Shown: positions 1 to 64,000 of the stretch, piece by piece
Numbering within the stretch: position 1 is the stretch's first letter
Layout of the letters: each line of letters starts with the position of its first letter
IMG/VR virus record: IMGVR_UViG_3300035703_000022
Span: 1 to 64,000 of that record
Length of the DNA stretch: 64,000 nucleotides
Source: a virus
Reading direction: 5' to 3' (one strand)
Notes under the pieces: generated by a model
The model's database searches: none
Told to the model about the DNA's origin: nothing
The model's input: the letters and a program-made list of their open reading frames with translations, nothing else
Position numbers and translations under genes: made by a program

Positions 1-83
1 TGTAATGGGCAATCTGGATTGAGGTTTCTTGTGTCGGAGGTCTTCATTCCTATTTGAATGTAAGAACAGGTGCATTTAGTCAT
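1..83 (-). CDS. Small Cys-rich protein, partial
   Basis: The N-terminal 27 residues of a gene that runs off the left edge. It begins MTKCTCSYIQIG and contains LNPDCP, so three cysteines are visible; this resembles a small metal-binding cyanophage protein, but no family can be named. The ATG overlaps the stop of the upstream gene (ATGA), which supports this start. Confidence 0.6.
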   Translation of the reverse strand, partial: MTKCTCSYIQIGMKTSDTRNLNPDCPL

Positions 84-364
84 TTTTTCAATACCTCATC
101 AACTTCTTTAAGCAACTTATCTGTTTCTTCCATTCGTTCCTCAATACCATCATAAAGAACCCAGAGATTATCATAATAATTCTTCTCCCAATCTGGGTCA
201 AGTTCTTTCAATTCTTTGATATAATCATCAAGTGAGTTTGGTGGTTGAGCAAGATTACCAAAGAAAACAGCACAATCAAAAACATCATAAGGATATTTGA
301 GTATCATTTTCCAGTGCCGATAATCTTTGAGAACCATTTTCCAACCTTCAAGTATTTGGTTCAT
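80..364 (-). CDS. Hypothetical acidic protein
   Basis: 94 residues, rich in Trp, Tyr and Asp, with a Glu/Lys-rich C-terminal helix (EERMEETDKLLKEVDEVL) that could form a coiled coil. No signal peptide or membrane segment and no family recognised. It overlaps both neighbours by ATGA, so it belongs to the chain of small co-translated genes read leftwards. Confidence 0.65.
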   Translation of the reverse strand: MNQILEGWKMVLKDYRHWKMILKYPYDVFDCAVFFGNLAQPPNSLDDYIKELKELDPDWEKNYYDNLWVLYDGIEERMEETDKLLKEVDEVLKK

Positions 365-561
365 TTCTGGTTCTCTTGAAGTTTTAGGTAATCATAAGCA
401 ATCTTACACTCTTTTGGTTTCTCTATGCAATACACAATACCCTCATTCTTTCCTACACTCATACCATTATGCCCACCGATATTGAAACCAAGAAAGAATA
501 TCACAGTAGCAATCGTTGGAATACCCAGTATAAAAGGAATAATAATACCTGGTTCAATCAT
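361..561 (-). CDS. Small membrane protein
   Basis: 66 residues. Residues 5-30 form one hydrophobic segment with Gly and Pro (IIIPFILGIPTIATVIFFLG), followed by a short polar tail containing two cysteines. Probably a single-pass inner-membrane protein of the host cell during infection. ATGA-type overlap with both neighbours. Function unknown. Confidence 0.65.
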   Translation of the reverse strand: MIEPGIIIPFILGIPTIATVIFFLGFNIGGHNGMSVGKNEGIVYCIEKPKECKIAYDYLKLQENQK

Positions 562-779
562 TTCACAAAATCTCCAATTACAGGAACATCACCACAAATC
601 TCATTCACTCGTACTACTGTTTGGTCTTTGAGTGCTTGACGACACTCCAAGTTCTTATTGTATGTTTGTTGAAAGAGTGTTCGTTGTTGTTGGGCATCAT
701 AAGTGAGGATAACACCAGCAACAAGTACAACAAAAAATACAGACAAAATTGCCCAATCAATTCCTTCAAAGTTTTTCAT
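558..779 (-). CDS. Small membrane-anchored protein
   Basis: 73 residues with an N-terminal membrane segment at about residues 9-26 (WAILSVFFVVLVAGVILTY), then a polar domain with two cysteines (C47 and C62). It could sit in the inner membrane with the tail in the periplasm. It overlaps the next gene by 4 nt. No family recognised. Confidence 0.65.
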   Translation of the reverse strand: MKNFEGIDWAILSVFFVVLVAGVILTYDAQQQRTLFQQTYNKNLECRQALKDQTVVRVNEICGDVPVIGDFVK

Positions 780-967
780 AGTGCCTCCACATCATCAGCA
801 AGTTTCTTAAAGTCATCGGCAGAAAACCAAGATATTCCATTATCATCATACACAAAACTATCAGCCATAGCACGAATAGCAGCAGCAACTCCATCATTTG
901 GAAAGTTGTAAGTATCCTCTGCTTCGTATGCCTTCATAATCTTTTGTGCTCGTTCTTGATTAGTCAC
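776..967 (-). CDS. Small hypothetical, paralogue of next gene
   Basis: 63 residues, start MTNQERAQKIMKAYEAE, end DDVEAL. It shares the start pattern, the internal AAAIRAMAD-like helix and the C-terminal VEAL with the adjacent gene at 964-1146, so the two look like an old tandem duplication. Function unknown. Confidence 0.65.
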   Translation of the reverse strand: MTNQERAQKIMKAYEAEDTYNFPNDGVAAAIRAMADSFVYDDNGISWFSADDFKKLADDVEAL

Positions 968-1146
968 AGTGCCTCCACATTATAAGATAAACGATACAAA
1001 TAATCTACATCTGGGTCGTGATAGAGTTGATCAGCAACTTCACGAATAGCAGTAGCAAGTGCTTCTCTCATATCATCTGTGGGTTCTACAATCAATTCTG
1101 CCTTGAATGCTTCCCAAACTTTGTATGCTGCGTCAGTCATAGTCAT
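964..1146 (-). CDS. Small hypothetical, paralogue of previous gene
   Basis: 60 residues, with ATAIREVADQLYHD and the C-terminal NVEAL in common with the gene at 776-967. ATGA-type overlap with it. Function unknown; the pair probably arose by duplication in the phage. Confidence 0.65.
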   Translation of the reverse strand: MTMTDAAYKVWEAFKAELIVEPTDDMREALATAIREVADQLYHDPDVDYLYRLSYNVEAL

Positions 1147-1360
1147 AATCAGTAGGATAAGAGGAGTTCAAGTATACACTTTCTTGGTGACTTTCCCAAC
1201 CTTCATCGTGTCCTTCATTATAAGCAATTTCATAGATTGCTCGGGCAAACTCAATAAAATTTTCAGGAGTTCCAAAATATTCAGAACAACTACCATCGTC
1301 TCTCAATCCACCCTCTTGAAAGTGAAATCTTACAAGTTCAAGGATTTGTTCGTCAGTCAT
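1133..1360 (-). CDS. Small hypothetical acidic protein
   Basis: 75 residues when started at MTDEQILEL. This ATG overlaps the upstream stop (ATGA), which is better than the ATG three codons earlier. It contains a helical FIEFARAIYEIAYNEGHDEGWESH segment (given here in part) and an acidic Tyr/Asp tail. The C-terminus overlaps the next gene by 14 nt. No family recognised. Confidence 0.6.
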   Translation of the reverse strand: MTDEQILELVRFHFQEGGLRDDGSCSEYFGTPENFIEFARAIYEIAYNEGHDEGWESHQESVYLNSSYPTDYDYD

Positions 1361-1614
1361 TCTTCCCACCCATCAAAGTATTCTGTAAAAAAGTTGAAAC
1401 TCAAACCAACCTTACCAAGTTGAAAATCTACTCCAAATAAAGAATTAGTAAAGAATGAGAATAGGATGTGTAATCCACCATCACTAAAAACTAAACGACT
1501 GGGATTTTCATAATGAACCCAAAGTAATGTTTTATTGTTGATGATACCAAACTGCCAAGTGCGGTCAGTATCACCATCATCCCAAACTTTTAGGTTGTAC
1601 TGATAGGGTTTCAT
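1357..1614 (-). CDS. Hypothetical beta-rich protein
   Basis: 85 residues from MKPYQYNLKVWDDG. The frame is open 26 codons further upstream, but the ATG at 1614 overlaps the upstream stop as ATGA and is the likely start. Rich in aromatic residues and predicted mostly strand. No family recognised. Confidence 0.6.
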   Translation of the reverse strand: MKPYQYNLKVWDDGDTDRTWQFGIINNKTLLWVHYENPSRLVFSDGGLHILFSFFTNSLFGVDFQLGKVGLSFNFFTEYFDGWEE

Positions 1615-1871
1615 TCTACAATCAAACAATAACGACACTGAAAAATAAAATTTTCTTTTTGCCAGATTTTCTTCACACCATTTTCTTCCCAAGAATACAC
1701 AACTTCATGCCAAGGGTCTGTATCTCCATAAGAATTGAAACCCTCAACGGTAACATAACCCTTGGAACCATCTGCTCGTGCCCAACGAGAACCAACTTGG
1801 ATTTCGTGTGGTTTGAAGAAATGACGGACAACTGCTTTGTGTCCATCTATGATTTCAGTTTCGTAGTCCAT
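1611..1871 (-). CDS. Hypothetical protein
   Basis: 86 residues starting MDYETEIIDGHKAVV. The pattern of short strands (VGSRWARADGSKGYVTV) suggests a small beta-barrel, as in DUF1653-like or KOW-like folds, but this is only a guess. It is the first gene after the nested terminator/promoter at 1894-1927, so it probably starts the operon that runs to the left edge. Confidence 0.65.
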   Translation of the reverse strand: MDYETEIIDGHKAVVRHFFKPHEIQVGSRWARADGSKGYVTVEGFNSYGDTDPWHEVVYSWEENGVKKIWQKENFIFQCRYCLIVE

Positions 1872-1893
1872 CGGTTTTGTTGCTTATGAAGTC

Positions 1894-1922
1894 ATTATAC
1901 AACGAAAAAGGGTCTCCGTGAA
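1894..1922 (-). promoter_or_regulatory. Sigma70-like promoter overlapping a terminator
   Basis: On the minus strand: -35 TTCACG (1917-1922, 4 of 6 matches), 17-nt spacer, -10 TATAAT (1894-1899, perfect). The -35 lies in the loop of the terminator hairpin 1910-1927 and the T-tract is in the spacer. It would drive 1611-1871 and the genes beyond. Confidence 0.5.
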
Positions 1923-1927
1923 GACCC
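1910..1927 (-). terminator. Rho-independent terminator
   Basis: On the minus strand GGGTCT-TCACGG-AGACCC forms a 6-bp hairpin followed by TTTTTCG. It lies just after the stop of the gene at 1951-2211 and would end that operon, while the promoter nested in it restarts transcription. Confidence 0.65.
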
Positions 1928-1950
1928 CTTGTGACGGTTTCTCAAGTGTC

Positions 1951-2211
1951 CTATTTCAGTTCCTCTTCAATCCTTTCAATCTCAAAGATTTCATTTAGAA
2001 ACTCCAGACCATACTTACCAACAACCCAGGCATCTTTGTCCTCAAAGAACCTATCACCTATGGTTCTCATATCATAACTCTCTTTGCCTTTATCAAAGAA
2101 AGCAATCACATAACAAGTCTCTTCTGCGGAACCATTGCGCTGATTCCACTTGACGAGTTCATATTTGTTGTTGCATTTGCTCCAACGGAACTCAATGTTA
2201 CGGAACCTCAT
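1951..2211 (-). CDS. Hypothetical protein
   Basis: 86 residues from MRFRNIEFRWSK. An upstream in-frame ATG at 2241 is possible, but the start at 2211 has GAGG nine bases before it and overlaps the previous gene by only 14 nt. Basic N-terminus and acidic Glu-rich C-terminus (EIERIEEELK). No family recognised. Confidence 0.6.
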   Translation of the reverse strand: MRFRNIEFRWSKCNNKYELVKWNQRNGSAEETCYVIAFFDKGKESYDMRTIGDRFFEDKDAWVVGKYGLEFLNEIFEIERIEEELK

Positions 2212-2392
2212 TGTTTTCATCCTCAAAATCAAACCATTCATACAAAGAGTTCATCGCACCATCAACCACACAATCAACCACAGCATCTTGATGTGGGTTC
2301 TCTACGTGTTTATGAGCACGATTGTATCCATAACGGACACCTTCTTCAAGTGCCATCTCCAATACCTTACGAAAGTTGGGTTTCATAATCAT
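2198..2392 (-). CDS. Small hypothetical protein
   Basis: 64 residues starting MIMKPNFRKVLEMALEEG. Two predicted helices and an acidic end. It contains the pattern EEGVRYGYNRAHKH. The ATG overlaps the previous stop (ATGA). Function unknown. Confidence 0.65.
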   Translation of the reverse strand: MIMKPNFRKVLEMALEEGVRYGYNRAHKHVENPHQDAVVDCVVDGAMNSLYEWFDFEDENNEVP

Positions 2393-2937
2393 GCAGTAGT
2401 TTTACGACCGTGAATTGGACAGGAAACATTTACCCATTTACGATCTTCGGGCATCTCTTGATTGTCCATCCAGGGACATGTGCAACCTTTTTCGTGAGCT
2501 TCAGTAGATCCAGGAGTTAAACCGTTCCAACTAGACATTGCATCCATTTCCTCATCAGTATATTGAAGATTATCTGGATTTTCTAGACGAGAGATTTTAG
2601 CTTCAAGACTACAAATCTCTTCTTCCAGTTTCTTAATTTCTTTATCATAATCTTCTGCAAGTTTCAGATCAAACTCATTTGCAATCCTACGCATATCCTC
2701 TTCACTTTGCATGTCATTAAATGCTGTGTGACAAGCACCTTTCATAATTCCAATTTCATTATGACCAATAGCTTTCATGAAATTAGAAAAGAACCGAAAC
2801 AACTGCATAGAGTTCAAATCTTCAGCAGGAATCTCCATGGTAATGTGTTCTTCGGGAAGAATCACATCATCATATAGACCACCATTATATTCAGATTTAG
2901 AATCAAACTTCAGAGTAATTTTTGCAGTGTAGGTCAT
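2389..2937 (-). CDS. Coiled-coil protein with Cys-rich C-terminus
   Basis: 182 residues. The N-terminal 70 residues are strand-rich. Residues 93-115 form a coiled coil (EIKKLEEEICSLEAKISRLE). The C-terminal 40 residues carry three Cys and two His (CTCPWMD ... VNVSCPIHG), a likely zinc knuckle. It is the first gene after the nested terminator/promoter at 2960-2992. No family recognised. Confidence 0.7.
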   Translation of the reverse strand: MTYTAKITLKFDSKSEYNGGLYDDVILPEEHITMEIPAEDLNSMQLFRFFSNFMKAIGHNEIGIMKGACHTAFNDMQSEEDMRRIANEFDLKLAEDYDKEIKKLEEEICSLEAKISRLENPDNLQYTDEEMDAMSSWNGLTPGSTEAHEKGCTCPWMDNQEMPEDRKWVNVSCPIHGRKTTA

Positions 2938-2959
2938 TGATTTGGAGATTTATGTGGCT

Positions 2960-2988
2960 AATATAAAACCCCTAACTACAAAAGTCAA
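2960..2988 (-). promoter_or_regulatory. Sigma70-like promoter nested in a terminator
   Basis: On the minus strand: -35 TTGACT (2983-2988), 17-nt spacer, -10 TATATT (2960-2965). The -35 is inside the 5' arm of the terminator hairpin 2968-2992, and the U-tract merges with the -10 box. It would drive the gene at 2389-2937 and the genes to its left. Confidence 0.65.
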
Positions 2989-2992
2989 GGGT
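2968..2992 (-). terminator. Rho-independent terminator with G-U pairs
   Basis: In the minus-strand RNA, ACCCUUGACU pairs with AGUUAGGGGU over 10 bp (two G-U wobbles) around a 5-nt loop, then UUUUAU. It folds well only in minus-strand RNA and lies after the stop of the gene at 3007-3399. Confidence 0.6.
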
Positions 2993-3006
2993 CAGTGGAC
3001 AGTCTA

Positions 3007-3399
3007 TCAAGTGTCCCAATTATCATCCAATTCTACACCATCAGTAAGTTCTTTCAACCTATCAAAGAAATCCTCATCAAGTGGAATGAGTTTTTCTTCA
3101 CCTCGATCAATCCTAGCACACATCTCTAGTAATCCTTCGAGAAACTCTTTTGGATAAGTTTCATCTTCACCAAGAGTTACCCAAAACCATTCTAAACATT
3201 CTTGTTCTGGATCTTCTACTGATTTGAGTAAAGCATAATTCTCATAGTTTGATCCCATAAGATCTGCCCAAATTCTAAATGCTCCACGAATACTCTGCCA
3301 TCCAGTCATCCAACAATGACCTACCCAATATTCCCACCAGTTAAGAGTGGTTCTATTTTTCTTTGGTGCTGTTCCTCTAACTGGTGTGCTGAACATCAT
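3007..3399 (-). CDS. Hypothetical protein
   Basis: 130 residues, Trp-rich (NWWEYWVGHCWMTGWQS) in its first third and acidic towards the end. It contains no recognised catalytic motif. ATGA-type overlap with the gene upstream (3396-3722), so the two are co-translated. Confidence 0.65.
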   Translation of the reverse strand: MMFSTPVRGTAPKKNRTTLNWWEYWVGHCWMTGWQSIRGAFRIWADLMGSNYENYALLKSVEDPEQECLEWFWVTLGEDETYPKEFLEGLLEMCARIDRGEEKLIPLDEDFFDRLKELTDGVELDDNWDT

Positions 3400-3722
3400 T
3401 CTGTAAGTCCTATGGTTGGATCAACATCATCAAGAGATTCATCAAACTCAATATCTTTTAGATGATCCCAATTCCAGGATCTACCGCAAAAATCAACATC
3501 AAATCCAAACTTATAAACCCAGAAAAGAATGCTCAACAAATCACCAGTTCCTGACTTAATTTGTAGATAAGGCCAAGACGGATAATCATTCCAACTCACA
3601 GACATTTGAATAAAACTCCAACGTTTGATATTCAAGATTTGAACATACCATTCGTGACCAAAATCTTCACGATGATTATATTTAATAAGAAATTTGCGTT
3701 TGTTAAATTTAATAAGGTTCAT
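3396..3722 (-). CDS. Hypothetical protein
   Basis: 108 residues with a basic N-terminus (MNLIKFNKRKFLIKYNHR) and alternating strand-like aromatic segments. Co-translated with 3007-3399. No family recognised. Confidence 0.6.
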   Translation of the reverse strand: MNLIKFNKRKFLIKYNHREDFGHEWYVQILNIKRWSFIQMSVSWNDYPSWPYLQIKSGTGDLLSILFWVYKFGFDVDFCGRSWNWDHLKDIEFDESLDDVDPTIGLTE

Positions 3723-3724
3723 TT

Positions 3725-4114
3725 TTAATTACATCCAAAAATTGTACCACCCACGGCAGCGCCTACAGGAACTGCCCACCATCTACCATCACCTCTAGAT
3801 AGTGCAGCACCCACACCACCCCCTAGAAGTGCGCCTAGTGCGCTCTGCGTAGGATTACAATAACCCCTATCATTATAATTATTCCCAACATAGCCATTTC
3901 TGCGTGGCTGATAATTGATGGGTCCATTTCCGCAAGGGACTTGGTATGACTGAGTAGAAACATTTCCTTGTACATAATTACCATACCTATCATAGTAACC
4001 AGGATTATAAACCTCACGATACTTTGTGCAGATTTGATAATCATTTACCTGTTGAGCTTCAACTGGCACTGAAAACAGGGATGCAACTAATGGAAATAGA
4101 AGAAGTTTCTTCAT
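3725..4114 (-). CDS. Secreted glycine-zipper protein
   Basis: 129 residues from MKKLLLFPLVASLFSVPVEA, a clear signal peptide with cleavage likely after VEA. The frame is open 25 codons upstream, but the signal peptide fixes the start. The mature part has a Tyr/Asn/Arg-rich middle, and the C-terminal 45 residues hold glycine-zipper repeats (LGALLGGGVGAALSRG, VPVGAAVGGTIFG), as in 17-kDa surface-antigen and OsmB-like proteins. The product probably enters the periplasm or outer membrane of the host, perhaps for superinfection exclusion or envelope change; that role is inferred. A CTAAATA late-like box lies about 40 nt upstream. Confidence 0.75.
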   Translation of the reverse strand: MKKLLLFPLVASLFSVPVEAQQVNDYQICTKYREVYNPGYYDRYGNYVQGNVSTQSYQVPCGNGPINYQPRRNGYVGNNYNDRGYCNPTQSALGALLGGGVGAALSRGDGRWWAVPVGAAVGGTIFGCN

Positions 4115-4167
4115 AAGTTTGAGGTCTTTGACGCCACGATAACAGGTATTTAGTGGATTGGCAAGAA

Positions 4168-4443
4168 TTACCACATGTTTATTGGACATGATGCAGCTTT
4201 AAATTTCCATTTAACGACCATGTAACAACCACAAAGATAACATTTTTTACTTTCTTTGTTAAATTGAGAACAATCATTACATATTTTTTCTCTGTCATTT
4301 ACTTTTTGTTCGGAAACAAAAATTCCATCTCCTTCGACAACATTTTGTCCAACAGATTTTGCAAATTCTTTGAAACCTTTCATCTGGTCCCAAAAATCTG
4401 GGTACTTTTGTGGATCTATAAATTCTGGTAACTGTCCTTTCAT
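4168..4443 (-). CDS. Small zinc-ribbon protein
   Basis: 91 residues. The C-terminal half has a CNDCSQFN...KCYLCGCYMVVKWK pattern: two CxxC pairs 13 residues apart plus a later Cys (SCPINMW), typical of small phage zinc ribbons related to the DUF6171 type. The N-terminus (LPEFIDPQKYPDFWDQM) is unrelated to a known domain. It is driven by the nested promoter at 4461-4489. It may bind nucleic acid or protein; function unknown. Confidence 0.65.
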   Translation of the reverse strand: MKGQLPEFIDPQKYPDFWDQMKGFKEFAKSVGQNVVEGDGIFVSEQKVNDREKICNDCSQFNKESKKCYLCGCYMVVKWKFKAASCPINMW

Positions 4444-4460
4444 ATTCTTAAATAAAGATA

Positions 4461-4489
4461 TCTATAAACTAAAAAAGGGGAATTGTCAA
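4461..4489 (-). promoter_or_regulatory. Sigma70-like promoter nested in a terminator
   Basis: On the minus strand: -35 TTGACA (4484-4489, perfect), 17-nt spacer containing TTTTTT, -10 TATAGA (4461-4466, 4 of 6). The -35 is part of the inner palindrome of the terminator at 4475-4506. It would drive 4168-4443. Confidence 0.6.
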
Positions 4490-4506
4490 TATTGACAAAG
4501 CCCCTT
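4475..4506 (-). terminator. Long terminator hairpin with 16-nt palindrome
   Basis: On the minus strand AAGGGG...CCCCTT encloses a perfect palindrome TTGTCAATATTGACAA, followed by TTTTTTAG. It lies after the stop of the gene at 4542-4754. The palindrome also carries the -35 box of the next promoter on each strand. Confidence 0.7.
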
Positions 4507-4541
4507 GATTATTCTTATAATAACTCTGTGGTAGTTAAGAA

Positions 4542-4754
4542 TCACTCTTCAGATTCATTTAGCTCTTCTGGAGTAGATTCTGCAATTTCTGTACCTAGAG
4601 CACTAAGTACTTCTAAAGCTCCTTGAATTTTAATGAATTGTTCTTTTTTCATGTTAAATTGTTTTTCTAGTTCAACCAATTCATTTCTAATATCATTGCT
4701 TTGCTTTACAAGTTGGGCAGCCATATCATCTTTGTTCATGGTATTTTCAGACAT
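4542..4754 (-). CDS. Small coiled-coil protein
   Basis: 70 residues, almost entirely helical with heptads (NDIRNELVELEKQFNMKKEQ), then an acidic tail (STPEELNESEE). It follows the fibre gene at 4784 with a CTAAATA late-type box just before it, so it is probably a late gene. It may be a chaperone or minor virion part; this is inferred from position only. Confidence 0.65.
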   Translation of the reverse strand: MSENTMNKDDMAAQLVKQSNDIRNELVELEKQFNMKKEQFIKIQGALEVLSALGTEIAESTPEELNESEE

Positions 4755-4783
4755 AGGATTAAATAAACATCAAGTGTTCGATT

Positions 4784-7700
4784 TTATTTAGTACCTTTCA
4801 ATTCATTCAATTCTGCACGAAGTTCGGAAATTTCACCTTTAAGTTCTTTAATTGCTTCAATTAAAACAGCAGTTAAGTTACCATAAGCAACTGATTTCAT
4901 TCCTTTTTCATCAGTATGAACAATATCTGGTAAAACTTTTTCAACTTCTTGTGCAATTACACCGATTTGATGTGATGAAACATCAATACGATCATATTCA
5001 ACACCACGAAGTTGAATAACTTTATCTAAACCATTTTCGATAGTTTTAATGTTGGTTTTGATTCTTTCATCAGAACTTGCAGTTACTTCTCCAGAGAAAC
5101 TAACATTTCCACTATTGTCTATTGTGACAATAGTTGTATCAGTACTTGATCTGAATTGATATCCAGCTTGAGATCCAAAATATGTTGTTGAATTATTTCC
5201 AAAGTATAATCTATTTTTGCCATCATCACTGGTTTGCCAAACATCATTTGCACCTCTTAAAAATCCTGTTTCGGATCTTCCATCGAGGAAATCAGCATTT
5301 AAATTAGAGACTTTTGTTGTTGAAGTAACAACAAGAGGTGAGGTTCCTGTTGCAACTGTAGATGTATATCTTCTTGCGGAAACATCTCCTGATGCACCAC
5401 AATTGATATTCATATTACCTGCAGTTGGAGATGAAGCACCTGGACCAAAAGCACTAATAATACCAATATTTGCATATATACCCTCACCCGTTCCAGTTCC
5501 ATTAACCGATAATTTACTAGTAATTTGAGCATTGGTATATGTTGCACCAGTGCCCGTAATTGCAGTAATAACACCTACGTTAATATACGCAGTTAATGGA
5601 TCAGCAGAAGAAGTTCCACGAATAGTTCTAGCCGTAATATTGGTAATAATTCCAGTATTTACATAAGCAAGAGGTGATCCCAACCAACCATCAACTGTAG
5701 AACCCTGATATCCATTACTTGGTATGACCAGAGTGGTTACAATACCAGTATTTGCATACATGCTTGTAATTCCAGCATTACTACTTCTAAAATTAGTAAT
5801 AATACCAGTATTGATCGTTGCAAGTGGAGTTGCAAGAGCTGTTGTAGCTCGAATTCCTTCAATGAAAGCATTCGTTCCATTGATAGTTGTAATTGTACAT
5901 GCAACACCAGTAATAGATGTGACTATACCAACGTTAAAACATGCAAGAGCAACTGTTTGACCGGAACCTACATTACCAAGTCCGCCGATATATTTTGTAC
6001 GAATTGCAGTGATGATTCCGGACTGAATATATGCTTCTGTTGATATTGATACTGTGTTTGCGTTTAACTTATCAACAATTAGATTTGCAAATGATCCTAC
6101 TCCAGAATTTGAACGTAAGTACTTGACATCCAAAGTTCCAGCAATAGTTGAAACGCCAGTAAAAGTAGAATTAAATGAATTCTCAAATGTTACTGTTGCA
6201 TTTGTAAATGTTGCAGCAGTTCCAGTAATTTCCAAGTTTTGGAACTGTGCAATAGTATTTGCATTTGTGGTTTTAATGGTATAGTTAGTACCAATTCCAG
6301 CAAATGTAATCGTTTTATTAAGAAGGACGGTATCAAAGGATGCATTTCCAATTGCTTGACTACCTGCAAATGTAACTGCACCACCAACATAAAGGTTTTT
6401 AACTTTTAAAGTACCATTAACTTCTGCAGCGTCTGAGAAATTATAGACTCCCGAAGACTGTCCAATAGCGATTTGATCTAATTTGAGATAATCCCTGTCT
6501 TTTTCTTGTGAGATCATCCCCCATCGACGCCAATCTCCATCAGCATAAACATGACCAATATAACCAGCAGGGTCTGGATTAGCTAAGAAAGATACGTCTC
6601 CAGTTCTCTTAGGCGTTGTTGGAGTTGAAATGCCAACAGTTAATAGTTTTGGTTGAGATGCAAGTCCTTTGATATATAAATCTCTCGTTTCTAATCCATC
6701 ATCAGCAGAACTTGTTACTTTTTGTGAGAAGTTGACTGGCCCATAAAATTGGGTTGTTTGGTTATTATTCTCACCGCCTTCAACAGTAATTCTCTCTTTA
6801 ACAACTATATCGTCAAAAACTCCACTATTTCTTTTTTCAGCACCAGTTAATAAATCATCACCAAAGAAGGTGATTACTGGAGCTTCAATAGTTTCTTCTT
6901 CACCAGTTGATCCGCTGATTTTAGTAGCACCAGAATAAAATTCACCTCTGTCATTCATACCTGTATAAACAACAGTACCACCATCTTGTTCTCTAGCTTG
7001 AGAAACGAAAATTTCTTCACTACTTAAAATTCTATCTTGTTTTACCGGTAAACCAGTTGAATAGTTGCCAGGACCATATCCCAGATATTCAAAGGTATGT
7101 CCAGATGCTCTTAAAATTGATGGTCTACGAAGTTCAACAGGAAGAATACGAATTTTTCTTACTATTGAACCTATATTATTTGATGATGCAACAGTTGAAA
7201 ACTGACCTCTTAAAACAGTAAATGTATTTCCTGTTGGATCACTAGCAAGTCTAATAATTTCGGAATTGATTGAAATATAGTCACCTTTTCTAAATCCATT
7301 TGAACTTGCTAGAACTATTGATGTGTCTGTAGATGAAATTGCAGTAGAGAGAGTTGTACTAATTCCAGCGTAAAGGAAATTACCTCTTCCACCAAGATTC
7401 TCTTCCCCAGATCCTAGAGCTCTTCCGTTTGCAGATATAGTTGATTTCTGTATTGTTACTCCAGTCGTATTCCATGTTTGTGGTATGGTGGTTATACCTG
7501 AAAAGAATGTGAATGATGTAATCCCAAGAAATTCATTAACAATAAATTTATTTGAAAAATAAGTGTTTCCTATTCCACTTAGATTAAAAGTGTTTCCTGG
7601 TAAGAGTCCATGACCTTCTGCACAAACTACTGTTGTAATTCCAACTTCCTTATTTAAGTTGAGACTACTTACTCTAACTCCTTTTGAAGATAAGTATGCA

Positions 7701-10700
7701 ATGGGTAGTCTTTCATCATTTCTAAGTCTGTATGTTGAAGAAGGAAGTCCATTTTCCTTTATTACAACAATAGATTTAGTCGAAGGAACATCTATGATTT
7801 TAAATGTTCCATTCATGCGTGGTTCCATAAAACCACTCATTTCTAAAGAATCTCCAATGTTGTTGTTAATTGATTGAACTTGAACAACAGCATAAGTTGA
7901 TGGAGCTCCTGCTGGGTCAGCAGAGATTATCATAGTGTTTCCAATTCCATATACGGAACCACCATCAACTATTTCAATAGATGAAATAGTGTTTGCCACT
8001 GAAATGTTAGCTTTTACAGTAGCATTTTTTCCAGAAATTGAATTATTAATTAATTCAGCAGCATATATTGTACTTGTTACTCCAGCATTGTTATTATACC
8101 CAACTCCACCATTTGTTAGTGTTAAAGATTTAATAGAATTTAAATTATGGTCAATATCTGTGTATAATGTAATAGTTGTATTTCCAGTTCCTGTAATTAC
8201 TGCCCCAGTAATAGCGTATCCAACTCTATTATTAGTAAAGAAATCATTTAAAGCTTCTTTAGTTAAAGAATTCTTCTTGTTACTTGTTCTAACAACTCCT
8301 GAGGGATATAGTTTGGCGTGACTTAATGTTGGGAATGGATCGGACTCAAAATTATCTCTGTCAATTTGTGGATATAAGTTTCTTACATCTTGATTGAAAT
8401 TTGTGTTACTTAAACCAAATCCAATGTTAGAATCGGGTTTTATGCTTCCTGATAGTGCAATAATATTGTATATTCCGTCTTGTCCTCCAGCACCAGGAAT
8501 AAAGGGTTTAATTTCCTGACTTCTATAAATGAATATGCTATCTCTGGACTTTTCTTTTTGTACTGTTGGTAGAGATTGAATTTGTTGTTGAGTAGATCTT
8601 TGGTTTATCTGATTTAAAAATGTTCCTGGATTGGAGTCAACTCCAATTATAGTGAATTCTTTTGAGTTAACTACATTATAAACTTCAAATGATCCATTAT
8701 AAGTCGATGTGGGTTGATTTGAACTTGTCACATTGGATATTTTTACAATATCACCAATAAAAAGATTATGTGGTAATTCCGTCTTTACAGTAACGGTTCC
8801 ACCAATATATGAAATAGATTTAATTATTTTTGGATTTCTTAATTGAGTTGAATCCGATAATGCAGAAGTTAGGAATGATGCACTTGAAATACCTACAGAT
8901 TTTGATTCTTGAAGAACAAATCCATCAGTAGGTGGTCTAGCATTAACAAATTCTTTTGGAATTACGTAACGTAATTTGTAGATTCTATCGGTTAAACCTC
9001 TATTATCAACTCTTCTGGTAATAAATGTTGATCCTGTTTGATTTCCTAATAAAGAGGATCCTATTCCTACGACGCCAGTGTAGATAGTATTAAATAAAGT
9101 AACAGGAGTACTTTGAACATACCAATTACTTGCAGCAGCATCATATTGAATTGGATGTCCAAAGTCTCCAGGCAACTTATCAGCAACATAACTAACTATT
9201 TCTAATTTTCCTCCTCCATTTGAAATTCCTGTAATAGAATTTCCAGAGTTGGCATCATTTAATGATGAAGATAATTTAATTTGATTACTATTAAGTCCAA
9301 GTGTGGATGCGTAGTAAATTTTATCGGATACTAAGTTCTCAGGAAGATCACCATTGTCACTCAATATTCTTACTTTTTCACCATTGAAGAGTTGGTGATT
9401 GGATTCTAAAGTTAAAATATTAGAAGTAATACTATTAATACCAGAATTTCTTCCAACAGAATAGACTTTTTTAGATGAAGTTCCTATACCACTAGGAACT
9501 TGCATTAAAATAGGAGCTTTAAAATTACTTCTATTCGATCCAATAATTACTGAAAGATATAACTCATCATTTTCTTTAGCTCCAATTCTATACGAGTCTA
9601 TTTGTGATGGAGGAGCAACATCTAAACTTTCGTATCCAGATAAGTAGAGTCTTTCTGTATTGGCGAATGAAACTATTTTATTAACATCTAAAGCAATCCA
9701 AGTTACATTAGTCTCCCTAAAATCTAATTCTCTAGGTGGAATAACATGTGTTATATAACCAACATCATCTCTATCAAATGATTCTGGTCTGAATCCAATA
9801 GCTTCTAAAGATACTGCACCGAAGTTAGAGTTGGAGTTGGTGATTGACATATCACCACCAGTATTTGCAACAAAGTGCCTAGCAAAACCAATAGCAAATA
9901 CTGAAACTGCTTGAATGATAGCATTATCTGTTGCTTTTATGTGAGTACTTTCCCAACCAGGTCTATAAACTGATCTGGAATTTACATGTAGGGGTTTTTC
10001 GGAATCTGATACAGTAAGATCATCATTGTATATCCCTGTTTCTGGGTCATATAATATAAAAGCATTATCATCTTTTTGTAGAGAGATCCCTGTAAACTGA
10101 GCGGTTAACATGGATTTAAATCCAGTTGCCTTGGAACCATCTGCCCACATTCCATTCATACCATAAACAGATCTCAGTGAACATGAGAAAACATATGGAG
10201 AAGCTGAAGAAACACTATCAGATTCTACAATTGCTCTAGCATTGAGAATTTGTCCGGAGTTTGGTAAAGCTACAACTGGAGTAGATGGAGCGAAATACTT
10301 GAATTCAGTTTCACTTGTTACATCACTAACTAAGAAAGATCCATTATATTCATTAACACTAGTTGTAATTCCACTGATTAGAACTGGAGTATCTTTGAAT
10401 AAATTGTGAGGAGTTGAAGTAGTAACAGTAATTGTCGTCGTTGGTATGATACCATTTCCAGATTTAATACTTGTAATTCCAATGGGATCTGGACGAAGAT
10501 CTCCAACAATTCTATATTCGTCAACAGAAGGTTCAAAGTCTGAACTACCACTTACTGGATAATTTGGAATACCTCTTCCGGAAGTATCACCATAAGCGTA
10601 AGTGACTTTATAATAATACATATCCAAGTCAGTGAGACTTGTATGTTCAGAACCTAATTTAACTAGATTAACGCCATCTGCATATTCAAAACAGGTTAGT

Positions 10701-11347
10701 TTGTGGTGAGAATAATTTGGAACAGCTTTTCTTCCTGTAGAATCTTTATAACATGCTCTTTGTGGATCAGCATCAAGAAGTGTAAAGGAGGTGAAGTAGC
10801 AAGTACCTGTTACTTTAAAAATAGCTGAAGATTCTACCGAGTTGTTTAATGGATCCGGCACATACATTGGACGGATTTTAGTTTTTCTAAGATCCAAACC
10901 AACAATAGAAGTACCTCTAGGTAAAATTACACCTCCATGTACTGAGTTATATTTGTATAAATCATTGTCTTCATCAAAAATATCAAAATTAGAATTTTGT
11001 GAAAATTCTGTTAAAGTTGCTCCAGATGTTGTCCAGTTGCCATTCAAATATCTCTTAAACTGTGCTGTCCCGCTCTGATTCGTAATAGAATGTCCAGGTC
11101 TATTATCAATATAGTGAACACCTGGATAAACTAAAATTGTTGTTGTATCGATTTTATCGTTATTTCTTCCCGTTAAATATGAAAATCTCGACGCTTCAAT
11201 TAAAGCTCTTTGAATACTTTTAAAAGGTCTTGTAAGTGAATTACCTCTGTTTTCAATGCTATCAGTTGCATCAAAATCTGAAGGATTTACATATAAAATA
11301 TTACCTTCCGCATTTTTTAGGAAATTCTCTAATCTACTTAGCGGCAT
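4784..11347 (-). CDS. Giant fibre-like virion protein, S74 domain
   Basis: 2187 residues, the largest gene here. The N-terminal about 90 residues (YVNPSDFDATDSIENRG ... RPFKSIQRALIEASRFSY) match the start of pectate-lyase-like virion proteins in cyanophages. The middle has repeats of the type HNLFxGDxVxIxxVTSS...YNGSFxV. Residues from about 1700 hold many short repeats around NTGIIT/NVGIIT. Near 2050 there is a fibre motif NADFLDGRSETGF. The last about 110 residues are an S74-type intramolecular chaperone: SSDERIKTNIKTIENGLDK, then IGVIAQEVEKVLPDIV and a final coiled coil; such domains trimerise fibres and then cut themselves off at the Ser. Likely a tail fibre or whisker that contacts the cell. 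A TCTAAATA late box lies at 11383-11390. Confidence 0.85.
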   Translation of the reverse strand: MPLSRLENFLKNAEGNILYVNPSDFDATDSIENRGNSLTRPFKSIQRALIEASRFSYLTGRNNDKIDTTTILVYPGVHYIDNRPGHSITNQSGTAQFKRYLNGNWTTSGATLTEFSQNSNFDIFDEDNDLYKYNSVHGGVILPRGTSIVGLDLRKTKIRPMYVPDPLNNSVESSAIFKVTGTCYFTSFTLLDADPQRACYKDSTGRKAVPNYSHHKLTCFEYADGVNLVKLGSEHTSLTDLDMYYYKVTYAYGDTSGRGIPNYPVSGSSDFEPSVDEYRIVGDLRPDPIGITSIKSGNGIIPTTTITVTTSTPHNLFKDTPVLISGITTSVNEYNGSFLVSDVTSETEFKYFAPSTPVVALPNSGQILNARAIVESDSVSSASPYVFSCSLRSVYGMNGMWADGSKATGFKSMLTAQFTGISLQKDDNAFILYDPETGIYNDDLTVSDSEKPLHVNSRSVYRPGWESTHIKATDNAIIQAVSVFAIGFARHFVANTGGDMSITNSNSNFGAVSLEAIGFRPESFDRDDVGYITHVIPPRELDFRETNVTWIALDVNKIVSFANTERLYLSGYESLDVAPPSQIDSYRIGAKENDELYLSVIIGSNRSNFKAPILMQVPSGIGTSSKKVYSVGRNSGINSITSNILTLESNHQLFNGEKVRILSDNGDLPENLVSDKIYYASTLGLNSNQIKLSSSLNDANSGNSITGISNGGGKLEIVSYVADKLPGDFGHPIQYDAAASNWYVQSTPVTLFNTIYTGVVGIGSSLLGNQTGSTFITRRVDNRGLTDRIYKLRYVIPKEFVNARPPTDGFVLQESKSVGISSASFLTSALSDSTQLRNPKIIKSISYIGGTVTVKTELPHNLFIGDIVKISNVTSSNQPTSTYNGSFEVYNVVNSKEFTIIGVDSNPGTFLNQINQRSTQQQIQSLPTVQKEKSRDSIFIYRSQEIKPFIPGAGGQDGIYNIIALSGSIKPDSNIGFGLSNTNFNQDVRNLYPQIDRDNFESDPFPTLSHAKLYPSGVVRTSNKKNSLTKEALNDFFTNNRVGYAITGAVITGTGNTTITLYTDIDHNLNSIKSLTLTNGGVGYNNNAGVTSTIYAAELINNSISGKNATVKANISVANTISSIEIVDGGSVYGIGNTMIISADPAGAPSTYAVVQVQSINNNIGDSLEMSGFMEPRMNGTFKIIDVPSTKSIVVIKENGLPSSTYRLRNDERLPIAYLSSKGVRVSSLNLNKEVGITTVVCAEGHGLLPGNTFNLSGIGNTYFSNKFIVNEFLGITSFTFFSGITTIPQTWNTTGVTIQKSTISANGRALGSGEENLGGRGNFLYAGISTTLSTAISSTDTSIVLASSNGFRKGDYISINSEIIRLASDPTGNTFTVLRGQFSTVASSNNIGSIVRKIRILPVELRRPSILRASGHTFEYLGYGPGNYSTGLPVKQDRILSSEEIFVSQAREQDGGTVVYTGMNDRGEFYSGATKISGSTGEEETIEAPVITFFGDDLLTGAEKRNSGVFDDIVVKERITVEGGENNNQTTQFYGPVNFSQKVTSSADDGLETRDLYIKGLASQPKLLTVGISTPTTPKRTGDVSFLANPDPAGYIGHVYADGDWRRWGMISQEKDRDYLKLDQIAIGQSSGVYNFSDAAEVNGTLKVKNLYVGGAVTFAGSQAIGNASFDTVLLNKTITFAGIGTNYTIKTTNANTIAQFQNLEITGTAATFTNATVTFENSFNSTFTGVSTIAGTLDVKYLRSNSGVGSFANLIVDKLNANTVSISTEAYIQSGIITAIRTKYIGGLGNVGSGQTVALACFNVGIVTSITGVACTITTINGTNAFIEGIRATTALATPLATINTGIITNFRSSNAGITSMYANTGIVTTLVIPSNGYQGSTVDGWLGSPLAYVNTGIITNITARTIRGTSSADPLTAYINVGVITAITGTGATYTNAQITSKLSVNGTGTGEGIYANIGIISAFGPGASSPTAGNMNINCGASGDVSARRYTSTVATGTSPLVVTSTTKVSNLNADFLDGRSETGFLRGANDVWQTSDDGKNRLYFGNNSTTYFGSQAGYQFRSSTDTTIVTIDNSGNVSFSGEVTASSDERIKTNIKTIENGLDKVIQLRGVEYDRIDVSSHQIGVIAQEVEKVLPDIVHTDEKGMKSVAYGNLTAVLIEAIKELKGEISELRAELNELKGTK

Positions 11348-11382
11348 CGTGCTTTCCTACAGTGACAAATTTATTCTTTTTA

Positions 11383-11390
11383 TATTTAGA
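11383..11390 (-). promoter_or_regulatory. Late-type promoter box TCTAAATA
   Basis: On the minus strand TCTAAATA, 36-43 nt before the giant fibre start, resembles the T4 late box TATAAATA. Cyanophage late genes are known to use relaxed forms of this box. Confidence 0.5.
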
Positions 11391-11403
11391 CACTAAGAAA
11401 ATG

Positions 11404-11859
11404 TTATCTATTATTGTAGCCCCAAGTAGGTGTTTGTGTATGACAATTTGGACATAAGAATCTCAAATTCTCCAATCTGTTGTCATTATTGACACCATTA
11501 ATATGATCTAATTGTAGTGAAAGAGGATTTCCCAACCAATCGAAAATACCACAACAAGAACACTTATAAGGCAACAAATTTTCTTTGATAATTTTTCTTT
11601 TTAAGTCTTTTCTTTCATAGGTTGAATCTTTGGAAAAAATTTCTTTGTCGTCTTTTTTTCGGGTTAATCCTATACGTTTCCACAAAACTGGATACTTTTC
11701 TAGATTTATATTTCTTTTACTAAGATTATTTTTAACACTAGTATATACACGACTACTTTTATTTTTATATCCAACTTTTTTACAAAAGTCCCATAAAGAA
11801 AAACTTTCATTCAAAAAAGTTTCCAGTTCTTCGTTGGAAAATTTTTCTAGTATTTTCAT
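11404..11859 (-). CDS. HNH homing endonuclease
   Basis: 151 residues. The C-terminus carries an HNH zinc site: YKCSCCGIFDWLG, then LQLDHINGVNNDNRLENL and FLCPNCHTQT. The N-terminal half (LWDFCKKVGYKN) resembles a helix-turn-helix specificity segment of phage free-standing homing endonucleases. Such enzymes nick DNA and spread themselves into related phages. It stands between the fibre gene and the Mom-like gene with its own CTAAATA box upstream, as a mobile insertion would. Length is normal for the family. Confidence 0.85.
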   Translation of the reverse strand: MKILEKFSNEELETFLNESFSLWDFCKKVGYKNKSSRVYTSVKNNLSKRNINLEKYPVLWKRIGLTRKKDDKEIFSKDSTYERKDLKRKIIKENLLPYKCSCCGIFDWLGNPLSLQLDHINGVNNDNRLENLRFLCPNCHTQTPTWGYNNR

Positions 11860-11920
11860 ATAATTAAATGTTCTTCAATTATTTAGAACATCCTTTCTCT
11901 TTACGGAAGAGTACATACAA

Positions 11921-11948
11921 GAAAACCTCCCTTGATGGGGAGGTTTTC
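11921..11948. terminator. Strong rho-independent terminator
   Basis: An 11-bp stem GAAAACCTCCC / GGGAGGTTTTC with a 6-nt loop. On the minus strand it is followed by TTGTATG and its own arm ends in TTTTC, so it would end transcription from the Mom-like gene. Confidence 0.7.
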
Positions 11949-12001
11949 AAGCCACACGGAAGGGATTTGTCGCTGGTGTCTTAGTATCACCAAGTATTAT
12001 A

Positions 12002-12613
12002 TTACCACTTAACTTCTTTCCAGGCAAGCCTTTCTTTCAACTCTTTTTGAAAAACCATAAGATACCGATGTTTACGAGACCGATCCCTCCACTCACCATC
12101 AGCATTTCTAATACTACCTCTAGAATGTTTTGTTCCATCGGAATAATAAAAGTCTTTTTTTGGATCGGTTAAACCGTAGTATTGAAAATTACAAGCTCTG
12201 TATATAGTTCCAGTGTGGTGATTAGAGTCAGCGTAACTAAGAATAGCAGAAACTGTGGCATCCTTTCTAAACCTCTTAATGCAACGACTAACGAACCATG
12301 AAGTAATGTTATGTTCTTCTTTTTGAACTTCTGGATCTATGCATAAACGAGAAAGTTCAAATAAACCTTCTTGTTCATCTCGTTGAAGACCAAAAGCTCC
12401 TACTGCAATTTCTGGGACTGGGAGGCCAGTAAAAATGCAAGCGCCAAGACACCTGCCAATTCTAAGGGGACATTCCCACTCAGCATGTTTGAAAAGGCCA
12501 TAATTATACCCAGATTTGAAGTCTTTAGATTCGTCTTTTAAATAATGATGAGTATAAAGAAGATCTTTAATTTCATCCTTACTAACTTTATCTATATAAA
12601 AATCACTTTTCAC
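12002..12613 (-). CDS. Mom-like adenine modification protein
   Basis: 203 residues with the pattern of the phage Mu Mom family, a GNAT-fold enzyme that adds a carbamoylmethyl group to N6 of adenine in DNA and so protects it from restriction. Matching segments are FELSRLCIDPEV (about 85-96), a helix NITSWFVSRCIKRFRK (102-117), SYADS with HHTGTIYRACNFQYYG (126-147), and the C-terminal KHRYLMVF (181-188). It probably modifies phage DNA in the host cytoplasm. It is flanked by a strong terminator and a small gene, and no partner such as Com is seen nearby. A plain GNAT acetyltransferase is the alternative. Confidence 0.75.
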   Translation of the reverse strand: MKSDFYIDKVSKDEIKDLLYTHHYLKDESKDFKSGYNYGLFKHAEWECPLRIGRCLGACIFTGLPVPEIAVGAFGLQRDEQEGLFELSRLCIDPEVQKEEHNITSWFVSRCIKRFRKDATVSAILSYADSNHHTGTIYRACNFQYYGLTDPKKDFYYSDGTKHSRGSIRNADGEWRDRSRKHRYLMVFQKELKERLAWKEVKW

Positions 12614-12626
12614 TGAGTATAATTAC

Positions 12627-12791
12627 TTATTTTTGTTTTGATTTGACAATATATTCGACTGTATTTGCAACATCATGCATTGCTGTTCGAAGATCAGATT
12701 GTCCTCCAGTGTGTTGTTCCATTGTTGAAGGATCTGTTAATGACCATCTCCACTGATCCATTTCTTGATTGTGCCAGAGATTAATAATCAT
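12627..12791 (-). CDS. Small hypothetical protein
   Basis: 54 residues from MIINLWHNQEMDQWRWSL. The start at 12791 is chosen because the longer frame would run into the tRNA-Thr gene. The pattern WRWSLTDPSTMEQHTGGQSD is distinctive but not assigned to a family. It lies between the tRNAs and the Mom-like gene. Confidence 0.6.
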   Translation of the reverse strand: MIINLWHNQEMDQWRWSLTDPSTMEQHTGGQSDLRTAMHDVANTVEYIVKSKQK

Positions 12792-12809
12792 GAATATTTT
12801 AATTACTGA

Positions 12810-12883
12810 AGCCCCCGACAAGACTTGAACTTGCGACCTGAGCTTTACAAAAGCCCTGCTCTATCCAACTGAGCTACGAAGGC
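12810..12883 (-). tRNA. tRNA-Thr (UGU)
   Basis: Full cloverleaf on the minus strand: acceptor GCCTTCG/CGGGGGC, D-stem GCTC/GAGC, anticodon loop TTTGTAA giving anticodon TGT, T-arm with GTTCAAGTC. 74 nt; CCA is not encoded. It would read ACA, a codon common in this AT-rich phage. Confidence 0.92.
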
Positions 12884-12906
12884 AGATTTTCTTCTATGTA
12901 TACAAG

Positions 12907-12990
12907 TAGGAGCGGGGGGACTTGAACCCCCACGGAGTTACCTCCAACAGATTTTAAGTCTGGTGTGTCTACCACTTCCACCACGCTCCC
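12907..12990 (-). tRNA. tRNA-Leu (UAA)
   Basis: Class II tRNA on the minus strand, 84 nt: acceptor GGGAGCG/CGCTCCT, D-loop with GTGGTAGAC, anticodon loop CTTAAAA giving TAA, a long variable arm (TTGGAGGTAACTCC) and T-loop GTTCAAGTC. It would read TTA. Confidence 0.93.
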
Positions 12991-12999
12991 ATAAAAATT

Positions 13000-13209
13000 C
13001 TAATCTGGTTGGTAGGTCTTAGGATTATACTTCAAATACTCAAAGAATGTCAACTTCATTTCTTTTTGAGTCATTCCACAGTGTTTTGCTGCGGCTGGCA
13101 GAGTCATCTTAGCATGAAATAATCCCTCATTAGCTTCACGAACATTTTCTGGAGTTGTTTTTACCACAGTTTCGTAAAGGTTTTTATAACTAATTTTGTA
13201 AGGATTCAT
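13000..13209 (-). CDS. Conserved small protein with HTH-like segment
   Basis: 69 residues from MNPYKISYKNLYE. The segment LPAAAKHCGMTQKEMKLTF looks like a helix-turn-helix, so DNA binding is possible but unproven. The ATG lies 1-2 nt before the end of the upstream gene. Its last codons contain the promoter at 13024-13053 that serves the tRNAs. Confidence 0.7.
   Translation of the reverse strand: MNPYKISYKNLYETVVKTTPENVREANEGLFHAKMTLPAAAKHCGMTQKEMKLTFFEYLKYNPKTYQPD
13024..13053 (-). promoter_or_regulatory. Strong sigma70-like promoter for the tRNAs
   Basis: On the minus strand: TTGACA (13048-13053) - 18 nt - TATAAT (13024-13029), both boxes perfect. It lies inside the end of the gene at 13000-13209, about 30 nt before tRNA-Leu. 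Confidence 0.7.
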
Positions 13210-13210
13210 A

Positions 13211-13360
13211 CTAGATTGGTACAATCTTTAGGTTTTGTGCATTGAGTTCGATCTTAACGTAAGACTCCCACCTCATTGCGTCTTCTATATTGTAGAACAC
13301 GACTTCGTGTTTGGCAAGACCCTTTTTCTTGGGTTTAAGATACTGAACCTTATACTTCAT
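13211..13360 (-). CDS. Small basic hypothetical protein
   Basis: 49 residues from MKYKVQYLKPKKKGLAKHEV. The longer start at 13405 lies inside the preceding gene; the ATG at 13360 overlaps it by 11 nt and is preferred. Basic, strand-helix-strand pattern with ALA/MRWESYVK. Function unknown. Confidence 0.6.
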   Translation of the reverse strand: MKYKVQYLKPKKKGLAKHEVVFYNIEDAMRWESYVKIELNAQNLKIVPI

Positions 13361-13526
13361 CTGCGACCACTTCACCACGCAGTTCTGCAAGTTTTGCAGT
13401 TGCAAGACATTCTACCATTGTCCAATAAAGTTCTCCACTCATAGGAAAAAATTCATCAACAAAATGTGATGCACAATCTTCATGAAATTCACGAAGTTCT
13501 TGTACTGTTTCACGATCGACTTGCAT
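13350..13526 (-). CDS. Small hypothetical protein
   Basis: 58 residues: MQVDRETVQELREFHED ... SGELYWTMVECLATAKLAEL ... EVVADEV. Acidic and helical. It overlaps the next gene by 11 nt. No family recognised. Confidence 0.6.
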   Translation of the reverse strand: MQVDRETVQELREFHEDCASHFVDEFFPMSGELYWTMVECLATAKLAELRGEVVADEV

Positions 13527-13569
13527 AGAGGGGAGGTCTTGATTACATGGCTATAATACCACGGAAAGA

Positions 13570-13589
13570 AGGCCTTGGTATAGAGGCCT
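13570..13589 (-). terminator. Probable terminator after 13601-15262
   Basis: AGGCCT at 13570-13575 and again at 13584-13589 (self-complementary) form a 6-bp stem with an 8-nt loop; on the minus strand TTCTTTCC follows. Confidence 0.45.
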
Positions 13590-13600
13590 GTGACACTTCT

Positions 13601-15262
13601 TTAGGTGGGTACTCCGACAGTACTACTCGTATACTTATTCTTCGTTATGTTTGTTGTGGGTTCATATGCAGATAAATCCATTGATTCTAAACTGGTAAGT
13701 TGGTTAGTTATCCTAACTATTTCTGCATCACAAGCTGCTCTTCCTTGTAAAAGAATAAATGCTTGTCCTTCTAAGTTATCTCTAAGTTTTCTCAATGAGT
13801 TTGATGCTGCAAGTGTCTCATCAATACCTGCTTGATAATTTGAAAGGAGTGAATTTCTAGTAGATTCTGCATTGGATATTGTTGTATCTTTTGAACCGCA
13901 ACCAGAGAAAGATGGATTATTGGAACTAGTTGCAGTATATCCTATTCCATACTTTTGAGGTAAAGTTGATCCAGTTGATATTGTTACTGTAGTCCCTTCA
14001 GCAGCATGTGCAGATGTTTGTCCGAGTAACATTCCCTCAGCATCATATGTATATGTTATAAGAATAGGCCATTGTGTATTTCCTTCATACCAATCTTGGA
14101 ATCCTCCTCCACATGCAGGTTCTGGATCATAATCTCCCAAAACTTCTCTCCATTGGAACGGTCCAGGTGGAGCTGTGTTTGGATGACTAACTCTCACCAC
14201 AGTGTGGCCATATCCAGCAGTACTGGGACTCAATATTCCAATAGTTACTGGGTCTATAGGATTGTTTGAAGGATCAAATTCATCTAATACTGATTGTGTA
14301 GTTCTAATTACAGTAAAGTTAGTAGTATCTACAGCAACATCACATGTTGTACTGAGAAAATATGATGAATATGTACTCGTAACTCCAACTGCAAAGTTAA
14401 TACTTGTTGCAGCTAGAGCCGGCGAACTTACAACTAATGCTGGAACCGTAACTGATGTTGTGATAAAACCACCATAATCAAAGTCAAATAATTCAATTTC
14501 AAATGGAGCTGTACTAATAGCCACCACAGTAGTTCCTGGAACCAAAACACTAGTTCCAATAATTCCTTGTCCTGGACCTATTCCTCCTGTAGATCCGACT
14601 CCCGTAGCAGCAATAACAGTAGATCCAATTGTTGTTTGTCCACCAAACATTTGAATATCAATAACTATAGTAGTTTCTCCAGTACCGACAATAGTTGGTA
14701 GATCATCTACTCCAAATGCTGTTGGGTTTTCCAAATCATCGGTAATAATATCTCCAAGTTGTATTCCCGCTGTTCCAGCAAGACCGGTTCCAACAATGGC
14801 TATCTCAGTGCTTCCTACACTAATAGTTCCATAAAATTCTGAGACAATGTTTGAACCATAATCTTGATTTTTTGGTCTTCTATAATATTTTATCGATGTA
14901 TTGCCATGTTGTTCATAATTTTCTTTATTCTTTTGAACTTCATATGTTATAGTTGTTGGTTGTTCTGAACCGAATAGAGCTGGAAATTTAGGTTTAATTT
15001 CTCCAACTTGGACCCAAGCCAAATCACTTTTACAACCTGCAGTAACTCTAGATTCATATGCAGTTGCAACTGCAGCATTTGCTGTATTGACTTCGGACAA
15101 CATACCAAAAAGGGATTTATCCATATTCTCAATAATAGCATCATATCGATCTATTCTTACATCATACAATGCAAGTTGATCCATTAATTGTTCTCTTTCT
15201 TTCTTTTTAAATTCAAGTTCGTCTTTTAATTCTTGAATAAAAATAGTGGATACACCAGCCAT
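13601..15262 (-). CDS. Virion structural protein with N-terminal coiled coil
   Basis: 553 residues. The N-terminal about 60 residues are a coiled coil (LKDELEFKKKEREQLMDQLA). The middle is rich in Gly, Thr and Val strands with repeats such as GTxxVxISTxP and VGTGLAGTAGIQLGD. Near the C-terminus another helical stretch appears (ATSSNNPSFSGCG, then SLRKLRDNLEGQAFILLQGR). This is typical of large unnamed cyanophage virion proteins. It is preceded by the late box CATAAATA at 15300-15307 and sits downstream of the fibre-like paralogues, so it is probably a tail or fibre component. Confidence 0.7.
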   Translation of the reverse strand: MAGVSTIFIQELKDELEFKKKEREQLMDQLALYDVRIDRYDAIIENMDKSLFGMLSEVNTANAAVATAYESRVTAGCKSDLAWVQVGEIKPKFPALFGSEQPTTITYEVQKNKENYEQHGNTSIKYYRRPKNQDYGSNIVSEFYGTISVGSTEIAIVGTGLAGTAGIQLGDIITDDLENPTAFGVDDLPTIVGTGETTIVIDIQMFGGQTTIGSTVIAATGVGSTGGIGPGQGIIGTSVLVPGTTVVAISTAPFEIELFDFDYGGFITTSVTVPALVVSSPALAATSINFAVGVTSTYSSYFLSTTCDVAVDTTNFTVIRTTQSVLDEFDPSNNPIDPVTIGILSPSTAGYGHTVVRVSHPNTAPPGPFQWREVLGDYDPEPACGGGFQDWYEGNTQWPILITYTYDAEGMLLGQTSAHAAEGTTVTISTGSTLPQKYGIGYTATSSNNPSFSGCGSKDTTISNAESTRNSLLSNYQAGIDETLAASNSLRKLRDNLEGQAFILLQGRAACDAEIVRITNQLTSLESMDLSAYEPTTNITKNKYTSSTVGVPT

Positions 15263-15299
15263 AATTAGTTAATACTACGATCAAGGATAACAGTAATAT

Positions 15300-15307
15300 T
15301 ATTTATG
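15300..15307 (-). promoter_or_regulatory. Late-type promoter box CATAAATA
   Basis: On the minus strand CATAAATA about 38 nt before the ATG of 13601-15262, overlapping the stop region of the upstream gene. Seven of eight bases match the T4 late box. Confidence 0.55.
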
Positions 15308-16202
15308 GGAATATTCCAGGGCTAAACCAGAACCTATATTCACTATTGTCTCCTGGATAATCGTTATATGACAAACCTTTATATTCTACAATATTTTTGG
15401 GGGTATCTTTCCTTTCCGCAAATATTTTATAATAACAATGAATTTGATTATTTGAATTATTTGAAACTATAATTTTAGTTCCACACTCGGAAAGATTGTA
15501 AAACAACTTTTGATGATTTCCTATTGGAGTCAGTATTGCGTGGATTGTTTCTCTATGAACTAAACCAATCCAGTAATCTGGTAGTTCTATGATGTTACTA
15601 TTTTTTAGAATTCCCTTAATTGTAACGTCTGCTGTTGGGCCTTCTGTACAAACATAACGAATTCTCCATCCCTTTTTTATTGGATTTTCAATATCAAAGT
15701 TTTGAGACCCAAGAGGTTTCTTTGATTGGACTGCAGCTTGAAACTGAGCATTCATGGCTTTTGTTGTTGCCATATTTCCTTGCCATACCGCAGCATTAAA
15801 TAGTGGAGTTTCTTTGAATGCCTGAGCGTAATATGGACCAGAAGTAGATTGTGCAGCTGCTTTTGCACTAAATCCTGTTGTTGCAGAAAAAGCCAGTTTT
15901 ACATCTGCACCTGTTTTATTGGTATATCCAAAAACATTAGCAAATCCGGATCTATTAAAAATACCAATTTGATTATTAATTGCAGGAATCTGAGATATGC
16001 CAATAACTTGTAGAGAAATTGGATTTAAACCGGGACCAATCATACAGTTAGCTGTAGGAATTGGTGGCCCACCAGCACCAATCCATACAGGTCCATTTAA
16101 AACTGTTGTACCGGGTATAGCTCCAATAGCAGGTATAAATGAGTAATCTAATGGACCTACACAGAGTTTATCGCCAATGTATTTTACGGGTTCTGCAGGC
16201 AT
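15303..16202 (-). CDS. Fibre-type virion protein, paralogue A
   Basis: 299 residues. The N-terminal half begins MPAEPVKYIGDKLCVGP and has WIGAGGPPIPTANCMIGPG. The C-terminal half (GWRIRYVCTEGPTADVTIKG, NIIELPDYWIGLVHRETI, LTPIG) is a domain seen at the end of many marine phage fibre proteins. It is a tandem duplicate of 16208-17077 and shares a 125-bp near-identical DNA block with it. Probably part of the tail or baseplate periphery; the exact role is unknown. Confidence 0.7.
   Translation of the reverse strand: MPAEPVKYIGDKLCVGPLDYSFIPAIGAIPGTTVLNGPVWIGAGGPPIPTANCMIGPGLNPISLQVIGISQIPAINNQIGIFNRSGFANVFGYTNKTGADVKLAFSATTGFSAKAAAQSTSGPYYAQAFKETPLFNAAVWQGNMATTKAMNAQFQAAVQSKKPLGSQNFDIENPIKKGWRIRYVCTEGPTADVTIKGILKNSNIIELPDYWIGLVHRETIHAILTPIGNHQKLFYNLSECGTKIIVSNNSNNQIHCYYKIFAERKDTPKNIVEYKGLSYNDYPGDNSEYRFWFSPGIFP
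15997..16121. repeat. 125-bp direct repeat, copy 1
   Basis: Identical to 16872-16996 except for one base. It encodes the shared GAGGPPIPTANCMIGPG region of the tandem paralogues. Confidence 0.85.
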
Positions 16203-16207
16203 AATAA

Positions 16208-17077
16208 TTATAAAGTAAATAATCCATATTGAGTGTTGTCTCCAGGGTAATCTTCCACAGATAATCCTTCATATTCTGCAATATTTCGATCAACATCTTT
16301 TCTTTCTCCAAAAACAAGATAACTATATTTTTTAACTTGTCCTAGATTATTAAAAACTTTTATTTTAGTATTACACTCTAATAATTTTGCAGATAGTTCT
16401 TGATATTCTCCAATAGGGGTTAAACTTATTGTGATCGTTTCGGAATCAACTAATCCAGTCCAATAATCTGGGAGGTCAATGATGTCCGAATTTTCTATTA
16501 TACCCCTAACATAAACATCTGCGGTTGGTCCTTCTACACAAACGTGTCTGAGTCTCCAACCTTCTTTTGTAGGGTGTTTAATATCAAATGGTTTTTTTGT
16601 GGCAAGTGCTGCGGCTTGAGTTGGGTTGATTCCAGTAGTCGTTGAAACGTTTCCAAGAATTACTGCAGCTTTTGCTAAAGGAGTTTGTGCAAATGCTTGA
16701 GCATAATTTGGTCCAGCAGTAGTTTGTGCAGCAGATTTTGCACTATATCCAGTTGTTCCTGAAAATGCGGCTTTTGTACTTGCTCCGAGTTTTTGTGTAA
16801 ATCCAGTTATGTTTGCTAAGCCGGTTCTATTATTGATTCCTATTTGATTAGTGATTGAATAAAAATTCGCAATGCCAATAACTTGTAGAGAAATTGGATT
16901 TAACCCGGGACCAATCATACAGTTAGCTGTAGGAATTGGTGGCCCACCAGCACCAATCCATACAGGTCCATTTAAAACTGTTGTACCGGGTATAGCAGGA
17001 AGTGCTGGTAAAAATGAATAATCTACTGGACCTACTGTTAGTTTATCGCCAATGTATTTTACGGGTTCTGCAGGCAT
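16208..17077 (-). CDS. Fibre-type virion protein, paralogue B
   Basis: 289 residues, same architecture as 15303-16202: MPAEPVKYIGDKLTVGP, the GGPPIPTANCMIGPG block, then GWRLRHVCVEGPTADVYVRG, IIDLPDYWTGLVDSETI and FGERKDVDRNIAEYEG. The middle Ala-rich part (about 130-160) differs between the copies. The two genes are 5 nt apart and so are co-expressed. The C-terminal domain suggests a fibre or adhesin-like virion part. Confidence 0.7.
   Translation of the reverse strand: MPAEPVKYIGDKLTVGPVDYSFLPALPAIPGTTVLNGPVWIGAGGPPIPTANCMIGPGLNPISLQVIGIANFYSITNQIGINNRTGLANITGFTQKLGASTKAAFSGTTGYSAKSAAQTTAGPNYAQAFAQTPLAKAAVILGNVSTTTGINPTQAAALATKKPFDIKHPTKEGWRLRHVCVEGPTADVYVRGIIENSDIIDLPDYWTGLVDSETITISLTPIGEYQELSAKLLECNTKIKVFNNLGQVKKYSYLVFGERKDVDRNIAEYEGLSVEDYPGDNTQYGLFTL
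16872..16996. repeat. 125-bp direct repeat, copy 2
   Basis: Second copy of the block at 15997-16121, one mismatch (aacccggg against aaaccggg). Confidence 0.85.
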
Positions 17078-17087
17078 ATTTCACCTC

Positions 17088-17639
17088 TTAACATTCTAAC
17101 CACTCTTGAAACTTTTTAGCAATATTTAATAGTCTTGTTAATATAGACCCTTCAGAATCTTCTGCACCAGAAGTCTGACTGTTTTGCATGTTTCCAGTCG
17201 TGTCCGTTGCTTGAGCGCCAATAGATGCACTATTAGACATAACGGTGTTGGAATTACTTCCTTTTAAATTCTGTACAGGAGCATTTACAGCAAAATGTTT
17301 CCCAGAAACTACTGTCACTTCTCCAGCACCATCTAAAGCAACGATTCTAACATTTTTTCCTCTTAATATTATATCGCCATCCATGGCTTCAATAATAATA
17401 TCACCTTTTTTTGCTCTTATAATTTTTGCGGGTTCGCCATCTTTTCCATCTAGTCCACAAATTTCATATGAAGTTTTTCTACACTGTTGTTTATATTGAC
17501 CATCTTGAGTATATTCAAATCCTTGACCATAATCAGTAAATACTGCATAGTCTATTGTTTTTCCTGATAAATCGGGAGTTCCAGATTTGACTATAAATCC
17601 AGGTTTTTTTTCATAGTATTCTTTTGGTTGTTCTGCCAT
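17088..17639 (-). CDS. Beta-helix spike-like protein
   Basis: 183 residues. Residues 70-115 have short regular strands (KKGDIIIEAMDGDIILRG, NVRIVALDGAGEVTVV) like the triple beta-helix of T4 gp5C or gpV-type spikes. The C-terminus is helical (LTRLLNIAKKFQEWLE). It follows gp5 with only 3 nt between, and cyanophage gp5 lacks its own spike domain. It may therefore be a separate spike subunit at the baseplate tip; this is inferred from pattern and position. Confidence 0.6.
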   Translation of the reverse strand: MAEQPKEYYEKKPGFIVKSGTPDLSGKTIDYAVFTDYGQGFEYTQDGQYKQQCRKTSYEICGLDGKDGEPAKIIRAKKGDIIIEAMDGDIILRGKNVRIVALDGAGEVTVVSGKHFAVNAPVQNLKGSNSNTVMSNSASIGAQATDTTGNMQNSQTSGAEDSEGSILTRLLNIAKKFQEWLEC

Positions 17640-17642
17640 GGG

Positions 17643-19943
17643 TTACACACAATCTACTACATTTACAATAGAAGTAATACCGACATTCAGATCAGGATTG
17701 TCAACAATAAATGACGGTACAAACTGAATAACTGGATAAAGAACAGCACCTTCTCCTGTTGTAGTATTTATAGTGACTGTCGGAACTCTTGTAAAAGTTT
17801 CTCCGCCGCCACCAGCACCTTGCCCGCCAATAGATGGTATTATTCCCGTTGGTGCAGTTAATCCAATTCCAGTTTCAGGAGTGAGTCCAGTTGGCAGTTC
17901 TACACCGATAATCGAACCATTTTCTGTGAGAATAGGAGAATAGAAAGTATTATCCCCAACTTGAATTGTATCTCCAAAGGTGTATCCTATTCCAGGAGAT
18001 TCCACAACTACATTAGTATTAATTCCTACAATATCTGGGGTTAATTGGCCTTGACCTACATCTAAACATGGTGGTAAAACTATAGTATTTCCGTTTCCAT
18101 CTGTAGTTGAAGTTTCTTCACCTAAATTAGTTTGACAGTATCCTGATCCTGGATTTAAAATATAAATTGATTCTATTCCACCATCTCGAATAGTAGTTTT
18201 TGCTTGTGCGCCTTTTCCATAATTAGAATTATCCACTACTCTTATTTCTGGTGGGTATGTATATCCTCTACCAGGATCACATAGTAAAAATGTTACGATT
18301 GATCCATCTTTCTCAGATACTACTGCCTTTGCTCTTGCGCCAACACCATCACCATAAATTCTGACTTCAGGTGGAATACAATCATAGAACTTAACTCCAA
18401 TTGGCATAGGAGCAAGATCATCTTGTGTTTGTGGATTCGTAATTTTCTTTCTACATTTACTAAATGGTGTATCTGATGATCCAAACATTGAAAGATATCC
18501 TAAAGATTGGTTTGCTCCACCAAGTCCACTTAGGATGTCCATGTTACCTAAAACATTACTCCAACTATCAAGTTCGGGGAATGATGCCCCACTGAAAGGA
18601 TTCCAAGACGTGGTACTTCTGCAAGCTAAAGAATCACAATCTAGAAAACTTAGAATTTTGCTGATCATGTTTAGTCCATTTGTTAAAGCACTAGCAATTG
18701 AACTAATTCCATTAGCTAACCAATCTAATCCACTTAATATGGCAGACAATGCATTATCTGCCATATCAGCTAATTTGTTTACCAAAGAACCAACAATTTC
18801 TTCTATTGCACAGAGAGGTATATTTGGACTTTTTCCAATAAGTCCATTTAAGAGACCTTTTATGAAGTCCATAAGAGGTCCAAATAATTTCTCAAAAAGA
18901 CAAAAAATTAAGTTTAAAATATTTTTAGCGGCTTCAGAGATTGGTAATTTAATTGAAGATGGTAATGTTATTGAAAGTAGTTTGAATAATTTTCCAACCA
19001 AACAAAAAATACTGTCACGCATTCCATTAATTACAAATTTCATAACGGATGCAATAAGTCTAGCTACAGAATTAACTGTCTGTCCAACATCTACAACGAC
19101 ATTTCTAATAGGATCTATGAATCCTAAAGCAGTTTTTTCGAGTCCATTAACAGTTTTAATAAATCCTTGAAGAGCATTTGTAATTTGACTTAGAATATTA
19201 TTTCCGCATCCATTTTCGGTTTCGACATTTCCCAATCTATCAAATTCTGCTAAAAATGCAACCTCTGCTTTTTCATCATAAAATAATTGATCTTTAGGAA
19301 TTTTCGGGTTCCCAAAGATTGCACCAGCTTTAGAACTAGTATCTGTTGTAAGTGGAGCAAAACCAGGACTCAAATCTAAACTTTTTGTTGTTGCTGCACC
19401 GAATTGTGGATTAGCAAACATTTCAAACTGAGGTCCAGATCCAAGTTTATCATCAACTCTTTTTGCAGTTCCATCATCTTGACCTTTATTCCTTGTTGCT
19501 TGTGCTCCTGTAGATAAATTGCCTTTAGATCCCGTAAAAGGCTCAAATGGGTTTGGGTTAGGCACATTTTCAACTACTGGACTTCTATGGAAACATGACA
19601 TTACAACTGGTTGTTGAGCTTCTTCGCCATCCAGAAAGAATCCAAATACAGATTCTCCACCAACAAGTAATGGTAACTTACCAAAACCCCCTTGGGCTGG
19701 TGCTCCATCTGATGCACTAGTTAAAACATGTGCCCAAGGCAAATCTTCATCTTTTAGTTCGTTTCTATCGAAACTATGATATCCAATGATTCGTACCTTA
19801 CATCTATATCCCCAGGCAGATTCTCCATTATCAATTCGAGTTTTTTCATTACGCCAAACTTTGGGATCAGCAACTTGACCGATCCACCAAATGAATCCAT
19901 CTCTACCTAAAAAGTTAGATTTTATAAAAGATTCGTCTATCAT
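17643..19943 (-). CDS. 5: Baseplate hub gp5 (OB-fold, no lysozyme domain)
   Basis: 766 residues. The N-terminal about 130 residues match the gp5 OB fold: FIWWIGQVADPKVW, GYRCKVRIIGYH, PWAHVLTSASDGAP, GGESVFGFFLDGEEAQQPVVM. No T4-lysozyme domain follows. Instead residues 240-480 hold Leu/Ile-rich amphipathic helices with LNGL and LxxLA patterns, and residues 520-760 hold repeats of GxGYTxPPEIxV type (CDPGRGYTYPPEIRVV, LNPGSGYCQ). The protein sits at the tail tip under gp27. The start overlaps the CP12 stop by one base (TGATG). Twice the length of T4 gp5 without its lysozyme. Confidence 0.85.
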   Translation of the reverse strand: MIDESFIKSNFLGRDGFIWWIGQVADPKVWRNEKTRIDNGESAWGYRCKVRIIGYHSFDRNELKDEDLPWAHVLTSASDGAPAQGGFGKLPLLVGGESVFGFFLDGEEAQQPVVMSCFHRSPVVENVPNPNPFEPFTGSKGNLSTGAQATRNKGQDDGTAKRVDDKLGSGPQFEMFANPQFGAATTKSLDLSPGFAPLTTDTSSKAGAIFGNPKIPKDQLFYDEKAEVAFLAEFDRLGNVETENGCGNNILSQITNALQGFIKTVNGLEKTALGFIDPIRNVVVDVGQTVNSVARLIASVMKFVINGMRDSIFCLVGKLFKLLSITLPSSIKLPISEAAKNILNLIFCLFEKLFGPLMDFIKGLLNGLIGKSPNIPLCAIEEIVGSLVNKLADMADNALSAILSGLDWLANGISSIASALTNGLNMISKILSFLDCDSLACRSTTSWNPFSGASFPELDSWSNVLGNMDILSGLGGANQSLGYLSMFGSSDTPFSKCRKKITNPQTQDDLAPMPIGVKFYDCIPPEVRIYGDGVGARAKAVVSEKDGSIVTFLLCDPGRGYTYPPEIRVVDNSNYGKGAQAKTTIRDGGIESIYILNPGSGYCQTNLGEETSTTDGNGNTIVLPPCLDVGQGQLTPDIVGINTNVVVESPGIGYTFGDTIQVGDNTFYSPILTENGSIIGVELPTGLTPETGIGLTAPTGIIPSIGGQGAGGGGETFTRVPTVTINTTTGEGAVLYPVIQFVPSFIVDNPDLNVGITSIVNVVDCV

Positions 19944-20155
19944 CAGTCTTCGTAAATTTTACATTCGGCAGCGTCAGGATGAGAATCGCAATACAACTCT
20001 AATGCTGTTGGGTCGTGATCTTCATCTGGGTGATTGGCTTTATATGACTCAAGGGCAGATAATTCTTCTTCTGTATGCCTACGTGCTTGTGGTGATGTTT
20101 GAGGATCATCAAGGATTTGTTTATCCTTTGCAATATGTTCGTTAATGTTATTCAT
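19943..20155 (-). CDS. cp12: CP12-like Calvin-cycle inhibitor
   Basis: 70 residues. The C-terminal half has the CP12 signature: LELYCDSHPDAAECKIYED with the Cys pair C56 and C65. Host CP12 ties GAPDH and phosphoribulokinase into an inactive complex, and phage CP12 is thought to turn off the Calvin cycle during infection so that NADPH goes to nucleotide synthesis. The N-terminal Cys pair is absent and the usual AWDxVEEL core is replaced by TEEELSALESY. It is tightly coupled to gp27 (ATGA) and gp5 (TGATG), so it would be made with late tail proteins. Confidence 0.88.
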   Translation of the reverse strand: MNNINEHIAKDKQILDDPQTSPQARRHTEEELSALESYKANHPDEDHDPTALELYCDSHPDAAECKIYED

Positions 20156-21450
20156 TGTTTTGCTCCGTATAATCCGTAGGAGTCTCTAATTAGTTTTAGT
20201 GACGATACCATTTGACCACTTTCAAAATGATGCCTAACTTCTTTTATTAAGTAATTGCCGCTTTGTTCAGAGTCCACTTCACTAGATTGAGATGCATCAA
20301 TTTTTTGAAATTGTGTATAAATTATGTTTCCGGCTTTCAAATTGACGTTCATTGGTACTACAATATTTAGTGACTGAGTGAACAATAAATTGTAACGAGA
20401 AAAGGATTTTGCCATGTCTGTGTTATCTCTGCCAGAATCCTCAGTTTTTCCTGAATTATCTAATATTCCAACATCTGCAGATCTAAAAAGAATTCTTGAA
20501 GGTCTATTGCCAAAATCTTTTGGGAATGGTGGTTTGGATCCACCAAGTTTTGATTTGACTTCAGAATTTATACTATAAGTAATTCCGCTAATTTTATTTT
20601 GATACAAATCATAAAAATATGTAATATTGGCGTACATTCCCACTCTAAGAGATTTCATTAAGTCAATGTTTTTTTCAAAATTATAATTTAAAATATTGAA
20701 ATTAGCAGCTAGATTTCCAGATTCTGTAATTCCCGGATTATAATTGTATTTTGGTATTGATTCTTTTGATGTACTTCCATCTTGAGATTTTGTTGCAGAA
20801 ACTAACGTATCAATACTTCTGAAATGAAATCCATCTTTATTCTCATAAAATAAAAACCCAGCAACCCCCCTTGCGGTTGTTCCATTATTTCCTGATGATG
20901 ATGTAGCTGGAATACTTTTTGGTCCTAACCAAGTTAAAATATGAAAAGGTTTCTTAAGAGTTCCAATAAAACTATATGAGTTGGATGTTTTTTCAATATT
21001 AGTACTTTTAAATTTTTTTGTTTTTAAAACGTCTTTAAGTATTGAGTTTACATGGTCATTGATTGGTTTTTTGTTATATTTCTTTTGCACTCTAGCAGTT
21101 TCATTTGTTAATGCCTCTCTTGAACATAAATGAAGTGTAAAAAATTCCTTAGTACCATCAGAAACTATTCCACTCACTTTATAAACATACATTGCATAAT
21201 CACCGTCTAATTTAAAGTTTCCACTTAAAGTTTCAATATCAATCGCAACCTTTTCTCCTCCTCGAATAGGTAGACTGTTGAATATTGTATACGTAGCAGC
21301 AACTTGGATCGTCATTGTCACACATGGAGACAAAATATCTTCAAAATAATCTATAAAAACAATAGCGTTTGTTAAATCAAATTTATTTTTTGTTTCTGAA
21401 GATTCAATGATTACTGAATTATACTTTAGTGTAGTTAACGCATTAGACAT
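20152..21450 (-). CDS. 27: Baseplate hub gp27-like protein
   Basis: 432 residues, near the 391 of T4 gp27. It begins with strands FDLTNAIVFIDYFEDILSP and VTMTIQVAATYTIFNSLP, then GGEKVAIDIETLSG, and ends with MNVNLKAGNIIYTQF and KSGNYLIKEVRHHF-like strands, the two tandem tube-like domains expected of gp27. It should form the trimeric ring above gp5. Position directly before gp5 (through cp12) supports this. It starts just 1 nt from the next upstream gene. Confidence 0.78.
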   Translation of the reverse strand: MSNALTTLKYNSVIIESSETKNKFDLTNAIVFIDYFEDILSPCVTMTIQVAATYTIFNSLPIRGGEKVAIDIETLSGNFKLDGDYAMYVYKVSGIVSDGTKEFFTLHLCSREALTNETARVQKKYNKKPINDHVNSILKDVLKTKKFKSTNIEKTSNSYSFIGTLKKPFHILTWLGPKSIPATSSSGNNGTTARGVAGFLFYENKDGFHFRSIDTLVSATKSQDGSTSKESIPKYNYNPGITESGNLAANFNILNYNFEKNIDLMKSLRVGMYANITYFYDLYQNKISGITYSINSEVKSKLGGSKPPFPKDFGNRPSRILFRSADVGILDNSGKTEDSGRDNTDMAKSFSRYNLLFTQSLNIVVPMNVNLKAGNIIYTQFQKIDASQSSEVDSEQSGNYLIKEVRHHFESGQMVSSLKLIRDSYGLYGAKQ

Positions 21451-21451
21451 A

Positions 21452-23404
21452 TTACGTTCCCGATAAGTTCGTTAACAAGATGGTTTTAAATAAACTATTT
21501 AACACTTGACCTTCAGGGGTTGGTGGCATAATAGTTGTTGTCCCTCCTCCACTTGCAGAAACAACCATTGGTCTTTGTTGAGTTCCACCTCCTCCACCCA
21601 TGACAATTGGCATCAAGGTTACACTTGATTGTGGTAAATTATAATCGGGATATTGTTCAATTTGTTTTGGTGTTGTTGGTTGTTGCGAAACAGCTTGAAT
21701 TTGTTTGGGAACAACTGGAGCGGACAACTTCATTTCTTTCCAGTCATAACCTTTCGATTCAGCCCAACTAACTGCTTGTTGTTTTTGTTCAGTTGACATG
21801 TTTTTCCACGCATCTTCTATTCTTCCTCTTGCAAATGGATTATTTCTATACTGCCATGCTTGTTCAAATTTTGCAACTGTATCTGGACTTGGTTTTGATG
21901 TGGAAGTAGGAATAGGTTTGGTTTGGCTCACGGCAGTGGCTTGTGGTGGACCTTGGGTTTGTGGTTGTGGCTTAAGACCTTCCATTTCACCAGTTTCTTT
22001 TCCTTTGGATTTAATTTCTCCTTTTTCTTGTGAAAGTCCACCTTTTGATCCTGGTTTTAAATGTCCAATCCAAGTTCTGGTTCCTTGAATATAACCAGCA
22101 ATTCCACCTCTACCATATCCACCAAAACCAGATCCTGTAGGCCCTACGTCTGTTAATGGTACTGGAACTTTTGTCCCTTTTTTTACAAACACATCAATAG
22201 ATTTTCCTGTTCCACTATGAGTATGTGCTTTTCTAGCAGCTTCAACATAAGATCTTAATTGTTCATCAGTATACTTCTTTTTGGGATCCAAGTCCACTCC
22301 AGGATTTAAGTAGACAGGAGAACCTTGTTGTAATAGTGCTTTTACTACCATTGTTGTATCTTTAGTTACTGCAGCTGCACTATCGGACTGAAAATGTCCA
22401 TGAACCCAATTTGGAGCATTACTAACATTGCCAGTTTCTCCAAATTCAGCATTTCCTGTTCCGTATTTAATTGATTCTGCTCCACCATCTGGAGTTCCTT
22501 CAGGGAGATCTGGAACATCTTCTCCAGTCAATTCTTCATCATATCCGATTGGGGTCGTTATTGTTTCAGCTAAATTTAAATTAATAATAGACTTTTCAAA
22601 CTGAGTAACTACGGAATCAAACTTATCCAATACCTGTGGTAATGTCGCTGTTGTTTTAGCTGCGGCTGTGGCTTTTTGTTTTTGTTCTTGTTGTTTAAGT
22701 TTTGTTTTTGTTTTTTCTTTTACACTACCCTCTCCAGTTGCTTTTTCATACGCTCTATCAGCTAAATATCCACCTGCAAAGGATCCTAAAGTGCCTACTG
22801 CAGCTCCCAATACGAAACCAAGTCCAGGTATAGGAACCAAAGCTTGACCAATTGTTCCAGCTAATGCTACCCCGGCAAGTCCTCCAGCAGCTGCACCAAC
22901 TGCAGCTCCTCCTGCACCAGCAGCTGCTTTCCCTGTAGATTCTCCTTGAGATATGCCCTCTGCAAAATCTAAACCAGCTAAAGCTGCGGATAAAATTGGT
23001 AGTCCCCTAACTCCTGGAAGTCTGATTCTTCTTCCTTTAGGAATTGGTTTTCCCGCTTTTGGTTTTGCTTTTGGTTTCCCACCTTTACCTCCTTTTCTTC
23101 CCCCAAATAAATCTCCAACTAGTCCAGCAGCATCTAATGCACCACTAGCTAAACTAGCCAATAAACTTCCAGCAGATCCAAATGTGGCAGAAACATTGAT
23201 ATTAGCTAGTTTCTTTACCTTTTTTTCATCTGGAAGTTTAATTGATTCTAAATTTTTCACCTCAGTGGTCATAAATCTCAAAAATTCATTATATGAACGT
23301 TGTGTAGATTTTATTTGAGATTTAGATCTAGTAACATTAACAATATTGTTAAGAGCAGTTACTAGGGGTGACTGAAGTGGAGTTTCTTTTTTGGGAGTAG
23401 CCAT
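21452..23404 (-). CDS. Long tail protein with M23-like segment
   Basis: 650 residues. Layout: basic N-terminus, a hydrophobic Gly/Ala-rich stretch at about 150-235 (GAGGAAVGAAAGGLAGVALA, glycine-zipper helices), a coiled region, then at about 330-460 a segment (HTHSGTGKSIDVFVKKGTKV, YGRGGIAGYIQGTRTWIGHL) that resembles a peptidase M23 lysostaphin-type fold, and a Pro/Gln-rich tail. It lies between gp27 and gp26 in the place of T4 gp28/gp29, so a tape-measure or hub role is likely. Zinc ligands of M23 are only partly recognisable; catalysis is doubtful. Confidence 0.6.
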   Translation of the reverse strand: MATPKKETPLQSPLVTALNNIVNVTRSKSQIKSTQRSYNEFLRFMTTEVKNLESIKLPDEKKVKKLANINVSATFGSAGSLLASLASGALDAAGLVGDLFGGRKGGKGGKPKAKPKAGKPIPKGRRIRLPGVRGLPILSAALAGLDFAEGISQGESTGKAAAGAGGAAVGAAAGGLAGVALAGTIGQALVPIPGLGFVLGAAVGTLGSFAGGYLADRAYEKATGEGSVKEKTKTKLKQQEQKQKATAAAKTTATLPQVLDKFDSVVTQFEKSIINLNLAETITTPIGYDEELTGEDVPDLPEGTPDGGAESIKYGTGNAEFGETGNVSNAPNWVHGHFQSDSAAAVTKDTTMVVKALLQQGSPVYLNPGVDLDPKKKYTDEQLRSYVEAARKAHTHSGTGKSIDVFVKKGTKVPVPLTDVGPTGSGFGGYGRGGIAGYIQGTRTWIGHLKPGSKGGLSQEKGEIKSKGKETGEMEGLKPQPQTQGPPQATAVSQTKPIPTSTSKPSPDTVAKFEQAWQYRNNPFARGRIEDAWKNMSTEQKQQAVSWAESKGYDWKEMKLSAPVVPKQIQAVSQQPTTPKQIEQYPDYNLPQSSVTLMPIVMGGGGGTQQRPMVVSASGGGTTTIMPPTPEGQVLNSLFKTILLTNLSGT

Positions 23405-23407
23405 ATC

Positions 23408-25192
23408 TTATCCGTCCACTATGTTATAAACCATTTTAGAATATAATGTAAGGAAATTATCATGATTTGATGATGTTAAAAATGGAACTGTTACTCCACC
23501 TTTACTCATCACTGGAGGAGGAGCTATTGTGTCTCCCACTTTTGTGGATTGCGTTTGTGGTGAAGAAACGTTTAAAGGTGCAATGTTGACTTGTGGAGCT
23601 TGTTGAATAGGTGGTTGCGATACTGTTTGTGCAATTTGTTGTTGGGTTGCAACTTGTGTTTGTGATGCTGCAACTGTTGATGGTTTTATTTGGGTAGTTG
23701 CAGCTGTAACTCCTGTTGGTTGACTGCCAAGTTTACCTATTGGTCCACTAAAGTTATAAAAATAATTTCCACCAGGCCTGAATTGAAGATCTCCAGACTG
23801 TTGTTGTCTACCACCATAAAAATTCAAAGCACCTTTTACATTTTGTCTAGACATTTCCAAATATTTTGGATCATTAAGTATTTTTGCGGCAACACCAGCG
23901 GATCCTCCTCCAAATAGATTTTGAAGTTTATTTAAACCATCAGGTTCATTAGCAATTTGTTGTAATGCTTGAAATTTTTCTTGTGGAGTTTTTCCTGGTA
24001 GTTTTGCAGCAATGGGTCCATATTTTGCAGCTGCAGCAGGATCTGCACTTTTTCCAAAAATTGCAGCAGATATTGGTGAAAACTGGTCATAGCCAGACAA
24101 AACCCCTGACAATCCTTTACCATATTTACCAGAAGCTGAACGATTTAACATCACTTGCATTGCATCAGCAGCATTTTCTGGAGAAGACGCTTCCATACTT
24201 GCAACAAATGCTGCTAATTTTTCATCTCCTGGTGCAGAACTAGTCGCAGGAGTTGTTGGAGTCGCACCACTTTTGGTTCCTGCAGGTTTTGATTTTTCTG
24301 GTTGTTTTGAACTAGGAGATGTTCCACCACCTGTCGGTTGAGTCTTTTTGACATTTGATAATGAATCTATTGCTTTTGAAAATCTATCTAAAATGGAATT
24401 AAAACGATCCAATAAAACACCTGGTATTGTTCCTTCGGCCATTGGTGCAGCTTGAACATCCCCACCAATGTCCAACATTCCACTCACTACTTTAGATCCT
24501 AGTCCACCAGCTAATGCAGCTCCACCTAACATTAAACCGGCTTTACCACCTCTAGCTACTTTGGAAAGTAGACTCATTGGACCTTTTCTGAGACCAGCTC
24601 CAGGAATATCAATATCTAAATTTAAACCTCCACCACCTGCGTTAGCTGTAGGTAAGTTGGAAAGTTGTTTTACGATCTTTACAATTGTTTGGCGAATAAT
24701 TTTTGCTATATTGAATGTTTCAGTGAATACATTTTGTAAGGCTTTTAAATTATCTCCAAGAGTTTTTATATTTTTTCTATTACCTAAAAATTGAATATAA
24801 CCAATTGCTTCTTTGTATAAATTTAAGAAATTTTGTAAAATTGAGTTGGGTCTTGCAGCATCAATTCTATTCAATCTTTCTCCATAATCTTTTTCTAGTT
24901 TACCAATTCTAGTATCAACTATTTGAGTTACATTTTGATTTATTGATTGTACTCTATTCTCTACATTATTTAAAATATTTGATGATAAAGTTTGAATAAT
25001 TGAGTTTAAATCTGGTGGTTTAGGAGTAACAACTCCTGCGCCCCTCTGGAATCCGACAATTTTGTTGGCAGCACTTGCAACAACTCCAGATCCAAGAGGC
25101 GATCCTCCAGTTATAAAATTTTGAGCAGCTGAAACCGTTGCTCTTCGTTCTTTTACGATACTAGATGGATTGAGTAGTGAACTAACTGCCAC
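23408..25192 (-). CDS. Tape-measure-like protein with SleB-like hydrolase domain
   Basis: 594 residues, close to T4 gp29 (590). The N-terminal about 200 residues are helical with heptads (ILNNVENRVQSINQNVTQIV, LKALQNVFTETFNIAKIIRQ), then a Gly/Ala hydrophobic stretch. Residues about 310-450 look like a cell-wall hydrolase of the SleB/Hydrolase_2 type: MEASSPENAADAMQVMLNRS, YGKGLSGVLSGYDQFSP, and NFYGG near the end; the Glu in MEAS is the expected acid. The tail is Gln/Pro-rich. A tail protein that cuts peptidoglycan during injection would replace the missing gp5 lysozyme. It overlaps the next gene by 11 nt. Confidence 0.65.
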   Translation of the reverse strand: MAVSSLLNPSSIVKERRATVSAAQNFITGGSPLGSGVVASAANKIVGFQRGAGVVTPKPPDLNSIIQTLSSNILNNVENRVQSINQNVTQIVDTRIGKLEKDYGERLNRIDAARPNSILQNFLNLYKEAIGYIQFLGNRKNIKTLGDNLKALQNVFTETFNIAKIIRQTIVKIVKQLSNLPTANAGGGGLNLDIDIPGAGLRKGPMSLLSKVARGGKAGLMLGGAALAGGLGSKVVSGMLDIGGDVQAAPMAEGTIPGVLLDRFNSILDRFSKAIDSLSNVKKTQPTGGGTSPSSKQPEKSKPAGTKSGATPTTPATSSAPGDEKLAAFVASMEASSPENAADAMQVMLNRSASGKYGKGLSGVLSGYDQFSPISAAIFGKSADPAAAAKYGPIAAKLPGKTPQEKFQALQQIANEPDGLNKLQNLFGGGSAGVAAKILNDPKYLEMSRQNVKGALNFYGGRQQQSGDLQFRPGGNYFYNFSGPIGKLGSQPTGVTAATTQIKPSTVAASQTQVATQQQIAQTVSQPPIQQAPQVNIAPLNVSSPQTQSTKVGDTIAPPPVMSKGGVTVPFLTSSNHDNFLTLYSKMVYNIVDG

Positions 25193-25367
25193 GGTTTGCT
25201 GCCTGCTGCGCCTTTAAAGTTTCTTCTTCAATATGTTGTTTCAACAGAGTGAGGTAAATATCTCTCTCCCAAGGCATCATATTTTCAATCTCCGTCAAAG
25301 AGTATTTATGGAACTGCATGAGAGCAAAATTGATACGGAAATATGACTCAAGATCAATATGAGCCAT
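25182..25367 (-). CDS. 51: Baseplate hub assembly protein gp51-like
   Basis: 61 residues: YFRINFALMQFHKYSLTEIE, then MMPWERDIYLTLLKQHIEEE. The pattern of PWERDIYLxLL and the position between gp26 and a long tail gene match the small gp51-like chaperones of T4-type and other tailed phages (also T4 gp26/51 region). It is thought to act in hub assembly and is not in the virion. Confidence 0.7.
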   Translation of the reverse strand: MAHIDLESYFRINFALMQFHKYSLTEIENMMPWERDIYLTLLKQHIEEETLKAQQAANRGS

Positions 25368-25369
25368 GA

Positions 25370-26098
25370 TTAACCGAAAAAACTTGTTAGACCCTCCAGA
25401 GTTACAGTATTCTCTACTTTGGTGTTTGGATTCATGACAGTAAAAGTATGAGATAATCTAGGCATCGTCTCAAAAAACTTTTCAATTTTCTTAAATTGAT
25501 CTGCGTTCATACTTTCAATAAATTCAACCAACTCTTTCTTTGTGACATCCACGGCGGCCCAAGCTTCTTCTTCTGTGAAGATAGATTCAATACAAGAAGA
25601 GATAATATCAAAAGATCTTTCAATAGTTGATATGGACTCTTGGGTTGTAAAATCAAAATTATTTTTGATAAATTGATCCAATGAAGGATATTTCATTTTA
25701 ATAACAATTTGATCATCAATTCGTATCTCTGTAGTATGTTCTCCATCTTTTTGGACTTCAATTTCATCCACAAAGACTTTAACTGGAACCTCTGTTGTGC
25801 CGTCATCTGAACATGTAACAATTAAATCTATGGATTCTCCTACCGATTTTCCACGAACATTCAGAAAGATGTATTCTATATCAAAAGATGGTAATTCTTC
25901 TACTTTTATACCTTTTGTTAAAATACAATCTTTTAGTACTGATTTAATAGCTAAAGTAATTTGTTTAATGTCTTGACTTTCTAAAGCTAAAATTAAAACT
26001 TTTTCTTCTTTAACTAAAAAAGGTCTATATTTTATAGGTTTTCCAGTAGAAGGTAGTTTGAGTTCATACGTTGGCGTAGCAATTTTAGGTAATGGCAT
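25370..26098 (-). CDS. 26: Baseplate hub subunit gp26-like
   Basis: 242 residues, near T4 gp26 (208). It starts with LPKIATPTYELKLPSTGK, then YRPFLVKEEKVLILALES, the pattern of T4-type baseplate hub/chaperone subunits (T4_baseplate family). The end has YPSLDQFIKNNF and MPRLSHTFTVMNPNT. It sits 2 nt from gp51 and is preceded by a TCTAAATA late box. Confidence 0.78.
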   Translation of the reverse strand: MPLPKIATPTYELKLPSTGKPIKYRPFLVKEEKVLILALESQDIKQITLAIKSVLKDCILTKGIKVEELPSFDIEYIFLNVRGKSVGESIDLIVTCSDDGTTEVPVKVFVDEIEVQKDGEHTTEIRIDDQIVIKMKYPSLDQFIKNNFDFTTQESISTIERSFDIISSCIESIFTEEEAWAAVDVTKKELVEFIESMNADQFKKIEKFFETMPRLSHTFTVMNPNTKVENTVTLEGLTSFFG

Positions 26099-26121
26099 AT
26101 AATGATGTAATCAGGTAAATT

Positions 26122-26129
26122 TATTTAGA
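26122..26129 (-). promoter_or_regulatory. Late-type promoter box TCTAAATA
   Basis: On the minus strand TCTAAATA, 24-31 nt before the gp26-like ATG and overlapping the end of gp54. Six to seven of eight bases match the late box. Confidence 0.5.
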
Positions 26130-27096
26130 ATGGTTGGAAAGATGGGGAAACATCAATTGCAGAGTTAACTCCAAACGTTGGATTATTGTAATCAATATTT
26201 GTATTGTTACCCCAAGTAATAGAAGGAACTGAAAGACTTATATTTTCTCCATTTTCGGTTATAAATGGATTATTATAATCATTTTGTCCAGTTCCAAAAT
26301 GATTTAAAATTACATATCTATCATAGTTAAAAGTTACTGTTGTTTTGGTAATAGTGCTTCCCTCATAAGTTACTGGCAATGCCGTTAAATTTGTTGGGAA
26401 TGAATTGATAAATTTATATGTCAACATTGAAGGAGTTTTATTAACATCTCCACTACTTGGATCTACAACAATATCTCTTTCAAACTTAGTTATAGCTAAA
26501 TCTCTTTTATATGTGTTTGGATATCTAAATCTAAAAAATTGTTCATCTCCAAATTGACCAACTCCACCTCTAGGATTTCCAGTAACTAGTCTTCCTCGTG
26601 TGTTATAAAGTGGATTTATGAAATTTATCCATTCCTCAAATAAACGAATAATACCATATTCAGCGTCAACATAAAAAGTCATGGTGACTTCTGGGAAATC
26701 TCTACGATTTGGAAATCTTTCTATAATTCCTTGTCTACTTCCGGTTTCTTCAATCATACTGAAAGATACCCCTGGAAGAGCAGTCTCATTGCACATAAAT
26801 TCATAACGAAGTGAATTCAAATATGATTGCCCACCATTAAACAAGTTTGACCCCAAAACACCACAAGTAACTAACCAAGCATTAATATCGGAATCGGAAT
26901 TTGTGGTTGGATAAGTATCTCCCAAAAATAAAGTAACTTTAAATTGACTTGTGACTGATAGTTCGCCAAATAATTCACTAACTCCTGGTAAAGCTGCACG
27001 GCCATCGTTAGTATTCCTAGGAAGAGTCATCCTTAAATAGATTGGATCTATTCTATACGGATTTGAAGGAAAATCGGGTCTGAATGGCTCAGCCAT
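26125..27096 (-). CDS. 54: Tail-tube initiator gp54-like
   Basis: 323 residues, T4 gp54 being 320. It contains CNETALPGVSFSMIEETGSR, FPEVTMTFYVDAEYGIIRLF and EEWINFINPLYN, the tube-fold core shared by gp19, gp48 and gp54, with the order P-x-R...PxVxxxFxxDxE...FExWxxxxxP. It should start polymerisation of the gp19 tube on the baseplate. It is divergent from gp4 with a 28-nt gap. gp48 is the alternative, but the plus-strand gene at 28093 fits gp48 better. Confidence 0.72.
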   Translation of the reverse strand: MAEPFRPDFPSNPYRIDPIYLRMTLPRNTNDGRAALPGVSELFGELSVTSQFKVTLFLGDTYPTTNSDSDINAWLVTCGVLGSNLFNGGQSYLNSLRYEFMCNETALPGVSFSMIEETGSRQGIIERFPNRRDFPEVTMTFYVDAEYGIIRLFEEWINFINPLYNTRGRLVTGNPRGGVGQFGDEQFFRFRYPNTYKRDLAITKFERDIVVDPSSGDVNKTPSMLTYKFINSFPTNLTALPVTYEGSTITKTTVTFNYDRYVILNHFGTGQNDYNNPFITENGENISLSVPSITWGNNTNIDYNNPTFGVNSAIDVSPSFQPF

Positions 27097-27097
27097 C

Positions 27098-27105
27098 TAT
27101 AAATA
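27098..27105 (+). promoter_or_regulatory. Perfect late promoter TATAAATA
   Basis: TATAAATA on the plus strand in the 28-nt gap between the divergent gp54 and gp4. It is identical to the T4 late box and would start a transcript about 15 nt before gp4, which has AAGGA upstream of its ATG. Confidence 0.75.
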
Positions 27106-27124
27106 TTACTTAAGGATCTATAAT

Positions 27125-27568
27125 ATGTATATGAGTTATAAGGGAAAATACCGTCCAGAAAATCCAAAAAAATATAAAGGAGACCCCACAAATATCATCT
27201 ATCGTTCTTTGTGGGAAAGAAAATTTTGTAGGTATTGTGACTTAAACGAAAATGTGAGTCAATGGCAGTCAGAAGAATTTTGGATTCCCTATAAGTCTCC
27301 ACTAGATGGAAAAATTCACAGATATTTTCCAGATTTTTTTGTCAAGTATAAAGATAAAAATGGAAATACACGAACTGTAGTTATAGAAATAAAACCAAAA
27401 AAAGAAGTAGAAATGCCAGAACAAAACCCCAAAAGAAGAACAAAGGCTTGGGCATATAAAGTTGAGACTTGGGTAAAAAATCAAGCAAAATGGAAAGCAG
27501 CAAGAGAATATTGTGCAGATAGAAATTATGAATTTAAAATTATGACTGAAGAGGATTTAGGAATATGA
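27125..27568 (+). CDS. 4: Head completion protein gp4
   Basis: 147 residues. It matches T4 gp4 (gp50/65) and its nuclease-like fold: NIIYRSLWERKFCRYCDLNE, WIPYKSPLDGKIHRYFPDFF, VVIEIKPKKEV, WKAAREYCADRNYEFKIMTE. The PDFF ... IEIKPK pair are the D and ExK of a PD-(D/E)XK fold. It seals the filled head before tail joining. A second ATG two codons later (MSYKGKY) is an equally good start. First gene of the plus-strand block. Confidence 0.9.
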   Translation: MYMSYKGKYRPENPKKYKGDPTNIIYRSLWERKFCRYCDLNENVSQWQSEEFWIPYKSPLDGKIHRYFPDFFVKYKDKNGNTRTVVIEIKPKKEVEMPEQNPKRRTKAWAYKVETWVKNQAKWKAAREYCADRNYEFKIMTEEDLGI

Positions 27569-28092
27569 GTTTTGATGGCACCTTTGAACCAGGAAAAGGA
27601 TTTGGATACGATCTTATAAAAAAGTACAAAGGGAAAAATATTAAGACTGACACATATACTGGAGAATTGCGTCAATATCTTGGTGAACTTGAACAATTTA
27701 ATATAAACGAAACTGATACTGGAGGTATAGAAGTAGGTAGATTGTACTTCTTTATCTATGGAATATCTAGTCCTAATCTTCAATTTTATGATGCTCAACC
27801 ATTAACATATATCACTAAAATAGATTATTCCAATGGATATTTTATTGGTGTGAATTTACATTATTTGAATAGAAAATATCGTGAAGGAATTGCAAAAGGT
27901 TTAATAAATAATGGCAGCACTGTAGGTGTACCTCGAAATACGATTCATCGTTACTTTTTTTCTGGAGTTAGTGGAGGATTTTTAAGAGTTCCAGAAAAAG
28001 ATTGGCCCTCCGTTGCATTATTACCTACTGAAAAATTTGTTGATAATAGAGGACAACCCTTCCCAAATCACAAAGCTTGGAGCAAATCATAA
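27565..28092 (+). CDS. Conserved virion-operon protein
   Basis: 175 residues starting MSFDGTFEPGKGFGYD. The core is RLYFFIYGISSPNLQFYDAQ, then YFIGVNLHYLNRKYREG: an FFxY...NLxFYDxxPL...GxNLHYL pattern that recurs in T4-like and other marine phages without an agreed function. In T4 the neighbours of gene 4 are gene 2 (DNA end protector) and gene 53; since gp53 is found downstream, a gp2-like role is possible but not shown. ATGA overlap with gp4. Confidence 0.65.
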   Translation: MSFDGTFEPGKGFGYDLIKKYKGKNIKTDTYTGELRQYLGELEQFNINETDTGGIEVGRLYFFIYGISSPNLQFYDAQPLTYITKIDYSNGYFIGVNLHYLNRKYREGIAKGLINNGSTVGVPRNTIHRYFFSGVSGGFLRVPEKDWPSVALLPTEKFVDNRGQPFPNHKAWSKS

Positions 28093-29712
28093 GTGTCCTA
28101 TAGAAACGTCAAATCACCATTAGTTACTAAAAATGGAGTTCCTTATGATCTTCAATATAATTTGACAACTGGTGATGTTCAAATTATACAACAAAATGCT
28201 CCCACAAATACAAAACCCATCTATCAAGATGGTAAATGGAATGCATCTGCAACTGAATTGGGATTTTCTGAAATAGAAAAAAATCAACTGCATGTACAAA
28301 CAATCATAGCAGTTCAAACTGCATATAAGAATATAGGTGGAGTTAATTCTGGGTCAATATTAGCTCAATGGGCTTCTGAAAATTTTACAACAGGAATTCC
28401 CGAACAATCATCAATTCAACCACAAAATGCAGTTTCAGGAAGAGTTGGAGCTATAGGGGGCGGTGGACTTCTTACTGGAGCGGGAACTCAAGTTGCAGCA
28501 GCTCCAGGAACAGGATCTGGAACTGGAACTGGGGGTGGAGGAACGCCTATAAGTGGAGCTCCTACAACAACTACTAGTGGTGGTGGCACCAACCGTGGAG
28601 TTGGTGGTGGTGGCGGAGTTGGAGATCTATTTGGATTTTTAGAAGATCCCAAATCGGCATACAAAAATTTTGCCGTCAATGGCGATAAATTTGGAATGAA
28701 AAATGAGAAAGAATTATTCAGTAAAGAAATGAAATATCCTGTTGATTTAATGACAAGTCAACAGGATCATTTTGCAATTTCTCAATTTAGATATAGACCA
28801 TCTAAAAGCGAGGCTATTTTCGGAGGTACTCAGGAAGCCGTAACTACACTAACCAACGGAATTCAAGCTGTATCAAATTTGAGTCAAATTATCGGAACAG
28901 TTTTCCTTCCTATGCCCAATAGTGTTGCTGATAGTAATAATGTTAATTGGGGTGAAGATTCTATGGGAAATATTGCGGCTGCAATATCTGCAAATACCAT
29001 GGGAAATCTTAAAGGCACCGCTGCATCTGCAGCAGCTGGAGCTGGACTTGGATTATTGACTGGTGCTGGAATGCAGCAAGGTGCTGGATATGGCGTATTA
29101 GTGAAAAACTTATATGATTTGGCGCAAAAAGGTGCAGTAAGTCAAGAATTATCTATGTTAATAGGATCTGAAGGAGTATCAAAATTACTAAAACTTCAGG
29201 GAATGGGTGTTGAATCAGAATCAATCCTTGCAAGAGGTGCTGGAGTTGTTCCAAATTCAAATCTTGAACTTCTTTTTAATTCACCCGTTCTTAGGCAATT
29301 CACATTTAACTATAGATTATCCCCAAGAAGTGTAGAAGAAGCTGAGAGAATTAGAAGAATTATTAGATTTTTTAAACAAGGAATGGCAGTTAAAAAAATG
29401 AGTGGTAAGTCTGGGGAAGCATCTTTCTTTTTGGGGACTCCAAATGTTTTTAAATTAGAATACAGGACAGGAGGATCTCGTCCAATTGATGGTGTGAATA
29501 AATTTAAAAGTTGTGCATTAGTCAGTTTTAGTTGTAATTATACTCCTGATGGATTATGGGCTGCATATGAAAAGGGTCAACCAATTTCAACAGTTATGCA
29601 AATGAGTTTTAGCGAACTTGAACCAATATATGATACCGATTACCAAGAAGGAAATATTTTTGGTGGAAGGAATGATCTATCTTCAGTAAGTGCAAACTCC
29701 GTAGGATACTAA
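28093..29712 (+). CDS. 48: Baseplate tail-tube cap gp48-like
   Basis: 539 residues, start codon GTG directly after the preceding TAA. N-terminal 200 residues are Gly/Thr-rich linker (GTGSGTGTGGGGTPISG). The C-terminal third has the gp48 core: LELLFNSPVLRQFTFNYRLS, PRSVEEAERIRRIIRFFKQG, FKLEYRTGG, ALVSFSCNYTPDGLWAAYEKG and SELEPIYDTDY. It caps the tube at the top of the baseplate with gp54. It is longer than T4 gp48 (364) because of the linker. Confidence 0.82.
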   Translation: MSYRNVKSPLVTKNGVPYDLQYNLTTGDVQIIQQNAPTNTKPIYQDGKWNASATELGFSEIEKNQLHVQTIIAVQTAYKNIGGVNSGSILAQWASENFTTGIPEQSSIQPQNAVSGRVGAIGGGGLLTGAGTQVAAAPGTGSGTGTGGGGTPISGAPTTTTSGGGTNRGVGGGGGVGDLFGFLEDPKSAYKNFAVNGDKFGMKNEKELFSKEMKYPVDLMTSQQDHFAISQFRYRPSKSEAIFGGTQEAVTTLTNGIQAVSNLSQIIGTVFLPMPNSVADSNNVNWGEDSMGNIAAAISANTMGNLKGTAASAAAGAGLGLLTGAGMQQGAGYGVLVKNLYDLAQKGAVSQELSMLIGSEGVSKLLKLQGMGVESESILARGAGVVPNSNLELLFNSPVLRQFTFNYRLSPRSVEEAERIRRIIRFFKQGMAVKKMSGKSGEASFFLGTPNVFKLEYRTGGSRPIDGVNKFKSCALVSFSCNYTPDGLWAAYEKGQPISTVMQMSFSELEPIYDTDYQEGNIFGGRNDLSSVSANSVGY

Positions 29713-29713
29713 A

Positions 29714-32038
29714 ATGACATACTTTAGAGAATTACCAAATCTTCAAGTTCTCAACAGAACAAAAAATATAACCTCGAATGATGAAAAACTTATTATTAAA
29801 AATATCTTCAAAAGGGCAAAACTCAGAGAAGATATTATCTCCATAGCTTCTGCTTTTGAATATTATACGATTACTGAGAATGAAAGACCTGAACAAGTTG
29901 CAGAAAAAATTTATGGAGATCCAAATCTAGATTGGGTGGTATTAACGACTAACAATATTATAAATGTTCAAGAACAATGGCCATTGAATGGCAATAGTTT
30001 CAATAAGTACATGTTGGAAAAATATGGGTCAGAAAGTGCTTTTACTGAAATTCACCATTACGAATCTATTTCTACAAGAGATTCTTTTGGTAGAGAAGTT
30101 TTTCCTAAGGGATTAATTCTCGATGAGGCTTTTTATAATAGCCCAGAATATGAAGATTTAGATGAGATTCCCCCAGGAATAACGTTTCCTCCAATCTACC
30201 TTGATGGGACCCAAGCAGTATTAACACCAACAGTAGGAATTGGTTATAGTGTAACCTCTATTCAAATTACAAATCCTGGATTGGGATATCAAAATCCTCC
30301 GACCATTACAATTTCAAATCCTCCAATTACTAGTAATGCTTCAGCTGATTGTTTAATAACAGATTTCAGAGTATCTTCTATTGTAAATTTAGTAGGAGGT
30401 CAGGGTTACAATAACAGTCCAACAGTAACATTTTCAAATCCAACTCCATCAGTACAAGCTACTGCTGAATGTGATATAGGTGATGGAGTTGATTTTGATA
30501 AGGTTTCATCAATTAAAAATCTTGTTGGTGGTGCTGGATATGGAGTTACATCCCCATCGGTAACATTTTCAAGTTCCGACAGACTTTTAGCTGGACAATA
30601 TGTAAATCAATCGACATCAACAATAGGCACTGATATTGAAGGATTTTATATTGATTCAACGGGTACATATCTATATACATCCAATTTTACTGGGGACAAT
30701 CAAATTAAACAACACACTTTGACTACAAGTTGGGATGTTTCTACAATAGAACTAACTTATGAATTGGATGTAAGTGAGGATTTTTCCTACACGACTAGTG
30801 TTGAATTCAAACCAGATGGAACTATAATGTATGTAAGTGGTGGAAGTGGGCCATTTTATAAAATTGTTGCATATAATCTCTCAACTCCATGGAATATTTC
30901 TACTGCGATAAAATGGAATGAGGAATTTATAAGTTCTCCTAGCAGATTTAGATTCAAATTAGATGGATCTAAATTATTTGTTTTAGATTCAAATAATAAT
31001 ACTATTCAAGAAATACCTCTTGCAACTTCATGGAACATTACTTCAGTACAACCTGAAAGTGATAATCTAAATCTTACATCTGTTATTGGAGACGATGGTA
31101 TTCTTGGATTTACTTTCAATTCTAATGGAAATAAACTATTTGTTACAAGTCAAAACAATTCCAACATTTATGAATTTGATTTGGAACCATGGCAAATAAA
31201 CTCTGCGGTTTACAAATATACTTTTTATGTTGGAAATAGAATTTCATCTCCATCCGACATTGTTATAGACACCGATGTTGATAAATTTTTAATTGCCGAA
31301 GGTGAAGGAGATAAAATTTTCGAATATAACATATCATCTAGAGCAAAAGGAATTGCACAAGTAACAAATGGATCTATTAGTAGTATTGACATCATAAATC
31401 CAGGACTTGGTTACACAATAGCTCCAACAATTACAATTGGAGCTCCATATCCAGAAGTTACTGCTACTGGTACAGCTAATTTGACAAATGGAATTGTCAC
31501 TAGTATTACTGTAAATGATTCTGGGTTTGGGTATATTAATCCACCATCAATATCTATTGAAAATGCTCCGATATCAAGAAAACTGGTAATATCTTTTAGT
31601 ATGTCAAATACAGGTATCGGAACAGTTAGGATTGTCGATGGAGGGTCAAATTATACCTCAACTCCAACAATTACTATAAGTCCACCTCAAGATATTGTAA
31701 ATGTTGAAGTCGGTGAATTGTATAGTCAAAATCAAACTACGTGGAAATGGAACGGAACGAATTGGCAAGAAAAGATAACTGAAGAATTTCAGTATTTTGA
31801 TCCAACAACAAATTCTATAATTAGAATACCTGGATCTGAACTTTGTATTCCAATAACAAATTATGAGTATGAATCAAATATAAATGATAACAAAAGACAA
31901 ATATTAATTTTAAAACCAGAATATCTATCGGTGTTTATTAGTGATTTTAAAAATATCATGACATATGATCCAGATGATCCAAATTATATTAATGATAAAC
32001 TAAAAACTACATATAATGAAAAAATAATGAAGATATAA
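29714..32038 (+). CDS. 53: Baseplate wedge gp53 with large beta insertion
   Basis: 774 residues, T4 gp53 being 196. The N-terminus matches gp53: YYTITENERPEQVAEKIYGD, PNLDWVVLTTNNI. The C-terminus matches its end: NDNKRQILILKPEYLSVFIS and DFKNIM. Between them about 500 residues are inserted: three GxGYxxPPTITI repeats (about 185-280), a propeller-like stretch (about 290-540) with four motifs SW(D/N)xST, PWNIST, SWNITS and PWQINS, three more GYxxPP repeats (about 545-650), and a short Trp-rich domain (TTWKWNGTNWQ). gp53 joins wedges into the ring; the insertion probably extends outward on the baseplate. Confidence 0.85.
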   Translation: MTYFRELPNLQVLNRTKNITSNDEKLIIKNIFKRAKLREDIISIASAFEYYTITENERPEQVAEKIYGDPNLDWVVLTTNNIINVQEQWPLNGNSFNKYMLEKYGSESAFTEIHHYESISTRDSFGREVFPKGLILDEAFYNSPEYEDLDEIPPGITFPPIYLDGTQAVLTPTVGIGYSVTSIQITNPGLGYQNPPTITISNPPITSNASADCLITDFRVSSIVNLVGGQGYNNSPTVTFSNPTPSVQATAECDIGDGVDFDKVSSIKNLVGGAGYGVTSPSVTFSSSDRLLAGQYVNQSTSTIGTDIEGFYIDSTGTYLYTSNFTGDNQIKQHTLTTSWDVSTIELTYELDVSEDFSYTTSVEFKPDGTIMYVSGGSGPFYKIVAYNLSTPWNISTAIKWNEEFISSPSRFRFKLDGSKLFVLDSNNNTIQEIPLATSWNITSVQPESDNLNLTSVIGDDGILGFTFNSNGNKLFVTSQNNSNIYEFDLEPWQINSAVYKYTFYVGNRISSPSDIVIDTDVDKFLIAEGEGDKIFEYNISSRAKGIAQVTNGSISSIDIINPGLGYTIAPTITIGAPYPEVTATGTANLTNGIVTSITVNDSGFGYINPPSISIENAPISRKLVISFSMSNTGIGTVRIVDGGSNYTSTPTITISPPQDIVNVEVGELYSQNQTTWKWNGTNWQEKITEEFQYFDPTTNSIIRIPGSELCIPITNYEYESNINDNKRQILILKPEYLSVFISDFKNIMTYDPDDPNYINDKLKTTYNEKIMKI

Positions 32039-32043
32039 AAAAA

Positions 32044-32061
32044 GGAGGGTTTTATCCCTCC
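32044..32061. terminator. Bidirectional terminator between gp53 and gp32
   Basis: GGAGGG-TTTTAT-CCCTCC with AAAAAAA on the left and TTTT on the right, so it works in both directions between two convergent operons. Confidence 0.85.
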
Positions 32062-32071
32062 TTTTAGTTTA

Positions 32072-32995
32072 TCAGGACTCGGCCAGTTTCTGGAAGTAAC
32101 TCAGAGCATCATCTGCATCTTCATCATCTTCTTCCTGAACTGCAGGACGAGCAATCTCAAAGGAAGGAGTAGAACGTTTCGGAGCGGATTCACCGCGACG
32201 TTCTGCTTCCCATTGTTCATCCTCTTCAATGGTCTCAGGATCCTGTCGTGCGGGAGTTTTTGCACCCAGGACATAATCCAGACGTTTTTTCAAGTCCTCA
32301 TAGGTTTTGAAGTTACTAGCAGCACTGAACTCATTGAGATCATTCAGATTCTTGTAGATACGTTCAAGTTTGTCATCATCATCTAGAAGAACGGAAGGTT
32401 TTTCAAACTCAGACTTGTCATAGTTCCAGTAACCTTCAACCTTACGAATCTTCAGTTTGAAGTTAGCACCAGTCCAGAAATCAAAAGGATTGACGGCTTC
32501 TTCATCTGCAAACTGTGGTTGCATCGCTTCTGTAATCTTATCATAGATCTTCTTACCGAACTTGTAGAGGAAGACACGACCCTCGTTCTCTGGGTGTGCA
32601 GGATCACTCACCACATAAATGTTGGCGTAGTAAGAGAGTTTGCGTTTCTGTTTCCGAGCAATCTCCTTATCACGATCAGATCCAGAGTTCCACAGAACAC
32701 GATTGTGTTCAGACACAGGATCTTTCTGTCCCAGAGTCGTCAGAGAGTTTTCGATGTACCAACCACCAGGGCCTTGGAATGCATGACTCCAAACTTGGGC
32801 CCAAGGAAGTTCACATCCTTCGGGTGCAGGGAGGAATCGGATGACTGCATAACCATTTCCGGCTTTGTCTACTTCGGGTTTCCAGAAGCGGTCATCAGCA
32901 CCACCTTCTCCACTATTCAGTTTTTCGACTTGTTTGATCAGTTTTTCAGTCAGTGAACCAGCACGGGACTGTTTCTTGAGATCAGCAAAAGACAT
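32072..32995 (-). CDS. 32: Single-stranded DNA-binding protein gp32
   Basis: 307 residues, T4 gp32 being 301. Matching blocks: DKAGNGYAVIRFLPAPEG, WSHAF, GGWYIENSL, KRKLSYYANIYVVSDPAHPE, NEGRVFLYKFGKKIYDKI, WTGANFKLKIRKVEGYWNYD. The basic start (KKQSRAGS) replaces the LAST motif for cooperativity and the acidic end is present. The zinc subdomain is changed: T4 His64 is kept as H71, but the three Cys ligands (C77, C87, C90) are not present (IENSLTT, DPVSEHN). It coats ssDNA in replication and recruits gp59. Driven by the promoter at 33040-33068. Confidence 0.95.
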   Translation of the reverse strand: MSFADLKKQSRAGSLTEKLIKQVEKLNSGEGGADDRFWKPEVDKAGNGYAVIRFLPAPEGCELPWAQVWSHAFQGPGGWYIENSLTTLGQKDPVSEHNRVLWNSGSDRDKEIARKQKRKLSYYANIYVVSDPAHPENEGRVFLYKFGKKIYDKITEAMQPQFADEEAVNPFDFWTGANFKLKIRKVEGYWNYDKSEFEKPSVLLDDDDKLERIYKNLNDLNEFSAASNFKTYEDLKKRLDYVLGAKTPARQDPETIEEDEQWEAERRGESAPKRSTPSFEIARPAVQEEDDEDADDALSYFQKLAES

Positions 32996-33039
32996 TTGTA
33001 TTCTCCGTATTGAGTGTATTTGGCCTTTGGGACGACTTT

Positions 33040-33068
33040 ATCTTACACGGGGTAGGAATGGTTGTCAA
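33040..33068 (-). promoter_or_regulatory. Sigma70-like promoter of gp32
   Basis: On the minus strand: TTGACA (33063-33068, perfect) - 17 nt - TAAGAT (33040-33045, 4 of 6). It is about 45 nt before the gp32 ATG, inside the gap after the GIY-YIG gene. Confidence 0.65.
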
Positions 33069-33076
33069 GCCACAGG

Positions 33077-33505
33077 TTATTTAGATTTGTTTCGGTGTTG
33101 GGCCAATGCAGCCAATCTACACCTTTCTATTACTTCTGGCGAGTGTTTTTTCCCTTTTGGCCAACCTCCTTTGTGGGGTTGGTTTTTCTTTGTTTCACTT
33201 ATTTTTCTTTTAGTTTCTTCCGATCTTTTCTCACAAAAATAAAACTTTTTGGAAGTTTGTTTTGATTTATTTGCAAAATGTGGATTTACATCTACTTTAT
33301 AAAATTCATGAAGATAACATTCTGCATTTATAGAATCTTCTATATTATCAAAAACTTCCAAAATAATTTTTTGAGTAGGTTTGAAAGTTTTGTCATGAAA
33401 ACTTCCAAAATAATTTACATCTTTTTCGGGTAAACATTTGCATTGGCGTTGACCAATATATCCTCTACCATACTCTTCATAAGAGTAATAGACATAAAAG
33501 TGCAT
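33077..33505 (-). CDS. GIY-YIG homing endonuclease
   Basis: 142 residues. The N-terminus has the GIY-YIG pattern as YVYYSY ... RGYIGQRQC (YIG at 16-18), then DVNYFGS and E62-like acid (NAECYLHEFY). The C-terminal half has two NUMOD3-like DNA-binding motifs, SEETKRKISETKK and HSPEVIERCRLAALAQ. Such free-standing enzymes nick DNA and spread to related genomes. It stands between gp32 and the DUF1825 genes, with its own late box and terminator, and is bounded by an inverted repeat upstream: probably a mobile insertion. Confidence 0.85.
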   Translation of the reverse strand: MHFYVYYSYEEYGRGYIGQRQCKCLPEKDVNYFGSFHDKTFKPTQKIILEVFDNIEDSINAECYLHEFYKVDVNPHFANKSKQTSKKFYFCEKRSEETKRKISETKKNQPHKGGWPKGKKHSPEVIERCRLAALAQHRNKSK

Positions 33506-33532
33506 GACTGCTCTTTAGTTAACTCGCATTAT

Positions 33533-33540
33533 TATTTATA
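33533..33540 (-). promoter_or_regulatory. Perfect late promoter TATAAATA
   Basis: TATAAATA on the minus strand, 28-35 nt before the GIY-YIG ATG and directly after the T-run of the terminator at 33548-33567. Confidence 0.7.
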
Positions 33541-33547
33541 TTTAAAA

Positions 33548-33567
33548 GGGGAGATTTTACTCTCCCC
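33548..33567 (-). terminator. Rho-independent terminator
   Basis: On the minus strand GGGGAGA-GTAAAA-TCTCCCC then TTTT. It ends the operon that finishes at 33608. Confidence 0.75.
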
Positions 33568-33607
33568 CACCTTACAGATTGCGAGTCAACTAAGGCAAAA
33601 TTATTTA

Positions 33608-33892
33608 TTAGTCTTTTGGCATTTCTTCTGGATTCTCTATTTGAAGTTCAAATAACAATGGGTGACACATTTCATCAATTAAGTAATTTGACCAACGATA
33701 CATGTCTTCAGATGTATATTCGTAATTATTTTCCGCTTCTATCTGTATATATGGATCTTGTTGCATAATCAACGGAATGTCATCAAAAGTAAAAGGAATT
33801 CCGTTGATGAAATACATGTCTACAATCTCACCATTGTGGAAACAATATGCGGAGGTGATTTTGTAGTGGTAGGACATCTTACATATCTGCAA
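33608..33892 (-). CDS. Hypothetical protein
   Basis: 94 residues: SYHYKITSAYCFHNGEIVDM, FTFDDIPLIMQQDPYIQIEA, SEDMYRWSNYLIDEMCHPLLF. The first codons overlap the DUF1825 gene by 14 nt; a start at MSYHYK (six codons in) is also possible. Mixed strand-helix; no family recognised. Confidence 0.65.
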   Translation of the reverse strand: MQICKMSYHYKITSAYCFHNGEIVDMYFINGIPFTFDDIPLIMQQDPYIQIEAENNYEYTSEDMYRWSNYLIDEMCHPLLFELQIENPEEMPKD

Positions 33893-34208
33893 TTTTATCT
33901 AGACGGGACAGAGTGTTTTCCATCTCTGCAAATAATTCGTTAACATTATTTCCATCAAACCCCAGGAATTTGGCAGCATCTTGAATTCTTTCTTTCATTT
34001 CAAGTGCTTCTGGGTCATCAGATAACGAGAGACGGAAGTATAGATTCTTCTGTTTCTCTAGAAAAGTTCTCATGAGTTCGACATGTTCCTTCTTTTCCTC
34101 CTTACTCATAATAGGAGCTCTGAAGGTGTCTTGAATAATTTTTTGTTGAAGTTCTTCCATCTCTTTGATGGATTCTCTTACAATTTCGGATTGAAAAAAT
34201 CCACTCAC
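33879..34208 (-). CDS. DUF1825-family protein
   Basis: 109 residues: SGFFQSEIVRESIKEMEELQ, KKEHVELMRTFLEKQKNLYF, SDDPEALEMKERIQDAAKFL. This is the helical pattern of DUF1825, a family of cyanobacteria and cyanophages with unknown function. Its place between gp32 and gp59 in replication genes is common in cyanophages. The gene immediately upstream is a diverged copy. Confidence 0.75.
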   Translation of the reverse strand: MSGFFQSEIVRESIKEMEELQQKIIQDTFRAPIMSKEEKKEHVELMRTFLEKQKNLYFRLSLSDDPEALEMKERIQDAAKFLGFDGNNVNELFAEMENTLSRLDKIADM

Positions 34209-34609
34209 TGTGCGATCTCCCTTTGTTTTAATTTTTTTAGAGTATTTTCCAATTCTAATAAAAATATGTCATTGGAATTATTTGAAGTAAATCCAAATAT
34301 TTTACCAGCATCTTCAAGTCTATTTTTCATATTAATCATTTCTGGATCTTCTGAAAAATTCACAATATTATATAATTTTCTTGTCTTTTTTAGAAAAGAG
34401 CTCATTAAAAGTATTTGTTCTTTTCTTTTTTTGTTATCTATGTAAGGATCATTTAAGGTTTCTTCAATAACTTGAAGGAGATTCTTGTCGCCTAATAGTA
34501 TATAATAATGAGTTGTTTCAACGTTACTATTATTATCCACAACAAAATTTTGAACTGTTTCGAGAATTTCTTTAAGTTTTTTTCCTTCTTTTAGAAGAAA
34601 TTTTTTCAC
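34205..34609 (-). CDS. Diverged DUF1825 paralogue
   Basis: 134 residues. The C-terminal two thirds line up with 33879-34208: KRKEQILLMSSFLKKTRKLY, FSEDPEMINMKNRLEDAGKI, then FGF, and LELENTLKKL against MENTLSRLDK. The N-terminus is extended and basic, and the SGFFQSE start is lost. ATGA overlaps on both sides. It is clearly a tandem duplication; function unknown. Confidence 0.75.
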   Translation of the reverse strand: MKKFLLKEGKKLKEILETVQNFVVDNNSNVETTHYYILLGDKNLLQVIEETLNDPYIDNKKRKEQILLMSSFLKKTRKLYNIVNFSEDPEMINMKNRLEDAGKIFGFTSNNSNDIFLLELENTLKKLKQREIAQ

Positions 34610-35199
34610 AACACAATCTCCTTTAAGATCTTTATATATTTTTCCTTATCAATATTTAGGAAAGACCTGTATTTTTTTATACGCAAACTGACGGATTCCC
34701 ACACTGGATCGAATAGTTTTTTGTCAAACTTTTTAGAAAAATTTAAGATCATATCCATAATAACAAAAGTTTCTATAGATATGGCATTTTGCAAATATTT
34801 TTTAAGAATCTCTGGATGGGATGAACCTTTAAGTTCAAACAAAGAATCAAAGGTTTTTTTGTTGAAAAATATTTCGGATTCAGTTTTAAAGAGATATAAA
34901 AGACTTTGAGATCTTTTTAACCAATTTGAATAATTTTTTTCTCCTGACTCAATAATTTCACCTATCCATAGTTTTGAAGGATCATCACATTCTACAAAAT
35001 TAGCCAGGAAATATTGACGGATCTCATCATCAGACTTCTGACGAGACATACGTTCAAAAAAGTAACGATCTTTTCTTTTGTTGAACGACTCTTTTGAAGC
35101 TCGTGACTTCCCGCAATATTGAAAGTAATCGTAGTTCGGTTTAGTGAAATGATTCTTGAATGCCAGATATGTTTTGTATACCTCTATTGGCGTCATCAA
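34606..35199 (-). CDS. 59: Helicase loader gp59
   Basis: 197 residues, T4 gp59 being 217. Matches: PIEVYKTYLAFKNHF, SFNKRKDRYFFERMSRQKSD, YFLANFVE, LWIGEIIESGEKNYSNWLKR, SIETFVIMDMILNFSKKFDK, PVWESVSLRIKKYRSFLNID. gp59 binds forked DNA and gp32 and loads the gp41 helicase. Between gp33 and DUF1825 genes with ATGA overlaps. Confidence 0.93.
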   Translation of the reverse strand: MMTPIEVYKTYLAFKNHFTKPNYDYFQYCGKSRASKESFNKRKDRYFFERMSRQKSDDEIRQYFLANFVECDDPSKLWIGEIIESGEKNYSNWLKRSQSLLYLFKTESEIFFNKKTFDSLFELKGSSHPEILKKYLQNAISIETFVIMDMILNFSKKFDKKLFDPVWESVSLRIKKYRSFLNIDKEKYIKILKEIVL

Positions 35200-35459
35200 A
35201 AAACTAATTTAGCACGACTTGTTTTTTTAAGAAAGTTAAGTTGAGTTGCTTCATACTTAAGTTTTTCTTTTAATGGTTTTGAGATCAGTTTAGATACTGA
35301 TTCAAACTCGATACTGTTTTCTTCACAGTATGTGACAATTGCTTCAATATAATTAATTTTTGAAGTAGTCACTAGATATTCAATATCTTGTGCAAACTTG
35401 GACTGACACAAAAATTTTTCTTTTATTAGTAAATTTACGTCTTCAGTGTTATTTTGCAT
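35196..35459 (-). CDS. 33: Late transcription coactivator gp33
   Basis: 87 residues from MQNNTEDVNLLIKEKF; the frame is open further upstream but that part lies in the nuclease gene. The core INYIEAIVTYCEENSIEFES, then PLKEKLKYEATQLNFL, matches T4 gp33 (YLEATTAFLEENSIPE). gp33 links host RNA polymerase and the gp45 clamp for late promoters, which fits the TATAAATA boxes seen here. Confidence 0.85.
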   Translation of the reverse strand: MQNNTEDVNLLIKEKFLCQSKFAQDIEYLVTTSKINYIEAIVTYCEENSIEFESVSKLISKPLKEKLKYEATQLNFLKKTSRAKLVF

Positions 35460-35463
35460 GGGA

Positions 35464-36129
35464 TTAGGTTTTGTATGTGACAAATTCTCTAATGTATTTG
35501 GTAAGAAGTTTAATATAGTAATCTTTGTTTCTTTTTTCATAGACGAAGCATTCTCCATTGTCAGCGACCATAATAGTGATCAATTTTTTAACTGGAATAC
35601 CAGTCATTTCATAATACATGCAAGCATATGCTGTTTCCTGGACAAAATAATTTTCAATCCATTCTTCAGGTTTTATTTTTTTTGAAGTCTTGAAGTCAAT
35701 AACTGCGAGCTCTCCCTCGTACTCAGCGATGCAATCTACTCTGCCCGCAAGTCCCAAGTAGTCACTATAAAGTGACTTTTCTAAAGCATGTATATTATTT
35801 ATACGATCAAGATAAGGCTTTGCTGCAAGAAAGAGAAACTTTGTTACAGGAAGTGGATTATACTTGTCAATATCTTCATTCAACAAATACTTCTCAACAA
35901 TATCATGAAACTTGGTTCCACGATCTGTTGCAACCTTAGTGATCTTATTGGCTTCTTCTTCACCAACTTTCTTACGCCAGTCAATAAATTTTTGTCTACC
36001 ATAAAAACTGGTCACAGAAGTGATAGAAGGATATAACCTACCAGAAGGGACTCGATAAAACCGAGTCCCTTCAATCATTTCTGCTTGTAAGTCAACCTCT
36101 TCTTTCAAATAATCTAAATGAACAAACAT
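35464..36129 (-). CDS. RecB-like PD-(D/E)XK nuclease
   Basis: 221 residues. Motifs: GTKFHDIVEKYL (H75), LAGRVDCIAEYEGELAVIDF then KTSKK, that is GRVD (129-132) and D145-x-K147, with QETAYACMYYE further on. This is the RecB/Cas4/MGME1-like nuclease pattern common in cyanophages next to PhoH and gp33. It probably degrades or processes DNA ends during replication and recombination. Coupled to phoH by a shared base. Confidence 0.82.
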   Translation of the reverse strand: MFVHLDYLKEEVDLQAEMIEGTRFYRVPSGRLYPSITSVTSFYGRQKFIDWRKKVGEEEANKITKVATDRGTKFHDIVEKYLLNEDIDKYNPLPVTKFLFLAAKPYLDRINNIHALEKSLYSDYLGLAGRVDCIAEYEGELAVIDFKTSKKIKPEEWIENYFVQETAYACMYYEMTGIPVKKLITIMVADNGECFVYEKRNKDYYIKLLTKYIREFVTYKT

Positions 36130-36887
36130 TACATACCTAAAGCCAATTTAGCAACAATATAGTTTTTGACAAGTCCAGAACGAACAATATCATCAACTCC
36201 AAATTCTACCATGGAAAAATCATATTCCATTGCACGAATAATTTTCATAAAATCAAGAATCCCATTTTTTTCATGGGTTTTAACAAGATCAGATTGAGTA
36301 GCATCACCACAAAATACAATCTTACTATTTTCACCAATACGAGTAATTATACTATCTAATTCATGAAAATTCAAGTTTTGCATTTCATCGACTAATACAA
36401 TTGCGTTATCGAGAGTAGTACCACGAATAAAACTAGTTGACCAGAATGAAATAGTCTCTTGGGCTTTAAGATTTCCATAGAGCATTTCAAAGTCAGCATC
36501 AGAAGGCAACTCAAACATATACTTACACATGTTCTTGTAAGGAATCTGATAGAGAGAGGATTTATCCTCATGATCTCCTGGCAGGAAACCAATTTCTCTA
36601 GTAGAAACAAGAGATCTTACAATATAAACTTTTTCATATGGAGTTCTTTCGTCAAGAACATCTTTAAGTGCAAGATAAAGACCCACAAATGTTTTACCTG
36701 TACCTGCAGCACCGTAGGCAAAGATATTTTTACCTTTTTTGTATTCATCAAAAAAGATTTTTTGATTATCCGTTAACGGAGAAATATCCGTCATTAACTC
36801 AGAGTTAATTGGTTTTTTACGGCGCATTTGTTTTGCGCTCATACCAATACCGATGTTGCCATTAGAAGATTTTCTTGATCTGGGCAT
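36129..36887 (-). CDS. phoH: PhoH-like ATPase
   Basis: 252 residues. Walker A GAAGTGKT (59-66), Walker B VLVDEMQ (164-170), FCGDATQSD further on, and the PhoH segment YEKVYIVRSLVSTREIGFLP. PhoH proteins are P-loop ATPases with RNA-related roles, part of the phosphate regulon in hosts and very common in marine phages. The basic N-terminus (PRSRKSSNG) is short. Function in infection is not settled. Confidence 0.95.
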   Translation of the reverse strand: MPRSRKSSNGNIGIGMSAKQMRRKKPINSELMTDISPLTDNQKIFFDEYKKGKNIFAYGAAGTGKTFVGLYLALKDVLDERTPYEKVYIVRSLVSTREIGFLPGDHEDKSSLYQIPYKNMCKYMFELPSDADFEMLYGNLKAQETISFWSTSFIRGTTLDNAIVLVDEMQNLNFHELDSIITRIGENSKIVFCGDATQSDLVKTHEKNGILDFMKIIRAMEYDFSMVEFGVDDIVRSGLVKNYIVAKLALGM

Positions 36888-36888
36888 A

Positions 36889-37137
36889 CTAGATTTTCTT
36901 TACTTTGGAACCAGGTGCTTTAGAGGCTTTGTGAAGAACATCATTCCAGCCTGGATTTCTGGAAATGAGTTTGTCTTTCCACTCGCCTACTTCACCAGCA
37001 CTAGGACAGGTAGATGGATCACTCCAATCTCTGTCCCAATCTGGATTATCTTTTTTCCACTGGTCCCAGGCGTGGATACTCATTTCCACTTCTTTCTGTT
37101 CTCCAGTGGTTTTATTAATAACAGGATAAGTCGCCAT
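36889..37137 (-). CDS. Conserved small cyanophage protein
   Basis: 82 residues: MATYPVINKTTGEQKEVEMS, WDQWKKDNPDWDRDWSDPST, RNPGWNDVLHKASK. This pattern is common next to phoH in T4-like marine phages; its start recalls FmdB-type proteins but the zinc ribbon is missing. It may be an adaptor; function unknown. AATAAATA lies upstream. Confidence 0.75.
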   Translation of the reverse strand: MATYPVINKTTGEQKEVEMSIHAWDQWKKDNPDWDRDWSDPSTCPSAGEVGEWKDKLISRNPGWNDVLHKASKAPGSKVKKI

Positions 37138-37162
37138 TTAAGTAATGAATTTCAATTATGAT

Positions 37163-38017
37163 TTATTTATTGGGTATTTTTTTGGCGATATAGTGTTGTT
37201 GAGAAACTTGTTCTATATGCCATTTTACCACAGGTTCTACGTAATAACCAGCATCACTTTTTAGCTTGTATTTTTTATAATTTTTTCTGTTGTGTTTTTC
37301 TAAAATTAGTTTATGCACTACATTGTCATCATCGACATTATTATATTTTTTAAGATGTTCTCTAATTGTTAATTCTAGATATTTGTTTTCTTTATAAGCT
37401 TGAAACTCTTCCACTCGTTTTTTTGTTAAATGTGGCAATGAAAATAATGTTTTTGCGTAAAAATCAATATTCACATGTTTCAGTCCCAAGAGTAATATTC
37501 TTTCATAAATTTCAGTGTCTTCCCAGGCAGCAAATTTACTCATATTTTCATTATATCCACCCACTTTAAAGTAATTTTCTCTCGATATGTATAATGTACC
37601 CCAAAGTGGTTTTAAGTACTTATAATTTTGATAAACATGATCAGGATCAAGTTTTGAATTAGTAAAATGCCACCCTTCATCAGTACCAGTTAAAAAGGTT
37701 TTATTATCAATTTTATGATGATCAAAAAAATTAAAATATGGATTCATAACTGTATCTGAATCCAACTTTAGAATATAATCACTCTTAACTAGAGATGCAG
37801 CTAAATTTAATGGTTGGGGTTGATTAAAATAGGGTTCTTTTGGGACAGTAATGATTTTAATTCTACTATCTAATCGACTTAAATGTTGAATTGGAACATC
37901 AGAATTCCAATCTGTTACGATGATTTCATCTACTTCACTGAATTGAATCCAAGAACTTATGGACACAGTTAAAGCCTCACCCCTATTTTTACATGCAGAT
38001 ATTATGGAAATACTCAT
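37163..38017 (-). CDS. Family 2-like glycosyltransferase
   Basis: 284 residues. The N-terminus SISIISACKNRGEALTVSIS, then EIIVTDWNSD, is the GT-A nucleotide-sugar fold, with the metal-binding LKLDSDTVMNP (D-x-D) at about residue 90. Later GGYNENMSKFAAWEDTEIYE is the acceptor side (W-E-D). It transfers an unknown sugar, perhaps to host surface glycans, phage DNA bases or virion proteins. Tandem paralogue of 38014-38880. Confidence 0.85.
   Translation of the reverse strand: MSISIISACKNRGEALTVSISSWIQFSEVDEIIVTDWNSDVPIQHLSRLDSRIKIITVPKEPYFNQPQPLNLAASLVKSDYILKLDSDTVMNPYFNFFDHHKIDNKTFLTGTDEGWHFTNSKLDPDHVYQNYKYLKPLWGTLYISRENYFKVGGYNENMSKFAAWEDTEIYERILLLGLKHVNIDFYAKTLFSLPHLTKKRVEEFQAYKENKYLELTIREHLKKYNNVDDDNVVHKLILEKHNRKNYKKYKLKSDAGYYVEPVVKWHIEQVSQQHYIAKKIPNK
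37759..37831. repeat. 73-bp direct repeat, copy 1
   Basis: Identical to 38622-38694. It covers the NLAASLVKSDYILKLD region of the glycosyltransferase. Identity at all 73 bases including wobble positions suggests recent gene conversion. Confidence 0.85.
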
Positions 38018-38880
38018 ATTTTAACTGCTTCATATATTTGATCATTTATTTGGGTTATTTCCCATTTGTATAGTGGTTTTGAATACCATTCTATAGAATT
38101 TATTGTTTCTTTTTGTTTTTCTTTATCAAATTTTTCATCGGATTCTATAAAATTAAGTATTTCCATCATTCTTGCAGATGTTGGATATACGTTATGATTT
38201 TTTTCTTTACATAGTTTAACCATATAGTTATAGAGTTCCTCTCCAACAAAGTCTTTTCCAAATTCACTTAAAATTTGACTTATACTTTCAAATGATTCAA
38301 AGTTCTTTACTCTATCTTTATTTGTATGTGGAATATGTAAAGCTGAAAGTTTCTGTGCATCTATTAGAATTGGAGTAAGTCCATATGATATCAATCTTAC
38401 TGCCAATTCATCATCTTCTACTGCATAATACTTTCCCATGTTTTCATTATATCCACCGACTTTTCTAAAGGTTTCGGTACTTACATAGAGCAGTCCCCAT
38501 AAAGGATGTAAAAAATCAAAATCCATTCCTTTTAACAAACTATTCGATCCAGTTATAAAAGAATTTTCTTGAATTTGGTGAAAATCAAAAAAATTAAAAT
38601 ATGGATTAAATAAATGATCACAATCCAACTTTAGAATATAATCACTCTTAACTAGAGATGCAGCTAAATTTAATGGTTGGGGTTGATTAAAATAAGTTTC
38701 ATCTTTTACATTAATTATTTTTACTTTTTTATCCCATACCGTCAAGTGATCTATTGGATCATCGGAATTCCAATTTGTTATGATGATTTCATCAACCTCA
38801 TCAAATTGCATCCACGAAGAAACAGATATAGCCAAAGCTTTAGATCTGTTTTTACATGCAGTTATTATAGAAATTGACAT
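38014..38880 (-). CDS. Family 2-like glycosyltransferase, paralogue
   Basis: 288 residues from MSISIITACKNRSKALAISV, which fits the spacing to the gene upstream better than the ATG six codons earlier. Same fold as 37163-38017: D-x-D as LKLDCDHLFNP, and GGYNENMGKYYAVEDDELAV. The C-terminal 70 residues differ between the copies, which may change the acceptor. It overlaps the next gene by 4 nt. Confidence 0.83.
   Translation of the reverse strand: MSISIITACKNRSKALAISVSSWMQFDEVDEIIITNWNSDDPIDHLTVWDKKVKIINVKDETYFNQPQPLNLAASLVKSDYILKLDCDHLFNPYFNFFDFHQIQENSFITGSNSLLKGMDFDFLHPLWGLLYVSTETFRKVGGYNENMGKYYAVEDDELAVRLISYGLTPILIDAQKLSALHIPHTNKDRVKNFESFESISQILSEFGKDFVGEELYNYMVKLCKEKNHNVYPTSARMMEILNFIESDEKFDKEKQKETINSIEWYSKPLYKWEITQINDQIYEAVKI
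38622..38694. repeat. 73-bp direct repeat, copy 2
   Basis: Second copy of the block at 37759-37831, no mismatch seen. Confidence 0.85.
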
Positions 38881-38881
38881 T

Positions 38882-39061
38882 TTATTGACTAATATCAAGA
38901 TCAGAGTAATCTAATTTTTGGAGTTCTTCTGGATCAATTTCTTTAGTCTTGAATTCTCCATTTTCCGTATATTCGACAATATATTTTTCAGGTGTTGCTT
39001 CAAGTATCGTACATGAAGTCCAAACTTTGTCTTTAGATAAGGCTTGAGTTTGATAGTACAT
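38882..39061 (-). CDS. Small hypothetical protein
   Basis: 59 residues: MYYQTQALSKDKVWTSCTIL, EKYIVEYTENGEFKTKEIDP, EELQKLDYSDLDISQ. It fits exactly between the glycosyltransferase (1 nt after its stop) and thyX. Acidic; strands suggest a small barrel. Function unknown. Confidence 0.65.
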   Translation of the reverse strand: MYYQTQALSKDKVWTSCTILEATPEKYIVEYTENGEFKTKEIDPEELQKLDYSDLDISQ

Positions 39062-39089
39062 ATTATTTTTCTATTATCCTTGGTATATA

Positions 39090-39722
39090 TCACCACTCCA
39101 GAGCTTCTGCAACTGAAGGGAATTGTTGTTTGAATACCTCTTTACAAGCAAGTGCGATATCCATGTGTTCTTTCTGAGTTCCATTGGATGAACGCAGATT
39201 GATATAATGAATCCAACTACGACAAGAGCCTGTCATGTAGATACGAGTTGGAGTTGCGAGAGGAAGTACAAAACGAGCACACTCCTTAGCAACACCTTGA
39301 CTCAGAAGATAGTTATAGACCTCCTGAGCGTCCCTGAAGAGGTCTTGAATCATTTTGTTCATCACGAAGACCCTTTCTTCATCCATGTCATCAATCGAGT
39401 TCTGGCGGTTCTTGGTGTCCTGCCTACGCAGTTCTGGCACGGGAATGTCAGTACTCAGCAGATTTGTATCTGCATATCTTTGAGAAAACTCCTGGAATGT
39501 GAAGCTACGATGACGAAGAATCTGGGCTGCAATACCACGATTTGTTTCAATCTCAAGAGTCATAGAAGACTGCTCAAACACAGACCAATGATTATGCTTA
39601 ATACAATAAGCGAGCAACTTGGCATAGTTTTCGTTGTCTTGATTCGCAGGATTAGAAACTCGAGCAATATACGCCATTGTTTTTTCTGCATCGGGAGTGA
39701 TCGAAATAAGTTTTACAGTCAT
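39090..39722 (-). CDS. thyX: FAD-dependent thymidylate synthase ThyX
   Basis: 210 residues. The ThyX signature RHRSFTFQEFSQRY is at 70-83, with HNHWSVFEQSSMTLEIE before it and NLRSSNGTQKEHMDIALACK near the end. It makes dTMP from dUMP using methylene-THF and FADH2 in the cytoplasm, supplying phage DNA synthesis. Length is normal (about 210-230). A small gene lies between it and the nested terminator/promoter at 39920-39958. Confidence 0.95.
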   Translation of the reverse strand: MTVKLISITPDAEKTMAYIARVSNPANQDNENYAKLLAYCIKHNHWSVFEQSSMTLEIETNRGIAAQILRHRSFTFQEFSQRYADTNLLSTDIPVPELRRQDTKNRQNSIDDMDEERVFVMNKMIQDLFRDAQEVYNYLLSQGVAKECARFVLPLATPTRIYMTGSCRSWIHYINLRSSNGTQKEHMDIALACKEVFKQQFPSVAEALEW

Positions 39723-39730
39723 TTAATTTC

Positions 39731-39898
39731 TCAGTCAGGGTATCCATCGTCATCGAAGACCTCATCATAATCGGAGATGTGGCCTTCTGGTTTGGGGGTT
39801 AGTCTATAAGAATCTGGATCAGAATAAATTTCTGATTTAAGACATTCTACAAGTGACTCCAGATTTCTTACAATCAATTTAAGTTTTTCTCTATCCAT
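39731..39898 (-). CDS. Small acidic protein upstream of thyX
   Basis: 55 residues: MDREKLKLIVRNLESLVECL, KSEIYSDPDSYRLTPKPEGH, then DEVFDDDGYPD. N-terminal helix and very acidic end. First gene after the nested promoter at 39920-39948. Function unknown. Confidence 0.65.
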   Translation of the reverse strand: MDREKLKLIVRNLESLVECLKSEIYSDPDSYRLTPKPEGHISDYDEVFDDDGYPD

Positions 39899-39919
39899 GA
39901 TTATACATAATCTCTACTA

Positions 39920-39948
39920 ATTATAGACAAAAAAAGAGGGGGAGTCAA
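39920..39948 (-). promoter_or_regulatory. Strong sigma70 promoter nested in a terminator
   Basis: On the minus strand: -35 TTGACT (39943-39948), exactly 17 nt, -10 TATAAT (39920-39925). The -35 is in the hairpin loop and the spacer is the 3' arm plus TTTTTTT of the terminator 39935-39958. Drives the 55-residue gene and thyX. Confidence 0.8.
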
Positions 39949-39958
39949 GTCCCCCTCT
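39935..39958 (-). terminator. Strong rho-independent terminator
   Basis: On the minus strand AGAGGGGGA-CTTGAC-TCCCCCTCT (9 bp) followed by TTTTTTTG. It ends the riboswitch operon (39963-40393). Confidence 0.9.
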
Positions 39959-39962
39959 AATA

Positions 39963-40064
39963 TTAAGCAACTTGAGGTTGCTTTGCCATATTCAGTTGTG
40001 CATTATGAAGGAGTTGTTCCTTCTTTGCCTTTTTCTTAAGATAACGAACGAAGTAAGTGTTCAT
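39963..40064 (-). CDS. Tiny basic peptide
   Basis: 33 residues: MNTYFVRYLKKKAKKEQLLH, then NAQLNMAKQPQVA. A strong GGAGG sits 8 nt before the ATG, which overlaps the stop of the gene upstream (ATGA). Basic amphipathic helix. Function unknown. Confidence 0.6.
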   Translation of the reverse strand: MNTYFVRYLKKKAKKEQLLHNAQLNMAKQPQVA

Positions 40065-40198
40065 TTATGCCCCTCCTTTACAAACTTAATACCACGATAG
40101 GTTTCGTTGTATTGTTGGGGTTGTTGCATCATTTGCTGTTGATATGCGATACGCTTTTCAGTATCATATTCAACGCCACGATATACGACTTTAGACAT
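40061..40198 (-). CDS. DUF4278-like small protein
   Basis: 45 residues: MSKVVYRGVEYDTEKRIAYQ, QYNETYRGIKFVKEG. The YRGVxY start is the DUF4278 pattern found in cyanobacteria and cyanophages. AAGGAG sits 8 nt before the ATG. Third gene in the riboswitch operon. Function unknown. Confidence 0.7.
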   Translation of the reverse strand: MSKVVYRGVEYDTEKRIAYQQQMMQQPQQYNETYRGIKFVKEGHK

Positions 40199-40237
40199 TA
40201 GGGTTCTCCTTAGTTTTTTAAGTTAAAGAGCGTTCCT

Positions 40238-40393
40238 TCAGTCGGCTTTTGCGTCTTGGAAACAACCTTTCTTGGTTACCTGTTTAATCTCCCATACAAT
40301 ATCATTCTTCTGTTGAAGACTTAATTCTGGGTGAGTTATCACTCTACCAATAATAAACTGTGCCTGTAGACAAGTTAAGAAGAGTGCTTCCAT
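40238..40393 (-). CDS. Small protein under a riboswitch
   Basis: 51 residues: MEALFLTCLQAQFIIGRVIT, HPELSLQQKNDIVWEIKQVT, KKGCFQDAKAD. It starts 12 nt after the glutamine-II-type aptamer at 40405-40446, as the Downstream-peptide class of that riboswitch is known to precede short genes. Helical with a conserved-looking IVWEIK. It may affect host nitrogen metabolism; that is inferred only from the riboswitch. Confidence 0.7.
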   Translation of the reverse strand: MEALFLTCLQAQFIIGRVITHPELSLQQKNDIVWEIKQVTKKGCFQDAKAD

Positions 40394-40404
40394 AGATGAA
40401 CGAT

Positions 40405-40446
40405 CCGTTCCGAGTCGGCTTACTTCCGTCCCATAGGGATGAACGT
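40405..40446 (-). ncRNA. Glutamine-II (Downstream-peptide) riboswitch
   Basis: Minus-strand RNA starts ACGTTCATCCC-TAT-GGGACGG, continues AAGTAAGCCGACTCG and ends GAACGG. CGUUC (40441-40445) pairs with GAACG (40406-40410) to close the element, CCC/GGG forms the inner stem and CGGAAGUAAG is the conserved core of the glnA/Downstream-peptide aptamers of cyanobacteria and their phages, which bind L-glutamine. The predicted transcription start (about 40446) is its first base. A second CGUUC at 40398-40402 can pair with the same GAACG, giving an alternative helix next to the start codon. Confidence 0.8.
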
Positions 40447-40452
40447 AAGGTC

Positions 40453-40481
40453 ATTATAGACCTATTGACTTATATATGCAA
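40453..40481 (-). promoter_or_regulatory. Sigma70 promoter of the riboswitch operon
   Basis: On the minus strand: TTGCAT (40476-40481, 4 of 6) - 17 nt - TATAAT (40453-40458, perfect). It is 7 nt before the first base of the riboswitch. Confidence 0.75.
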
Positions 40482-40508
40482 GTACTTTTGTAAAATAAGA
40501 TACAATTT

Positions 40509-40826
40509 TTAATCTCTCTGTCTCCAATCATCTGGTTTATCACCAGAAAAGAAATCAACTATATCGTCTACACTATTAAATCCTGTTCTATGGTTCGATG
40601 GATCAGGATCTCCCAAGTCCAATGCATTCATAAAGTCATCTAAACTACCTTCTTGCATATCAGGATTAGCAGCACGGCGTCTTGCTTGCCTGAGAATAGT
40701 TGCGGCAGAACGATTAGACTTTGCTAATTTTTCTGCCCAAATCATATCACTTAGCTCTACAGATTCACCTTTCCCAATTCTTTCACAGATTGATTCGAGG
40801 CGTAAACGATATTGAGTAGAGAGCAT
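40509..40826 (-). CDS. Conserved cyanophage protein
   Basis: 105 residues: MLSTQYRLRLESICERIGKG, LSDMIWAEKLAKSNRSAATI, LRQARRRAANPD, then an acidic C-terminus with LDDFMNALDLGDPDPSN. Found in many T4-like cyanophages as far as I recall, with no known role. It follows speD and is preceded by a CTAAATA box. Confidence 0.7.
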   Translation of the reverse strand: MLSTQYRLRLESICERIGKGESVELSDMIWAEKLAKSNRSAATILRQARRRAANPDMQEGSLDDFMNALDLGDPDPSNHRTGFNSVDDIVDFFSGDKPDDWRQRD

Positions 40827-40853
40827 ATACTTCTCCAGATATAGTGTATTTAG

Positions 40854-41180
40854 TTACCGCTCAATGTAACTTAGTGTGTGATTTTGAGCATATAGTTGTT
40901 GAATGATCATATCGCACCCGATCTTTGGATTGCAATTACCACAAGTGTAAACATCTACTGCCGCTTTACCATCTTCAGGCCATGTATGAATACTTATATG
41001 ACTTTCAGATAACAAACATAAAACGGTAACTCCTTGTGGATCAAACTTTTTGAAAATAGTTTGACATACAGTTGCACCACTTGCAGTCGCCGCTTGTTCT
41101 AATAGTCCCATAAGATAATGCTCATCGTTTAACAAAACGAATGAGCATCCAAAGAGATTTAGAAGATAGTGTTTTCCCAT
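40854..41180 (-). CDS. speD: S-adenosylmethionine decarboxylase
   Basis: 108 residues. The proenzyme cleavage site is ESHISIHTWPE: cleavage before S60 gives the pyruvoyl group; H65 and C80 (YTCGNCNP) are the other catalytic residues. It decarboxylates AdoMet for spermidine synthesis, which may help DNA packing. Slightly shorter than cellular class 1B enzymes (about 120). A common cyanophage host-like gene. Confidence 0.93.
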   Translation of the reverse strand: MGKHYLLNLFGCSFVLLNDEHYLMGLLEQAATASGATVCQTIFKKFDPQGVTVLCLLSESHISIHTWPEDGKAAVDVYTCGNCNPKIGCDMIIQQLYAQNHTLSYIER

Positions 41181-41342
41181 TTATGTAGGATTATCCTCCT
41201 GGTCCTTAAGTAAACGACTTACGATTTTTTCCTTTCCGTCCATCATAGCCACTGTGTAAATAGAAGATCTCATGTATTTTTTGATTTTCTTATATTGTTT
41301 TTTAACTTCTTTAATTGCGTCGAGATTCATCTCAACATTCAT
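41181..41342 (-). CDS. Small helical protein
   Basis: 53 residues from MNVEMNLDAIKEVKKQYKKI. The frame is open to 41423 but that part fully overlaps the end of the neighbouring gene, so the internal start is preferred. Lys-rich helix, then SSIYTVAMMDGKEKIVSRLL. It ends one base before speD. Function unknown. Confidence 0.55.
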   Translation of the reverse strand: MNVEMNLDAIKEVKKQYKKIKKYMRSSIYTVAMMDGKEKIVSRLLKDQEDNPT

Positions 41343-41353
41343 ATCGCCAGAAA

Positions 41354-41611
41354 TTACTTTCTTTTCTTTTTCTCCGATGGTTGATAGTTCCACATCTTCG
41401 GATTGATAGTTCCGTCTGTCCATTTAATACCTCTCACATCTCTATATTTGTCCCAGTAATAATTAAAAATATCAATTTGTGATCCAGCTTGAACCACATC
41501 ATACTGAATAGAATCATCTACACCATAAGTTACCAAGTAAGAATTTCTCGGTAATTCACGATTTTTAGCAGCGGATGGATCACAATCTACATGAATAATG
41601 TTCACCGACAT
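41354..41611 (-). CDS. Hypothetical protein
   Basis: 85 residues from MSVNIIHVDCDPSAAKNREL; the ATG is 1 nt past the upstream stop. Contains NSYLVTYGVDDSIQYDVVQA and a basic end (PSEKKKRK). No family recognised. Confidence 0.65.
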   Translation of the reverse strand: MSVNIIHVDCDPSAAKNRELPRNSYLVTYGVDDSIQYDVVQAGSQIDIFNYYWDKYRDVRGIKWTDGTINPKMWNYQPSEKKKRK

Positions 41612-41612
41612 A

Positions 41613-42161
41613 TCAAGAACGATTCCCCCATTGGATATCAGGATAAGCCTCGGAAACAAGTTCTTTGGTGATATTATATTTAGTCTGCAACCTTTTATCC
41701 TTTACAAGACACAATACTTCGGCCTCACCAGGATGAAAAGACTCCAACATATTAATAAACATCGTTTCTTTACGAAGTTTATTCATTGCATCATTACCAC
41801 CCTTCACAAAGTTATAAAACTTAGACCATTCTTTACGAATACTTGAAGATGGATTTTTTTCAGCATCTTCTTTAACTTGGATTGGAACGTCTCCCTCAGG
41901 AAGAACGGACTGAATACTCGGATCAAAGTTCCAAATCAAAAGAGATTTCAGAAAATTCTCATTATATTGTTGGAGAATGTTAATCTTTTTGTCTTTAGTC
42001 CGTTCTGCAACAACAGCAGCAAAGATTTCATGGACATAAGAATTTGATGTCAATTCAATTTTTTCTGTAGTTTTTGTTACTGGTTTTCTACTAGGAGTAG
42101 TCTTTTTTGCGGCGGTAGAAGGTTTTCTACTACTGGTCGTCGTCTTCTTCGTAGTCGTCAT
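41613..42161 (-). CDS. DUF6433-like protein with basic N-terminus
   Basis: 182 residues from MTTTKKTTTSSRKPSTAAKK, a Lys/Thr/Ser-rich tail of about 38 residues like nucleic-acid-binding tails. The rest is helical: YVHEIFAAVVAERTKDKKIN, QQYNENFLKSLLIWNFDPSI, KEWSKFYNFVKGGNDAMNKL, PGEAEVLCLVKDKRLQTKYN. It matches a protein family common in T4-like marine phages (DUF6433-like, as I recall). Function unknown; replication or packaging proteins have been suggested by context in other phages. Confidence 0.65.
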   Translation of the reverse strand: MTTTKKTTTSSRKPSTAAKKTTPSRKPVTKTTEKIELTSNSYVHEIFAAVVAERTKDKKINILQQYNENFLKSLLIWNFDPSIQSVLPEGDVPIQVKEDAEKNPSSSIRKEWSKFYNFVKGGNDAMNKLRKETMFINMLESFHPGEAEVLCLVKDKRLQTKYNITKELVSEAYPDIQWGNRS

Positions 42162-42357
42162 AGCTATTTTCAAATCTTACTGCAATTACTTCATCTGGAA
42201 TTAGATTTCCATGATCGTCAAACATTTCTGGATGAGCGAATACTTGTTGCGGAGTGGAGAAAACCACATGTTCTTTCCATAACCAACCAACTACACCACC
42301 AACTATCAAGAACATAAATGATATTAAACAAAAGATGGCAACTAAAGGTGTTGTCAT
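42130..42357 (-). CDS. Small membrane protein, acidic tail
   Basis: 75 residues with one membrane segment at 5-27 (LVAIFCLISFMFLIVGGVVG) and a polar tail ending in YDDYEEDDDQ. Probably in the inner membrane with the tail in the cytoplasm. It overlaps the next gene. Confidence 0.7.
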   Translation of the reverse strand: MTTPLVAIFCLISFMFLIVGGVVGWLWKEHVVFSTPQQVFAHPEMFDDHGNLIPDEVIAVRFENSYDDYEEDDDQ

Positions 42358-42375
42358 GGTCTTGCCTCCGAGAGA

Positions 42376-42552
42376 TTACTTTTTCTTTATATCTAATGAA
42401 AAGTTTAGATAAATGCGAATCTCTCTTTTGAAGAGAGAAACCATCTTACCAAAACTAAATTGAAATGTTTTTGGTGCTTCAGGTTTTTCCCTCCTTTTTC
42501 TTAACAATAACTCCACACCTTTATTTATGTGAAGCTCTTTGACTTCACTCAT
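42376..42552 (-). CDS. Small basic protein
   Basis: 58 residues: MSEVKELHINKGVELLLRKR, REKPEAPKTFQFSFGKMVSL, then FKREIRIYLNFSLDIKKK. It lies between glutaredoxin and the membrane protein with 3-nt spacing on one side. Function unknown. Confidence 0.6.
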   Translation of the reverse strand: MSEVKELHINKGVELLLRKRREKPEAPKTFQFSFGKMVSLFKREIRIYLNFSLDIKKK

Positions 42553-42555
42553 AAT

Positions 42556-42792
42556 TTAAATCAACGAACGCAATTTGAGATACTCAATAGTATCTTTACA
42601 ACCACCAATGTGTTTGTCATCCATTACAACTTGTGGAAATGTTGACCCATTACCAAATTCAGAATAAAATTCTTTTTTAGTGAAATGTTCGTCAAGATTA
42701 TATACAACAAAGTCCTTTCCACAAAGTTCAAGAACTTTTTTTACTTTATAACAATAAGGGCAATCTTGTTTTGAATAAACAGTAAACTTCAT
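42556..42792 (-). CDS. Glutaredoxin
   Basis: 78 residues. Active site CPYC at 11-14, the cis-Pro motif as STFPQVVMD and the GSH-binding GGCKDT near the end: a full small glutaredoxin. It probably supplies electrons to ribonucleotide reductase, as T4 NrdC does. Driven by a strong promoter at 42837-42865. Confidence 0.95.
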   Translation of the reverse strand: MKFTVYSKQDCPYCYKVKKVLELCGKDFVVYNLDEHFTKKEFYSEFGNGSTFPQVVMDDKHIGGCKDTIEYLKLRSLI

Positions 42793-42836
42793 TTCATTTG
42801 TGATATTTTGTAATATTTAGAATTGGTAATTTATAG

Positions 42837-42865
42837 ATAATACACTAAAATTGTGCCTGTGTCAA
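42837..42865 (-). promoter_or_regulatory. Strong sigma70-like promoter of glutaredoxin
   Basis: On the minus strand: TTGACA (42860-42865) - 17 nt - TATTAT (42837-42842). The start would be about 40 nt before the glutaredoxin ATG. Confidence 0.75.
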
Positions 42866-42870
42866 TAGAA

Positions 42871-43080
42871 TCACTCGCTCATTGGATGGCCAGTACGCCA
42901 AATTTTTGTATCAGGGGGATCACACTTTGCGTCCCAAGATCGTACAAGCAACTCAGTGAACAGCTCCATCTTTTCTGGATGTACAGAAGCAGGATTTTGA
43001 TTGATAGCCTGTTTCAGGGCAACAAGTTCTTTCCATTCTTCATCTGTAAGAGGATTAACACTGGATTGCGAATAGGTCAT
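42871..43080 (-). CDS. Small conserved protein
   Basis: 69 residues: LTDEEWKELVALKQAINQNP, VHPEKMELFTELLVRSWDAK, then PPDTKIWRTGHPMSE. Helical. GGGAGA lies 8 nt before the ATG. Between it and 43180 there are 99 nt without a recognisable gene or hairpin. Function unknown. Confidence 0.65.
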   Translation of the reverse strand: MTYSQSSVNPLTDEEWKELVALKQAINQNPASVHPEKMELFTELLVRSWDAKCDPPDTKIWRTGHPMSE

Positions 43081-43179
43081 TAGTTCTCCCGTTGATTGTG
43101 TTTAAATTCTAACACAAAATATACTACTATCTAGGGGACTTAATAATTTCTTCGGGATTGCGTTACGTATCCTTAACAA

Positions 43180-43542
43180 TTATTTTTTGTCTAAGAATTT
43201 ATCAAGTGCGTCAAGATCGTCTTGCAGCTCTTTTTCTTGATTTTTATCGTGATAATAAGACCAGAGAGCATTATGAACATCCATAAGTCCATCAATCCAG
43301 AAACCAGTAGGATAAATGCCTAATTTATCCATCAACCCACGATGACTGGTTCCTTCTTTTTCTGCATTGCACATAATAATGCAGATTGCTTGAACCATAT
43401 CAAGTTTATCTTCTTCGGAAAGCATAAAATACTTTCCTACTGCTCGTTGCTTTGATTCTTCATTTTTTTTCTGCATTTCTTTGCAAGCATCAGAATCCCA
43501 CCATTCTTGAAGTGCTTTACCAAATTCGTTAGGTTTAGTCAT
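43180..43542 (-). CDS. Hypothetical helical protein
   Basis: 120 residues: FGKALQEWWDSDACKEMQKK, LSEEDKLDMVQAICIIMCNA, GFWIDGLMDVHNALWSYYHD. Ends in an acidic coil. It overlaps the HNH gene by 8 nt. No family recognised. Confidence 0.65.
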   Translation of the reverse strand: MTKPNEFGKALQEWWDSDACKEMQKKNEESKQRAVGKYFMLSEEDKLDMVQAICIIMCNAEKEGTSHRGLMDKLGIYPTGFWIDGLMDVHNALWSYYHDKNQEKELQDDLDALDKFLDKK

Positions 43543-44032
43543 AGTGATATTGTTTCCACTCCTCTACATTAGTTTTTTCAAGATCAAAAATCATTTTATT
43601 TACAGGAGCTTTTGGTTTTCTTGCAAGTTTCATTCCAGTATGTTCCAAAAGCATACTACCTTTTTTAGTATTGCATGAACTACACGCAACGACTAAGTTT
43701 TCCCAAGTATCTTCTCCACCCCTTGAACGAGGAAGAACATGATCTATGGTTAGCTTAGACCTAGCACCGCAATACTGGCAAGTATGATTGTCCCTCTTGT
43801 AAATCATTGAACGAGAAGGATTAATATTCATAATTTTTGACAATGGTAACTTTACATAATCTAGTAGGCGAATAACTCTACTTGAAAGAACTTGAGCTTT
43901 CTCTTTTAGAAGAAGAACAATTGCTCTCTTCCAATTTGTAAAATTAATTGGTTCGTAACTAGAATTTAAGACCAATATTGTTTTGTATGGTTCTATTGGT
44001 AACTCATGCATGACTTTTTTATGAGCTATCAC
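43535..44032 (-). CDS. HNH endonuclease, cellular type
   Basis: 165 residues. The C-terminal half is a canonical HNH: TCQYCGARSKLTIDHVLPRS, GGEDTWENLVVACSSCNTKK. The N-terminus TILVLNSSYEPINFTNWKRA, IVLLLKEKAQVL is the segment seen in the cyanobacterial and bacterial HNH family. Unlike the homing enzyme at 11404 it resembles host genes, so it may be host-derived. A start at MHELPIE (seven codons in) is also possible. Confidence 0.88.
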   Translation of the reverse strand: MIAHKKVMHELPIEPYKTILVLNSSYEPINFTNWKRAIVLLLKEKAQVLSSRVIRLLDYVKLPLSKIMNINPSRSMIYKRDNHTCQYCGARSKLTIDHVLPRSRGGEDTWENLVVACSSCNTKKGSMLLEHTGMKLARKPKAPVNKMIFDLEKTNVEEWKQYHYD

Positions 44033-44039
44033 TATCTAG

Positions 44040-44273
44040 TCAAGATCCAAAAGGACCCCAACGACCTCTTTTGTTATCTTCATCACCATTCATTCTGGAT
44101 TCAAGTTTATCAATAAGTTGATCTGCTGCAATCAAATTATCAATTTCCATAATCATATCTGCAATGTGTTTTCCAACAAAAGGTTTTTCTTGTCGTGCTG
44201 CATAAGAAAGTGCATTACGCAAAGATTGTTCCGCGTCTCTTAGACTAGTTTCTACTGATTCTGATAGTGCCAT
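44040..44273 (-). CDS. Small conserved protein
   Basis: 77 residues: ETSLRDAEQSLRNALSYAAR, GKHIADMIMEIDNLIAADQL, then a Gly-rich end (KRGRWGPFGS). Helical. Function unknown. Confidence 0.7.
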   Translation of the reverse strand: MALSESVETSLRDAEQSLRNALSYAARQEKPFVGKHIADMIMEIDNLIAADQLIDKLESRMNGDEDNKRGRWGPFGS

Positions 44274-44275
44274 GA

Positions 44276-44437
44276 TTAAAAATTAACAGTTGATCGTTTT
44301 TGTTGAAATTCTTCTACAATTTCTAAAATTTTTTTGGATGTTTTCTTTGCAGATTCTTCATCCCAACTTTCACTAGAAACATTCAAAAGATAAATTTCAT
44401 TTGAAATTGAATCAATAAGTTTATCGTAGTTTGTCAT
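44276..44437 (-). CDS. Small helical protein
   Basis: 53 residues: MTNYDKLIDSISNEIYLLNV, SWDEESAKKTSKKILEIVEE, FQQKRSTVNF. It fills the gap between two genes with 2-nt spacing downstream and overlaps 44421-44681 by 17 nt. Function unknown. Confidence 0.6.
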   Translation of the reverse strand: MTNYDKLIDSISNEIYLLNVSSESWDEESAKKTSKKILEIVEEFQQKRSTVNF

Positions 44438-44681
44438 TTTCAGATTTAAGTAAATTGTGATATTTCAAAACCTCAGGATTTTCCAAGTCTTTACATCTTG
44501 GATAAAAAATACCATCTCGATAACAAGAATTTTCAGGACTCTGAGGATCATATTTTACTACACGACTAGGATACTCTCTTGCATTACAAAGATCTCCTTG
44601 TCTTCGAACAAAGTTATCAAGGCATACTGCTCCAATAAATGGAGCAAGACCTTTTAACATGTATAAAGTATACATCAACAC
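44421..44681 (-). CDS. Small membrane-associated protein
   Basis: 86 residues if a GTG at 44681 is used; an ATG at 44675 overlaps the previous stop and is just as good. The N-terminus is hydrophobic (YMLKGLAPFIGAVCLDNFV) with four Cys in the protein and an acidic C-terminus. Function unknown. Confidence 0.6.
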   Translation of the reverse strand: MLMYTLYMLKGLAPFIGAVCLDNFVRRQGDLCNAREYPSRVVKYDPQSPENSCYRDGIFYPRCKDLENPEVLKYHNLLKSENDKLR

Positions 44682-45454
44682 TCATCCATTCCAAGAGGTT
44701 GAGTTACTTTTTTAATAAGATAAGAACCATCTCCCTGATCTACCCACTCAACGAAATCACCTTCTTTCAGATCTGTTGCTTCTAACAAATCATCGGGAAA
44801 TGTTACACAGTAAATATCTTCATCAGTATCTTCATCTCTTATTTCTTCAACAGGAAGAACCCACTTCTTTACTTTATCTTTAAGGGGAACAGTGCGATTA
44901 GGATCATTGCGAGTGTAGTCATAGTAATATTTGGAATGATTCAAATCAAGTTCAGTACGTTTGTTGTAATACTCTGCCTCACGCAGATTATACTCACGAC
45001 ACTTATTTTTTTCTTCATCAGATGCTGCCTTATCGCACATGGCATTCAGTTCTTCATCACTATATTTGAGTGCCTCCATATCACTATGACCCCAAGGTGG
45101 CATCACACTACTCACAGTTGAACCTTTATATTCTTCTGGATAGTAGTTTTCTTCCCAGAAAGAAGTCCAAGAATTTTTACATTCTGGTGATTGATCTTCC
45201 TTATCACACACAAGATTTTCTTTTTTCTCAACATATTCATCATATGTTGGAATATGCCCTTTGCCATTGCCATTCAAAAGTGCAAGAAGTTCATAGCAAC
45301 GGGAAGCGTTGTTTTTATAACAATAGTAATTGTCCTCAACTACTTTGCGAACACAGTCATAAATTTCTTGTGGAGATGCTTCAGCAGAATTTAGAGCATC
45401 TTCTACCCAATTCTCAAGGTTTTCAAGAGAATACTTTTTGTAGTCAAAGTCCAT
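44675..45454 (-). CDS. Conserved protein with AbrB-like C-terminus
   Basis: 259 residues. The N-terminal 200 residues are acidic, Tyr-rich and Cys-containing (IYDCVRKVVEDNYYCYKNNA, SRCYELLALLNG). The last about 60 residues, IYCVTFPDDLLEATDLKEGD and FVEWVDQGDGSYLIKKV, match a swapped-hairpin AbrB/MazE-type DNA-binding domain (strand, P-x-x-L...GD-x-V/I-x-W). It is driven by an internal promoter at 45481-45509 and may be a transcription regulator; this is inferred from the C-terminus. Confidence 0.65.
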   Translation of the reverse strand: MDFDYKKYSLENLENWVEDALNSAEASPQEIYDCVRKVVEDNYYCYKNNASRCYELLALLNGNGKGHIPTYDEYVEKKENLVCDKEDQSPECKNSWTSFWEENYYPEEYKGSTVSSVMPPWGHSDMEALKYSDEELNAMCDKAASDEEKNKCREYNLREAEYYNKRTELDLNHSKYYYDYTRNDPNRTVPLKDKVKKWVLPVEEIRDEDTDEDIYCVTFPDDLLEATDLKEGDFVEWVDQGDGSYLIKKVTQPLGMDEC

Positions 45455-45602
45455 TAATGTGATCCTTGATTGCTTGTTCTATAATAACTTGGATTTCCTT
45501 GCTTGTCAACCCATTTAACCACTTCCAATTTGGGTCTTGTGGATCCCAGTCCATCGTGAACGACCCATCTTCATTTTCTGTTATTTTAAGTGAATCTTCC
45601 AT
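45444..45602 (-). CDS. Small acidic protein carrying an internal promoter
   Basis: 52 residues: MEDSLKITENEDGSFTMDWD, PQDPNWKWLNGLTSKEIQVI, IEQAIKDHINGL. It directly follows the carbamoyltransferase and overlaps the next gene by 11 nt. Its codons 31-40 include the promoter at 45481-45509. Function unknown. Confidence 0.6.
   Translation of the reverse strand: MEDSLKITENEDGSFTMDWDPQDPNWKWLNGLTSKEIQVIIEQAIKDHINGL
45481..45509 (-). promoter_or_regulatory. Sigma70-like promoter inside a small gene
   Basis: On the minus strand: TTGACA (45504-45509, perfect) - 17 nt - TATTAT (45481-45486). About 20-30 nt before 44675-45454. Confidence 0.6.
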
Positions 45603-47183
45603 CTATTTTTCAACTAATTGTTGTGTTTCTTCAAACCAAAGATAATCTAAAGAAGAATTATTTAGAGTTTTAACTGCATCTGTTGGAGTTTCTACTAATG
45701 GTTCCCCAGATAAATTAAAACTAGTATTCAAAAGTATTCCATGTCCAGATAATTTTTTAAATTCTTGCAAAAGTTCATATAAGTAACTATTATTTTTAGA
45801 AATAGTTTGAATTCTACATGTGTTATCTATGTGAGTTATACCAGACAACATTTTAACATATTCTGATCTTACTGGAAAACATATAGTCATAAATGGACTT
45901 GATTTTATTTTTCCTAGGTTGAAATAAACATCAGCATCTTCTTCCAGTACAACACATGCAAAAGGACGATACCATTCTCTTTTTTTGATTTTATTTACGA
46001 TATTTTTTGCTTCAAAATTTAAGGGATTAAAAAATATAGAACGATTCCCAAGTGCTCTTTGGCCAGCTTCTGCGATACCCCTATATACAGCAATAGATTT
46101 ATTCTGATTTAATAAATTACTAATATCTTTTATTGACGTTGTTTTACCTTTATATAAAGAAACATCATAATAAGATCCGTGGAAAAAAGTTGTCTGGATT
46201 TGATTTGGAATTTTATTTGTTAATTCTATGTGCGAATTCATTGCAGCTCCAATACTAACTCCATTATCATTACATACTGGTTCAAAATAAAATTCTACAT
46301 CAGGAAATCTCTGCAAGTAATAATAATTTGCAACAATATTCATACCATAACCACCAGAGATACAGACTTTCTTAATCCCTGTTTTTATTATTGAATCTTC
46401 TATTAGATCTCCAACTACTTTTTGGGTTTGTTGTTGAACCTCATAACAAAAATCCGCATGTAATTTGTAGTTTTTACTGTCTACTATTTTAATTGGATTC
46501 TTCAAAAATTGTTTGATTTCTTCAGAAGAGTTTTTATAAAAATCATTATTAAAAATATTTTTTTCTAAGAATAACTTTTTAAATGATTTATTATCAGATC
46601 CATATGAGGAAAGTCCCATTGCTTTTCCACAATCATCTGGAGTATTTCCCATCAAAATTGCAGCAATGTCATATAACTTACCGACTCCAAAAGTACCGTC
46701 TTCCCAAAAAAGATCAAATGGATTTGAATCTTCTATAATATTTTTATAAATTAAACTATTTTTATGTTTATCAAAAACAAAAACACTTTCTACTTCTACT
46801 AAGTTATCTCTAATTGTTGATCCGGCTCCATCAACTACAACAACGATACTTTCATCAAAACCACTATTGTAAAAGGCAAGAGAAGCATGATTTAAATGAT
46901 GATCCTGTTGCATCATTAATTTCACATTGGAGTTATATTTTTTACATTCTTCAAAAATTTTTGATATTATATCGTCTCTTGTATTAAAGTTAGATATGGT
47001 AACAACATCTAATTTTTGATCTAATTTATTACAAATATCATCTATCAATGTCAATATTATTGATTGATCATCATCGTGTTTTTTTCTTGTATATCTTTCC
47101 ACTAAGAAATATTGTTCTAAATTTCCATCATTTAGAACACATATCGAAGAGTCATGTCCCAAATGAATACTAAGTATTAACAT
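45603..47183 (-). CDS. Carbamoyltransferase (NodU/CmcH/TobZ family)
   Basis: 526 residues. N-terminal ASKHA-like fold: ILSIHLGHDSSICVLNDGNL, HHLNHASLAFYNSGFDESIV (metal-binding His pair), VVVDGAGST, and a Ser/Gly ATP loop GGYGMNIVANYYY. The C-terminal YrdC-like part has GQRALGNRSIFFNP and RPFACVVLEED. This family forms carbamoyl adenylate from ATP and carbamoyl phosphate and puts the carbamoyl group on a sugar or antibiotic. Here it heads the last steps of the glycan island; it is the last gene of that minus-strand unit. Confidence 0.9.
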   Translation of the reverse strand: MLILSIHLGHDSSICVLNDGNLEQYFLVERYTRKKHDDDQSIILTLIDDICNKLDQKLDVVTISNFNTRDDIISKIFEECKKYNSNVKLMMQQDHHLNHASLAFYNSGFDESIVVVVDGAGSTIRDNLVEVESVFVFDKHKNSLIYKNIIEDSNPFDLFWEDGTFGVGKLYDIAAILMGNTPDDCGKAMGLSSYGSDNKSFKKLFLEKNIFNNDFYKNSSEEIKQFLKNPIKIVDSKNYKLHADFCYEVQQQTQKVVGDLIEDSIIKTGIKKVCISGGYGMNIVANYYYLQRFPDVEFYFEPVCNDNGVSIGAAMNSHIELTNKIPNQIQTTFFHGSYYDVSLYKGKTTSIKDISNLLNQNKSIAVYRGIAEAGQRALGNRSIFFNPLNFEAKNIVNKIKKREWYRPFACVVLEEDADVYFNLGKIKSSPFMTICFPVRSEYVKMLSGITHIDNTCRIQTISKNNSYLYELLQEFKKLSGHGILLNTSFNLSGEPLVETPTDAVKTLNNSSLDYLWFEETQQLVEK

Positions 47184-48034
47184 TTCTCTAAAAATTTTGT
47201 TATGTCTTCCATTTTTACTTTCATGGTCATTTTTAGATCATTTGGTTTACCATAAGTAAAAAAGTCTTCCAATGGAAATTTATGGTGATGATTTTTCCAC
47301 CAATCTTCTATTAATCGACTACAAATTATATCTATAGGGAACATTTTATTATCATTCTGTTCACTATCTCCGTTTATATTGATATTAAGATTGAAAAGAG
47401 GAATTGAATATGTAATTCCAATATCAAATAAATTGGCATCTCCAGTTATATGAGTTTTACTGTATCTTTTATGAAAAGAATTATCTACAAATGTTAATCT
47501 ATATTTTCCATCACGGTACATCAAATCTTTAACTTTTTTTGCATATGATCGATTTATTAGGTATGCAGCTGCAGATCCAGAATCAGATCTTTTGTGTAAA
47601 AACATTGGTACAAATAGACCATTTGAATGATATGTACTGCAAAAGTAGAGTTGAATACATTCCCAATTTTCTGGTAGATTACTTTGAAAATATGTCCAAT
47701 CGAAATTCCAATATTTTATATTCTGTATTGATAAGTCATCTTCCATTATAATGCAAGTTTCAGAAAGATTACCATCATACCAATTAATGATGGTTTCTAT
47801 ATGATTTAATGCAGTTGACATTGCAGATAGACATTCCAAAATTCCATTCTCTACGATTATATCTTTCCATTCATCATATTTGGAAATGTCATACTTAGAA
47901 GCATTAATCCTTTGATAGTTTGTTATTCCCCAATTATTGAATTGAGATTCCATCCATTTTTTTCTATCAGTCCTATGAAAAAGATTGATATAGTAAATTG
48001 GGGGAAACTCTTTGAGTTTATTTTCTAAGTCCAC
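47177..48034 (-). CDS. GT25-like glycosyltransferase, copy 1
   Basis: 285 residues. The N-terminus PPIYYINLFHRTDRKKWMES, then WGITNYQRINAS, is the GT25/LPS-glycosyltransferase entry; IIMEDDLSIQNI is the D-x-D-like metal site, and later SAAYLINRSYAKKVKDLMYR. It ends with WWKNHHHKFPLEDFFTYGKP. It is one of five related copies in this island (also 50070, 50918, 51771, 52586). Donor and acceptor are unknown. Confidence 0.82.
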   Translation of the reverse strand: MDLENKLKEFPPIYYINLFHRTDRKKWMESQFNNWGITNYQRINASKYDISKYDEWKDIIVENGILECLSAMSTALNHIETIINWYDGNLSETCIIMEDDLSIQNIKYWNFDWTYFQSNLPENWECIQLYFCSTYHSNGLFVPMFLHKRSDSGSAAAYLINRSYAKKVKDLMYRDGKYRLTFVDNSFHKRYSKTHITGDANLFDIGITYSIPLFNLNININGDSEQNDNKMFPIDIICSRLIEDWWKNHHHKFPLEDFFTYGKPNDLKMTMKVKMEDITKFLEKC

Positions 48035-48996
48035 TATTCTCTTTCAAGATCTAATGTAACGCAATGAAAACATCCACTCAATGTTCTTGAGTGTCTCATA
48101 GGGAGCATTGCACATTCTATACCGTGTTTTTCCAGTTCTTTTCGGGTAGGTTCTTGATGTTCTTCCAGAGCCACCAAATTAGGATTTACGCTGAAAAGAT
48201 TCATATTGATCCATTCAGAAGAATGGTTATATCCTGGATAATATCCAATATCTACTGGTTCTGGACACCAAACAACATCCCAGTTTCTAAAAGGTTCTGG
48301 GAGAATGTCCACAGACTTGATTCTTTCGGGATTTAATAACATCAAACCTTCACGAAGAAACGCAATCGTAGTATCTATGTGCATGTAACTATAAACACCC
48401 TGAAGAAGGTGAACTTTTGCACGATCTCTAAGCATTTCTTGAAGTAAATTAGCTCCCACAATATTTCCACTATTAGATACAAGATACAAAATATCATCAT
48501 TTGCACGAATAATATTTGCTGCATCAAATGCAGGAGTTACTTCCGTGAGTGCAAGAGTATCTTTATCTCCTACACAATCTTCATTGTAGAGTTCTTTTTG
48601 ATGTTTACATGGGACAATGATTGTTGTATCTAACCTATCAATTACGGATTTCCATGCATCTTTTCTACACTCCAACGGCATAGGAGTTGCAACGGTCAGA
48701 TCTTTATGGGTAAAGATTACATCTCTTGGACAAAAATTGTAATATTCTGTAGCAGTTCTTTTTGGTCTTACTACTTCTACGCCTTCTCCCAACAAAAACT
48801 TAACAAAGGTCTCCAAATCTTCATTTGCTTCATCTATGACTTGTTGTGGATATGGTCCAACTGGAACGTCTGAGACATCTTTTCTATCTGCATAGTTAAT
48901 TGTACGGACACTTAAATCTACTTCGGGAACTGTTGCATGGTCTGCAACTCCCACAACTACCTTTTTTAGTTTACTCCACTCATTTTGACTTTTCAT
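48034..48996 (-). CDS. Amidinotransferase (AGAT/StrB-like)
   Basis: 320 residues. Matches arginine:glycine or inosamine-phosphate amidinotransferases: NEWSKLKKVVVGVADHATVP, YYNFCPRDVIFTHKDLTVAT, HLLQGVYSYMHIDTTIAFLR (catalytic His), NMNLFSVNPNLVALEE, and RHSRTLSGCFHCVTLDLERE with the catalytic Cys at 312. It would move the amidino group of arginine to an amine. In this island an amino sugar made by the aminotransferase at 49490 is the likely acceptor, giving a guanidino sugar; that is inferred. Confidence 0.88.
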   Translation of the reverse strand: MKSQNEWSKLKKVVVGVADHATVPEVDLSVRTINYADRKDVSDVPVGPYPQQVIDEANEDLETFVKFLLGEGVEVVRPKRTATEYYNFCPRDVIFTHKDLTVATPMPLECRKDAWKSVIDRLDTTIIVPCKHQKELYNEDCVGDKDTLALTEVTPAFDAANIIRANDDILYLVSNSGNIVGANLLQEMLRDRAKVHLLQGVYSYMHIDTTIAFLREGLMLLNPERIKSVDILPEPFRNWDVVWCPEPVDIGYYPGYNHSSEWINMNLFSVNPNLVALEEHQEPTRKELEKHGIECAMLPMRHSRTLSGCFHCVTLDLERE

Positions 48997-49493
48997 TTCT
49001 TGACCCCAGTGATTTGAATCGCATATCTATCTTTCATACTAAAATTATAAAATGCATGTATTTCATCATAATCCCAATAAAAACAATGCCCAGCTTTCCA
49101 TCTACAATATGCAGTATCTTTAACCTGCAAAATTTGACCTGGAGAACTATCTTCCAACATTACCATACATCGGATTACATTTTCAGAATCAACATTATTT
49201 AATTCTACATACTTTCCATAAAGATCTGTATGGAGAGGTAAATATTGTCCAGGTTTAAAATAATTAACTGCAGCAGCTACTTTATCTAAAAAACTAAACT
49301 TAGGAATAATATAATCATTCACGCATTTTGGCATAGGATTTGGTAAATGATATTTGTACATAGACAACTTATCTTTACTGTGTCCAGAATTCAAATATTG
49401 ATTTACTAACTCCTCATCTTTATGAGTACATAAAATATAATCAAGATTATAGAAGTCTTTAATATCCCAATTAGGCGTTATATGATTAATCAT
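48993..49493 (-). CDS. 2OG-Fe(II) oxygenase, Asp/Asn hydroxylase-like
   Basis: 166 residues. Iron ligands H88 and D90 (YLPLHTDLYG) and H146 (DEIHAFYN), with R156 for 2-oxoglutarate (SMKDRYAIQITG). VIRCMVMLEDSSPGQ and WKAGHCFYWDYD are typical of the aspartyl/asparaginyl hydroxylase fold. It probably hydroxylates a sugar or peptide group in the same pathway. ATGA overlaps on both sides. Confidence 0.82.
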   Translation of the reverse strand: MINHITPNWDIKDFYNLDYILCTHKDEELVNQYLNSGHSKDKLSMYKYHLPNPMPKCVNDYIIPKFSFLDKVAAAVNYFKPGQYLPLHTDLYGKYVELNNVDSENVIRCMVMLEDSSPGQILQVKDTAYCRWKAGHCFYWDYDEIHAFYNFSMKDRYAIQITGVKK

Positions 49494-50077
49494 GCAAATA
49501 CTGACATTCTCGTTAAATCAGGGTAATCCCTGTGGCTCCATTTTTTACCGGGAATTTTTTTCCGCTCATTTAGTAATTTAATTCCGATTTTGGCCACCTC
49601 AGGGGTCATATAGTAATGATACCCGATAGTATCTATGTCTTGTTCAACCCATGGACGACTGAGATCACGACCATCATAAGACATTTTTTTCAGTGTATCA
49701 TAATCTTCTTTGTTTTGCAATAAGATCGCACCACCTCTTCCAAGGTTTAAGTGTTTTTTAAACTGAAAACTTAAACACATAAACGTACCAGGAATATAAG
49801 TATTCTCTCCCCAAAGAACAGCAGCATCAATGATATTTGTAGGTGCTAAGTAATAATAATCAGACCATTCTTCTTCCCTCCAGTTCCAGTCTAATCTAAG
49901 TTTCATACAGGTCATTGGAACTGAAATATAAGTTCTCGTAGGGATGGTAATATAATCTTCCTGAGTATGTCTTAAACAAAGTTCCAATGCATGAGTACAC
50001 GAATCAGTAGCTACTGCATAAGGGGATCCGAAAAACTCTGCAATTTGATTCTCAAATTCAGTAACGTACTCAAACAT
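49490..50077 (-). CDS. Short DegT/DnrJ-type aminotransferase
   Basis: 195 residues from MFEYVTEFENQIAEFFGSPY. It keeps the PLP core of the sugar-aminotransferase family: ATDSCTHALELCLRHT, IPTRTYISVPMTCM, NIIDAAV (cofactor Asp), SFQFKKHLNLGRGGAILL (Schiff-base Lys), and GYHYYMTPEVAKIGIKLL. Normal members have about 370 residues; this one lacks the C-terminal domain and about 60 residues of the middle. It may still be active as a minimal form, or be a degenerate product. It would make an amino sugar. Confidence 0.8.
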   Translation of the reverse strand: MFEYVTEFENQIAEFFGSPYAVATDSCTHALELCLRHTQEDYITIPTRTYISVPMTCMKLRLDWNWREEEWSDYYYLAPTNIIDAAVLWGENTYIPGTFMCLSFQFKKHLNLGRGGAILLQNKEDYDTLKKMSYDGRDLSRPWVEQDIDTIGYHYYMTPEVAKIGIKLLNERKKIPGKKWSHRDYPDLTRMSVFA

Positions 50078-50921
50078 TTTCAAATTCACTGGGTAAAATT
50101 ATTCTATCATTTGGTTTGCCATAAGTAAAGAAGTCTTCCAAAGTATATTCATCTCGAAGTTCTGTCCACCATTTTTTACATGATTTGTACGAAAATTCTA
50201 AATCACCTCTTTCCTCTTTTCTACAAATATTTTCAGCATAACTACCAAAACGTTGATTTATAGAAAACAAAGGCATGGAGTAAGTTTTGCCATTATGACA
50301 TAAAAAATAGTCTACCGTAAAATTTGGATTGTTAGTTTCTTTTTCAGTCCATTTATAATTACAGATTTTTTTGGATAAATCAAACTTACCATCTTTATAA
50401 TGAAGACTTATAATTTTTTCTGCATATCTTCTATTAATCATACAACCCCCAACTCCATGGCCAGGTAAAATTGGATGTAAAAAACAAGGAATTAGATCCG
50501 GATTTTCAAAACTCATTTGTATACAGTCCCAATCATAGGGGATATTGTTCATTAAATATTGCCAATCAAAGTGCCAGTATTCAATAAAAAATAAATCATA
50601 GTCATCCTCCATTAAAATTAAATATTTTTCATTGGTAGTTTCCAACCAATTCTTAATTATTAATAGATATGAAAGGGCTATACTTGTATCGGTAATATGT
50701 CGTTTATTTTTCTCGATGTCCTTTGGAAATGGGTTCAAAATAACCATATTTTTCCAATCTTCATATGTAGAAAATTGGTATTTTGATCCAGATACTTTCG
50801 TATAATTTGATATCCCCCAATAATCATATTGTATCTCAGCATATTTTTGTCTGTCCTCCCTTTCATCCAAAGTCAATAACATAATATGAGGAAGATCTTT
50901 TAATTTATTAGCTAAATTCAT
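50070..50921 (-). CDS. GT25-like glycosyltransferase, copy 2
   Basis: 283 residues. LPHIMLLTLDEREDRQKYAE, YWGISNYTKVSGSKYQ, LILMEDDYDLFFIEYWHFDW, GGCMINRRYAEKIISLHYKD, and the end TLEDFFTYGKPNDRI. It is closest to the next gene (50918-51787); they share long near-identical segments. Probably adds a sugar to a surface glycan. Confidence 0.82.
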   Translation of the reverse strand: MNLANKLKDLPHIMLLTLDEREDRQKYAEIQYDYWGISNYTKVSGSKYQFSTYEDWKNMVILNPFPKDIEKNKRHITDTSIALSYLLIIKNWLETTNEKYLILMEDDYDLFFIEYWHFDWQYLMNNIPYDWDCIQMSFENPDLIPCFLHPILPGHGVGGCMINRRYAEKIISLHYKDGKFDLSKKICNYKWTEKETNNPNFTVDYFLCHNGKTYSMPLFSINQRFGSYAENICRKEERGDLEFSYKSCKKWWTELRDEYTLEDFFTYGKPNDRIILPSEFENV

Positions 50922-51787
50922 ATATCTATCTCTCTCGGTGTAATTATTCTATCATTTGGTTTGCCATAAGTAAAGAACTCATCCAAAGTATACTCATCTC
51001 TAAGTTCTGTCCACCACTTTTTATAAGCTTTATAAGAAAACTCTAAATCAGTTCTCTCTGGTTTTCTGCAAATATTTTGAGCCCAACTACCAAGATTTTG
51101 ATTTACGGAAAATAGAGGAATGCAGTAAGTTTTTCCATTGTGACCTAGAAAATAATCTGTGGTAAAATTTGGCATACCTAGTCCTTCATAGGTAGAGATG
51201 CCCTTGGGTGACCACTTATAGTTAGAAATTTTTTGTGAGAGATCAAACTTACCATCTTTATAATGAAGACTTATAATTTTTTCTGCATATCTTCTATTAA
51301 TTAATGAACCTCCACTATCATGTTTAGCTAGAATTGGATGCAAAAAACAGGGAATTTCTTCTTCATTTTCAAAACTCATCTGAATACAATCCCAATCATA
51401 CGGAAGACTATTCATCAGATATTCCCAATCAAAGTGCCAATGTTCTATAAAACTTAGATCATAGTCATCTTCCATGATAATAACATATTGATCATTACTA
51501 GTCTCCAACCAATTTTTAATGTTTACTAAATGGGAAAGAGTAATAGAAATTTCTGCAATATGATGATTCTTTCTCAGATAATCTTCAGGAAAAGGATTCA
51601 AAATAACTAAATCTTTCCAATAATTTTCATATGTTGAAAGTTGATACTTTGATCCAGATACTTTTGTATAATTTTTTATTCCCCAATAATCATATTGAGT
51701 TTCGGTATATTCCAACCTATCCTTTCTTTCATCTATTGTTGCCAGAATAATAGGAGGAAAATTTCGTAACTTATCTTTTAAATTCAT
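50918..51787 (-). CDS. GT25-like glycosyltransferase, copy 3
   Basis: 289 residues. FPPIILATIDERKDRLEYTE, YVIIMEDDYDLSFIEHWHFD, GGSLINRRYAEKIISLHYKD, end TLDEFFTYGKPNDRI. Closest relative is 50070-50921; both keep the E-D-D-Y metal site. It differs by a short insertion (KGISTYEGLGMPN) near residue 200. Confidence 0.82.
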   Translation of the reverse strand: MNLKDKLRNFPPIILATIDERKDRLEYTETQYDYWGIKNYTKVSGSKYQLSTYENYWKDLVILNPFPEDYLRKNHHIAEISITLSHLVNIKNWLETSNDQYVIIMEDDYDLSFIEHWHFDWEYLMNSLPYDWDCIQMSFENEEEIPCFLHPILAKHDSGGSLINRRYAEKIISLHYKDGKFDLSQKISNYKWSPKGISTYEGLGMPNFTTDYFLGHNGKTYCIPLFSVNQNLGSWAQNICRKPERTDLEFSYKAYKKWWTELRDEYTLDEFFTYGKPNDRIITPREIDI

Positions 51788-52586
51788 GACTCACTTCTAT
51801 GCACAATTCTTTCATTCTAGATGAATTTAAATAAAAAATATCATCCAAAGTATAATTTAAAGACTTACGTTTCCACCAATCTAAAACTATAACATCACAA
51901 TTTTTAGCCATATAATTTATATCTCCATTCCTAAGTCCATCACTTACAAAATTATAATTAGTAGTGAAAATTGGAATAGAATAAGTAACCCCTATTTGAT
52001 ACAAAACAAAATCTACAGACTGGTAATGATATTGTGGCCAATTTAAATTATATCCGTAATTAGAATACAATTTAAATTTTTCATCCACATAATGAAGATT
52101 GATGAGTTTTTGTGCATATGATCTATTAATAAGTATGCATCCAGTAGAGTGATTATTCCTAGTCCATTTGGATAAATTCATCTTAACAAATCTCTCACCA
52201 ATAATATGAAGTTGAACACATTCCCAATTGCAAGGTAAATTATTTTCAAAAGTTTTCCAATCAAAATTCCAGTATTCAACTGGTTCTAGGCATAAATCAT
52301 CCTCAATAATTAAACAAGTTTCCGAAACATTTGATTCATACCAATCAATTATGCCATGCATTCTATCAATTAAAGTAGCAAGAAACCATACTTGCGTTCT
52401 AAGTTTATCAGTTATTACTTTAGGTTTCCATTCTTTGTAATTATCTACCGAATATCTAGAAGAATTAACTCTATGGTAGTCTTTTATCCCATATTTTGAG
52501 AACTGGGTTTCCAAGTACTCTCTGCGATCTGCTCTATGATCTAAGTTAAAATAATATATGGGAGGAATCGTATCCAACTTTGTCAT
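51771..52586 (-). CDS. GT25-like glycosyltransferase, copy 4
   Basis: 271 residues. PPIYYFNLDHRADRREYLET, YGIKDYHRVNSSRYS, CLIIEDDLCLEPVEYWNFDW, TGCILINRSYAQKLINLHYV. More distant than copies 2 and 3 and without the FFTYGKPND end (TLDDIFYLNSSRMKE instead). It overlaps copy 3 by 17 nt. Confidence 0.82.
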   Translation of the reverse strand: MTKLDTIPPIYYFNLDHRADRREYLETQFSKYGIKDYHRVNSSRYSVDNYKEWKPKVITDKLRTQVWFLATLIDRMHGIIDWYESNVSETCLIIEDDLCLEPVEYWNFDWKTFENNLPCNWECVQLHIIGERFVKMNLSKWTRNNHSTGCILINRSYAQKLINLHYVDEKFKLYSNYGYNLNWPQYHYQSVDFVLYQIGVTYSIPIFTTNYNFVSDGLRNGDINYMAKNCDVIVLDWWKRKSLNYTLDDIFYLNSSRMKELCIEVSHEFKR

Positions 52587-53380
52587 TATAAATTTACTTT
52601 TACAGTCATTTCAGAATCATTATCTTTACCATAAGAAAAAAATTCATCTAAAGAATAATTATCTCTCAGATTGTTCCACCAATTATAGTAAATATCTCTG
52701 CAGATAAAATGATGTTTTTTGGGTATTTTATCTAACTCTGGATTTTGAGTTATTAGAGGTAATTGATATGTTTTTCCTAGAAAAGAAAAGAAACCATCCA
52801 ATGAAACGACTCGATAACCTTTATTAAATGGATGAATTCCATATTTACGAATTAATAGATATTTTTCTTTGAAATAGTGTAAGTTGATTAATTTTTGAGC
52901 AAAATGTCTATTAATTAAGAGTGGACCAAAAGCACTAGTCTGATCCTTTGGATGTAGAAAAAACTTAATATGATACGATGATTCATATCCCAATTGTATA
53001 CAATCCCAATCATATGGAATGTTATTCATTAGATATTGCCAATCAAAGTGCCAGTGTTTGATTAAACTTAAATCATAATCGTCTTCCATAATAATAAGAT
53101 ATTTTTCATTGGTAGTTTCCAACCAATATCTAATCATTTCAAAAGTCGAGAGACTAATTGAAGCAGTTAATATATGATCGTCTTTTGTAATCATTTCAGA
53201 AAAATGTAATACATCTTTCCAATCATTATAATTTTTAGATAAGTAATTTGATCCAGAAAATCTCACCACATTAGTGAGATTCCAGTTTTCAAATTGTGTT
53301 TCCATATATTTTCTTCTATCCAATTCAGAATCCAAATTTAGATAGTAGATACTAGGAATTCCTTTAAGTTTATCAGACAT
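52586..53380 (-). CDS. GT25-like glycosyltransferase, copy 5
   Basis: 264 residues. IPSIYYLNLDSELDRRKYME, YLIIMEDDYDLSLIKHWHFD, FGPLLINRHFAQKLINLHYF, end LDEFFSYGKDND. It shares one base with copy 4. First GT of the tandem array in the direction of transcription. Confidence 0.82.
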   Translation of the reverse strand: MSDKLKGIPSIYYLNLDSELDRRKYMETQFENWNLTNVVRFSGSNYLSKNYNDWKDVLHFSEMITKDDHILTASISLSTFEMIRYWLETTNEKYLIIMEDDYDLSLIKHWHFDWQYLMNNIPYDWDCIQLGYESSYHIKFFLHPKDQTSAFGPLLINRHFAQKLINLHYFKEKYLLIRKYGIHPFNKGYRVVSLDGFFSFLGKTYQLPLITQNPELDKIPKKHHFICRDIYYNWWNNLRDNYSLDEFFSYGKDNDSEMTVKVNL

Positions 53381-54542
53381 ACCAAGTAATAATAGAATAT
53401 CTAGTTCCAGAAATTACCGGCATTATTTCATGTGGATACATAAAATTTGAAGGAAACATGATAATAGATCCTTTAGAACCTCTTATTATGATTTCTCTAT
53501 CAAAAAATGCAAACTCACCTCCTTCATAATCATCATTCAAAAGAAAAGAACAACTTACTGATCTTTGTTGATTTTTGAATGAATCGGTATGTTGAATATA
53601 AAACTGTCCTTTTTTATATCTCAGTAAATCATAACCAGTGTCAATCTCTGAAGCAACTTCTGGAAATATTTTTCTATATTCATTTATAGCATTTGAAGCG
53701 CAGACATAAAAATCCTCATCTAATTTTTTTCTAACATCAAAATTCTTTTGGTGTGCAATATCACTAGATATACTTAAAATATCGCAATTCCTAACCTTAT
53801 CATCAACATTTCCAACACCTACACTACTCTGTTGCCAAAGACTACATCCTTGATATTCTTCCAAAATTCTATCACACAATTCTTTCGGAACAACATTATC
53901 TAATGTAAAAATATAGTCTTCTAATGATTTTTTACTCTTAATGTGAATTGGTTTTGTTTCTGATTTTTTCTTAGGAACAATATCTTCAACTATTGGTTTA
54001 GTCGTTTCATTAAGTTTATCGAAGTATGTATATGAACAATCTCCACGACTTCTAACATAATGTAAAAATACTTGGGTATAGTATTCACCATGATAAGAAT
54101 TTCTCCAATGTGGAGCAATTTTACCAAGATAAATCATGGCATCTCCCGGATTTAAATCCACGGAATGTTGTTCTCCTGTTGGGGTTTCAATCCATATTGG
54201 CCAATCAGAATCACCATGCAAATGCAAAGTCAATGATATTTCACAAGCATCTCTATCGATATGACGTAGTAATTCACTACCATTTTTATAAATTCTAGCG
54301 TAAGTATACGTAGGTAAGACAGTTTCTCCAATCGCATTAGAAATTTCTGAAGTTTTTTCACAAAGTAATTCTAAAAATGGAATGTAATTATACTTGGAAT
54401 AAGAATTTGGAGCTTGTTCATCTCCATTTAAATTATTTTCTTTGCAATACTCCAAAAATTCAAAAGAAAGAGAATCCGACCTTTCCTTTGAAATAAAATT
54501 TGGTAGTACAATATAATTATTATTAATTAATTTATCATTCAT
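53373..54542 (-). CDS. Double-domain 2OG-Fe(II) oxygenase
   Basis: 389 residues with two oxygenase domains in one chain. Domain 1 (1-165): ARIYKNGSELLRHIDRDACE with H94 and D96, and NPGDAMIYLGKIAPHWRNSY with H145. Domain 2 (205-389): GQFYIQHTDSFKNQQRSVSC with H318 and D320, FMYPHEIMPVISGTRYSIIT with H371 and R381. A Lys-rich linker (KKKSETKPIHIKSKK) joins them. Each side looks complete. It is the first gene of the island and may oxidise sugar or amino-acid groups; substrate unknown. Confidence 0.85.
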   Translation of the reverse strand: MNDKLINNNYIVLPNFISKERSDSLSFEFLEYCKENNLNGDEQAPNSYSKYNYIPFLELLCEKTSEISNAIGETVLPTYTYARIYKNGSELLRHIDRDACEISLTLHLHGDSDWPIWIETPTGEQHSVDLNPGDAMIYLGKIAPHWRNSYHGEYYTQVFLHYVRSRGDCSYTYFDKLNETTKPIVEDIVPKKKSETKPIHIKSKKSLEDYIFTLDNVVPKELCDRILEEYQGCSLWQQSSVGVGNVDDKVRNCDILSISSDIAHQKNFDVRKKLDEDFYVCASNAINEYRKIFPEVASEIDTGYDLLRYKKGQFYIQHTDSFKNQQRSVSCSFLLNDDYEGGEFAFFDREIIIRGSKGSIIMFPSNFMYPHEIMPVISGTRYSIITWYV

Positions 54543-54565
54543 AATTTAATATAATCAATGAAAGT

Positions 54566-55078
54566 TTAAATTTCTTTTAGTAACTCCTCAATATCATAAA
54601 ATAGATCTTCATCTTCATCATCTTCTTCAACTTTTTGATTAGGAAGCAAAGGTTCTACTGGAGGTATGTGGTTTGGTGTTGGTGGAATATATGTTTCTGC
54701 TACTACTTCATCAACAAAGTCATCAAAGTTCTCAATAGATATGCCATCTTCATCATCAAAAGAAATGAATTGTGATCTCACACGTTCTTCATGTTCTTTT
54801 TTAAGTCTCTCTTCTTCCTCTAAACGTTTTTGTAGAAGTGCATCCTCTTCTTCTTTTCGTTCGTTCCATAAATTAACTGCGGTTTGGAATATACCCAGCT
54901 CAGTAATTTCCAAATTTTGATCTGGTCCAACAAATTCAACTTCACCTTTAGTATCATACCACTGAACTGCATGAACTTTCTTTCCATCAATATCAGGAAC
55001 CCAACTCATATCCAAATCGGAATATCCAATTCCATTTAAATAAACAGAACGATCTATAGGAATAATAGATAGTCTCAT
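54566..55078 (-). CDS. Tail-fibre accessory protein
   Basis: 170 residues. The start MRLSIIPIDRSVYLNGIGYS, DLDMSWVPD, HAVQWYDTKGEVEFVG is the pattern of small proteins encoded next to fibre genes in many phages (fibre assembly or attachment). A coiled region follows (ALLQKRLEEEERLKKEHEER), then a Glu/Asp-rich tail. It is likely a fibre chaperone or accessory part; this comes from family context. Confidence 0.65.
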   Translation of the reverse strand: MRLSIIPIDRSVYLNGIGYSDLDMSWVPDIDGKKVHAVQWYDTKGEVEFVGPDQNLEITELGIFQTAVNLWNERKEEEDALLQKRLEEEERLKKEHEERVRSQFISFDDEDGISIENFDDFVDEVVAETYIPPTPNHIPPVEPLLPNQKVEEDDEDEDLFYDIEELLKEI

Positions 55079-55081
55079 AAT

Positions 55082-55426
55082 TTATTCTCCTAAATTTTCT
55101 GGTAACGTGTGAGTACTTGTCAAAGAAGTTATATTTACTGGCAAAATACCATTTTGTTGAATCATATCAATATATAGTTGTCTATTTTCATCATTAGACT
55201 TTACTACTTCGTTTCTAAATGACTCTACTGCTGCTCCAGTTTGTCTCTGTTGTTGAGAATTTTCAATAGTTAACATAGGCATCCAAGTAACAGCACATGA
55301 CCAATGATCTACATCTTCTCCCGTATTTGGATTCATTCCCCTTACATGCATATACCAAGAACACTTATGTTCTACACAGTCCTTTTTAATCAAGGGACAA
55401 AAATTTCCAGATTGATTTTTTTTCAT
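55082..55426 (-). CDS. Cys-rich tail-cluster protein
   Basis: 114 residues. Cys pattern FCPLIKKDCVEHKCSWYMHV, then WSCAVTWMPML: four Cys that could bind zinc or a cluster. The C-terminal half is helical (GAAVESFRNEVVKSNDENRQ). It is found between the fibre accessory and collar-domain genes, a common arrangement in marine phages. Function unknown. Confidence 0.65.
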   Translation of the reverse strand: MKKNQSGNFCPLIKKDCVEHKCSWYMHVRGMNPNTGEDVDHWSCAVTWMPMLTIENSQQQRQTGAAVESFRNEVVKSNDENRQLYIDMIQQNGILPVNITSLTSTHTLPENLGE

Positions 55427-55461
55427 ATTGAAATAACAATTATACTATATTCTACTACAAC

Positions 55462-55980
55462 TTAATTAAAACTACAAACAATAACATCAATATACTGAAC
55501 CCTAAGATCTAAATCGATTGTAAAATTAGCTGTACCAGACCATGGGTGGGAATGAGATTCTCCTCCACCAGTAGATCCTGTTGATGGTGTAGTTCTAGTC
55601 CAACCAGAACCACTTCCAACATCACCACCACCAGGAGACAATCCAATAGCGCCTGAGTTTGGGTGTGTATGACTTGGCAATTGGGCAGTTGTTAATGTAT
55701 GATTACCAACAGATCCAGTCATTGGTATACTTGGGGATGTTACAGTTCTAAGGGAGGTAGGAAATACTGTACTAAAAGATGAAGTTCCACCAGAACCTCC
55801 TCCATCACCATTAACAACTCTAAGAGTCTTATCATTATGGGTTGTACTCTTTGTCCACCCAGAGGGTGCGGATTGTTGAAAAAATATAGATACTGAACTT
55901 TGAGGGACAATACCATATTTGGAATTCAAAATTGTATTATCACCAAAAACTACTCCAGAAGATGTTAATTTAGCTGCCAT
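55462..55980 (-). CDS. Tail-collar domain fibre protein, copy B
   Basis: 172 residues. SIFFQQSAPSGWTKSTTHND, KTLRVVNGDGGGSGGTSSF, LPSHTHPNSG and SHSHPWSG are the phage tail-collar pattern with His pairs that bind metal in the receptor tip of short fibres. The C-terminus LDLRVQYIDVIVCSFN closes the fold. Paralogue of 56019-56567. A short fibre or its tip. Confidence 0.85.
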   Translation of the reverse strand: MAAKLTSSGVVFGDNTILNSKYGIVPQSSVSIFFQQSAPSGWTKSTTHNDKTLRVVNGDGGGSGGTSSFSTVFPTSLRTVTSPSIPMTGSVGNHTLTTAQLPSHTHPNSGAIGLSPGGGDVGSGSGWTRTTPSTGSTGGGESHSHPWSGTANFTIDLDLRVQYIDVIVCSFN

Positions 55981-56015
55981 TTTATATAATGTAAACTACA
56001 GATTGTTATTAACAG

Positions 56016-56023
56016 TATTTATC
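56016..56023 (-). promoter_or_regulatory. Late-type promoter box GATAAATA
   Basis: On the minus strand GATAAATA, 36-43 nt before the collar gene at 55462-55980 and overlapping the stop of its paralogue. Confidence 0.6.
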
Positions 56024-56567
56024 CATCAAAAGTACAGATAATAATATCTACATATTGAACAGATATACTAACTGATTGTGGGCTTACGGGTCCACTTACA
56101 CTAACAGGATGACTATGACCGTCGCCTCCAGTAAATTCACCTATTGCAGGAGTTGTTCTAGTCCAACCAGCAGATCTAATTACATCGCCTCCATTCCATC
56201 CAATAAAAGATCCATCTGGGTTAAATAATTGTGGAACTGCATCCAATCCAGTTGGTTGAGGGTGGGTATGAGACGCAATTTGACTAGTTAATAATTGATG
56301 TGGTCCAGAAGGATTAGTAGAATATATTGTACCTCCAATATTAAAACTACTCATAGTAGATGTAAATGAATTTGTTCCCCCAGAACCTCCACCATTACCA
56401 CTAACAACTCTAAGTGCCTTATTGTTGTGAGTTGTAACCTTAGTCCATCCGGAGGGTGCTGATTGTTGATAAAAAATCCAAGAAGTACCTGTACTAAAAA
56501 TACCTCTTTTGGAATTTAGTTGGCTTGTGTCACTAAATGTAATACCATTTGCAGTCAATTTGGCCAT
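56019..56567 (-). CDS. Tail-collar domain fibre protein, copy A
   Basis: 182 residues. Same fold as 55462-55980: IFYQQSAPSGWTKVTTHNNK, ALRVVSGNGGGSGGTNSFTS, IASHTHPQPTG, GDGHSHPVSVSG, SISVQYVDIIICTFDG. The N-terminus MAKLTANGITFSDTSQLNSK is shared as well. The middle loop differs, which may change the receptor bound. A perfect late box lies upstream (56599-56606). Confidence 0.85.
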   Translation of the reverse strand: MAKLTANGITFSDTSQLNSKRGIFSTGTSWIFYQQSAPSGWTKVTTHNNKALRVVSGNGGGSGGTNSFTSTMSSFNIGGTIYSTNPSGPHQLLTSQIASHTHPQPTGLDAVPQLFNPDGSFIGWNGGDVIRSAGWTRTTPAIGEFTGGDGHSHPVSVSGPVSPQSVSISVQYVDIIICTFDG

Positions 56568-56598
56568 TTTTTATTCCAACATATTACCTATCTTAGAA

Positions 56599-56606
56599 TA
56601 TTTATA
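56599..56606 (-). promoter_or_regulatory. Perfect late promoter TATAAATA
   Basis: TATAAATA on the minus strand, 32-39 nt before the collar gene 56019-56567. Confidence 0.72.
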
Positions 56607-56608
56607 AT

Positions 56609-56809
56609 TTAATTTTTGGGCTTTATCTTATTACATTCGTTACAATAATAACTAAATCCATCTCTAAAATATTTTACTTTTTGAAAGTTTTCTTCATTCA
56701 GTGATTTAGTCTCACCACATTTACTACATGTCCTTTCCGTATTGTTTTTTTGCTCGCTTGAGATCTTTGAGTTCTGCTTTAATTTCTTTATAAGCGGCGT
56801 TAGCATCAA
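56609..56809 (-). CDS. Small zinc finger, HNH-type remnant
   Basis: 66 residues, though the start is uncertain because the ATG at 56809 gives an 86-nt overlap with the neighbour. The last 40 residues TCSKCGETKSLNEENFQKVK, YYCNECNKIKPKN are the double CxxC finger found at the N-terminus of many HNH endonucleases, here with no HNH core after it. It is probably a remnant or a small DNA-binding protein. Confidence 0.5.
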   Translation of the reverse strand: MMLTPLIKKLKQNSKISSEQKNNTERTCSKCGETKSLNEENFQKVKYFRDGFSYYCNECNKIKPKN

Positions 56810-56897
56810 TTTTTCCCCCCATTTCTAATGCACAAATAATATCCACTCTAGTGCCAAAATGTGCAAGTGCTTTTTCAAAATCGTCTAATTCATACAT
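56724..56897 (-). CDS. Small conserved helical protein
   Basis: 57 residues from MYELDDFEKALAHFGTRVDI, then ICALEMGGKIDANAAYKEIK and a basic end. The start at 56897 overlaps the previous gene by 8 nt; the longer start is less likely. Function unknown. Confidence 0.65.
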   Translation of the reverse strand: MYELDDFEKALAHFGTRVDIICALEMGGKIDANAAYKEIKAELKDLKRAKKQYGKDM

Positions 56898-57105
56898 CGT
56901 AATCAATCCTACAATGTTCTGCAATAATATCTATACGAGCATCTAAAGAATTTTCCATCTCATACAAAGCATTAGTCAAACCTACATTTTCTTCTTCCAA
57001 TACTTTAATACGATCTTCAAGTTCTTGCAACTTTTGAAAGACTACATCACCAGGAGTAGGATCTGGGAACCCCCACTTCTTAAAAAACCAATAAGGATCA
57101 CTCAT
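56890..57105 (-). CDS. Small coiled-coil protein
   Basis: 71 residues. SDPYWFFKKWGFPDPTPGDV, then a heptad coil FQKLQELEDRIKVLEEENVG and LTNALYEMENSLDARIDIIA. Probably oligomeric. ATGA overlap with the previous gene. Function unknown. Confidence 0.7.
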   Translation of the reverse strand: MSDPYWFFKKWGFPDPTPGDVVFQKLQELEDRIKVLEEENVGLTNALYEMENSLDARIDIIAEHCRIDYDV

Positions 57106-57236
57106 AGTCCAACAGACCTCAGATAATTTTCATATCTCATAAATCTTTGAAGTGATGGAGTTACTCCAAGACTTTCACAACACCTACAATATGAAATAAA
57201 TTCATACCAAGGCGTTGTCGGATCCGTATCACTCAC
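57102..57236 (-). CDS. Tiny protein with GTG start
   Basis: 44 residues: (M)SDTDPTTPWYEFISYCRCCE, SLGVTPSLQRFMRYENYLRS, VGL. The GTG overlaps the previous stop as GTGA, and its stop overlaps the next ATG as ATGA, which supports it in spite of the rare start. Function unknown. Confidence 0.55.
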   Translation of the reverse strand: MSDTDPTTPWYEFISYCRCCESLGVTPSLQRFMRYENYLRSVGL

Positions 57237-57445
57237 AATTTGCCTCCTACTGTACCTTCGTGAATTTTTTCGGGTTCAGGGAAACCTTCCTGCCGTCCTT
57301 TAAGATAAAAACGGGTTGCTGCAACACATTGTTCTTCAGTGAGAGACGTGACCAATCCTTTTCCATCAGAATCGGTTGATTCCCAGAGTCCATACTTTCT
57401 TTGAGTAATGTAAAAACAATCATCAATTAATTTCTTTTCGGTCAT
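57233..57445 (-). CDS. Small hypothetical protein
   Basis: 70 residues: LIDDCFYITQRKYGLWESTD, SLTEEQCVAATRFYLKGRQE, then FPEPEKIHEGTVGGKL. The first codons overlap the neighbour by 23 nt. Function unknown. Confidence 0.65.
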   Translation of the reverse strand: MTEKKLIDDCFYITQRKYGLWESTDSDGKGLVTSLTEEQCVAATRFYLKGRQEGFPEPEKIHEGTVGGKL

Positions 57446-57554
57446 TTACTTGTTTTACAATTTCATGAAGTTGTTTCAGTGCCTCAATGGTTTCAGGAGT
57501 TTCTTCCCAAAACCAAGAATTGCCGTTTTTGTCTACAAATGTGCGTTCAGTCAT
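57423..57554 (-). CDS. Tiny hypothetical protein
   Basis: 43 residues: MTERTFVDKNGNSWFWEETP, ETIEALKQLHEIVKQVNDRK, EIN. Trp-rich start and a single helix. Overlaps both neighbours. Function unknown. Confidence 0.55.
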   Translation of the reverse strand: MTERTFVDKNGNSWFWEETPETIEALKQLHEIVKQVNDRKEIN

Positions 57555-57753
57555 ACTTATAACTCAATGTAATGTCTTTCTTTTTAAGATTGTATCGATC
57601 AATATGTTTTTTACGGTGTTCTTCACTCTGAAAATAACACTTACGAGTTTCTTTTCCGTCTGCGTGAATCAATTTATAAGGAAATTGATCGAAAGGGAAT
57701 TCTTCTTCCCTATTTTGAGAAACCGTTAGTTCACTTTTCTTTGGTCGTCCCAT
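57547..57753 (-). CDS. Small basic protein with AT-hook-like start
   Basis: 68 residues from MGRPKKSELTVSQNREEEFP. GRPKK is an AT-hook-like motif. The rest (YKLIHADGKETRKCYFQSEE, HRKKHIDRYNLKKK) is basic. It may bind AT-rich DNA; not shown. Confidence 0.6.
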   Translation of the reverse strand: MGRPKKSELTVSQNREEEFPFDQFPYKLIHADGKETRKCYFQSEEHRKKHIDRYNLKKKDITLSYKYD

Positions 57754-57758
57754 AATCA

Positions 57759-57920
57759 TTAAGTCGGCTGCTCTACTCGTTGAGTATACACGGTATCAAA
57801 CAGTTCGTCAAGTATGGTGGCGCACTCCCAGTATTCTTTACTGTCGTGAGTGCATTTTTCAATCTGATAACGACGAACTGCATTATGAATAAGTTTCCAC
57901 TGATCTTGTCTGAATTCCAT
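57759..57920 (-). CDS. Small hypothetical protein
   Basis: 53 residues: MEFRQDQWKLIHNAVRRYQI, EKCTHDSKEYWECATILDEL, then FDTVYTQRVEQPT. It follows the cupin-like gene by 1 nt. GGAGA precedes the ATG. Function unknown. Confidence 0.6.
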   Translation of the reverse strand: MEFRQDQWKLIHNAVRRYQIEKCTHDSKEYWECATILDELFDTVYTQRVEQPT

Positions 57921-57921
57921 A

Positions 57922-58395
57922 TTACTCTCCTAGTGTATGAATAACTGGTTTTTCGTGTGCTAGTATATGGTAAAGGTCTGGGTTCTTTGCTGCTGATATC
58001 GGAACAAATTCCGTCTCAGAATCAAACTCTTCGTCACGAATTGCCTGGTTGATAACAATAGAACCATCTATACCAGAGTATGAACGATGAAAAGTCATTT
58101 TAGGAATGACCAAAGCACCAGAAGAACGATTAAGATGAACAATATGGTAAGGATATCTCCATTCTGGATTGACCAACTCAAAAGTTCTCATTCCAGATAA
58201 CACACGATTATGATCTATTTGATGATAATGAATATAAAATTGTTTTGCTCCTACAATGTCATCTGGTGGACTGATAGCCGGACCAGTATGACATACTAAG
58301 TCTTGTGCATTTGATCCATCTACTGATATATCATAAAATACAACCGATTCTGTTTCACGGAATACTCTATGTTTTTTAAAAGTTACTTCGCTCAT
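57922..58395 (-). CDS. Cupin-like protein
   Basis: 157 residues. QFYIHYHQIDHNRVLSG, RTFELV, YPYHIVHLNRSSGALVIPKM, TFHRSYSGIDGSIVINQAIR: the strands and His positions (HYHQIDH, FHRS) suggest a double-stranded beta-helix of the cupin or sugar-epimerase/ketoisomerase (RmlC/FdtA) type. The ATG overlaps the radical SAM stop (ATGA), so the two are a pair. The metal or substrate is unknown. Confidence 0.6.
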   Translation of the reverse strand: MSEVTFKKHRVFRETESVVFYDISVDGSNAQDLVCHTGPAISPPDDIVGAKQFYIHYHQIDHNRVLSGMRTFELVNPEWRYPYHIVHLNRSSGALVIPKMTFHRSYSGIDGSIVINQAIRDEEFDSETEFVPISAAKNPDLYHILAHEKPVIHTLGE

Positions 58396-59411
58396 TTTAA
58401 CAGGTTTAAATAAGATCCACTATAGACTCCACCTTCTATATATTCATCATAATTTGGTGCCCATTTATTAACATTAATATCACTAGAACAGTGACACAAT
58501 GTTGTATTGCAGATGATTGGACTAGTTGGCCACTTAATGTTTTCATAGTCTTCTATTTCTCCAATAAAGTCCCCAACCATACAATTTCCGGGTTTTATTT
58601 TCCCATCATAATGCACAAATAAACTTTTTAATCCTATTTCACATGTATATCCTTCAAAATTAGTCATTCCAGAATTAACGAATTGGACCGGATTAATTTC
58701 CATACCTGATACAATAGATCCATCGTCAAATTCGAAAGAAGAACCCATATCTACTGGTTGATGTTTTGGTAATAAGTGATTCATGATTTTACGATGACCC
58801 TTATTATTTTCTTGATCATCAAACCAATCTAATTGATCTTTCGTGTAAACATGTGCATCTCTATTTTCACCACCGAAGTCTAAAATTCTAACAGGTTCCA
58901 CACAAGATGTAGGAATATCTGATATGGAATTGAATACTTCTACGCAATGATCCCACATAGATGGTAACATCATAACTCTTACAGTTAGATAAGTATTTAA
59001 ACTAGATGCAATTATTTTTTCCTTAAAGTCTTTAACTGGAAACTCGGGATGATATGAAAAACAAATATAATACAAATATTTTGAAATATCTTCCCAATAC
59101 TCTATTGATTTGATAGCATTACTAGTCACACCTATAGTGTTACCAGAAGAATTAAATTTTTTTACCAGATCTGGAAAGAATGGGCTAAGAGTTGGTTCAC
59201 CTCCACTTACTGAACAATGAACATTTGAATAATTTTCAAATAATTTATCTAAAAATTTTTCTGCATTTTCCCAACTATAGTGATGTCCAATGCCTGAATT
59301 TAAAGCGGGTATACAATATGAACATCTATTATTACACATATTGTTAATTACCCAAGTTAAATTCATAAAAGATTGATCATTTTGAATTACTCTAATAATT
59401 TTTTTGTTCAT
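58392..59411 (-). CDS. Radical SAM protein
   Basis: 339 residues. The [4Fe-4S] site is MCNNRCSYC (C26, C30, C33), with VSGGEPTLSPF, then SYHPEFP. The C-terminus has more Cys (CEIGLKSLFVHYDGKIKPGN, then CMVGDFIGE and TTLCHCSSDIN), which recalls a SPASM-like or twitch domain with a second cluster. Such enzymes modify peptides or sugars by a radical step. It is paired with the cupin-like gene. The substrate is unknown. Confidence 0.88.
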   Translation of the reverse strand: MNKKIIRVIQNDQSFMNLTWVINNMCNNRCSYCIPALNSGIGHHYSWENAEKFLDKLFENYSNVHCSVSGGEPTLSPFFPDLVKKFNSSGNTIGVTSNAIKSIEYWEDISKYLYYICFSYHPEFPVKDFKEKIIASSLNTYLTVRVMMLPSMWDHCVEVFNSISDIPTSCVEPVRILDFGGENRDAHVYTKDQLDWFDDQENNKGHRKIMNHLLPKHQPVDMGSSFEFDDGSIVSGMEINPVQFVNSGMTNFEGYTCEIGLKSLFVHYDGKIKPGNCMVGDFIGEIEDYENIKWPTSPIICNTTLCHCSSDINVNKWAPNYDEYIEGGVYSGSYLNLLK

Positions 59412-59415
59412 TATA

Positions 59416-59610
59416 CTAATCGTACAAATTTTGTTCTCTTTGTACTCTATCTAGGTAATGATATAAAGTTTGTTTAGAATATTTAAATTCTTTGAATCTA
59501 CATGGATTATTTTTTTCCATTTTATGTAACATATTAATCCAGTCATAATGTTTGTCTACAATCCATCCATAACGACGTTCATCATAAAATATATCAAAAA
59601 TGGAAACCAT
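59416..59610 (-). CDS. Small hypothetical protein
   Basis: 64 residues: VSIFDIFYDERRYGWIVDKH, YDWINMLHKMEKNNPCRFKE, then FKYSKQTLYHYLDRVQREQN. Basic and aromatic. It lies 4 nt from the radical SAM gene and shares a base with the next. Function unknown. Confidence 0.65.
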   Translation of the reverse strand: MVSIFDIFYDERRYGWIVDKHYDWINMLHKMEKNNPCRFKEFKYSKQTLYHYLDRVQREQNLYD

Positions 59611-59822
59611 TATTCAAACTCTCTCGAAACATTCATTTTTTTTGTAGGCGGTTCGTATGGGGGAATAACCTCACAAGTTATACGAATATCTGTACTTTTA
59701 GTCGCTTCTGCCATCTGACGATATCCCGAACCAACATAAATCTGACCTCCAACTACAGCTATAGCCATGATTCCCCAAAAAATGTAATACCACTTGGATT
59801 TTACTTGGTGTTGTTTATTCAT
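59610..59822 (-). CDS. Small membrane protein
   Basis: 70 residues. Basic N-terminus and one membrane segment at about 11-31 (WYYIFWGIMAIAVVGGQIYV), then a polar part with PPYEPPTKK. Probably single-pass. ATGA overlap upstream. Function unknown; similar small proteins occur in T4-like cyanophages. Confidence 0.7.
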   Translation of the reverse strand: MNKQHQVKSKWYYIFWGIMAIAVVGGQIYVGSGYRQMAEATKSTDIRITCEVIPPYEPPTKKMNVSREFE

Positions 59823-59962
59823 TTGAATACCGCAGTAACGCCTACAACTTTAGCATTAGGATTACGAGCAAGAGCAACTTGTCGTGCATCTTGGCAATCT
59901 TTTGCCTCCACAATTTCATCAAATACTTTACCAGCAACGTAAAGTTGAACTTTACACCTCAT
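59819..59962 (-). CDS. Tiny conserved protein
   Basis: 47 residues: MRCKVQLYVAGKVFDEIVEA, KDCQDARQVALARNPNAKVV, then GVTAVFK. Strand-helix-strand; a compact fold. GGGAGA 5 nt before the ATG and an ATGA overlap after. Function unknown. Confidence 0.65.
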   Translation of the reverse strand: MRCKVQLYVAGKVFDEIVEAKDCQDARQVALARNPNAKVVGVTAVFK

Positions 59963-59985
59963 AATAGTATCTCCCTAATAAAAAT

Positions 59986-60180
59986 TTAATTAACAAATAC
60001 AGAATGACAATGAGGACATTTCCAATATTCTATCTTACCAGTTTCAGAATTTCTTCCACCTAAAAGGTTAGAATGAAAGGCTCCTGGTTCATAAGCATAA
60101 CTAATATCTTCAAGTATCTCATCGTCAACGAGGGTTTGATGACATGAAGGACAATTTCTCCATGTGAGAGGACTATGCAT
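59986..60180 (-). CDS. Small zinc-ribbon protein
   Basis: 64 residues from MHSPLTWRNCPSCHQTL, which overlaps the previous stop by 8 nt. Two knuckles: CPSCHQTLVDDE and YWKCPHCHSVFV, the usual zinc ribbon. It may bind nucleic acid or a polymerase. Longer starts in the same frame lie inside the neighbour. Confidence 0.65.
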   Translation of the reverse strand: MHSPLTWRNCPSCHQTLVDDEILEDISYAYEPGAFHSNLLGGRNSETGKIEYWKCPHCHSVFVN

Positions 60181-60382
60181 ATTTCTTAGAGTTAGATCCA
60201 TATTTTGGTTGTTCTGAGTCAAATTTAATCCATTTAGCATCTTTCATTTTAATACACATCAATAATGTTTCATGTTCTCTCCAATAAAGATCCCAATCAT
60301 TTTTTATTTTTGCATTATATCTTCTTTGATATGCACAACACCATACGTTATAGTAAATTTTTGCCTTCTCAGAAAGAGCCAT
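60173..60382 (-). CDS. Small basic hypothetical protein
   Basis: 69 residues from MALSEKAKIYYNVWCCAYQR. Contains RYNAKIKNDWDLYWREHETL and a basic end (SNSKKYA). The start at 60382 overlaps the previous gene by 14 nt. Function unknown. Confidence 0.6.
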   Translation of the reverse strand: MALSEKAKIYYNVWCCAYQRRYNAKIKNDWDLYWREHETLLMCIKMKDAKWIKFDSEQPKYGSNSKKYA

Positions 60383-60623
60383 TACCCAACCTCTCAAAAC
60401 ACACACTATTAAATTTACCTTCTACTCCACGAAGAATAAGTTTAGTATGCGATGACTTTACAATTATTTCTTGAACATAATAAACCCCACCATTAACAAG
60501 AAGATTTTCTGGATCTGTATTATTTCCCCAATTAATTTGTTCTCTGGTACATCCAATAAATTTTACATAATCATCTTTACGAATTTTTCCATAAGAAAAT
60601 TTGGGTATACGAAGATCTTTCAT
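60369..60623 (-). CDS. Small barrel-like protein
   Basis: 84 residues: KDDYVKFIGCTREQINWGNN, ENLLVNGGVYYVQEIIVKSS, TKLILRGVEGKFNSVCFERL. The pattern (D-x-V-x-F/Y-I-G ... G-x-x-Y-x-V) resembles small SH3-like phage proteins that define a local value or binding patch. It follows the fucosyltransferase-like gene. Function unknown. Confidence 0.65.
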   Translation of the reverse strand: MKDLRIPKFSYGKIRKDDYVKFIGCTREQINWGNNTDPENLLVNGGVYYVQEIIVKSSHTKLILRGVEGKFNSVCFERLGNGSF

Positions 60624-60633
60624 TGTTTTATGG

Positions 60634-61806
60634 TTAGGTTAGATTCAGGAACTTTTCTTTATTATAGACACTTCCATCTATAAAGTCAATCTCATTATCC
60701 ATCAATATCCAATTTCCCAAACTATTATCCGAAGTTATCATATCTGCAAGTATGACTCTCTTTTTTTTATAAAGTGAAGAAATTTTACTCCAATTAGAAG
60801 TTGATCTAACTATAGTTTTTGAATAACAACCTACCATAAGATCAAAAATATTCTCAAAAACTCTAGGGATTGAAGTAGAATACTTTTTTTCAAGGATTTC
60901 TTTTGGAATTTTATCTTTGTGAAAATTCAAAAACATTTCAAAATAAAAATCTTTGTCTATTATATTTTCTGAAAAATTATCATAGTAATGTGAATAGTAC
61001 TTTTTGGGAATATCCGAACTTATATAAATCTTTTGATTAGGATTTTCTTTAAGGATATAATTAAGAATTAAATTAAAATAATCAGAGTCTGGTACTATTT
61101 TATAAGTGTTTACCCATTTGTAATTATAACAAATTTCTTCAGTAGAAGAATATTTTTCTTCATTATAAGTATCTTTTTCAATTAAACTATCATAATACTT
61201 ATAAGTTTTTGAATGTATATTAGACCCTAATCTAGTTCTATGAAAAATTTTCCAATAGTCCAACACAATTTCTTTTGTTAAACACTGTTCCATTTCATTT
61301 AAAAATTTTATCGTAGGAAATGTCCCTCGACCTCTTCGCAAATGTATGTAACAGCAATCGGAAAATTTTTGTTCTATAAAATCGGAAACTATTGGTAATT
61401 TTAATCTAATTTTAGATACGCCATCATGTATGACATAATTATTTGTGACACTTTGGCCTTCAAAAATGTTAGACATTTCTTCCAAAGAGAAATTAAAATA
61501 ATAATAACTATCCTTAGAAGGGGTCAAAAAACTATTATGTTTAGTTATCATAATAGTTTTAACATCTTCCCAAGTAATTGGAACTTTTTTTTTACATGTT
61601 CTAATATCCTGGGATGTAGTATTCGGCAAATCAATTAACAATAATTCTGGCCAATATTTTTCTTCTACGATTATTTGAATATCTTCGATAATTAAAGAGA
61701 GTTGATATGCTAGAACCCAATATTTAATTCTATCTCCAAATCCGTTGTCATATGGTGTTATACCAATTCCCCTCCAAGGTTCAAAACATATCAAATTGAT
61801 AGACAT
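60634..61806 (-). CDS. Fucosyltransferase-like protein
   Basis: 390 residues. CCYIHLRRGRGTFPTI recalls motif I (H-x-R-R-x-D) of alpha-1,2/1,6-fucosyltransferases and NodZ. Then NQKIYISSDIPKKYYSHYYD and TIVRSTSNWSKISSLYKKKR match motifs II and III (donor-binding S-x-x-S/N-x-F). The start LICFEPWRGIGITPYDNGFG, DRIKYW is like the usual GFGNQ entry. It would add fucose or a similar sugar from GDP-sugar. Low match elsewhere, so confidence is moderate. Confidence 0.55.
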   Translation of the reverse strand: MSINLICFEPWRGIGITPYDNGFGDRIKYWVLAYQLSLIIEDIQIIVEEKYWPELLLIDLPNTTSQDIRTCKKKVPITWEDVKTIMITKHNSFLTPSKDSYYYFNFSLEEMSNIFEGQSVTNNYVIHDGVSKIRLKLPIVSDFIEQKFSDCCYIHLRRGRGTFPTIKFLNEMEQCLTKEIVLDYWKIFHRTRLGSNIHSKTYKYYDSLIEKDTYNEEKYSSTEEICYNYKWVNTYKIVPDSDYFNLILNYILKENPNQKIYISSDIPKKYYSHYYDNFSENIIDKDFYFEMFLNFHKDKIPKEILEKKYSTSIPRVFENIFDLMVGCYSKTIVRSTSNWSKISSLYKKKRVILADMITSDNSLGNWILMDNEIDFIDGSVYNKEKFLNLT

Positions 61807-62048
61807 TATTCTTTAATATTATTTTTAAATTCCTTTTCCAATTCTGTTGCGAGTTTCATCGCTCGTCTCCACATTAAGTATTTTACTATAGGATTGCGAG
61901 GATTATTTAGTAACCACCACTTAGTTTTTTCATACTGGAACTTTAGAAGTTTACTTATATAATAAACTAACTGAGATATACTATTATCTGTTACAATAAA
62001 ATATGCACATATTATGAATAAAGAAAGCCAAATATAATAACTTTCCAT
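61806..62048 (-). CDS. Small membrane protein
   Basis: 80 residues from MESYYIWLSLFIICAYFIVT; the ATG at 62048 fits the spacing to the next gene. One membrane segment, then basic and amphipathic (KTKWWLLNNPRNPIVKYLMW, RRAMKLATELEKEFKN). Probably membrane-bound. Function unknown. Confidence 0.65.
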   Translation of the reverse strand: MESYYIWLSLFIICAYFIVTDNSISQLVYYISKLLKFQYEKTKWWLLNNPRNPIVKYLMWRRAMKLATELEKEFKNNIKE

Positions 62049-62050
62049 TA

Positions 62051-62248
62051 TCACTGCCAACGAATAGTTTTTAGATACTCTAAAACTGTATCTCTAACGT
62101 CCATAAGTTCATGAAAACACTTTTGATCATGTGCAGATTGTCTCAATTCATGATCTGGTTTATGTACACTTTCAATAAACAAATCCAATCCACGATTCCA
62201 CTTATCCTGTTTTGATTCTGCATCATAAATGAAATAAGGTTTTGTCAT
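62051..62248 (-). CDS. Small hypothetical protein
   Basis: 65 residues: KPYFIYDAESKQDKWNRGLD, LFIESVHKPDHELRQSAHDQ, then FHELMDVRDTVLEYLKTI. His-rich helical. It overlaps the gene upstream (ATGA). Function unknown. Confidence 0.65.
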   Translation of the reverse strand: MTKPYFIYDAESKQDKWNRGLDLFIESVHKPDHELRQSAHDQKCFHELMDVRDTVLEYLKTIRWQ

Positions 62249-62418
62249 TTTACTTCCTCCAAATCCTCGATGGACGATACTGGTACTTCGTGTTCTGCAA
62301 TTCGGTAATAATGTTCACCTTCTCGTACACCGAGATATTCAATGTCATCACAACTATGTTCTCTCAACCAAGCTTGAAGACGCAGATGCATCAGTTCAGA
62401 AGAATTTGGAACTTTCAT
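62245..62418 (-). CDS. Small hypothetical protein
   Basis: 57 residues: MKVPNSSELMHLRLQAWLRE, HSCDDIEYLGVREGEHYYRI, then AEHEVPVSSIEDLEEVK. Driven by the promoter at 62442-62469. Function unknown. Confidence 0.65.
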   Translation of the reverse strand: MKVPNSSELMHLRLQAWLREHSCDDIEYLGVREGEHYYRIAEHEVPVSSIEDLEEVK

Positions 62419-62441
62419 ATTAAATCACTAAACACTTAGTA

Positions 62442-62469
62442 ATTATAAGTTATTTAGCCTATTTGTCAA
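62442..62469 (-). promoter_or_regulatory. Strong sigma70-like promoter after tRNA-Ala
   Basis: On the minus strand: TTGACA (62464-62469) - 16 nt - TATAAT (62442-62447), both perfect. It starts 4 nt past the tRNA-Ala 3' end and drives 62245-62418 and on. Confidence 0.75.
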
Positions 62470-62472
62470 TAA

Positions 62473-62543
62473 TGGAGAATAGGAGAATCGAACTCCTAAT
62501 AAGTGCTTGCAAAGCACCCGTTATACCGTTTAACTAATTCCCC
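62473..62543 (-). tRNA. tRNA-Ala (UGC)
   Basis: 71-nt cloverleaf on the minus strand: acceptor GGGGAAT/ATTCTCC, anticodon loop TTTGCAA giving TGC, T-arm AGGAGTTCGATTCTCCT. CCA is not encoded. Reads GCA and GCT by wobble. Confidence 0.92.
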
Positions 62544-62553
62544 ATGAAAAAAA

Positions 62554-62877
62554 TCATGACTTATGAGAAATGAACTCAACTTCAGTTTTCCATTTATATC
62601 CAGGAGTATCCCAAGTTTGATTATTATTAAAAATCTTATTATTATTTTCCAGTTCTTCTTCCGTTATTTCTGATTGATGTGAGAGAACAACATCCGAAAA
62701 AGTATTTCCAAAATATAGTTTATCAATTTTAGATTTTTCTGGATAATTTTCCAATAAATTTTTTGCGGAAAATCTAATTTTTTTGGGAAGATTTGGATAC
62801 TTTACTTCATCTAAAAGTAGTTTTAAAAACTCTCTTGTAGCTAGAAGAGAGTTATGTTCTTGTTGTGGCAAGGTCAT
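62554..62877 (-). CDS. Hypothetical protein
   Basis: 107 residues: QQEHNSLLATREFLKLLLDE, IRFSAKNLLENYPEKSKIDK, LYFGNTFSDVVLSHQSEITE. Mostly helical. Its start overlaps the next gene's end region without a gap problem. No family recognised. Confidence 0.65.
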   Translation of the reverse strand: MTLPQQEHNSLLATREFLKLLLDEVKYPNLPKKIRFSAKNLLENYPEKSKIDKLYFGNTFSDVVLSHQSEITEEELENNNKIFNNNQTWDTPGYKWKTEVEFISHKS

Positions 62878-62880
62878 AAG

Positions 62881-63036
62881 TCATCTAGAATACTGATCAA
62901 TAATGAATAATACTTCATCTAGGTACTTGTTGGCAAGTTCTTTTTCTCCAGGATACCTATGTTCAAATTGAAGTTGATGTTTCAACTTCATCACTCTAAC
63001 TTTAAATTCATCTTTTAACAACTGATTCTTTGGCAT
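62881..63036 (-). CDS. Small basic helical protein
   Basis: 51 residues: MPKNQLLKDEFKVRVMKLKH, QLQFEHRYPGEKELANKYLD, EVLFIIDQYSR. A TATAAT box at 63055-63060 lies upstream with a weak -35. Function unknown. Confidence 0.6.
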   Translation of the reverse strand: MPKNQLLKDEFKVRVMKLKHQLQFEHRYPGEKELANKYLDEVLFIIDQYSR

Positions 63037-63112
63037 AAAAACACAACATCAGATATTATATAGGATTGATTTTTTACCGGAAAAATTTTTACCTCCAAAA
63101 TGAAGCTAAAAG

Positions 63113-63253
63113 CTAATTTTGATTTTTCTTTTTGCAAGCACCACGAGCATATGCTCTCGCCATACTATCTACATGAGAACAAGGTTTCCCTTTCTCACCA
63201 CAGTAAGGACACTTGGCATCTTGGGGATCATTAGGGTACGAAAACTTCGGCAT
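63113..63253 (-). CDS. Small zinc-knuckle protein
   Basis: 46 residues: MPKFSYPNDPQDAKCPYCGE, KGKPCSHVDSMARAYARGAC. CPYC plus CSH and a later Cys form a likely zinc site. It overlaps the previous gene by 23 nt. Function unknown. Confidence 0.6.
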   Translation of the reverse strand: MPKFSYPNDPQDAKCPYCGEKGKPCSHVDSMARAYARGACKKKNQN

Positions 63254-63554
63254 CGCTCTGATTTAATTGTTTTTGATTTTTAACACCAAATGCCTCATCA
63301 AATTGTTCATATATTTCCTTCCAAGAACCACCTACTCCACCATCCATATTCACAACAACTTCGTTAGTTGGAAGTGCTTTTGGAATCTCAATATCAACAA
63401 CAGGGCCCATCAGAAACTTATTACGAGTGTAAGTTCTATTTTCTGGATCCATAGAAACCATATGCAAAGCGTCTTGTTCATCACCACAATCTAAAAGTTT
63501 TTTTCCAGTCTTTTTATTCAGGACTGAAAAGTATTCTTCATTGTATTTTTTCAT
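63231..63554 (-). CDS. Conserved hypothetical protein
   Basis: 107 residues: YFSVLNKKTGKKLLDCGDEQ, DALHMVSMDPENRTYTRNKF, GPVVDIEIPKALPTNEVVVN, then GGSWKEIYEQFDEAF. The strand-rich middle and acidic helix are not assigned. It shares one base with the next gene. Confidence 0.65.
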   Translation of the reverse strand: MKKYNEEYFSVLNKKTGKKLLDCGDEQDALHMVSMDPENRTYTRNKFLMGPVVDIEIPKALPTNEVVVNMDGGVGGSWKEIYEQFDEAFGVKNQKQLNQSDAEVFVP

Positions 63555-63763
63555 TAATTAAATCCTCTAGGTGTACTTTTTTCTTTTCGTTTATCCAAAA
63601 CTTCAACATGACTCAAAAACTGTTCTGGAGTTTGCCACCATTCTTTTCTAAGATCTTCGAAATTATCAAAAATTACCGACTTATTACTAAAATAAACTAA
63701 TTTATAATCATGTCGATTATAGGGTTCATTTGATGTTTGTTGAAAATTTTTTGGAAGATTCAT
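63554..63763 (-). CDS. Small hypothetical protein
   Basis: 69 residues from MNLPKNFQQTSNEPYNRHDY. Contains YKLVYFSNKSVIFDNFEDLR and KEWWQTPEQFLSHVEVLDKR. The start at 63763 fits best; the longer frame lies inside the neighbour. Function unknown. Confidence 0.6.
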   Translation of the reverse strand: MNLPKNFQQTSNEPYNRHDYKLVYFSNKSVIFDNFEDLRKEWWQTPEQFLSHVEVLDKRKEKSTPRGFN

Positions 63764-63851
63764 TATTTTTTTTTTCAATAGGTCTATACAGTTGGGGCCA
63801 AGTATCACGAATGATCTCTGCGAGTTTGTATGGAGTTTCAGAAGTTATCAT
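63726..63851 (-). CDS. Tiny hypothetical protein
   Basis: 41 residues: MITSETPYKLAEIIRDTWPQ, LYRPIEKKNNESSKKFSTNI. It overlaps the next gene by 38 nt across a run of ten A, where polymerase slippage could fuse or shift the two frames. Function unknown. Confidence 0.5.
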   Translation of the reverse strand: MITSETPYKLAEIIRDTWPQLYRPIEKKNNESSKKFSTNIK

Positions 63852-63933
63852 AAATCTTGTGTAACGGACAATATAAACATAATGACACCAAAGAGTTGAA
63901 ATAAAAAAAGAATTAAAAGAAATGACATGAAAA

Positions 63934-63952
63934 GGAGTTCTTGTAGAACTCC
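63934..63952. terminator. Terminator after psbD
   Basis: GGAGTTC-TTGTA-GAACTCC, a 7-bp stem. On the minus strand it is followed by TTTTCATG, and it lies 13 nt after the psbD stop. From 63853 to 63933 nothing else is recognised. Confidence 0.65.
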
Positions 63953-63964
63953 CTTATTTAGTTT

Positions 63965-64000
63965 TTAGAGTGCATTACCTCGTGGTAGAACTTCCTCTGG
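63965..64000 (-). CDS. psbD: Photosystem II D2 protein, C-terminal end
   Basis: The last 11 codons and stop of a gene that continues past the right edge: PEEVLPRGNAL. This is the conserved C-terminus of the D2 reaction-centre protein. Phage D2 is thought to keep host photosystem II working during infection. Only this end is in the window, so nothing can be said of the rest. Confidence 0.85.
   Translation of the reverse strand, partial: PEEVLPRGNAL

Follow-up and report, generated by a model that had tools for sequence, protein, structure and literature searches.

A predicted dual-use terminator-promoter element at gene borders of a cyanophage-like genome and of other phages

Four candidate elements in the window

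The window, the whole stretch of DNA analysed here, comprises the initial 64 kb (64,000 nucleotides) of a 138,529-base IMG/VR virus record, a 138.5-kb genome sequence that was joined from stretches. Among annotated genomes, those of T4-like cyanophages are closest to it. All four nested sites described below, and the genes that surround them, are on the minus strand. The main element, at 39920-39958 (-) (AGAGGGGGACTTGACTCCCCCTCTTTTTTTGTCTATAAT), lies downstream of a short ORF of 33 aa (39963-40064, -, read from the sequence), the stop codon of which (39963-39965) ends 4 nt before a hairpin. Downstream is a phrog_878 gene of 55 aa and unknown function (39731-39898, -), which starts ~21 nt past the -10 box of the element and is followed by thyX (39090-39722, -).

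The RNA of this element is predicted to fold as AGAGGGGGA-CUUGAC-UCCCCCUCU, a terminator hairpin (39935-39958, -) with a 9-bp stem and a 6-nt loop (CTTGAC in the DNA) at -17.0 kcal/mol; none of 200 shuffled sequences is equally stable. The U-tract consists of seven T (39929-39935), the first of which is base-paired at the bottom of the stem. The same DNA holds a promoter (39948-39920, -) that matches TTGACW-N17-TATAAT exactly, as scored with E. coli weights. Its -35 box, TTGACT (39943-39948), is formed by the end of the loop and the first base of the 3' arm; the spacer is filled by the 3' arm and the U-tract, and the -10 box, TATAAT (39920-39925), follows 17 nt past the -35 box. The exact promoter match and the stability of the fold bear out the initial annotation, which had described a terminator hairpin with T7 that holds a strong promoter. 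An Rfam 15 scan of the window at the gathering score returned three tRNAs only and no family match at the element.

A spacer of 17 nt is found at all four sites, and the U-tract begins 11 to 20 nt after the start of the -35 box. The second element (2960-2993, -) has its -10 box, TATATT, at 2960-2965, TTTT at 2965-2968, a hairpin of -14.6 kcal/mol at 2967-2993 and a -35 box, TTGACT, in the 5' arm (2983-2988). In the third (4461-4506, -), TATAGA (4461-4466) follows a T6 tract (4471-4476) and a hairpin of -16.8 kcal/mol (4475-4506), with TTGACA in an inner palindrome (4484-4489). The fourth (1894-1930, -), the weakest of the set, combines TATAAT (1894-1899), T5 (1905-1909) and a hairpin of -12.4 kcal/mol (1907-1930) with TTCACG in the loop (1917-1922). 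All are located between minus-strand genes in intergenic spacers of 67-98 bp, and they share a geometry while the stem sequences differ. The claim that these three further borders have the layout of the main element holds for the spacer, but each is individually weaker: the U-tract at 2960 has four T only, the weak point at 4461 is the -10 box TATAGA, and at 1894 it is the -35 box TTCACG.

The window also encodes a perfect bidirectional terminator, AAAAGGAGGG...CCCTCCTTTT (32037-32068), which holds no nested promoter; the genes on either side (29714-32038, +, and 32072-32995, -) converge on it.

Frequency and conservation across phages

Taken alone, this genome does not have more overlap between terminators and promoters than chance would give at a loose threshold: four nested sites in 138.5 kb compare with a shuffle mean of 2.47, and 19 of 100 shuffles reach four, so the difference is not significant. 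At a strict threshold the same genome has two nested sites against 0.43 expected, which is borderline. A loose terminator caller was abandoned because it produced too many false hairpins, and a folding-based caller was used instead. In a caller-free test, any hairpin over the spacer was counted for all TTGA[CT] promoters; for most genomes the excess was just ~1.3- to 3-fold, with a higher value for the Lactococcus phage WRP3. The low excess is probably due to the location of most such sites in coding DNA, and this test was set aside. The comparison with shuffled sequence that was suggested at the outset was thus run in several forms, and chance is rejected across phages, though not from this genome alone.

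Among 192 non-redundant terminators from 80 thyX cyanophage loci, 29 contain a nested strong promoter, versus a shuffle mean of 0.88 (maximum 3 in 200 shuffles), a count that is inflated by orthology as the set includes the thyX border itself. The -35 starts in this set concentrate at -20 to -9 of the U-tract, with few elsewhere. Nested sites elsewhere in the thyX loci and in single genomes agree with this excess. S-SKS1 has 8 nested sites in 46 terminators (null 0.05), P-SSM2 has 3 in 46 (null 0.15) and, at the strict threshold, WRP3 has 5 in 32 (null 0.20). No nested elements were detected at the strict threshold in S-PM2, Syn9, S-CRM01 or T4. In S-SKS1 (NC_020851), one nested element (28025, -) is upstream of the photosystem II D1 gene (psbA), after a baseplate wedge gene, and another (33264, -) is upstream of a gene for a high-light-inducible protein.

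We also scanned IMG/VR for the pattern TTGAC-T7-TATAAT, which is blind to hairpins, and then counted hairpins of -8 kcal/mol or better. Of the 117 matches listed whose spacer contains T7, 83 have such a hairpin, versus 9.8 after shuffling of the flanks; of those listed for an A7 control, 3 of 122 do. For the same T7 pattern in bacterial genomes, 13 of 117 matches listed have a hairpin and 89% do not. The IMG/VR counts are fractions of the matches listed in a sample dominated by cyanophages, a label assigned roughly, according to which of 11 reference genomes (seven from cyanophages) matched best. The spacer is exactly 17 nt in 74 of 84 hairpin matches listed, though the pattern permitted other lengths. 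The elements listed adjoin at least 32 downstream and at least 40 upstream protein families; nearly all are between same-strand ORFs by a lenient test, and the median intergenic spacer is 83 nt. The consensus of 115 distinct elements with 17-nt spacers comprises a purine-rich 5' arm, TTGAC, a pyrimidine-rich 3' arm, a T-run and TAWAAT.

A subgroup of the nested elements (L135, L160, L164, L192, L199, L207, L211 and L212) contains a further stem-loop, CTGGCAAAA(T)CCAG, which is conserved and lies inside the element, immediately ahead of TTGAC. Members of this subgroup often follow an hsp20-like gene, and L160 is S-SRM01/S-SKS1-like. This inner sequence varies much less than the outer stem does, and it may therefore be bound by a factor or have a second role.

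At the thyX border, hairpin, T-tract and -10 box are present in the same layout in 55 of the 74 cyanophage loci with enough upstream sequence. The stems differ among these loci, and elements fold at a mean of -12.0 kcal/mol with their own arms versus -8.4 kcal/mol after exchange of 3' arms between elements. Given that exchanged arms fold worse, the two arms change together. The genes around the element vary, with seven upstream and six downstream families. From the end of the -10 box to the next ATG the distance is 21 nt in most thyX loci (L013-L092), which implies a leader of ~14 nt and fixed length. A leader palindrome located between the -10 box and the ATG is striking in the present genome and a few loci, but it is not general and was set aside.

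The other borders are kept to varying degrees, in orthologous loci that do not count as independent events: for the 2960 border, 24 of 29 homologues have the nested layout (many are near-duplicates), and for the 4461 border four of four do, two of them distinct. At 1894, the hairpin, a short T run and TATAAT are kept in a subset of homologues only, and the -35 box is mostly poor (usually TCCACA). It is these homologous borders, as compared here at the sequence level, and not the single genome, that decide against chance. With the IMG/VR counts and the range of adjoining protein families, they indicate that the predicted composite terminator-promoter is under selection and reused.

Predicted function and alternative readings

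We propose that each site is a dual-use composite of the promoter early stem-loop (PeSL) type, with a terminator and a promoter in one sequence, and we assign this reading a probability of roughly 0.85. RNA polymerase leaving the upstream gene would make the hairpin and U-tract and terminate there. The same duplex would act as a promoter for the host sigma-70-type holoenzyme, with TTGAC placed either in the loop, as at 39920, or in the 5' arm, as at 2960, and a start ~7 nt past the -10 box; use of the host holoenzyme would place the promoter in the early class. The upstream unit would be insulated and the downstream unit started separately, all within 67-98 bp. Such nesting may be possible because a 17-nt spacer of low sequence requirement just fits a 3' arm of 8-9 nt and a U-tract of 7-8 nt; a promoter spacer can, it seems, house the 3' half of a terminator. 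Because the predicted start is past the -10 box and the hairpin is upstream of it, the downstream transcript would lack the hairpin, and the hairpin would consequently not attenuate its own promoter. Both termination and initiation are predictions. That a single element closes one operon and opens the next, as the initial annotation had suggested, is well supported as far as sequence can tell, by conserved geometry, paired changes in the arms, orientation of the T-tract and same-strand neighbors. The annotation's further suggestion, that passing polymerase or the RNA hairpin may influence re-initiation, is a hypothesis, to be read with the predicted absence of the hairpin from the downstream RNA. 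The layout also offers a simple sequence signature by which to search cyanophages for operon borders; the promoters and terminators of these phages are mostly unmapped.

Two of the four sites may not be doing both jobs, judging from their sequences: 2960, at which the U-tract is nearly missing both here and in the homologues, and 1894, with its poor -35 box. For 2960, a reading to be taken seriously, if still a tentative one, is that the dyad is an operator, or an RNA hairpin that acts where the upstream mRNA ends (its 3' terminus), rather than a terminator. The homologues (L564-L590) keep GACCCTTGACT...AGTCAAGGGTC, whereas in several of them the tail is merely TTATAGT. However, the arms continue to pair via G-U, as would be expected of RNA (in the window, for instance, TTGAC pairs with GTTAG), and the layout resembles that of the composites in the Vibrio T4-like phages KVP40 and nt-1. 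Across 2960-2993 and these homologues the -35 dyad is kept with hardly any T-tract, so that it may be an operator, or a terminator that is weak rather than full.

Alternatively, the element could be mainly a recombination cassette, as proposed for PeSLs, that is, a repeated joint for exchange of gene modules. At the thyX border the element does stay while the seven upstream and six downstream gene families change, and PeSL-mediated shuffling has been published for other T4-like phages, according to the account given in PMC4503421. Yet functional constraint alone would likewise keep the element in place, the copies in the window differ in stem sequence, unlike the near-identical ones of KVP40 and nt-1, and Puxty et al. 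(PMC4503421) considered PeSL-driven acquisition unlikely for S-PM2. We consider this explanation unlikely.

Somewhat less probable is a polymerase hand-over, in which an enzyme, having let go of its transcript at the U-tract and standing ~13 bp short of the new start site, would re-initiate without leaving the DNA and so couple the two units. In vitro, post-terminational E. coli polymerase stays on the DNA, diffuses and re-initiates nearby (PMC6978380, PMC11347151), and the release site here is inside the promoter. Recycling spans hundreds of base pairs, however, so nesting would be unnecessary, and a polymerase at rest there might just as well obstruct the promoter. Re-initiation by recycling is yet to be demonstrated in vivo (PMC6978380, PMC11347151), and we found no case with a cyanobacterial polymerase. 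More doubtful again is the specific idea that nesting is a device for recycling enzyme between successive early units, with the geometry of the loop -35 box and 17-nt spacer tuned for it.

The dual-use composite is also favored over pure compaction or chance, by which AT-rich genomes with short spacers would place a T-run and TATAAT after a hairpin without selective value; this is very unlikely, for while the count in the present genome (four versus a null mean of 2.47) and the short spacers (median 83 nt among the IMG/VR matches listed), in which nesting is the tightest packing, would fit it, the large excess across phages, the one preferred phase in cyanophages with few tandem or intermediate cases, the joint changes of the arms and the lack of a hairpin in 89% of the bacterial matches listed for the same promoter pattern all speak against it. 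Chance is largely refuted, and compaction may be the reason why nesting was selected.

Comparison with PeSLs and other known systems

PeSL composites are reportedly present in the Vibrio T4-like phages KVP40 and nt-1. Those of RB49/phi1 have also been described, it is said, and PeSLs reportedly terminate transcription and form mini-circles. In PMC4503421, PeSLs are described as "composite conserved promoter-terminator motifs" of T4-like phages, with Arbiol 2010 and Comeau 2014 cited as sources. The initial annotation had considered the element not to be described as a general phage module. This was wrong in kind, given the PeSLs published for T4-like phages, as cited there, and the nested copies that our scan recovered in KVP40 and nt-1.

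KVP40 (NC_005083) and nt-1 (NC_021529) each contain 11 nested, near-identical copies of GGGTTGM...CCCTT...TANNAT, every one of them on the record's plus strand, with none in a reversed control. Presumably these are the published PeSLs. As in the window, the -35 box is inside the hairpin, the T-tract is in the spacer and the -10 box comes after. The Vibrio phage copies have the -35 box in the 5' arm or inner palindrome, whereas in the main cyanophage type TTGAC occupies the loop, the spacer holds a complete T7 and the stem sequence varies among copies.

The PeSLs of RB49 are like the elements in the window in that a terminator stem-loop and a strong sigma-70 promoter occur together in one short spacer and are repeated. 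The geometry differs: 15 of 60 strict terminators in RB49 have a strong promoter with the -35 box downstream of the U-tract (tandem) and none is nested, whereas in the window the -35 box precedes the U-tract. At one site in RB49 (3162, -) the layout is reversed: a highly stable terminator hairpin contains, in its loop, the -10 box of TTGACA-16-TATAAT, which would place the promoter's own start within the terminator. WRP3, a phage of the 949-like group that is not T4-like, has nested elements with TTGACA/T-17-TATAAT, and tandem forms occur in it as well.

Our strict count of zero nested sites in S-PM2 agrees with the few PeSLs that Puxty et al. (PMC4503421) found in this cyanophage; other cyanophages have many, which contrasts with the sparse picture drawn there. 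In the literature searched we found no description of nested terminator-promoters or of composites in WRP3, and a search for promoter maps of cyanophages brought up nothing about the element. RNA polymerase recycling (PMC6978380, PMC6978322, PMC11347151) offers a possible physical link from a terminator to a nearby promoter. The recycling studies used separate elements in vitro, with no test of a nested element found in the literature; the elements reported here are natural templates in which the distance between terminator and promoter is zero.

The features of PeSLs can be compared with those of the main element one by one. A strong sigma-70-like promoter is present (TTGACT-N17-TATAAT, by the E. 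coli-based model), as is, by sequence, an intrinsic-terminator-type stem-loop (-17 kcal/mol, T7), although the U-tract at 2960 is weak. The composite is compact and between genes, in spacers of 67-98 bp, with a geometry that exceeds chance by a wide margin across phages. Repetition of one near-identical sequence within a genome is not seen, as the four copies in the window differ in their stems. The element appears to work like a PeSL, and its filing as one hinges on how strictly copy identity is taken. Nesting is not new to T4-like phages. What looks new is its extent in cyanophages and a Lactococcus phage, together with the version that has the -35 box in the loop and U7 in the spacer, and this extends the PeSL idea past Vibrio and enteric T4-like phages and outside the T4-like phages.
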